Source of the DNA: a virus
DNA length: 20,756 nucleotides
IMG/VR virus record: IMGVR_UViG_3300017727_000224
Span: 1-20,756 of that record
Strand: one strand, 5' to 3'
Position numbers and translations under genes: made by a program. This document shows, in pieces, positions 1 to 20,756 of the stretch. A model generated the notes under the pieces. The model was not told where the DNA came from. It saw only the letters and a program-made list of their open reading frames with translations, and searched no databases. How positions within the stretch are numbered: the first letter of the stretch is position 1; each line of letters starts with the position of its first letter.

Positions 1-3000
1 CCAGATAGCGTGAAAACTGCTGGAGATTTACAGCGGTTCATTGCTGACATGGAAGATGTGGAGTGGAACAAGTTTGACACAATAGAACAGTTTGATCAGT
101 TCGTTGCATCTTTACGTGCTGGGTACGAGACGTTGGCTACATACGCACCTAATGGTGTGAAACTACCAAACCAAAAGCGTTCTCAGTCTTACAAGCAACT
201 CGGCCAAATCCTCTCTGGCAAAGACCAGAAAGAGATTTCAGAAATACTTAGTGTCTTCAACCTTATTGCTGGTTCAGAAAACAGGCAGTCTGCAATGCTT
301 GACAGCGCCATGCCTGTCTTTGACTCTTCAAAGACATACGGGTTTAAGCAACCAGGCCGTCACATGTCTAAGGACAAGCAAAGCAACTCAGTCCTTATTG
401 GCACTTCTAATAAGCAAACAGACGCTATGAACTTCACCCACGAGATGGCTCACTGGGCGTACCAAAACATGCTTACTCCATCAGAGCGTTTAGAGTTCTG
501 GGACATAGCTAGAGGCTACATGACTTCAGACGGCGCAGACTCTGCGGCTCTGAAGAAACGTCTGCCTGGCATAAGCTCAGGGGAAATACGTAGCCCATCA
601 GAGTTTTTTGCTAACCAGTTCGCTATATACGTAGCCAATCGTCGTCAAAGCGTACAGGGAAGTCTCCTTGAGCGTCTGTTCAAAGACGTTGGAAGGAAGG
701 CAGAGAGTCTTGTGCGGCGACTACTGGGCATGGACAACCCTCTCGACGAACAACTGGTCGATATGTTTGAACGCATAATGCCTGATCCTAAAGTTTCTGT
801 AGACGGAGTGTCTGCTGGTCGCCCACTAAAGAACCAGTTTGAACAGATACTTGTCTCTTCCAATGGTAAAAAGTCTGGTGCGGCTCGAATGGCCGCTCAA
901 CAGTTGCATGATTTGCGAGAAGTCCAGATTGAAATTGAGGAAGCCCTACGTGTAGGTGGAGCCATAGGGTACGACGCTCGCATTATGGCAGACGTACTTG
1001 AACGAGCTTCTAAAAAAATCTACGGAAAGTTTGGGGGCAGACCAGGTCAGCGTTCGCACAGCACAAGAACAGACATAAACGGCAACTCAGTTGAAGGTGG
1101 AAAGCGTGTGACCATGCTTGACAGCTACGACAAAGGTGGCTCGCCTGTCTACAATGCGGGTGCAGAGGATATCGTTCTGCCTAATGGCAAGACCGTAAAA
1201 CCGTTTAAGTATATGTCTAGTCGTATTGCTCGTGGTCGGATGCTAGGCATGTCCTACAAGATCATGCGTATGCTAAATGACGCAGACTTTACAAACGCAC
1301 TGTCAAAGATAGAAGCATCTGATCTAACTGGTAAGGAGTTAGATGATGAGTTGTCTCGGCTAATAGCGACCCAACAAGACGGCGGCATGATGACTATCTC
1401 AGACGAAGTTGCCGCTTTTTCTAGCGACAACAGTGGCACACTAGCAAGCTCGTTTGAGGCTGAAGCGTCTATCCTTAGAGCCATTTCAGAGAAGACTGAC
1501 TCAGACGGTAAGCTTTCTGCCTTAATGGTTCAGCAAGCTAACGATATGATTGTCGCTCTGGACATGGGCATTGATGAGTTCGTGCGTATATACAACACTA
1601 ATTTCCGTAGCACAAATGGAGTTGCTCCTAACGTAACTAAGGCTGGGCAAGTCTATAAGAGTGGAAACAAGACTACGCAAAAGTATGTCAAACGTGTTGA
1701 GCAGAAAGCAAAAGACTTAGCTCTTAAAGTAGCTAACGCAATCGACACGGCAGAAGATCAAGTGTTTGGTCAAGCCAGTTCTATAGAGTCAGACCCAGTT
1801 ATATCTCGTGACATAAAAGCCATGAGCAACAAAGAGGTGATGGTACGTATCAACGACGTAAAGGGGGCAGACACCCCTGAAATGCGTGAACTGAAGCAAG
1901 AGTTATACCATCGTGTAACAGCCACTTTGGACGACCCTGATACTGCGTATGAACTTACACCGACAACAGCTAAGTTCCTGTCTGATGTTATGAAGCTGGC
2001 TGGTGATATGCCTGCTGAGAAACAATTTACTATTGATACGTTCTACAAGGCGATTGATCTAGGCGACTACGAACTAGGCGAGCAGGCAATACGGTATCTT
2101 ATTCAGCTACGTTCGGAGCCTGGCGAGGGTCTTCCTGTTCGTCACAGCTTAATAGGTCGCGCTATTGACATCGAGGCTAGTCAGCGCACCAAGGCCGACC
2201 AGCACAACGGAGTTCCTGGCGATGCTCCTGCGGCCATCAAAGAAGTTCTAACTAAGCTAACCCACAGAGACAAGAAGGTTGAGTACACTTCTCGGACGAT
2301 GCTCTACAGAATGTTAAACCTTATGGGTAGAACGGCTACAGAGCTAGTAAGAGACAAGACTACATTTATGACAGGTGAAGACCTGTTCAAGTTGTCTGGT
2401 GAGCCAATGCCAGTGGGGTCGAAAGCGGTCTTCGCAGAGAGTGCAACTCTTAGCGGCGAGCCTTTTAACGCAACTCGCAAACAGTTGCGTCAGTTCGCAA
2501 TAGGAATAACAAGCGGAAATTCTGACCCTGTAGATGTCATGCATGAAATAGGCCACATGGTAAGTCGTGCAACCTTCGACGACGTAGACAGAGACCACAT
2601 GTTAAGTGGGTTCATTGAAGCCGTAGAAGCTGGTGACAAAGCCGCGCTTGAAGTCCAGTCACGGTACGGAAAGATAGAAGGTTACTCAGAGAAAGACATG
2701 TCCGAAGAATGGTTTGTCGAGGGCTGGGGCCAGTGGATGGCTCAGAGAGTAGCCAAGGGCGACATCTATAACATGCGGTATAATGATGGCGACGTGTCAG
2801 AGCTTACCGTAAAAGGTTACTTGTCACAGCTTGCTGATAGACTCTACGAGTCAACTGCTTACGTATTGAATGGTCTTATTGGCCGCAAAACAATACGCCA
2901 GAAATACCGTCAGATGCTTTACCACGGGGACATGTTCTCACGTAAGCGTTCATCATCTCCTATCAAGACGGTAGTAAACGCTAATCAGTTCCCTGCTGTA

Positions 3001-6000
3001 AACCATTCTATGGCTCGCTCTTATGTGCAACAAGTTGTTAAGGGAATGAGCAACGAGAAGAAGCTTATGCTCAGGGAGTTCCTTGGCGCAGGGCCAGACG
3101 AGGACTTAGCTGACTACGTAGAGTTCCACGGTACTCCAGTATTGGATCAGTTTGATCGAATCAGAAACCCAGACACTTATCTCATTCCTTCAGACGACGG
3201 TATGTTTGGGCCAGGTGTGTACACTACTAAGAACCAAGAATACGCTGGTGGATACGCAGACCGAACAGCACCTGATGCATATCGGAATATGGCTAAAGGT
3301 CTTGAAGGTGAGAAGGCTGAGACTGCTGAGAATATTATTAGGCAGATTGAGATTTTGGAAGAGCAATTCCAAGACGCTCAACTCTTGGACGGCCCAGAAA
3401 GCTACACAAGAGCCGCACACTTCTCTGCAAAACTAGAAGCGGCAACAGAAGCCTTCGCAAGACTGACCAACAACAAGAAGTCTCCTGGCGTTCTGCCGAT
3501 GTTTGTTCGGAAGAAGAACCATATAGACCTACGCACAAACAAAAGGTTTGACTTCGCTTCAGGCGAGCCGTCAGACGTTAGCTCAATGCTGGCTTCTGCT
3601 CAAAGGCGTGGGTACATTAACCAGTCGCAGGCAGAAGACATCGCAAACTTCATGGGTGGTGAGGGTATTAGTGGTGATGAGTTCTACGACATTATGGTTT
3701 CTGCGATGGGTGACAAGAACGCTGATGGGTTCCGTTACATTAAGCCTGACTTGGAACCAGAAGGTAGAGCAAGCTTCTCCCGTTTTCTGAGAGACGAAGG
3801 CTACGAAGGTATCATCTCCAACAGTTTGCCTGGCACAAACTTTGAAGAAACAATCACCTTTAATCCTAACCACATGAAGCATATCGAAGCTGACTTCTAT
3901 GACAGTGATCGTCGTGGTATGTACTACAGCGTATTTGGCGACGAAGGCACATCTGGTTTGGCAGGCGATGCGGTTCAGGCTATGGCTATACGCGAGAAGC
4001 CTATAGACCTAAACGACATGGTTGGCGTTGCACGGCAATTGCAAGAAGCGGGTATGCCTGACCTACTGAACCCAATGCGTCGAATGGTTCGCAAGGAAAT
4101 GCCGACAGAGGGAGACGTTGAGACAGTCAAGAAGACATCTACTGTATTCAGTTACTTTAGAGAAAACAGCCAAAAACTAAGAGAGTCTGGTGCGGCCTGG
4201 CTGGGTGATTTCATAAAGCCCGCAGGAGGAACTGGCATATACGAGCGTCACGACGTAGACCTGAGCGACAAAGTTATGCCAATAATGAACGCTCTGAAGC
4301 AACTTCCAGACAATAAGAACTGGGCTACTAGGTGGTCTCGTAAGTCTCTGGCGTTTTTGCCAGACAAGTACACTGGTTCAATTGGCCTGCAAGAGATGCC
4401 TGCCTCTCACAAAAGAATACTCGGCGCTATACGTCGTGGAGAGTCAGAGGTTCGTAAGTTAGATGCACAAGAACAGACTGCCGCTCGTCTTATCATATCT
4501 GAGTTTGAAGCAGAGCGTGTACGTATGACAGACTTGGGCATACCTGTTGGCGACAGCCGTCGTGGTGCTGGAGACTACTACGTTCCTCAGCAATGGGATG
4601 TAGAGTTGATACGCCAAAACCCTTCTAAAGCGAAGAAAGCTTTTGCCCAGTTCTTCTACGAAGAAAGCAGACGACCTGACTTTGAGGACATATCCTTAGA
4701 TGCTAACGCCGCGCACAATAAGTCTGAAGACTTTATCAACGGTCTGATTGATAGTGACGGCGAGATATACGGTGATGATGTTCTACGTCGTGCTGTTGGA
4801 GACCCGTTCTTCAACAGGGTGATCAACCTGAACCCAGAGCAGTATAACTTTATGGACGACTTCTTGGTGAACGACTTAGAGGGATTGATTGCTAAATACT
4901 TTGACAGCACTACAAGGAAGATAGCGTTGACTGACCGCTTGGGCGTTGCTGGTCACGGGTTCTCTGCCTACATGAATGTAGCTAAGGATGGTATGAACGG
5001 TGCGATTAAGACACTCAAGTCTAGCAAGAAAGTAGTTTACAGATATCGTCAGTACCAAGAGGAAGCACCTGTCGAACAGATGTTAGTTCCTGCGATTAAG
5101 ATAAGCGAGGAAGAAACAGGTACGGTGTTAAAGGCGATTAAGACAATGCTTCAGGAAGGTAAGGGCGTTGACGAAGCAAAGCGTATGTTGCTTTCTCATT
5201 ACGACCCAATCGACCAAGCCGACCCACAACTTGTTGTGCGAGTAGACGCTATTGTGAACGGACTAAAGGATTTCCCTGAAGGAAAGATAACCGCTAACAC
5301 AGCAAAACTTGCCGAACAGATGATGGACGTTATGAACAAGCGTCCTATTGTGAAGTTCAGCGAGGCTGAGTTCGCCTACAGAACATCTAGGACTGTCAAA
5401 GCTTTCAACTCTATAACACTACTTGCTTTCACCACGCTTACATCTCTGGGTGATAAGGCTTTGCCGCTTGTACGTTCTGGAAACTTCAAGGCTTGGGCGG
5501 CGGCAAACAAGAAGTGGTACTCTGATCCAGAGTATCGGAACGCGGCAAAGAGCATTGGCACTGGTATCGAAAACCTAATGCATGACCGCATGGTTCAGAT
5601 GGCTGGTGAAGGCTCTCAGAAACTACAAAACAGCTTCTTCAACTTTACGTTGCTAACTCCTTGGACAAACATGAACAGGGAGATAGCTAGTCTTGTAGGG
5701 TTTGAAGCATTTAAGTCAGAGATTGCTAGAGCAAGAAAGCTCAAAGCTTCAGGAAAGGAAATGAGCAAGTCATACAAAACAGCAGAGCGTTTCTTAAAAA
5801 GATACGGCATGACTGGAGAGGGTGCGGAGTTAGACTTCTTATCGGCAGATGCTCCTGAGCTTACTGACATCAAGTCTTCTGACATGCTTGAGAACAAGCA
5901 GTTGCGTTACGGATTGATGAGGTTCACTAACGAAGCAATCTTTACGCCCAACCCTAACGACATTCCTTTGTTCTTCCAAACACCTTGGGGTTCAATGATC

Positions 6001-6675
6001 TTCCAACTCAAGAGCTTCCAGCTAATGATGGCTCGTATGGGTAAGTACACGATTGACGAATGGAGAGAAGGTAACAGAGCGCCACTAGCATACCTTGCGA
6101 CTGCTGGTGTTGGCATGGGCTGGGCAAGTGCGGCGGCGAAAGACCACGTTCAGGCGAGAGGCGGCGAAGACGGGGAGAGCCGTGAGCTAAGAGAGCGTCG
6201 TGTTACTGGTACTGTATTCGGTCCTATAGCCAGAGCTATAGGGGTTGAAGAAGACAGCATGACCGACGAAATAGCTGGCAATTATGTCGATGGCCTGATG
6301 GCTATCGGTGGATTGGGACTCTTCGGTGAGCTTCTTTACAACACTGCCGAGCAAGCAGACAACGGTGCTTTCGGTAAGTTACGTACCTTTAGTGCTGTAC
6401 TAGGCCCATCAGTAGGCACGGCAGAAGATGCGTATGATGTGTTCGTAGGTGGCCCGCTTGGACTAGGTGAAGAGAAAGCTGGTCGTCGTCGTGAAGCAGT
6501 ACGATCAATAGTCGGGCGCATACCTGTAGCTGGAGGCATACGATCCTTCAAGGAAGGTGTAGTCGATACAGTAGCTGGCGAAGCTGGCTCTGGAGGGAAG
6601 AAGAAGAAACAAGCCAGTAAGTTTGGTAGCAATAGCTTCAGCAGTAATAAGGGGTTTGGTAAGGAAGGTTTCTAA
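1..6675 (+). CDS. Giant polyvalent phage protein, probable virion/ejection protein (5' partial)
   Basis: The frame is open to the window edge (CCA GAT AGC before a GTG at 10), so the true start probably lies upstream; residue numbers here count from that GTG. At least 2,221 residues. Visible modules are a zincin motif HEMAH (144-148) with SPSEFFANQ near 196-204 as possible third-ligand helix; a second zincin motif HEIGH (845-849) with an acidic helix near 899; and an ADP-ribosyltransferase-like domain with FHGTP (1039-1043), GPGVYTT (1067-1073), GYEGI (1264-1268) and candidate catalytic Glu1279/1280. The C-terminal third is helical, with two hydrophobic Gly/Ala-rich stretches near 2030-2110, and ends in a Gly/Lys/Ser/Phe tail. 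This architecture fits the 'polyvalent proteins' injected with phage DNA, and the C-terminal part resembles large internal virion proteins of podoviruses. Placement just before lysis genes supports a late virion role. The enzymatic activities are inferred from motifs only. Confidence 0.85.
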   Translation, partial: PDSVKTAGDLQRFIADMEDVEWNKFDTIEQFDQFVASLRAGYETLATYAPNGVKLPNQKRSQSYKQLGQILSGKDQKEISEILSVFNLIAGSENRQSAMLDSAMPVFDSSKTYGFKQPGRHMSKDKQSNSVLIGTSNKQTDAMNFTHEMAHWAYQNMLTPSERLEFWDIARGYMTSDGADSAALKKRLPGISSGEIRSPSEFFANQFAIYVANRRQSVQGSLLERLFKDVGRKAESLVRRLLGMDNPLDEQLVDMFERIMPDPKVSVDGVSAGRPLKNQFEQILVSSNGKKSGAARMAAQQLHDLREVQIEIEEALRVGGAIGYDARIMADVLERASKKIYGKFGGRPGQRSHSTRTDINGNSVEGGKRVTMLDSYDKGGSPVYNAGAEDIVLPNGKTVKPFKYMSSRIARGRMLGMSYKIMRMLNDADFTNALSKIEASDLTGKELDDELSRLIATQQDGGMMTISDEVAAFSSDNSGTLASSFEAEASILRAISEKTDSDGKLSALMVQQANDMIVALDMGIDEFVRIYNTNFRSTNGVAPNVTKAGQVYKSGNKTTQKYVKRVEQKAKDLALKVANAIDTAEDQVFGQASSIESDPVISRDIKAMSNKEVMVRINDVKGADTPEMRELKQELYHRVTATLDDPDTAYELTPTTAKFLSDVMKLAGDMPAEKQFTIDTFYKAIDLGDYELGEQAIRYLIQLRSEPGEGLPVRHSLIGRAIDIEASQRTKADQHNGVPGDAPAAIKEVLTKLTHRDKKVEYTSRTMLYRMLNLMGRTATELVRDKTTFMTGEDLFKLSGEPMPVGSKAVFAESATLSGEPFNATRKQLRQFAIGITSGNSDPVDVMHEIGHMVSRATFDDVDRDHMLSGFIEAVEAGDKAALEVQSRYGKIEGYSEKDMSEEWFVEGWGQWMAQRVAKGDIYNMRYNDGDVSELTVKGYLSQLADRLYESTAYVLNGLIGRKTIRQKYRQMLYHGDMFSRKRSSSPIKTVVNANQFPAVNHSMARSYVQQVVKGMSNEKKLMLREFLGAGPDEDLADYVEFHGTPVLDQFDRIRNPDTYLIPSDDGMFGPGVYTTKNQEYAGGYADRTAPDAYRNMAKGLEGEKAETAENIIRQIEILEEQFQDAQLLDGPESYTRAAHFSAKLEAATEAFARLTNNKKSPGVLPMFVRKKNHIDLRTNKRFDFASGEPSDVSSMLASAQRRGYINQSQAEDIANFMGGEGISGDEFYDIMVSAMGDKNADGFRYIKPDLEPEGRASFSRFLRDEGYEGIISNSLPGTNFEETITFNPNHMKHIEADFYDSDRRGMYYSVFGDEGTSGLAGDAVQAMAIREKPIDLNDMVGVARQLQEAGMPDLLNPMRRMVRKEMPTEGDVETVKKTSTVFSYFRENSQKLRESGAAWLGDFIKPAGGTGIYERHDVDLSDKVMPIMNALKQLPDNKNWATRWSRKSLAFLPDKYTGSIGLQEMPASHKRILGAIRRGESEVRKLDAQEQTAARLIISEFEAERVRMTDLGIPVGDSRRGAGDYYVPQQWDVELIRQNPSKAKKAFAQFFYEESRRPDFEDISLDANAAHNKSEDFINGLIDSDGEIYGDDVLRRAVGDPFFNRVINLNPEQYNFMDDFLVNDLEGLIAKYFDSTTRKIALTDRLGVAGHGFSAYMNVAKDGMNGAIKTLKSSKKVVYRYRQYQEEAPVEQMLVPAIKISEEETGTVLKAIKTMLQEGKGVDEAKRMLLSHYDPIDQADPQLVVRVDAIVNGLKDFPEGKITANTAKLAEQMMDVMNKRPIVKFSEAEFAYRTSRTVKAFNSITLLAFTTLTSLGDKALPLVRSGNFKAWAAANKKWYSDPEYRNAAKSIGTGIENLMHDRMVQMAGEGSQKLQNSFFNFTLLTPWTNMNREIASLVGFEAFKSEIARARKLKASGKEMSKSYKTAERFLKRYGMTGEGAELDFLSADAPELTDIKSSDMLENKQLRYGLMRFTNEAIFTPNPNDIPLFFQTPWGSMIFQLKSFQLMMARMGKYTIDEWREGNRAPLAYLATAGVGMGWASAAAKDHVQARGGEDGESRELRERRVTGTVFGPIARAIGVEEDSMTDEIAGNYVDGLMAIGGLGLFGELLYNTAEQADNGAFGKLRTFSAVLGPSVGTAEDAYDVFVGGPLGLGEEKAGRRREAVRSIVGRIPVAGGIRSFKEGVVDTVAGEAGSGGKKKKQASKFGSNSFSSNKGFGKEGF

Positions 6676-6878
6676 TGTTCAAGGCAATACTTCTTATCTG
6701 CGTTATGGGGGACAATAGCAACTGCATTGAACTCCATGACCAGAGAGGCCCATACGAAACTGAAAAGAGATGCGTTGCTCGTATCTATGAGATGGGGCCG
6801 TTCGTCCACGAGTATATGAAAGGGTATCATCCCGTATCTTATAAGTGTGTGCGACTTGGCAAGGGGCGGCTAACGTGA
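6675..6878 (+). CDS. Small Cys-containing phage protein of unknown function
   Basis: A 67-residue protein whose ATG overlaps the stop of the giant gene by one base (taATG), implying translational coupling. The N-terminus (MFKAILLICVMG) is short and hydrophobic but too short to be a clear membrane anchor; it could be a weak signal sequence. Cysteines at 9, 17, 33 and 58 and the segment RGPYETEKRC are the distinctive features, and small marine-phage proteins of this look are familiar next to lysis genes. If exported, the cysteines could pair in disulfides. No function can be assigned. It ends in an overlap with the next gene (GTGA). Confidence 0.75.
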   Translation: MFKAILLICVMGDNSNCIELHDQRGPYETEKRCVARIYEMGPFVHEYMKGYHPVSYKCVRLGKGRLT

Positions 6879-7069
6879 GTGACATACTACTAAGGCACAA
6901 AGTCGGGCCAAGAATAATGATGATGGTGATGACGGCTATGTACATTCGTGTCATTGAGTGGGGGATTTCACTCGATGACATTAGTACACAGCAGAGCGCA
7001 ATGATCAGCGTCGTCAGCGGTAGCATGACAGGCGCGTTCGCAGTTTGGCTTGGAAGCGAGAAGAAATGA
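6875..7069 (+). CDS. Small membrane protein, possible holin or antiholin
   Basis: A 64-residue protein. I prefer the GTG at 6875 over the GTG at 6845, because it overlaps the preceding stop as GTGA and follows an AAGGGGCGG ribosome-binding stretch. It has a basic N-terminus (MSDILLRHKVGPR), then a hydrophobic helix near 14-30 (Met-rich), a short polar acidic turn (SLDDISTQQ), a second hydrophobic helix near 42-60 (Ala/Gly/Val-rich) and the charged end GSEKK. Two membrane helices joined by a short loop fit a class II holin or a holin antagonist. The larger three-helix holin two genes downstream makes an accessory role plausible. Function is inferred from topology and position only. Confidence 0.7.
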   Translation: MSDILLRHKVGPRIMMMVMTAMYIRVIEWGISLDDISTQQSAMISVVSGSMTGAFAVWLGSEKK

Positions 7070-7275
7070 AGGGTCACTTCAAGAAGTACCTAGACGAAGA
7101 AAGATGCCCAAGGTGTTTGTGTTCTATGAACGCTGTTGAAGTTCACGGCCACAGCCAATGCAGTGTATGTGGCTTTTACGTAGTCGAATGTTGTAACGGA
7201 GAGAAAGATGCTGACTGCACTGATAGGCCCACTAGCAAATCTAGCAGGGACATTTCTTCAGACGAAGGTCGATAA
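7066..7275 (+). CDS. Zinc-ribbon protein of unknown function
   Basis: A 69-residue protein starting at an ATG that overlaps the previous stop (ATGA). The central part carries CPRC and CSVC pairs, giving a CxxC-x14-CxxC zinc-ribbon pattern, with further cysteines in VECC and DADC. The C-terminus is polar and Ser/Asp/Arg-rich. The last 68 nt overlap the start of the holin gene in another frame, so the C-terminal sequence is constrained by both. It could bind nucleic acid or be a structural zinc-binding peptide, and its partner is unknown. Start choice is moderately secure because an in-frame ATG exists 21 nt upstream (7045) but would overlap the membrane-protein gene more deeply. Confidence 0.7.
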   Translation: MKGHFKKYLDEERCPRCLCSMNAVEVHGHSQCSVCGFYVVECCNGEKDADCTDRPTSKSSRDISSDEGR

Positions 7276-7588
7276 ACAAAAGGCTAAGTCTACTGTAGCT
7301 ATAGCTGAAGCCACAGCGAAAGCGAAGGTGATGGAAACTGCCGCTACCCACGACAGTAAGTGGGAGCTTCTCATGGCACAGGGTACACAGGGTTCGTGGA
7401 AAGACGAACTCGTAACTATTGTGGTGCTTATCCCATGCATACTGGTCTTCATACCTGGCATGGAGGAAGTAGTTAAGTCTGGGTTTGACCGCCTCAATGA
7501 ATTACCAGACTGGTACACGAACTTGCTTATGATTGTGTGTACAGCCGCTGTGGGCATACGTGGATTAGACAAGTGGAGAAAGAAATGA
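7208..7588 (+). CDS. Phage holin, three-helix GTA type
   Basis: A 126-residue protein that forms the inner-membrane lesion releasing or activating the endolysin encoded next. It starts MLTALIGPLANLAGTFL (hydrophobic helix), continues with an Ala/Lys/Glu-rich helix (about 18-48), a polar linker with GSWKDE, then a helix LVTIVVLIPCILVFIPGM, and after DWYTN a third helix LLMIVCTAAVGIRGL with the basic end DKWRKK. The order matches the 3TM holin family found in gene transfer agents and many alphaproteobacterial phages, in particular the WKDE...IP...F..L..LP.WY pattern. A GGAGAG ribosome-binding site lies just upstream of the ATG. The stop overlaps the endolysin start as ATGA, giving a coupled lysis cassette. 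Confidence 0.88.
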   Translation: MLTALIGPLANLAGTFLQTKVDKQKAKSTVAIAEATAKAKVMETAATHDSKWELLMAQGTQGSWKDELVTIVVLIPCILVFIPGMEEVVKSGFDRLNELPDWYTNLLMIVCTAAVGIRGLDKWRKK

Positions 7589-8043
7589 CATACGCATTAT
7601 CAGCTAAAAGTTTAGACAAGTTAGTAGGCGTAGACCAACGCCTGGTTGATGTAGTCTGCCGAGCTATTGAGCTTACCGACGTAGACTTTGGAGTCATCTG
7701 CGGCATGAGAACCGAAGAAGAGCAGAAGGAACTGTTCGACAAAGGCGCGTCGCAAACTATGAAGTCAAAGCATCTTGAGGGTAAAGCTGTAGATTTGCTG
7801 GCCTACGTAGGTGGCAGGCATACATGGGAACTCAACGTCTACGATGAGGTAGCTGACGCTATTAAGAAGGCGGCAAAAGAACTTGGTGTCAAGATTAGAT
7901 GGGGTGCGGCGTGGCACGTACACGACATTGCTGAGTTTGACGGGACGATGGAATGGGCCATGACAAGTTATATTGATCTAAGGAGATCAGAAGGTAAACG
8001 TCCTTTTATTGATGCTCCTCACTTTGAAATATGGGGTGACTAA
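7585..8043 (+). CDS. M15-family peptidase endolysin
   Basis: A 152-residue zinc peptidase predicted to cut peptidoglycan peptide crosslinks (D-Ala-D-Ala carboxypeptidase / L-Ala-D-Glu endopeptidase type) during lysis. The family signature is visible: GMRTEEEQKELFDKGAS (40-56), the zinc motif SKHLEGKAVDL with His63 and Asp70, the RWGAAW segment, and the final HFE with zinc-ligand His146. The length is that of a single-domain M15 enzyme without a cell-wall-binding domain. No signal peptide is seen, so it should need the holin for access to the periplasm. The ATG at 7585 overlaps the holin stop (ATGA); a longer open frame begins at 7537, but its extra 16 residues lie inside the holin gene and lack family similarity. 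Confidence 0.92.
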   Translation: MTYALSAKSLDKLVGVDQRLVDVVCRAIELTDVDFGVICGMRTEEEQKELFDKGASQTMKSKHLEGKAVDLLAYVGGRHTWELNVYDEVADAIKKAAKELGVKIRWGAAWHVHDIAEFDGTMEWAMTSYIDLRRSEGKRPFIDAPHFEIWGD

Positions 8044-8189
8044 TGTACGCAAAAACAATTCTAGGTATCAGGTCAGCGGGAAACGTCAAGAAGTCTGAGC
8101 GTCCTACTCACTATGCAAAGGGTGGTAGGAAAGGGAACATGATGTCAGAGCCATGCCCTTGTGTACTTAAAAAGAAGGGGAAGAAGTAG
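8043..8189 (+). CDS. Tiny Lys/Gly-rich basic protein
   Basis: A 48-residue protein whose ATG shares a base with the endolysin stop (taATG). It is strongly basic, with a KKSER segment, YAKGGRKGN, a CPC pair and the tail KKKGKK. No domain is recognised. The neighbouring frames are also very small basic proteins joined by one-base overlaps, so this looks like a string of coupled small genes expressed late. A DNA- or virion-associated role is plausible but inferred. Confidence 0.6.
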   Translation: MYAKTILGIRSAGNVKKSERPTHYAKGGRKGNMMSEPCPCVLKKKGKK

Positions 8190-8359
8190 TGGCCCGCAAA
8201 GCTCCCAAGAAGCCAGCGAAGAAAGACGCTTGCTACGCGAAGGTCAAGTCTCGTTACAAGGTTTGGCCAAGTGCTTATGCTTCAGGTGCTTTGGTAAAGT
8301 GCCGCAAGGTTGGTGCAAAGAACTGGGGCAACAGTAAAAAGAGTGGGAAGAAAAAGTAA
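8189..8359 (+). CDS. Small Lys/Cys-rich basic protein of the type common in marine phages
   Basis: A 56-residue protein starting at a GTG that overlaps the previous stop by one base (taGTG). The segment CYAKVKSRYKVWPSAYASG followed by ALVKCRKVGAKNWG resembles a short protein I know from marine and cyanobacterial phages, found as a stand-alone gene or at the end of structural proteins. It is flanked by Lys/Ala-rich ends (ARKAPKKPAKK and KKSGKKK). The two cysteines may be paired or bind a metal. Its role is unknown; the strong positive charge and late position suggest binding of packaged DNA or of another virion component, which is inference. Confidence 0.72.
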   Translation: MARKAPKKPAKKDACYAKVKSRYKVWPSAYASGALVKCRKVGAKNWGNSKKSGKKK

Positions 8360-8520
8360 TGGACGCTAAAACGAAGCAAGAGCTTTACAGAGAAGCGGCA
8401 AAAAGTTTTGGAAACCCTAGCGAAAGACTTAGCAACAACAGGTCTATGCACATAGCTCGTTACGTTAGTAGGTCTCCAAGTCAGAAGAGAACAACAACCC
8501 CTGTGAAAAAGAAAAATTAG
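8359..8520 (+). CDS. Small basic protein ending at an amber codon
   Basis: A 53-residue protein. The ATG overlaps the previous stop by one base (taATG). It has an N-terminal amphipathic helix (KTKQELYREAAKSF), a Ser/Arg-rich middle and a basic end (TTPVKKKN). No family is recognised. Its TAG stop at 8518-8520 is followed directly, in the same frame, by 155 further sense codons that encode a recognisable membrane protein lacking any standard start codon. This gene may therefore sometimes be read through to a 209-residue fusion, or may simply couple translation to the next gene. Confidence 0.6.
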   Translation: MDAKTKQELYREAAKSFGNPSERLSNNRSMHIARYVSRSPSQKRTTTPVKKKN

Positions 8521-8988
8521 ATTGAGGCTAATGTTATCGAACCGATCAGTACAGCTATTGCCGCTTTCGGAGCGATAAAGGCGGGCGTTGCCGCAGGCAA
8601 AGAAGTCACGTCTTTAGCAAAAGAAATAGGTACGCTTTGGGGTTCTATTGATGAGATAAACAAAGAACACAACAAGAAGAAATCCTCTGTGTTCAGGACT
8701 GTAGAAGAGGAGGCTCTGACTACGTTCATGGACAAGAAGAAAGCTCAGGACTTAGAAGACAACCTGAGACAAATAATAATATACTCTCGTGGTCCAAACG
8801 CATGGCAAGAGTTGTTGAAGTTAAGAGTGGACATTAGAAAGAAAAGGTTGCAAGAGGCAAACGAGGCAAAGAAAAGAAGAGACAACATGATAGAGGTTGT
8901 CCTTATCTCTGGGCTTTTGATCCTCGGTCTTTTCGGCCTAGCTTTTCTGGCTTACTTCTTATTAGGGTTGAAAAATGGCTTCAAATAG
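8521..8988 (+). CDS. Phage membrane-anchored coiled-coil protein with non-standard start (ATT)
   Basis: An open frame of 156 codons including stop, in the same frame as the preceding small gene. The first standard start in frame is GTG at 8686, but the upstream codons encode a coherent sequence (EANVIEPISTAIAAFGAIKAG, then KEIGTLWGSIDEINKEH) that matches my memory of phage homologues beginning MEAN-like. The ATT at 8521 therefore stands where Met is expected, directly after the TAG stop of the previous gene. The N-terminal helix is Ala/Gly-rich and mildly hydrophobic. A charged helical domain follows with EEEALTTFMDKKKAQ and YSRGPNAWQELLKLR, then a basic stretch and one strong C-terminal membrane helix (about 125-150). 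It may act in virion-membrane contact or lysis. The function is unknown. Confidence 0.72.
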   Translation: MEANVIEPISTAIAAFGAIKAGVAAGKEVTSLAKEIGTLWGSIDEINKEHNKKKSSVFRTVEEEALTTFMDKKKAQDLEDNLRQIIIYSRGPNAWQELLKLRVDIRKKRLQEANEAKKRRDNMIEVVLISGLLILGLFGLAFLAYFLLGLKNGFK

Positions 8989-9190
8989 TGACGGTTTAAG
9001 GAAGTGGTTTAGTCGCAACGGTGGCAAAGGCTGGATTGATTGCAAGACAGGTAAGGCTTGTGGTCGGCAGAAGGGTGAGAAACGCAAGGGATACCCAGCG
9101 TGTCGCCCTACTAAGGCTCAATGCAATTCATCTTCTAAGAAAAAGACAGGGCCATCTAGGATAAGCTGGAAGAAATCCACCAAGAAGTGA
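8975..9190 (+). CDS. Small Lys/Cys-rich basic protein (GW-DCKTGK-CGR type)
   Basis: A 71-residue, highly basic protein. GLRKWFSRNGGKGWIDCKTG, then KACGRQKGEKRKGYPACRPTK form a compact Cys-containing motif that I recognise from small proteins of marine phages and of some large-virus genomes, always without known function. Four cysteines (two pairs) could bind zinc or form disulfides. A long basic tail follows (KKKTGPSRISWKKSTKK). The ATG overlaps the membrane-protein gene by 14 nt, and AGGG lies about 8 nt upstream. It is the last rightward late gene, and its 3' end overlaps the 3' end of the opposing dNMP kinase gene by 35 nt. Confidence 0.78.
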   Translation: MASNSDGLRKWFSRNGGKGWIDCKTGKACGRQKGEKRKGYPACRPTKAQCNSSSKKKTGPSRISWKKSTKK

Positions 9191-9704
9191 TTGCTTGAGT
9201 TAGCTTCTGCTCCCCCCAGTCTCCGTTGTCCAAAACCAAATCACTGTTCAAAGACTTGAGGTCTAGCCCCTCAGACGAGTGGCCCCCTTCTTTCTCTGCG
9301 TTTCGCGTTAGCACGATCACCTGGCCGCTCAATGTTTTCACCATCTCGTACTCGTTCGGAAACCTCATGTCGTCTACCACTACGTTGTTGTTCAAATTCA
9401 GGTTCTCTTCTACGATCTTTCTCCACCTGTTCAGCCATAAGTTTTCGCTGATCAGCGAACGTCCCCAATCCGTTCCAAGACTTTGCATCGCCCATCGTGG
9501 TGTCTCCCCATCTAGCAAATCACATGGCTCTTCTTTTAGATGCCCTTCAATGTGACGGTCATCAAGACCTAAAGTTCTCATCATATCCTTTATCGGTTTA
9601 GCAAACTTAACCTTAACAAAGTTATGATTAACGCAAAGGGTGTCAGCGGCTAATGTTTTGCCAGAGCCAAGCCTTCCCGCAATACCAATTAGTCTAGGTC
9701 TCAT
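9156..9704 (-). CDS. Deoxynucleoside monophosphate kinase, T4 gp1-like
   Basis: A 182-residue P-loop kinase predicted to phosphorylate dNMPs to dNDPs for phage DNA synthesis. It starts MRPRLIGIAGRLGSGKT with Walker A at G10-T17, followed by FAKPIKDMMRTLGL, the conserved TPRWAMQSLGTDWGR block, the VVVDDMRFPNE strand typical of the gp1 family, and an Arg plus GGHSSE lid-like segment. I prefer the ATG at 9704 because GGAGG lies seven bases upstream and the P-loop then begins at the usual distance. A longer frame from 9878 would add 58 residues that overlap another gene and look unrelated. It is the last gene of the leftward early operon, overlapping its upstream neighbour by 11 nt. Confidence 0.88.
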   Translation of the reverse strand: MRPRLIGIAGRLGSGKTLAADTLCVNHNFVKVKFAKPIKDMMRTLGLDDRHIEGHLKEEPCDLLDGETPRWAMQSLGTDWGRSLISENLWLNRWRKIVEENLNLNNNVVVDDMRFPNEYEMVKTLSGQVIVLTRNAEKEGGHSSEGLDLKSLNSDLVLDNGDWGEQKLTQAITSWWISSSLS

Positions 9705-9894
9705 CGACTTCCTCCATCTTCGCATCCAAAAGCTTAACTTGTAAGTGACGAAGTTTATCAATTGCCCTGCGCCGTTCACCCAGTAAATACTCTTGTTCTT
9801 CTGGGTCCATCTGATCAAGTTGCCATTCAACATCTTTGATACGGTCACGTATCTGCGTGATGTTGTGTTCCATCTCAAGTACCTTCTTGCTCAT
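9694..9894 (-). CDS. Small coiled-coil protein
   Basis: A 66-residue, highly charged protein predicted to be almost entirely alpha-helical. It has heptad-like hydrophobic spacing (MEHNITQIRDRIKDVEWQLDQ, then RRRAIDKLRHLQVKLLDAKM) with a DPEEQEYLL break between the two helices, so a helical hairpin or dimer is likely. The end is acidic (EEVDET). It overlaps the preceding gene by 20 nt and the kinase by 11 nt, which supports coupled translation. No family is recognised; its size and position suggest an accessory to the replication or nucleotide genes. Confidence 0.7.
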   Translation of the reverse strand: MSKKVLEMEHNITQIRDRIKDVEWQLDQMDPEEQEYLLGERRRAIDKLRHLQVKLLDAKMEEVDET

Positions 9895-10096
9895 TTTTGT
9901 ACTCCGCTTGCTGTATTAACTCTTTAAGTCTTAGGTTTAACTCTGCTTCCCTCTTCTTTCTATGCTCACCTTTTGGCAAGTAAAGAACATCGGACGCTTC
10001 GACGCATAACTTTTTGAACCGCTGTGTGATCCAATGGTCACTACATTTGACTATAGCAGGGGGTATTGGCCCCTGCCATCCGCTACGTTTTGGCAT
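9875..10096 (-). CDS. Small basic protein of unknown function
   Basis: A 73-residue protein starting inside the last 14 nt of the nuclease gene. The N-terminus is Pro/Gly-rich (GWQGPIPPAIVKC) and the middle reads HWITQRFKKLCVEASDVLYL, after which a charged helix (HRKKREAELNLRLKELIQQ) runs to the C-terminus. Two cysteines (18 and 31) are too far apart for a classical zinc knuckle. No family is recognised. No good ribosome-binding site is visible, so translation probably depends on the upstream gene. Confidence 0.62.
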   Translation of the reverse strand: MPKRSGWQGPIPPAIVKCSDHWITQRFKKLCVEASDVLYLPKGEHRKKREAELNLRLKELIQQAEYKNEQEGT

Positions 10097-10874
10097 GTGG
10101 TTCGTACCTTACCCAGTTCTTACACACATCTACACAACCTTTTGAACAAGTCCAATCCGCACTACTAAGAGACGACGTAGCGTTCCCACAAGTCCTCATG
10201 GTTTTCTCAGGCTCCTTGCCTTGCCAGCAAGCATCTCTCTTGAAGCAACCTCTGCATCTCCAGTCAGCCTCGTCGTGAGAAATTTTTGTGCCGTGACCAA
10301 GGATGATGTTCTCTACCTTCTGCTTCAAAGAGTTGTAGTAGAAAATCTCAAAGTCCACCCACTCGTGGTGGTAATCAGATGTGTTCTTGTTGTAGGAAAC
10401 AAGCACTGCCTTTTCTATGTTGGACAGTCCCATCATGTATTGCATCTGGGCGTAGTACATAGGGTGGCTATACTTAACACCCTTCTTAGAAAACTCTTTG
10501 AACTTGGCATCGTTCATTGATTTAATCTCAACGATAGCCATACCATCTTCGGTTTCCATGATACCGTCAGCGTTGCCCATAGCGTTGCCGTGGTAATCAG
10601 TGTACCTCCACTGCTTCCCAGTCAGGGGGTCTTTCTCCATAACATGCACACCAGCTTTTGCCATGTCGGATATAACTATGTACTCAATCCTGTGACCGTC
10701 TCTGAAAATCCTTTTCAGTTTCTGGTCAGGTGCTGTGTTAGGATAACCTCTATGGCTGTAAGAAAGCATAGCCGTACAGTCATGCCCTACAGAAGACGCG
10801 CCTATGTAGGCTCTAGGCTTCTCGTCCTCGTCCTTTGAGTAATATGTTTCGATCATCTTCGTTACGTCTATCAT
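10083..10874 (-). CDS. PD-(D/E)XK nuclease, Cas4/RecB-like, probable Fe-S cluster
   Basis: A 263-residue nuclease of the RecB/Cas4/YqaJ type, presumably a DNA exonuclease serving recombination. The catalytic core is seen in RDGHRIEY (His61), NADG (Asp103), VEIKS (Glu116, Lys118) and the following YAQMQYMM helix (Gln143, Tyr146). Cys33 near the N-terminus plus Cys207, Cys210 and Cys216 (CRGC then DAC) have the spacing of the 4Fe-4S clusters in Cas4 and AddB-type nucleases. A second Cys set (229, 243, 247, 251) at the C-terminus could form an extra zinc knuckle. The gene overlaps the methyltransferase stop as ATGA and sits among ssDNA-binding and RecA-like genes. No cas genes or repeats are nearby, so a CRISPR adaptation role is unlikely. 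Confidence 0.85.
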   Translation of the reverse strand: MIDVTKMIETYYSKDEDEKPRAYIGASSVGHDCTAMLSYSHRGYPNTAPDQKLKRIFRDGHRIEYIVISDMAKAGVHVMEKDPLTGKQWRYTDYHGNAMGNADGIMETEDGMAIVEIKSMNDAKFKEFSKKGVKYSHPMYYAQMQYMMGLSNIEKAVLVSYNKNTSDYHHEWVDFEIFYYNSLKQKVENIILGHGTKISHDEADWRCRGCFKRDACWQGKEPEKTMRTCGNATSSLSSADWTCSKGCVDVCKNWVRYEPHAKT

Positions 10875-11476
10875 GTCTTTTCCAGTACAAGAAAATAAGA
10901 GTGAAACATACGTGCGTGTTTTTGAACTCGCTTCGCTACACCTGATTGTTGGGGAACATTCATTCTGTGTTTTGCTGTGAGAATGAACATATCTTTTAAC
11001 CTAAATTTATTTTCACACCAGTTCACAACATTGATATGAGTAGAGTGCATCTTGTGATTATGTATGATGTCTTGGCACTTGAACACAAAGATACCCTTGG
11101 GTTGTAAAATCCTGTGAACTTCTGTGATTGTTTCTTTGTAGTGTTTCTCCAGTTCGTCGTACCGCCAGTAACCACCATACCTTTTGGACATTACCATGTC
11201 CCCATTTCCGCTACGTCCATTGCGGACATAGGTCAGGAAGGGTGGGTCAAACACAACTGAGGAAAGAGAACAGTCCACCAATGGCAGACTTGTACTGCAA
11301 GCTTGTATGACATCGCTTGACTGAGGGTCTATGTCGTACCTAAGAGATGGCTTAGATACGCGCTTGTAAAAGTTTCCGTTGCCGTAACTTATGTCGGCAT
11401 CAAAAGAAGACCTGTTCGTTAGCGTCAGGATGTTCTGTAAGATTTCGTTTTGGTTATCTGATACTGACTTGATCAT
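10871..11476 (-). CDS. DNA methyltransferase-like SAM enzyme
   Basis: A 201-residue class I methyltransferase-like protein. It contains LRYDIDPQ (45-52, acidic end of the SAM-binding strand), the catalytic-type motif VVFDPPF (74-80), a target-loop-like stretch, and RILQPKGIFVFKCQD followed by a conserved-looking HxH segment. The DPPF form is the DPPY-type active site of amino-methylating DNA enzymes, and phage proteins with FDxDIxYGxGNFYK near the N-terminus are known to me as predicted DNA methylases. It may protect phage DNA from host restriction. No restriction enzyme is adjacent. A stable hairpin ends nine bases before the ATG and only AGG touching the start resembles a ribosome-binding site, so initiation may be weak or regulated. 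Confidence 0.78.
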   Translation of the reverse strand: MIKSVSDNQNEILQNILTLTNRSSFDADISYGNGNFYKRVSKPSLRYDIDPQSSDVIQACSTSLPLVDCSLSSVVFDPPFLTYVRNGRSGNGDMVMSKRYGGYWRYDELEKHYKETITEVHRILQPKGIFVFKCQDIIHNHKMHSTHINVVNWCENKFRLKDMFILTAKHRMNVPQQSGVAKRVQKHARMFHSYFLVLEKT

Positions 11477-11485
11477 CCTAAAGAA

Positions 11486-11505
11486 GAGGGGGCTTTCGCC
11501 CCCTC
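11486..11505 (-). terminator. Intra-operon hairpin with GAAA tetraloop and T-rich tail (attenuator-like)
   Basis: On the minus strand a perfect 8-bp stem GAGGGGGC / GCCCCCTC encloses the stable loop GAAA and is followed by TTCTTT. This is the shape of an intrinsic terminator, lying between the ssDNA-binding protein gene and the methyltransferase gene. It could lower expression of the distal operon or stabilise the 3' end of the upstream message. Confidence 0.7.
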
Positions 11506-11517
11506 AACCCCCGCACA

Positions 11518-12030
11518 CTAAAAGGGAATGTCGTCATCGACATCATTGTTTTGAGATGGAGGCGGGCTTGATGCCGCCGCACCTAATGGGTCTTTGTGCT
11601 TTTGAATGTCAAAGGAAGGGTCAACTTTCGTAGCGGACTTATAAGACTTCACCTTCTGGTTGACCTTACCATTGTACTCATCGTCACCCACATAAATGCC
11701 GAAGACAAACCCCTTCAGTACAGACACATCGTCGTTCGGAAAAGGGTTGTCAGGGTTTGGATGACCACCATGATGGCAGAGTGTCTTCAGTTGTGAACGC
11801 CCGATCTCCTGATTTTTCGGGTGGTTCGGGTTGTACACAACAATCCAATCTGTGATCGTTCTTGTACCGTTGACCTCTCTCATCGACACAACGACTTGCT
11901 GTGTGCCGTTCTTCTTTTTCTCAGGCTTTGCGTCAGTAACCTCTACAATGTGGTTGCCCTCTGGAAGAATTATACTGCCGTTGCTAACCTCAACGTGCTG
12001 AAGATTTAGATCGTTAAAAGTGAAACTCAT
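11518..12030 (-). CDS. DUF669-like single-stranded DNA-binding protein with SSB-type tip
   Basis: A 170-residue protein resembling the DUF669 family of phage ssDNA-binding proteins. The first 115 residues are beta-rich (VEVSNGSIILPEGNHIVEV, then QQVVVSMREVNGTRTITDW), typical of an OB-like fold, followed by a flexible Pro/Ser/Gln linker (SSPPPSQNND) and an acidic C-terminus. The last six residues, DDDIPF, are identical to the tip of Escherichia coli SSB, which recruits host repair and replication enzymes. It should coat ssDNA during replication or annealing and may recruit host SSB partners. A GGGAG ribosome-binding site precedes the ATG, which overlaps the ATPase stop (ATGA). Confidence 0.87.
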   Translation of the reverse strand: MSFTFNDLNLQHVEVSNGSIILPEGNHIVEVTDAKPEKKKNGTQQVVVSMREVNGTRTITDWIVVYNPNHPKNQEIGRSQLKTLCHHGGHPNPDNPFPNDDVSVLKGFVFGIYVGDDEYNGKVNQKVKSYKSATKVDPSFDIQKHKDPLGAAASSPPPSQNNDVDDDIPF

Positions 12031-12836
12031 TGTTCGCTCCCTTGTTTAATACGTGCGTTATACTCATCGTCATCCATATCCATTTTGACAAACAAGCTGA
12101 CGATATTACCTGTCTGTTCAACTGGCTTGAGCCTTCTTCGTTCATCACGAACCTTGCCCTTCCAACCGTTATACTCTTCAGTGACTACGTATCTTATGAC
12201 CTTACCCTCTCCTGCTGAGTGAGTATCTGTAGTGTGCCTGACACCACAAAAAACATTATCAAAGATACCTGGTAACTGTTGCTGTGATTGCTTGCCAGCA
12301 ACCATAGGCCAATACTCTGTGTTACCAGCGTCGTCCTGTCCTTCCTTGGCAAGTGCCGTTACAAGAACGTGCATGTTCATATCCCTGATAGCCTTACATG
12401 CGCCTATCAAGTTCTTGGCGTGGTCAGAAAAAATCTGGAAACCGTTTACAGCTTTACCAGATTTCTTTGCGTCATCCTCTGCCACTTGGTTTGCATGCCT
12501 CATGCTCATGTCACTAAGTTCGGTCAAGCTGTCAACCCCAACCCACTTGTAACCCTTGGACTTGAAGTCGTCAGTCATCATCCACTTAAATATATCGACG
12601 AAACTATACGTATTCTTTGAAGCGTCCGAAGGTGAAGCCCAGCTAGTAAAAGGCAAATAGTCAATGCCAGCATCACGAATAGAACTCAACCCGCTTTCTC
12701 CCGAAAGGATAAACCCCTCGCCAAATTGTTTTTGGTAATGGATAAATTGGGTTGTCTTTCCCCAACCGTGATGACCGTACAGCAATGTCTTTCTGTAGCT
12801 TGTTGTGTGATCCGAAGTGTTCATTGGTTCAAACAT
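12027..12836 (-). CDS. RecA-like ATPase, Sak4-type recombinase
   Basis: A 269-residue P-loop ATPase. Walker A is GHHGWGKTT (21-29), a glycine-rich strand GEGFILSGESGLS follows, and Walker B is KWVGVDS (Asp102). A downstream sensor-like strand (MHVLVTALAKEG) and the IFDNVFCGVR segment complete a single RecA-core domain. This is the layout of Sak4-type phage proteins, which anneal or exchange strands together with an ssDNA-binding protein; such ATPases commonly neighbour DUF669 genes, as here. It likely promotes single-strand annealing recombination. The start is the ATG directly after the upstream stop, preceded by TTAGG; a second ATG four codons later (12824) is an alternative. It lacks lid or helicase domains. 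Confidence 0.88.
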   Translation of the reverse strand: MFEPMNTSDHTTSYRKTLLYGHHGWGKTTQFIHYQKQFGEGFILSGESGLSSIRDAGIDYLPFTSWASPSDASKNTYSFVDIFKWMMTDDFKSKGYKWVGVDSLTELSDMSMRHANQVAEDDAKKSGKAVNGFQIFSDHAKNLIGACKAIRDMNMHVLVTALAKEGQDDAGNTEYWPMVAGKQSQQQLPGIFDNVFCGVRHTTDTHSAGEGKVIRYVVTEEYNGWKGKVRDERRRLKPVEQTGNIVSLFVKMDMDDDEYNARIKQGSEQ

Positions 12837-13247
12837 TTAACCTAAACTCCCTGATTTAACCGAAACTTTTACTGGCCCACCCTTGCGAGTTAGTGCTGGT
12901 AAAAGTTCTTTCTGTTGCTCTTCGTCCAGCGTCTTAAACTTTTTCTTATCTATTGAATAAGTGCGACGAACAAAGTCTGGCAGGGTTGTTGATGATGTGA
13001 AAATTGTCTCAAGGATTTCCTTATCCCAAGTCCACCGTTCCTGTCGGTAAAGTGTGACCATGTAAGCACCAACCTGTTTGTTGAACTCGCCAGCATCTGC
13101 TGGAAATTCAGCTTCGATCTTCATCTTTAGATGGTCTGCTTTGCTAGACAATTTTTCGATTTGATTTACAAGCTGGCTGTACTCTTCAACCATGCCTGAT
13201 AAGCCGCCAGTTTCTGGCTGTTGCTCATAGTCTTCCCAAGTCTCCAT
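12837..13247 (-). CDS. Conserved-looking small protein, first gene of the leftward early operon
   Basis: A 136-residue protein with an acidic start (METWEDYEQQPETGG), a coiled-coil helix (MVEEYSQLVNQIEKLSSKA, then DHLKMKIEAEF), and a second half with WTWDKEILETIF, FVRRTYSIDKKKFKTL and a basic Gly/Ser end. The 'KIEAEFP...G......Y.V' pattern is seen in small phage proteins next to Sak4 and DUF669 genes, but I cannot name a function. It could be a recombination mediator or an inhibitor of a host nuclease; both are guesses. It is well started, with AAGGAG eight bases before the ATG, and stops one base before the ATPase start. Confidence 0.75.
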   Translation of the reverse strand: METWEDYEQQPETGGLSGMVEEYSQLVNQIEKLSSKADHLKMKIEAEFPADAGEFNKQVGAYMVTLYRQERWTWDKEILETIFTSSTTLPDFVRRTYSIDKKKFKTLDEEQQKELLPALTRKGGPVKVSVKSGSLG

Positions 13248-13464
13248 AGGCTTTACTCCTTGTGATTTCAGTGCGCGTATAGTGTGGCGAGGTGCAGGGA
13301 GGAAATACTGTGTTCAGACATTTCACACCCCGCCACGAAAAATACAATAGCAAATGTGTAGAGAAACACAACTGTCTTAATTGTGAGAAAATGTAACAAT
13401 AATAAGACAGAGCTTGTGATGACACGTACTATAAGGATATGTCTAGTATGAGAAAGGAATAAAC
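13248..13464. promoter_or_regulatory. Divergent early control region with operator-like repeats
   Basis: This 217-nt gene-free stretch separates the leftward recombination operon from the rightward replication operon, the usual place for phage early promoters and operators. An 8-bp perfect inverted repeat CTGTCTTA (13372-13379) / TAAGACAG (13403-13410) encloses TTGT...ACAA. The hexamer TTGTGA occurs at 13260, 13381 and 13414. A possible rightward promoter pairs TTGTGA (13414-13419) with TATGTC (13438-13443) at 18 nt spacing, just before AAAGGA and the ATG at 13465. The 9-mer TAATTGTGA at 13378 recurs upstream of the regulatory genes at 19103. Confidence 0.55.
13344..13371 (-). promoter_or_regulatory. 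Candidate leftward early promoter
   Basis: Reading leftward, TTGTGT (13371-13366) and TATTGT (13349-13344) are separated by 16 nt and match sigma-70-type -35 and -10 boxes moderately (4 of 6 each). It would give a leader of about 90 nt before the strong AAGGAG and ATG of the first leftward gene. Confidence 0.4.
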
Positions 13465-13686
13465 ATGTACACGTTCAATGTCAGTAGACTTGTTAAAGAC
13501 TGCGGAGGTGTTACTGAAGTCGCAAAGGCAACGGGTAAAAGTAGAACTCAACCCTACCGATGGGTAAAGACTAACAGTATAACCACCGAGATACTTGCGA
13601 AAATCGTATTCGCCAACCCCAACATAAACTTAAACTCATACTTAGAAGAGATGCGAAATGAACCAAGAAGCTCAAAAGTGGCGTGA
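13465..13686 (+). CDS. Cro/CII-like helix-turn-helix regulator
   Basis: A 73-residue DNA-binding protein. Residues 14-37 (GGVTEVAKATGKSRTQ, then PYRWVKTN) form a helix-turn-helix in which the first helix reads VTEVAKATG and the recognition helix SRTQPYRWV; the rest (TTEILAKIVFANPNINLNSYL) supports an XRE/Cro fold. Small Cro- or CII-type proteins encoded first in a rightward early operon typically bind the adjacent operators and set the lytic/lysogenic balance. It follows AAAGGA at a good distance from the ATG. The gene overlaps the primase by 29 nt, so the two are co-expressed. Which promoter it controls is inferred from position. Confidence 0.85.
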   Translation: MYTFNVSRLVKDCGGVTEVAKATGKSRTQPYRWVKTNSITTEILAKIVFANPNINLNSYLEEMRNEPRSSKVA

Positions 13687-15655
13687 GGCTTTATACCAAG
13701 CGTCCGTCGAGGCAGTAGAAAGGGGGTGGTGTATCATCCCCTTATCTCTGCAAAGCAAGAAGCCGCTAGTTAGCTGGAAGAAGTACCAGACAGAGCCTAC
13801 CACGTTAGAGGAAGTGGAAGACTGGTTTGAGAATGGTGTAAAAACTTCCAGTGGAAATGTAGTTGGTACGTTTAACATTGCTGTCCTTACTGGTTCTATC
13901 AGTGGGATAATTGTCTTGGACTGTGACAACGAGAAGTCAGTTGAGTACGCAGTCAAGAACGATTTGACCTCACCGTTTGTAGTGCATACAGCAAGAGGTA
14001 AGCACTTCTACTTTGCTCACCCACTTCATGGACAAAGATTTGCCAACAACGTGGGGGGTGTAACAAGGAACTGGCCTGACATAGAAGGGCTAGACCTACG
14101 TGGTGACGGCGGGTACGTAGTGATGCCGCCGTCCATGAAGATGCGAGACAACAAGGTAGAACACATATACCACATGGAAGTTGGGTATGGCCTTGGCCTT
14201 GACGACATGGAAGACTTTGTTTGGAAAGGTGCGCCAGATAGCGTAGCCCAACCGCAAGTAGGAGAGTTTGCTTTCGGAAACTTAAATCTTTCTGGTGTAA
14301 AAGTTGGCCAGATAGAAGAGTCTCTGCCAGTTTATGATCAGGTCAAGAGGCGTGTAGCACACTTAGGTCACAAGCTACGCGAAGGGGATGGAACCGATGT
14401 TTGGATGCTCAGATATATTGGTCAGCAAGTCCGTCAAGGAGTTGTCGAAGAGTCATTGCTTCTTAAAGTAACTAAGTTCCACGACGATTTCTTCGACGAC
14501 ACGGGCTTCACTCCTGATGATACACAAAATTGGATTGCTACCAAGATACGTAGTGTTGTCGATATGGATAGAAGATCATACCCAGAAGAGTATGACAACG
14601 AAGGAAGGCGAATACTAAAAGCTAAAGAACCACCCAGACTTGGCAGACTTGTCCCAATCCGTGGCTCTGATGTCGATAGACTTATCGACACACTGGGAGA
14701 AACCAGCTACTGGTCAGACCCAGTGATACCGTCTGAAACAATCACACAAGTTGTTGGCTACAATGGTCACGGCAAGTCCTTTTTCTTACAAGGCATGTTA
14801 GTAAGTATGGCATCAGGCAATGAGAGTTTTGGTCCGTTTGCTCAGAAGCCAGCGAAGGTTCTCTACTTAGACTACGACAACCCAAGCCGTACTGTTCTGT
14901 ACAGATTTCGTAACTTCATAAACATGTTCGGTGACAGCGGTGAGAATTTCAACATGTGGTCGCCTTCACTAATCTCTGCCGACGATGGTGGAGAGATGAA
15001 CTTAGGTACGGAGCAGGGGTTCAAGTTGCTCGGAGACTGGTTGGAAGTAATCAAGCCTGATATCGTGGTGATTGATACGGTTCGTAATGCGTTCGGCGGG
15101 TTGGAGGAAGCTAACGCCGCTGAATGGTTCAAGGTCAACCACGTAGCCAAGTCGATACGTACTAAGTTCAAGGCAAGCGTAGTGCTTGTACACCACCGCA
15201 ACAAACCAGGCGAGGGTGGATTAGGTAGAGAGGCTGGGTCAACAGCACAGCTTACCGACATTGATACACAGGTTATGGTGACTCAAGTATATCGGGACAA
15301 GAACGTAGCGAAGACGAAGGCGGCAATTCACGATGCTGATGTATCGGTTACTGCGTTCAGTGGTGCAGAGTACACTGCCACTACTTTCTTAGAGAACCAG
15401 TTGGAGCCAGACAGCAGACTCAAGATGGTTCAACAAATTTCCTTTGGGAAAGTTCGTACTCAGACAGAGTTGCACCGCACATACTACATTGGCTGGGCTG
15501 AACGGCTGGTGGACGGAAGCGAATACCTTGTGCATACCCCATCACCGAGGCAACAGGCAGTGTGGTTACACATTCACAAGTCGATGGGGGTTGAGGAAGT
15601 GAGTCGTTCACTGAGCATACCTAGATACGAAGTTGAAAGGTGGTTGCAACAATGA
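13658..15655 (+). CDS. Primase-polymerase / RecA-like replicative helicase fusion
   Basis: A 665-residue replication protein. The N-terminal prim-pol domain (about 1-165) shows the catalytic DxD in IIVLDCDNEKS (Asp88, Asp90), TARGKHFYF (111-119, motif with His116) and LDLRGDGGYVVMPPS (145-159). The middle is helical with DGTDVWMLRYIGQQVRQG. A RepA/AAA_25-like ATPase follows: Walker A GYNGHGKS (367-374), Walker B IVVIDTV (Asp473), and a VVLVHHRNKPGEGG sensor loop. The last 30 residues look like a helix-turn-helix (GVEEVSRSLSIPRYEVERWL). It should unwind the origin and make primers. Repeats resembling iterons begin seven bases after its stop. No DNA polymerase is present in the window, so another part of the genome or the host must supply it. 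Confidence 0.9.
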   Translation: MNQEAQKWREALYQASVEAVERGWCIIPLSLQSKKPLVSWKKYQTEPTTLEEVEDWFENGVKTSSGNVVGTFNIAVLTGSISGIIVLDCDNEKSVEYAVKNDLTSPFVVHTARGKHFYFAHPLHGQRFANNVGGVTRNWPDIEGLDLRGDGGYVVMPPSMKMRDNKVEHIYHMEVGYGLGLDDMEDFVWKGAPDSVAQPQVGEFAFGNLNLSGVKVGQIEESLPVYDQVKRRVAHLGHKLREGDGTDVWMLRYIGQQVRQGVVEESLLLKVTKFHDDFFDDTGFTPDDTQNWIATKIRSVVDMDRRSYPEEYDNEGRRILKAKEPPRLGRLVPIRGSDVDRLIDTLGETSYWSDPVIPSETITQVVGYNGHGKSFFLQGMLVSMASGNESFGPFAQKPAKVLYLDYDNPSRTVLYRFRNFINMFGDSGENFNMWSPSLISADDGGEMNLGTEQGFKLLGDWLEVIKPDIVVIDTVRNAFGGLEEANAAEWFKVNHVAKSIRTKFKASVVLVHHRNKPGEGGLGREAGSTAQLTDIDTQVMVTQVYRDKNVAKTKAAIHDADVSVTAFSGAEYTATTFLENQLEPDSRLKMVQQISFGKVRTQTELHRTYYIGWAERLVDGSEYLVHTPSPRQQAVWLHIHKSMGVEEVSRSLSIPRYEVERWLQQ

Positions 15656-15661
15656 TTAAGG

Positions 15662-15692
15662 GAACTGTTCTTGAACTGTTCTTGAACTATTC
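15662..15692. repeat. Iteron-like tandem repeat, 11-bp unit, 2.8 copies
   Basis: GAACTGTTCTT occurs twice head to tail (15662-15672, 15673-15683) and is followed by GAACTATTC (15684-15692) with one change. Each unit holds the perfect 9-bp palindrome GAAC-T-GTTC, so the sites repeat at about one helical turn on one DNA face. The position just after the primase-helicase gene suits an origin or an operator array. Confidence 0.7.
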
Positions 15693-15697
15693 AGTAA

Positions 15698-15726
15698 AGA
15701 GACAAGGCCGTTTAGGTCTTGGCTCT
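15698..15726 (+). terminator. Hairpin after the primase-helicase gene, weak terminator candidate
   Basis: CAAGGCC (15703-15709) pairs with GGTCTTG (15715-15721) around a GTTTA loop (one G-T pair). The stem extends outward through AGAG/CTCT after one mismatch. It is followed only by CTTATTG, a poor T-tract, so it may be an origin-associated or processing hairpin rather than a terminator. Confidence 0.45.
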
Positions 15727-15797
15727 CTTATTGTCCTGGACGGATTATACACAGATAGGTAGGAGGTAGGTCAAGAGAGAAAATATAACGGAATATC

Positions 15798-15823
15798 GCA
15801 ACCCCTTGGGGGGTTGCTCTTTT
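15798..15823 (+). terminator. Strong rho-independent terminator within the rightward operon
   Basis: A perfect 8-bp stem GCAACCCC / GGGGTTGC with loop TTGG is followed directly by TCTTTT. It lies 20 nt before the ATG of the next gene, leaving no room for a downstream promoter, so expression of the distal genes must involve read-through, antitermination or attenuation. Confidence 0.85.
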
Positions 15824-15843
15824 AGAAACATTCAGAGGTGAGC

Positions 15844-16245
15844 ATGAATAGGAAACCGATCTCAGATGAGGATCGGGAAGCTCTCTTGGATATGCTGGAA
15901 GATGGATACACATATAAACAAATGGCCTCTTTTATGGAGGTCTGCACTGATACGCTCAAACGCATACTCGTCCGAGAAGGGCTTGCCGAGTTTAACGGAG
16001 CCAAGTACGCGATAGCTCCATCGCATAAATCGCAGATGCCTACGTGGGACAGGAAGTGTCTCAAGTGTAAGCGCATGTACACACTCCCGAAGTGGCAGTA
16101 CATCTGTGACAAATGTACCTCAAGAAACGAAACGCTAGGGTTGTCTGACGACATGATCTTTGTCGATGTGTCTGAAGAAACACCCTTGTCCGAAAGAACT
16201 GAGGGCTACAATTTCAGTGCAACAAAAGGAGCAAAGAAAAAATGA
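15844..16245 (+). CDS. Helix-turn-helix / zinc-ribbon DNA-binding protein
   Basis: A 133-residue protein. I choose the ATG at 15844, because AGAGG lies five bases upstream, whereas the GTG at 15838 falls inside that ribosome-binding site. Residues 7-45 (SDEDREALLDMLEDGYTYKQ, then MASFMEVCTDTLKRILV) form a resolvase/sigma-like helix-turn-helix with recognition helix TDTLKRIL. A zinc ribbon follows with CLKC (Cys72, Cys75) and CDKC (Cys88, Cys91). The C-terminus is acidic, then ends AKKK. It may regulate later phage genes or bind replication forks. Its start lies just beyond a strong terminator and its stop overlaps the resolvase start (ATGA). Confidence 0.78.
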   Translation: MNRKPISDEDREALLDMLEDGYTYKQMASFMEVCTDTLKRILVREGLAEFNGAKYAIAPSHKSQMPTWDRKCLKCKRMYTLPKWQYICDKCTSRNETLGLSDDMIFVDVSEETPLSERTEGYNFSATKGAKKK

Positions 16246-16763
16246 GTAAGCAAAAGCGCAAAGGTGACGGGTACGAACGAGAGTTAGCTAAGTGGTTGGA
16301 CTACTGGCTGTTCGGTAGCAGTGGGCATGTACAACGTGCGCCTCTGTCTGGTGGTGGGAGCAACGCTTTTGGTGGGGGATTACCTGACTTAAACGGCACA
16401 CCGTTTATGTGGGTGGAGGCCAAGCGGACGGAAAAGTTCAGCCCCTATGCCGCTATGGAGCAAGCCGAAAAAGGTATTGAGAAATCCAGAAGCAGGGATA
16501 TACCAGTAGTTCTAACAAGACGGAACAGGATGGACACGTCGGAGAGCTTAGTAGTTATGCGGCTAGGTGACTGGCTACCCCTGTATAAATCCTTTCTTTG
16601 GGAGATGGGTGTCGAAACAGAAGAGCCAGAAGAGGAGGGAGTGTCCATTACTTTTGATCCAGAGTTTGACTTCGGGGACGACGAAGCGTCTAACGTCGTG
16701 CCACTATCTGAATATAGGAGTCACTTAAAGCTGGTGAAAGACGATGGCGAAGAAGAGGTGTAG
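16242..16763 (+). CDS. Hjc-like Holliday junction resolvase (PD-(D/E)XK nuclease)
   Basis: A 173-residue nuclease with the layout of archaeal Hjc-type and phage resolvases: GDGYERELAKWL (Glu12), HVQRAPLSGGG with the basic/Ser-Gly loop, GGLPDL (Asp49), WVEAKR (Glu59, Lys61), a helix with EQAEKG, and a strand PVVLTRRNR. The core ends near residue 115, and an acidic, linker-like tail of about 55 residues follows (EEPEEEG...), longer than in minimal enzymes. It presumably trims branched DNA made by replication and recombination before packaging. The ATG overlaps the preceding stop as ATGA, and its 3' end overlaps the next gene by 20 nt. Confidence 0.85.
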   Translation: MSKQKRKGDGYERELAKWLDYWLFGSSGHVQRAPLSGGGSNAFGGGLPDLNGTPFMWVEAKRTEKFSPYAAMEQAEKGIEKSRSRDIPVVLTRRNRMDTSESLVVMRLGDWLPLYKSFLWEMGVETEEPEEEGVSITFDPEFDFGDDEASNVVPLSEYRSHLKLVKDDGEEEV

Positions 16764-17010
16764 CGTAAAACTTTCTGTTGGTCGTGGTGAGAAGAAGCCC
16801 GCCTCCAAAGGTGCTGGCCTGACCGCGAAGGGAAGGGCTAAACATAACAGGGCGTGTGGTTCTAAGTTAAAAGCACCACAACCAGGTGGTGGGAAGCGCA
16901 AAGATTCCTACTGTAAACGCTCTGCTGGTCAAATGAAGATGCACAACATCAGTTGTAAGAAGACACCAAAGAAACGTATCTGCGCGGCTCGTCGCCGTTG
17001 GGGATGTTAG
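16744..17010 (+). CDS. Small basic Cys-rich phage protein (GL-AKGR---LKAPQPGGG-RK family)
   Basis: An 88-residue, strongly basic protein. GLTAKGRAKHNRACGSKLKA followed by PQPGGGKRKDSYCKRSAGQMK matches a short conserved segment I know from many cyanophage and marine-phage proteins, where members may be stand-alone or fused to structural proteins; no function has been established to my knowledge. Cysteines at 6, 38, 57, 70, 79 and 88 are numerous for its size. The end is Arg-rich (RICAARRRWGC). It could bind DNA or RNA. It overlaps the resolvase gene by 20 nt and is followed by a 69-nt spacer with a small hairpin. Confidence 0.78.
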   Translation: MAKKRCSVKLSVGRGEKKPASKGAGLTAKGRAKHNRACGSKLKAPQPGGGKRKDSYCKRSAGQMKMHNISCKKTPKKRICAARRRWGC

Positions 17011-17044
17011 GGACGACTTGCTACTAGCATTTGTCCACACTCTA

Positions 17045-17060
17045 GGCTACTTCAGTAGCC
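17045..17060 (+). other. Short hairpin between two small basic-protein genes
   Basis: GGCTAC / GTAGCC pair perfectly around a TTCA loop within the 69-nt spacer 17011-17079. No T-tract follows, so it is not a good terminator. It lies eight bases before the TAGGAG of the next gene and may be an RNA processing or stability element. Confidence 0.45.
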
Positions 17061-17079
17061 CAATCTTAGGAGATAACTA

Positions 17080-17247
17080 ATGGCTTATGATCGACGCACA
17101 ACTGCCGCAAAGAAAAAGACTGCGGATAAAAAGAACAAGGTGTCCAAGCGTACTGGACTTGTGACCAAAGCATCTGCTGGTAAAGCATCAGGTATCCGCA
17201 ACATGGCAAACAAAACTGCTCGTGGTCGTGGCATCCGACGCGGATAA
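17080..17247 (+). CDS. Tiny Lys/Arg/Ala-rich basic protein
   Basis: A 55-residue protein with an ATG ten bases after a clear TAGGAG. The composition is histone-like: MAYDRRTTAAKKKTADKKNK at the start, then SKRTGLVTKASAGKASG and a GRGIRRG end. There are almost no acidic or aromatic residues and no cysteine. No family is recognised. Such a peptide could condense DNA or coat RNA. Its last 26 nt overlap the HNH endonuclease gene in another frame. Confidence 0.7.
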   Translation: MAYDRRTTAAKKKTADKKNKVSKRTGLVTKASAGKASGIRNMANKTARGRGIRRG

Positions 17248-17725
17248 ATTCTACATCTGCCGAGCCTGTGGAGACTCTCTAGCATCAGACAACTACTGGT
17301 ACTGGAGAGACCACAGGAATGGCAACATGCGTAGAGAGAAATCTTGCAAGTCTTGCAGGAATATTGACAGGTTGAAACGGATGAAGTCCTTGAGGGGCTT
17401 CTTGTCTCGCAAGGTTTCGCAGTTAAAGTCAGCCAGAGTTAAGCAGGGTATCGAGTTTACCTTGACCGTTGACGACTGCCTACGTATCTACAAAGACCAG
17501 TTAGGCATATGCGCTATGTCTGGTATGAAGCTTGACTATGGCACACCACACTCCGAAAATAAGTGGGAGAGCAGAAACTTATCTATCGACAGGATAGATT
17601 GTGATGGTCGTTACGAGGTTGGTAACGTACAGTTGATATGCGCCTCTATAAATTTCATGCGAGGGAGATTGCCTGTTGACGTATTCATCAGATTATGTGA
17701 ACGAGTTGCTGGAAGAAGCGGTTGA
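17222..17725 (+). CDS. HNH endonuclease with N-terminal zinc ribbon
   Basis: A 167-residue nuclease. Cys13, Cys16, Cys42 and Cys45 (CRAC and CKSC) form an N-terminal zinc ribbon common in phage HNH enzymes. The C-terminal catalytic part reads CAMSGMKLDYG, NLSIDRIDCDGRYEVGNVQL, then ICASINFMRG, the ββα-metal pattern in which Asp123/Arg124 take the place of the first His pair and Asn144 is the conserved Asn. It may be a homing enzyme or a DNA-processing nuclease. The start is uncertain: GTG at 17222 or 17228, neither with a ribosome-binding site, inside the previous gene's last codons. The coding region overlaps both neighbours (26 and 50 nt), unlike a recently inserted homing gene. Confidence 0.83.
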   Translation: MVVASDADKFYICRACGDSLASDNYWYWRDHRNGNMRREKSCKSCRNIDRLKRMKSLRGFLSRKVSQLKSARVKQGIEFTLTVDDCLRIYKDQLGICAMSGMKLDYGTPHSENKWESRNLSIDRIDCDGRYEVGNVQLICASINFMRGRLPVDVFIRLCERVAGRSG

Positions 17726-17981
17726 CGGTGTTGCCGATGTAGAAACTGACATGACACTGGCTACGCGCCCAATGGTCGGAATACTGTACGACAACGACGA
17801 TCCAAAACTGGTGTCACCAATCATAGAGATGCTACCGAATGGTATAGCTATGCATTTTGACAAGGACACTAGGATATATATGAGTTATATCTCTGCCGCT
17901 ATGTTTGGTGACACAATAAAGTCGAGTGCTATGCAAGTCTTGTCCTCAGAAATCACTGAGGTTACTGAAGAGATTGAATAG
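17676..17981 (+). CDS. Small acidic protein of unknown function, TTG start
   Basis: A 101-residue protein. The TTG at 17676 is preceded by GAGGGAG eight bases upstream; the next in-frame starts (GTG at 17697, ATG at 17751) are less well served. The sequence is acidic at both ends (ELLEEAVDGVADVETD and SSEITEVTEEIE) with a beta-rich middle (RPMVGILYDNDDPKLVSP, then IEMLPNGIAMHFDKDTRIYM). The middle reads like a small two-sheet fold, but I recognise no family. It is the last rightward gene, and its final 20 nt overlap the 3' end of the opposing gene. Confidence 0.68.
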   Translation: MTYSSDYVNELLEEAVDGVADVETDMTLATRPMVGILYDNDDPKLVSPIIEMLPNGIAMHFDKDTRIYMSYISAAMFGDTIKSSAMQVLSSEITEVTEEIE

Positions 17982-18474
17982 CATCGTACCAGAATGGCAC
18001 AGGTGTACAGTGTACCCACTTAGCGAAGTGTGATTTCTCTGAAGCGTAGTACAATCTATAGGAAGCCACGTAGTTATCTGAGTGATATTCTTCTGGCATA
18101 CAAAGAGGCGGCCTTGTTAGGCCGCCTTTTCTGATGCTGGGTGGGGGGTCAACGAACTTGTGCATACGGTTCATTGTCTTGTGCAGTGTGTGGAACCGAA
18201 GCCAATGCTCATTCATTAACTGGCAAGCAAGTGAGTAAGTCCATCTGTAGTTGGCCTCACTCTCCGCAACCCACTTAGTCATGGGGTGTTTAGTATGGCT
18301 CAGTACCTTACCTGATTTGGATAGTGGCGCACACATACCATCAGACCAACTACCATTTAGGAAGTGTGCGAACGAAAGCATCTGCCCTGTTTCGGTAAAC
18401 ATCTTGCTAATGTGCTTATCGCACAGATAGCTTGCCGATTTTTTCGGACACCGAGAGAGGTGAAATATGTTCAT
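17962..18474 (-). CDS. Conserved phage protein of unknown function (CDKH family)
   Basis: A 170-residue protein with the pattern of a family widespread in T4-like and marine phages: MNIFHLSRCPKKSASYLCDK, then HISKMFTETGQMLSFAH, THxxHP-like TKHPMTKWV, the NYRWTYSLACQLMNEHW helix, a GGLTRPPLCMPEEY segment and YRLYYASEKSHFAKW. Conserved Cys18, Asp19, His21, His63 and late Lys/Trp suggest an enzyme or metal site, but no activity is known to me. It overlaps the upstream HTH gene by 59 nt. A strong rho-independent terminator for the opposing operon is built into its coding sequence (codons for RKGGLTRPP). Confidence 0.8.
   Translation of the reverse strand: MNIFHLSRCPKKSASYLCDKHISKMFTETGQMLSFAHFLNGSWSDGMCAPLSKSGKVLSHTKHPMTKWVAESEANYRWTYSLACQLMNEHWLRFHTLHKTMNRMHKFVDPPPSIRKGGLTRPPLCMPEEYHSDNYVASYRLYYASEKSHFAKWVHCTPVPFWYDAIQSLQ
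18103..18130 (+). terminator. Rho-independent terminator for the rightward replication operon
   Basis: AGGCGGCC (18106-18113) and GGCCGCCT (18120-18127) pair perfectly around TTGTTA and are followed by TTT. The stem extends through AAG/TTT. It lies about 120 nt after the last rightward stop, inside the coding region of the leftward gene. On the minus strand the tail is only CTCTTTG, so it should act mainly on rightward transcription. Confidence 0.82.
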
Positions 18475-18703
18475 TCTTTTTTATCTCCAATCCATAGCCC
18501 ATTACGTTAAGCACAGCCTCTACACTATCAAGCCTTGCCCCATTTTGTTTCAGCCACCTACTCATGGTTCTGTACCCAAGACCAGCGGCTAGTTCAACGT
18601 CTGTAACATTGAACCCACCGCTATCTATCAGCCCGAACGTCTCCTTCAAGATAGGGTTTATCTTCAACGTATCGGTAGGTGGCAACTGCGTTGGTCTCTT
18701 CAT
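18416..18703 (-). CDS. XRE-type helix-turn-helix regulator
   Basis: A 95-residue protein. Residues 31-74 (FNVTDVELAAGLGYRTMSRW, then LKQNGARLDSVEAVLNVMGYGLEIK) form a helix-turn-helix of the Cro/CI superfamily, including the closing helix that reads like 'L..V..VLNVMGYGLEI'. The first 30 residues are Pro-rich and helical without recognised similarity. No LexA-like peptidase domain follows, so it is not an SOS-cleavable CI repressor. It may repress lytic promoters or act as an antagonist of another regulator. The ATG overlaps the upstream regulator's stop as ATGA, and its 3' end overlaps the next gene by 59 nt. Confidence 0.78.
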   Translation of the reverse strand: MKRPTQLPPTDTLKINPILKETFGLIDSGGFNVTDVELAAGLGYRTMSRWLKQNGARLDSVEAVLNVMGYGLEIKKNEHISPLSVSEKIGKLSVR

Positions 18704-19023
18704 TTACCAAGAGCCAAAATGTAGTTCTTTATCTTGAGCATGAAGCCAATGTCTCCATCAACAAACCGAATGTCCGAAGTGTTGTCGCTCACTGTGTCCC
18801 AGTCTGAAGTGTTGTCGCTCACCACAGGGGAAGCTTTGCTTTTGCGAACGCGAATAAGATTAGGCGCATAAATTTTAGAGTCGGGGTCAAACTTATATAC
18901 TGAACTCAAACAAATGCCGAACCGTTTAGCGATCACCTTTTTATGAACGCCTCTTTTGATCTGGCCTTGTAGCTTTTCGATGTCGTGACCACTTAAAAAC
19001 ACATGCTCTTTACGTTTGCTCAT
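18700..19023 (-). CDS. Helix-turn-helix protein with an internal VSDNTSD repeat
   Basis: A 107-residue protein when started at the ATG at 19023; a longer frame to 19134 would place 37 residues over the predicted promoter and is unlikely. Residues 17-41 (QGQIKRGVHKKVIAKRFGIC, then LSSVYKF) resemble a resolvase/sigma-type helix-turn-helix. The second half holds two copies of VSDNTSD ten residues apart, then FMLKIKNYILAL. It lies first in a short regulatory operon with the XRE-type gene and is a candidate immunity or lysogeny regulator. A weak GGGA precedes the ATG. I find no named family. Confidence 0.68.
   Translation of the reverse strand: MSKRKEHVFLSGHDIEKLQGQIKRGVHKKVIAKRFGICLSSVYKFDPDSKIYAPNLIRVRKSKASPVVSDNTSDWDTVSDNTSDIRFVDGDIGFMLKIKNYILALGK
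18772..18822. repeat. Direct repeat, two copies with 30-nt period
   Basis: GAAGTGTTGTCGCTCAC is present at 18776-18792 and 18806-18822, and the similarity extends four bases to the left with one change. In the minus-strand gene it encodes VSDNTSD twice. The nearly complete nucleotide identity suggests a recent duplication or selection on the DNA itself. Confidence 0.85.
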
Positions 19024-19058
19024 CTCATTATCCCTATTAAAGTTGTGAAAGTTGTTAA

Positions 19059-19086
19059 ACCATACCAAGACCAGCCGTCCTGACAA
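19059..19086 (-). promoter_or_regulatory. Candidate promoter for the leftward regulatory genes
   Basis: Reading leftward, TTGTCA (19086-19081) and TATGGT (19064-19059) are 16 nt apart, with an upstream TG giving an extended -10. The predicted start is near 19052, about 30 nt before the ATG at 19023. A TTGTGA box (19043-19048, plus strand) lies just downstream of the start, suited to repression. Confidence 0.45.
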
Positions 19087-19263
19087 GCATAATATCTTAT
19101 CATAATTGTGACAGATACTAGGGGAAGGACACAACGACGAGTGCCTTCAACCGTTGGTGTAAGCCAAAGAGTGGGTAGACTGTATCCTCAAAACGGACAC
19201 AGTAAATCAGCACCCCACCCCTTGCCCTTGTTAAATTTTTCTGAAAATTTTTGGAAACACCTG
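19087..19263. other. Gene-free stretch beside the integrase: possible attP and operator
   Basis: No credible gene is seen here. TAATTGTGA (19103-19111) lies in the near-palindrome TCATAATTGTGA (19100-19111). A hairpin pairs ACTGT-TCC (19179-19187) with GGA-ACAGT (19195-19203) with one mismatch. Directly after the integrase stop, A/T tracts AAATTTTT (19233-19240) and AAAATTTTT (19244-19252) form bend-prone DNA of the kind found in attachment sites. No tRNA 3' end is recognisable, so the attP assignment is tentative. Confidence 0.35.
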
Positions 19264-20274
19264 TCAGATATCACCCAATTGTTTGCGAGATGACATGACA
19301 AAATCCTTTGCCCTGCTTTGTATATACCCACGATAACGCATTGTCATTGATACGTCGGCATGACCCAGCAAATATTGCAGATCGCCCAAGTCCGCACCAG
19401 CCTTGGCTGTTAGGTATGCGAACGTATGTCGTGCATCATGCACTCTGATGGGTGGTATTGTGCAATATGCACACGCTCTCTTCAGTGCTTTGTTAAGTGT
19501 GGCTGATGCAGAACGATTGTCGTTCCAGATGTCCAGCCCCCTAGTCGGAAAGCTTCTGACCATATCTGTTACGTCGTCAGACATCGGAACATCACGGGTC
19601 AAAGTCTTTTGTTTCATCTTGCTAACACGACGTATCTTCACAACGCCACCACGAAAGCAAGACTCATCAAGCCTCAGCATCTCACCAAGCCTTGCACCAG
19701 TATCAAACAGTAGAAGAAAGTGAGGATAGTATTTGGGTTCGTTAGTCTTGAAGAAGCGCAACACATCTAACACTTGCTCCTCATCCAGATGGACATCTCT
19801 AGCGTCATCCACTTGGGGGATAGGTATCTTTGGGCATCGCCATCCGTATGTCTCCTCGGCATACTTGAGTATCGCTCGTAGTTGGTTGAGATAACGCTTG
19901 ATACTGTTGGCCTGTAGACCCTGCATAGCCTCGAACACGAACGCCTGTATGCGTTGGGTGGTTACGTCGTTCAAGGATACCTTGCTCCAATAACTAGACA
20001 GCTTGTCTATCTTGCTGTCCATGTCACGAGACATCCTGCCTTCCAACTGTTTCCAACGTCGGTAGTCTTTGATTGCCTCACCGACAGTCTTGTTGGTGCT
20101 GTTGTACAGAGTGTTGGTTAGTATCTTGCTCTCCATATCAACCCGCATTTGTTCAGCGATCTGCTTACCATTCGGATGGTTAGTAGGAACGCGGGTGCTT
20201 TTACGCACCCTGTTCCCTGACAAAGACCCGACGATATGCCACACGCCACCATTCTTTTCTATCTTCAGCATCAT
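19264..20274 (-). CDS. int: Tyrosine recombinase integrase
   Basis: A 336-residue phage integrase that would recombine attP with a host attB site. The N-terminal 55 residues are beta-rich and basic (arm-binding type), residues 62-145 form the SAM-like core-binding helices (KTVGEAIKDYRRWKQLEG onward), and the catalytic domain holds TGARLGEML (Arg195), the KMKQK strand (Lys222/224), RVHDARHTFA (His279, Arg282), LLGHADVSMTMRY (His305) and the nucleophile Tyr314. All catalytic residues are present, so it appears intact. Two ATGs compete: 20274, and 20271 with better spacing to AGGGAG. The gene starts seven bases after the upstream small gene's stop, and its 3' end abuts an A/T-tract region that may be attP. 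Confidence 0.93.
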   Translation of the reverse strand: MMLKIEKNGGVWHIVGSLSGNRVRKSTRVPTNHPNGKQIAEQMRVDMESKILTNTLYNSTNKTVGEAIKDYRRWKQLEGRMSRDMDSKIDKLSSYWSKVSLNDVTTQRIQAFVFEAMQGLQANSIKRYLNQLRAILKYAEETYGWRCPKIPIPQVDDARDVHLDEEQVLDVLRFFKTNEPKYYPHFLLLFDTGARLGEMLRLDESCFRGGVVKIRRVSKMKQKTLTRDVPMSDDVTDMVRSFPTRGLDIWNDNRSASATLNKALKRACAYCTIPPIRVHDARHTFAYLTAKAGADLGDLQYLLGHADVSMTMRYRGYIQSRAKDFVMSSRKQLGDI

Positions 20275-20281
20275 GTTCTCC

Positions 20282-20740
20282 CTAAGCTACGCTACTTTGA
20301 TTTTGGTAAGCGGCTCCAGCCTTATTCCAGAAAGCGGCTACTGCTTCATGCACAGTAGAGCCACTACATATTTTGTTGGCATCATCAATACTGATCGTGC
20401 CGATCAGCAACACCTTGCCCTGCTTATACTCGACAACGTGGTATCCTTGACCACGAACGCTGACGAGGCACGGCTTACCGTGCTTCGCCAAGTCGTTGAC
20501 CCAACCATCTGGTATGTCCTTGAAGGTTTTGATTGTGTCGTCACAGTTCTGAGGGATTGCCTTCATGTAGTAGGGTTTGCGCCCATACCGCTTTCCGCCG
20601 CCCTTCGTAGTCGGGCTTGTGTTCTGATGGACAGGCTCACCCAAGGCGGAAAGCCTATCGTTACACACTACGATCAGTGTCCGAACTTCCTTCGCATCCA
20701 TAGTCGCTACGACCTTTTCGATCATGGTTAATTTATCCAT
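20282..20740 (-). CDS. Small protein of unknown function upstream of the integrase
   Basis: A 152-residue protein in the same operon as the integrase and possibly co-regulated with it. The first helix (MIEKVVATMDAKEVRTLIVV, then CNDRLSALGEP) is followed by a flexible, basic Gly/Lys/Tyr region (TKGGGKRYGRKPYY), then a mixed helical and beta domain (KTFKDIPDGWVNDLAKHGKP, then CLVSVRGQGYHVVEYKQGKV) and a helix VHEAVAAFWNKAGAAY. I do not recognise a family; size and position allow an excisionase-like or regulatory role, but no winged-helix motif is visible. It is well started, with AGAGGA upstream of the ATG. Its promoter would lie beyond the window end. Confidence 0.72.
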   Translation of the reverse strand: MDKLTMIEKVVATMDAKEVRTLIVVCNDRLSALGEPVHQNTSPTTKGGGKRYGRKPYYMKAIPQNCDDTIKTFKDIPDGWVNDLAKHGKPCLVSVRGQGYHVVEYKQGKVLLIGTISIDDANKICSGSTVHEAVAAFWNKAGAAYQNQSSVA

Positions 20741-20756
20741 TGTCTTTTTCCTCTTC

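Follow-up and report, generated by a model that had tools for sequence, protein, structure and literature searches.

A conserved phage gene with a probable AUC start codon, in a family where putative AUC and AUU starts recur

Non-canonical start codons in bacteria

Gene-calling programs generally recognise ATG, GTG and TTG and no other starts, so that AUC-type starts are invisible to them and the proteins concerned are annotated too short. In S. aureus, for example, the infC gene starts at AUA. The same gene starts at ATT in E. coli and at ATC in Streptomyces, where the start of sigR is GTC, and in both infC and sigR a non-canonical start that is repressed by IF3 sets protein ratios (PMC5472188). 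IF3 disfavours weak third-base pairs between codon and initiator tRNA (PMC10158994). Other described cases are cvfC1 (AUU) and ccpN (AUA) of S. aureus, which have an extended Shine-Dalgarno sequence (SD) (PMC13009471), and pncA/bbe22 of B. burgdorferi, with an AUU start (PMC13398362). The papers found treat single bacterial genes, and the literature searched contained no phage case of such starts.

The phage and its start-less frame

The DNA analysed here (the window) is a virus record of 20,756 nucleotides from a marine phage, which its gene content shows to be a tailed one. It carries phage genes for an endolysin, a deoxynucleotide kinase, a Cas4-like exonuclease, a methyltransferase, a Sak4-like protein, a primase-polymerase, an endonuclease and an integrase. 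Roseobacter phage CRP-810 is the only cultured phage matched by the primase-polymerase over most of its length, and also the only one matched by the largest protein of the window, at about 30-36% identity. The integrase is a tyrosine integrase encoded on the minus strand (19267-20274), and the phage may therefore be temperate. A candidate attachment site at ATCGAACC, which resembles a reversed tRNA T-loop, was rejected, as its flanks form no T-stem by inspection and a tRNA was not found. No Rfam elements were detected in the window. The features around the frame of interest are:

7537..8043, + strand: endolysin-like gene (M15 peptidase / phrog_465), in the same module as the AUC gene
8359..8520, + strand: upstream 53-codon gene for a small basic protein, from ATG 8359 to TAG 8518-8520, conserved in L002-L007
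8524..8527, + strand: Shine-Dalgarno sequence GAGG, 8 nt before ATC; GAGG-N8-ATC in all group A contigs
8536..8538, + strand: proposed start codon AUC, aligned with the ATG/GTG of relatives
8536..8988, + strand: proposed AUC gene, encoding a 150-residue helical protein with a C-terminal membrane segment (phrog_32327 family)
8975..9190, + strand: next gene, whose ATG start overlaps the 3' end of the AUC gene

For the endolysin-like frame, the called start is a GTG without a visible SD and the frame overlaps the preceding gene, so that its true start may be elsewhere; between it and the AUC gene (8044-8520) lie three very small lysine-rich genes.

Beyond the TAG at 8518-8520 the same frame stays open for 155 codons, up to the TAG at 8986-8988, with no in-frame ATG, GTG, TTG or CTG ahead of the GTG at 8689-8691. 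A first-pass annotation of this DNA had pointed to a conserved frame lacking a start, and this holds: the protein is clearly conserved and the same structure is found in seven other IMG/VR contigs. Its coordinates need correction, as it placed the first GTG at 8686 and gave the start-less stretch as 165 nt instead of 168 nt. The sequencing error that it had suggested checking for is ruled out, because the seven contigs come from separate metagenomes. A search of the whole contig for start-less frames was swamped by shadow frames, and only 8521-8988 stood out, being flagged by 7/7 homologues; its first canonical codon lies 56 codons from the beginning of the frame.

Comparison with relatives places the start at AUC 8536

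The close relatives of the window (group A, L001-L007; 68-100% identity) come from independent metagenomes in IMG/VR and all lack a canonical start. From codon 8536 onward, group A is invariant as ATC-GAA-CCN-ATY-AGT, whereas the five codons after the stop (8521-8535) drift. The nearest outgroups (L021-L023) read ATG-GAG-CCA at the exact column of ATC 8536. Among 81 subfamily rows, this start column holds ATG in 50, ATC in 12 and GTG in 9, and the rest have ATG, GTG or TTG one codon upstream. A second group (group B, L109-L120), about 50% identical to group A, has ATC-GAA-CCA-ATT-AGT at the same column. Together the two groups, which come from independent metagenomes, supply 11 distinct sequences (5 and 6) with ATC there. 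This codon is kept across 68% protein identity within group A and about 50% between the groups. Within group A (window, L002, L003, L005, L006) it is invariant, while 8/10 other shared isoleucine codons have changed synonymously. In the window, ATC thus occupies the ATG/GTG column and canonical codons are absent before codon 52. The 20 nt from ATC onward in L006 (3016-3035) and L114 (3501-3520) are identical bar one base, although the proteins share only about 50% identity and the 30 nt upstream are unrelated; this could reflect shared ancestry, recombination or a constraint on the initiation region.

Purifying selection and homology agree that coding begins at the AUC codon. When the window is compared with L006, pN/pS rises from 0.11 (codons 2-50) through 0.27 (codons 51-110) to 0.43 (tail), so that the stretch ahead of GTG 8689 is the most constrained part of the protein and more than a frame left open by chance. 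In a structure model (pLDDT 83), the first helix begins at residue 3 counted from AUC.

An SD lies 8 nt upstream of ATC in both groups, as GAGG in group A, where it is conserved at this working distance, and as AAGGAG in group B. The window SD is only moderate, and its predicted pairing with the anti-SD is -5.6 kcal/mol. The leader of the window group shows no significant structure (folding z -0.5 and -0.95). Group B carries a 12-bp perfect inverted repeat with a 6-nt loop (folding z -4.2 to -4.9), whose 3' arm holds the SD and ends directly before ATC:

L114:3471-3503: group B hairpin, also present in L115-L120 and L109-L113

This hairpin should hide the SD. One of its G-C pairs is replaced by A-U in L117, which, with six sequences, is weak support. 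In IMG/VR the hairpin is found in seven contigs only, all of group B.

Protein family and lysis neighbourhood

All 42 aligned members match phrog_32327, a phage family of unknown function, and the window protein does so with an E value of 1.5e-13 over residues 3-145 of 150. The literature searched gave no description of rare-start members of this family. The window protein has no Pfam match and no Pfam or PHROG holin match, no Pfam family is common to most members, and a fold search hit uncharacterised phage proteins alone, with no relative in the PDB. The structure model shows four helices, and the C-terminal membrane segment, which is preceded by basic residues, falls within the last of them; this suggests a tail-anchored cytoplasmic domain. 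Among cellular genomes, the family is present in 1/369.

In several lineages, the neighbours of the gene are endolysins and holin-like genes, which makes a role in lysis control plausible. An M15 peptidase is encoded near the gene in the window, a phage lysozyme in L265 and L273, and a peptidase is the neighbour in Limnohabitans phage DC31; a neighbour in L258 matches GTA_holin_3TM below threshold. Group B also carries an integrase, and its AUC gene lies close to this integrase instead of lysis genes.

Recurrence of AUC and AUU starts in the family

In the family tree the two AUC groups lie apart, each among ATG/GTG relatives; a single origin (monophyly) of these two main groups is compatible with the AU test (p 0.195). 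Extra members were found by a loose pattern scan and then the family HMM, and the lineages found by pattern were selected for the ATH-GAY-CCN motif plus an SD (GAGG), so that their SD is present by construction. Distant members without a canonical start have AUC in L269, L338/L326 and L310, and AUU in L320, L265, L273/L293, L323 and L258, where L338 and L326, as well as L273 and L293, are distinct sequences. Each of these outlying lineages is represented by one or two contigs, and most were picked up by the GAGG + ATH pattern. At L265:593 (reverse strand) and L323:4108, ATT-GAC-CC comes directly after a TAA, and GGAGAGGG lies seven nt ahead of it. These two contigs are divergent and share an upstream structural gene ending in CYFTPGEG(F/L); they probably mark a larger AUU lineage in other phages.

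A first family-wide tally gave ATG 141, GTG 23, TTG 10, ATC 14 and ATT 5. Canonical starts are used, for instance, in the cultured roseophages CRP-1 and CRP-4. Placed on a quick tree, the AUH label requires about 7 changes, 4 of them forced by well-supported branches, numbers that are approximate because of long branches. As a control, 61 other gene families were built from the same loci. A start could be assigned in about 603 of their members, none of them a convincing AUH case. Thirteen apparent cases look like artefacts of the models (antisense cluster, truncated model, upstream canonical start). One of them, a candidate ATC start of another gene in L071, proved an artefact on detailed check, a GTG with an SD being present. 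In the AUC-gene family, AUH starts amount to 16/160 in the control test, or 11/131 when only members found by homology are counted; for the latter, the difference from the controls has a Fisher p of 4e-9, a value based on numbers of sequences instead of independent origins. Two entries start-less by annotation, MW202462 and MW202484, were rejected, as an in-frame GTG lies just upstream. Their deposited starts (L354:798 and L355:801, respectively) are 7-9 codons late, and the upstream GTG is the homologous start.

Alternative readings of the locus

The first-pass annotation had proposed that translation begins as in infC, at the ATT at 8521, right after the TAG. AUU starts are known, and the window, L001-L003 and L005 all carry ATT at this position. 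This codon is, however, CTT in L006/L007, codons 8521-8535 vary (N/S/Y, V/I) without alignment to other relatives, no SD is found at a proper distance from it, and group B shares nothing upstream of ATC. The methionine of the homologues, expected at codon 8521, aligns instead with 8536. Initiation at 8521 is thus very unlikely, and what survives of the proposal is the AUU/AUC class of start, moved to ATC 8536, 15 nt inside the frame. The GTG at 8689, as the first canonical codon, is the pick of annotation software, and the upstream part would then be untranslated. Such a start is highly improbable, given that the codon is GCT in L006, that codons 2-50 are the most strongly conserved and that the relatives are full length instead of beginning at this position. 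Stop-codon read-through or a frameshift, which would join the protein to the small basic one encoded upstream (209 residues in the earlier proposal), would fit the shared frame and the adjacent stop of the window. The stop is nevertheless TAG or TAA among relatives, a 1-nt deletion in the leader of L002 puts the upstream ORF in a different frame, rare-start members show the upstream gene at frame offsets 0, 1 and 2, and in relatives the protein has a gene of its own, with an ATG/GTG start. The conserved in-frame stop between two ORFs that marks programmed read-through is therefore lacking, a fusion cannot be the shared mechanism and is extremely unlikely, and 8359-8520 is, judging from these frames, a separate gene that is not fused to the AUC gene.

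It could also be argued that an ATG-to-ATC change has crippled the gene, since AUC initiation is normally weak. A pseudogene has very little probability here, and this option of the first-pass annotation was abandoned, because all 11 distinct sequences from the two groups have an intact frame under purifying selection, which is strong in several of them, and ATC is retained over the divergence between the groups. Hardly any weight can be given to an altered initiation system of host or phage, in which the initiator tRNA would read AUC as an ordinary start: no supporting evidence was found, tRNA genes are absent from the window and the related contigs scanned, the neighbouring window genes start with ATG/GTG, and no other window frame was flagged by most of its homologues. 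A further alternative concerns the purpose of the start and not its position, and overlaps with the explanation preferred here. On this view AUC initiation is real and neutral: so little of the protein is required that a weak start does no harm, and regulation plays no part. The family often uses GTG and TTG too (23/193 and 10/193), and sister groups show several start codons, which makes this a serious possibility, if short of the probable one. Against it stand the absence of such starts in the 61 other families of the same phages, their long retention in two groups, and the group B hairpin, which also covers the SD and suggests double down-regulation.

Proposed mechanism and its meaning

The frame at 8536-8988 is very probably a normal, working phage gene translated from AUC 8536, and the best reading of the sequence comparisons is that this initiation is genuine and conserved, with low and probably IF3-sensitive expression. 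The proposed model is that the GAGG at 8524-8527 would hold the 30S subunit, probably with assistance from ribosomes finishing the upstream gene; as the stop of this gene lies 15 nt before AUC, coupled re-initiation (PMC2268962) may contribute. The initiator fMet-tRNA would pair with AUC despite the third-base mismatch, and the product would be (f)Met-Glu-Pro-Ile-Ser..., with the same N-terminus as in AUG-using relatives. The N-terminal peptide expected from AUC 8536 is (M)EPISTAIAAFGAIK, whereas IEANVIEPISTAIAAFGAIK would contradict this start. As IF3 rejects such codon pairs, output would be low and would rise when IF3 is scarce.

The recurring AUC/AUU starts suggest that phages use bad start codons that keep this protein scarce. 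A more far-reaching proposal, which can be held only tentatively and is rather doubtful in its full form, is that this lysis-module-linked family repeatedly (possibly seven times) evolved AUC/AUU under selection, as an IF3-sensitive brake on a membrane protein whose role is to time lysis or to monitor the host translation machinery, with the group B hairpin hiding the SD as a second lock. A phage family returning repeatedly to AUC/AUU would offer a natural system for studying IF3 discrimination and would show that, in phages, selection acts on start-codon strength itself. Comparing the start column with that of relatives is a simple recipe for finding further cases.

Comparison with known systems

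This class of phenomenon is already known in bacteria; its recurrence within a single phage family is new, within the literature searched. The family of the AUC gene is itself phrog_32327. The gene resembles infC in having an AUH start with an SD, and its expression would be expected to drop as IF3 rises. infC, however, encodes IF3 and autoregulates, whereas the window protein, without a Pfam match, belongs to phrog_32327 only, and a phage membrane-protein gene could only sense IF3, not set it. sigR of Streptomyces (PMC5472188) is similar in that a rare start keeps one product of an operon scarcer than its neighbour and was missed by annotation; it differs in its GTC codon, in encoding a cellular regulator and in being experimentally proven. 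With cvfC1, ccpN and pncA/bbe22, the gene shares a non-canonical start that is conserved or biochemically shown, and database copies that can be cut to a later codon. Those genes are bacterial, are proven by ribosome profiling or biochemistry, and occur in single lineages, in contrast to the starts described here, which recur within one family.

Follow-up and report, generated by a model that had tools for sequence, protein, structure and literature searches.

A putative phage single-stranded DNA-binding protein encoded next to sak4 ends in a conserved bacterial SSB-type tip

The phage gene located at 11518-12030 (minus strand) of the 20.8-kb window (the whole stretch of 20,756 nucleotides that was analysed) probably encodes the phage's own Sak4-partner single-stranded DNA-binding protein (SSB), in which the C-terminal hexapeptide DDDIPF would serve as docking peptide and Sak4 would be the most likely first partner. 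This reading is based on the sequence, a structure model and the analogy to a characterised phage system. The DUF669-like product is 170 amino acids long, and its C-terminus reads SSPPPSQNNDVDDDIPF, directly followed by TAG (ORF 12030 to 11518, minus strand). The six codons of the tip are located at 11521-11538 and the stop codon at 11518-11520 stands straight after the Phe codon, leaving a free C-terminal carboxylate. The tip is preceded by a weakly conserved, disordered linker, DIQKHKDPLGAAASSPPPSQNNDV (approximately residues 141-164; 11539-11610, minus strand). That a phage protein here ends in DDDIPF had been proposed in the original prediction, and both the ORF reading and the conservation of the tip confirm it.

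The profile phrog_378 ("single strand DNA binding protein") matches the window protein with an E value of 1e-7, and the alignment covers profile positions 6 to 163, where the profile ends. A Pfam search with the window protein gave no match, including none to DUF669 (PF05037). Eight of the 25 aligned relatives match PF05037 weakly (best E 0.0019), and the protein of the Roseobacter phage CRP-810 scores above the DUF669 cut-off. The OB domain of the canonical bacterial SSB (PF00436) has no sequence match in the window protein, and a PF00436 SSB was found neither in the window nor in 12 related viral records, which rules out a canonical SSB identity on sequence. The AlphaFold2 model, calculated from an alignment of the 25 relatives, predicts an OB topology (b1-b2-b3-alpha-b4-b5) followed by a disordered tail; the mean pLDDT of 72 is moderate, and values drop below 50 at residues 150-165. 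With Foldseek, the best PDB match of the predicted core is PrgE (8s4s, E 8e-8, TM 0.58/0.73), the ssDNA-binding protein of plasmid pCF10, which differs from the window SSB in being a plasmid protein with 17-18% identity; the best viral matches are DUF669 proteins. The core is thus probably related to SSB in fold and not in sequence. The earlier statement that it is unrelated to SSB holds for the sequence but not for the modelled fold, and the designation as DUF669-like, which the Pfam search of the window protein does not yield, is reached via the relatives and the structure.

Conservation of the tip was analysed in two collections. The first comprises the gene after each sak4 homologue in viral contigs plus that of CRP-810 (40 complete, 26 distinct proteins); all 26 distinct proteins have PF at the C-terminus, and outside the closest relatives their linkers are only 3-48% identical to that of the window protein. 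The second, partly independent of the first, contains relatives picked solely for their core motifs; an [IV]PF end is shared by 53 of its 54 distinct tails, and 79 of the 80 complete loci have sak4 adjoining ssb. When both were merged, 58 of 59 distinct tails ended in [I/V/L/M]-P-F, almost always with acidic residues before it, so that the tip is kept among relatives as the original prediction would have it. The sole exception, on contig L143, carries DDDDIPF followed by 12 more residues. Among the 58 tails, positions -1 and -2 (PF) are invariant, Ile occupies position -3 in 52, and an acidic residue is present at positions -4 to -6 in 79-93%. Column entropy in the merged set is 2.8-3.7 bits in the linker versus 0-1.95 bits in the tip. 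After thinning to 60% identity, which was applied to PF-ending tails only, 20 of 20 representatives end in PF. The tip codons vary silently among the relatives: each of the four Pro codons occurs, and so does each of the two Phe codons. Because PF is kept in nearly all distinct relatives while the linker drifts and the codons change silently, the tip peptide is evidently under strong purifying selection. The linker had been described as flexible, and the disorder in the model and the sequence drift agree with this. An acidic-[ILVM]PF end is found in 25 of 519 distinct ORFs of at least 80 amino acids from the collected loci; the tails listed for this screen belong to sak4-adjacent SSB genes, plus the related DDEPPF of Streptomyces phage Yara, encoded by the gene after sak4. 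Altogether, the sequences and the predicted structure give good support for a phage ssDNA-binding protein whose flexible linker carries a functional docking tip of the SSB type.

The gene overlapping ssb encodes a Sak4-like ssDNA annealase, a RecA-like AAA_24 ATPase (12027-12836, minus strand; phrog_124, E 2.4e-27; PF13479, E 9e-19), and the 3′ end of sak4 and the start of ssb share 4 bp (ATGA). Before sak4, the same operon contains a gene for a small conserved protein, phrog_2480 (12837-13247, minus strand). Genes of this family repeatedly adjoin sak4 or ssb, as in CRP-810 (gp25), CGphi29 and PB15; CRP-810 gp25 additionally resembles, weakly, a RecE-like exonuclease profile. After ssb a terminator-like hairpin is found, GAGGGGGC GAAA GCCCCCTC TTCTTT (11486-11505, minus strand). 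It is followed by a DNA methyltransferase-like gene (10871-11476, minus strand; phrog_24333, E 2e-78) and a gene for a Cas4-domain/RecE-like exonuclease (10083-10874, minus strand; phrog_1990, E 1e-51), which probably belongs to the recombination module as its third gene. A fusion of Prim-Pol and AAA_25 helicase (13658-15655, plus strand) lies divergent to the operon of sak4 and ssb, so the phage probably supplies its own primase-helicase, and a tyrosine integrase gene (19264-20274, minus strand) suggests that it is temperate. Several small ORFs very rich in Lys and Arg, some with repeated Cys, are located at 8043-8520, 8975-9190 and 16744-17247. tRNA genes were not found in the window, and among phage records there was no near match to it.

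Such a pair of Sak4 and a tip-bearing SSB is an already known arrangement, of which the window is a further example. In HK620, ssb encodes a bona fide SSB that is the partner of Sak4; its last six residues, NDYPPF, are required for binding of Sak4 to SSB-coated ssDNA as well as for annealing and most of the recombineering stimulation (PMC5928155). In Staphylococcus aureus phages, Sak or Sak4 and the cognate Ssb are both required for replication and concatemers, and host Ssb proteins failed to take the place of the phage Ssb (PMC5499656). When the tip was first noted, both the HK620 precedent and the sak4 gene that overlaps upstream had been missed. Like the window SSB, the HK620 SSB (HkaK/Abc1, DUF669) has a 4-bp overlap with the 3′ end of sak4 and an acidic-aromatic C-terminal tip on a flexible tail, and the two show remote profile similarity. 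They differ in tip (NDYPPF versus DDDIPF) and length (195 versus 170 amino acids), and biochemistry is available for the HK620 SSB, whereas the window SSB is known from its sequence. With sak4 adjacency, a predicted OB core and an acidic tip ending in an aromatic residue, the window protein has three features of a Sak4-partner SSB. Direct similarity to the HK620 SSB is remote (hhalign probability 67%, E 5e-5, 74 columns), and because of this the case for a like function is stronger than that for close kinship.

Related arrangements were found in other phages. Roseobacter phage CRP-810 (gp25-gp27) has the same order of phrog_2480, sak4, ssb and a PD-(D/E)XK nuclease gene, divergent from a primase/polymerase gene; its Sak4 is 46% identical to that of the window, and its SSB, annotated as hypothetical protein, ends in NDDIPF and shows 36% identity to the window SSB over half its length. 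ORF29 of Lactobacillus phage phiAT3, located directly after sak4, is a Pfam DUF669 SSB ending in DDDLPF; it differs from the window SSB by its Firmicutes-type tip, a much diverged core and a tail homologous to that of a canonical phage SSB. E. coli SSB and other bacterial SSBs (PF00436) share with the window SSB the hexapeptide tip, the flexible linker and an OB-fold core, but that core belongs to a different OB subfamily and has no PF00436 counterpart in the window protein's sequence.

What is directly established for the window SSB is its sequence, conservation, gene pairing and predicted fold; ssDNA binding, contact with and loading of Sak4, annealing and a role in replication we infer by analogy. 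As in HK620, the OB-fold core would coat single-stranded phage DNA, and the flexible tail would display DDDIPF-COOH as docking peptide. On the coated DNA the tip would recruit Sak4, the product of the overlapping gene, which would then anneal complementary strands, leading to recombination-dependent replication and concatemer formation. Since the bacterial consensus is retained in the tip, host readers of SSB tips may dock as well. Against Sak4 docking as the explanation of the tip stand Sak4-partner SSBs that lack an SSB tip: those of Seurat, CGphi29, PB15, Siara and Mcat18 have PPW tails, and that of a Hafnia phage ends in ENFF. DDDIPF is therefore not needed for Sak4 pairing, and another force may preserve it. 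The role of the tip and Sak4 pairing are inseparable in this clade, where sak4 adjoins ssb in practically all relatives.

One such force, compatible with Sak4 docking, would be the host: the tip may copy the host SSB tip and recruit PriA, RecO, RecQ/RecJ, DnaG, the clamp-loader chi and others. Judged from the sequences, host recruitment by the tip is plausible, and we regard it as a serious possibility that falls somewhat short of being probable. Three Rhodobacterales have SSB genes on large plasmids, and the products end in DDEIPF, DDEIPF and DDDIPF. No other tips are as frequent in the phage clade as these two (17 and 12 of 54), and a Roseobacter is the host of the closest isolate that has a related sak4-ssb pair. 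Seven DUF669 SSBs from Firmicutes, including that of phiAT3, have LPF or VPF as their end, mostly LPF, and resemble the SsbA proteins of Firmicutes, which end in LPF (DDDLPF in S. mutans, PMC5143411). The tip of Streptomyces phage Yara, DDEPPF, is also the end of the SSB of M. smegmatis, an actinobacterium related to Streptomyces (PMC7847540). In addition, the phiAT3 DUF669 SSB and the canonical SSB of phage J-1 have a common tail on differing cores. The match between phage and host tips in these few lineages is suggestive. However, it covers only about three clades, is confounded by phylogeny and could reflect a generic docking consensus common to phage and host tips. Gammaproteobacterial HK620-type SSBs end in NDYPPF, SDLPF, DDAPF, ENFF or GDDWE whereas their hosts have DDDIPF-type tips, and further gammaproteobacterial DUF669 SSBs adjoining sak4 have PPW-variant ends. 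Because of these exceptions, strict identity of phage and host tips was rejected as a rule; the proposed comparison with host-type SSB C-termini yields identical tips for the Rhodobacterales and deviating ones for the gammaproteobacterial phages. A more tentative extension is that OB-fold SSBs from several phage lineages, unrelated or only remotely related to one another, carry tips tuned to the host dialect (IPF, LPF, PPF). Convergence or an exchange of tails would have brought this about, and a single peptide would serve both the phage annealase and host SSB-interacting proteins. A sequence scan of genome contigs matched the window phage to a single contig, from a Marinimicrobiota MAG. This contig was left out of the host assignment: the one SSB found in the MAG, read from its start codon, lacks a tip, and the contig itself could be a virus that was binned with the genome.

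The acidic tails of T7 gp2.5 and T4 gp32 have been proposed to compete with ssDNA for the OB cleft. A tail acting within the protein in this way, thereby tuning affinity and cooperativity, would be compatible with docking and fits a tail that is acidic and flexibly linked; in the HK620 study, binding of ssDNA is suggested to free the tail (PMC5928155). Charge alone would not require the invariant C-terminal Pro-Phe, which is conserved more strongly than the rest of the tail, and we consider this explanation rather unlikely. Very improbable is a decoy that titrates host SSB-interacting proteins off host DNA. The identity of the tip to the bacterial consensus would suit a decoy, but the gene sits in a recombination operon with sak4 and the exonuclease, and a decoy would need neither a DNA-binding core nor the pairing with sak4; the titration of the host replication and repair set put forward in the original prediction found no specific support. 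A chance likeness to the SSB tip is rejected by the conservation of the PF end in 58 of 59 distinct relatives and by shuffling, since GAYGAYGAYATHCCNTTYTRR, the degenerate DNA for DDDIPF-stop, is present a single time in the window and was absent from all 100 dinucleotide shuffles.

Several tail variants were observed elsewhere. The phiAT3 DUF669 SSB (L066:11106-11663) and the J-1 canonical SSB (L096:508-993) have about 30 C-terminal residues in common, ..FAN[SN]GQP[IL]D[VI]SDDDLPF, on cores of different families, which suggests tail exchange. A non-terminal DDDIPF with a conserved extension of approximately 10-16 residues, for example MDFDDDIPFAPIGLPYPRHAIYVI, is present in the viral contigs L182-L261 (105 stretches), at L101:889-1620 and at approximately 3449-3504 of L143. 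It is carried by unlike cores: canonical SSB, DUF669/phrog_743 SSB and at least three others (L230, L244, L256). The string IPFAPIG was not found in the literature searched. SSB partners are thought to need the Phe carboxylate of the tip, and judging from the sequence such an extension would cap it. Gammaproteobacterial Sak4-associated DUF669-type SSBs (L057, L058, L059, L060, L061 and L062) mostly have a Pro-rich tail with a PPW/PW-type end (PPWAQ, PPWQK, KPWVRG, PPWQQ, APWA) and no SSB tip; this end is possibly an alternative docking peptide.

Read as a Sak4-partner SSB, the window protein would mean that SSB and Sak4 cooperate as in HK620 also in a clade of uncultured marine phages, one that carries the bacterial consensus hexapeptide. 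Genes annotated as hypothetical, such as CRP-810 gp27, would thereby gain a functional reading, and it becomes a testable question whether the six-residue tip serves the phage annealase, host repair proteins or both.
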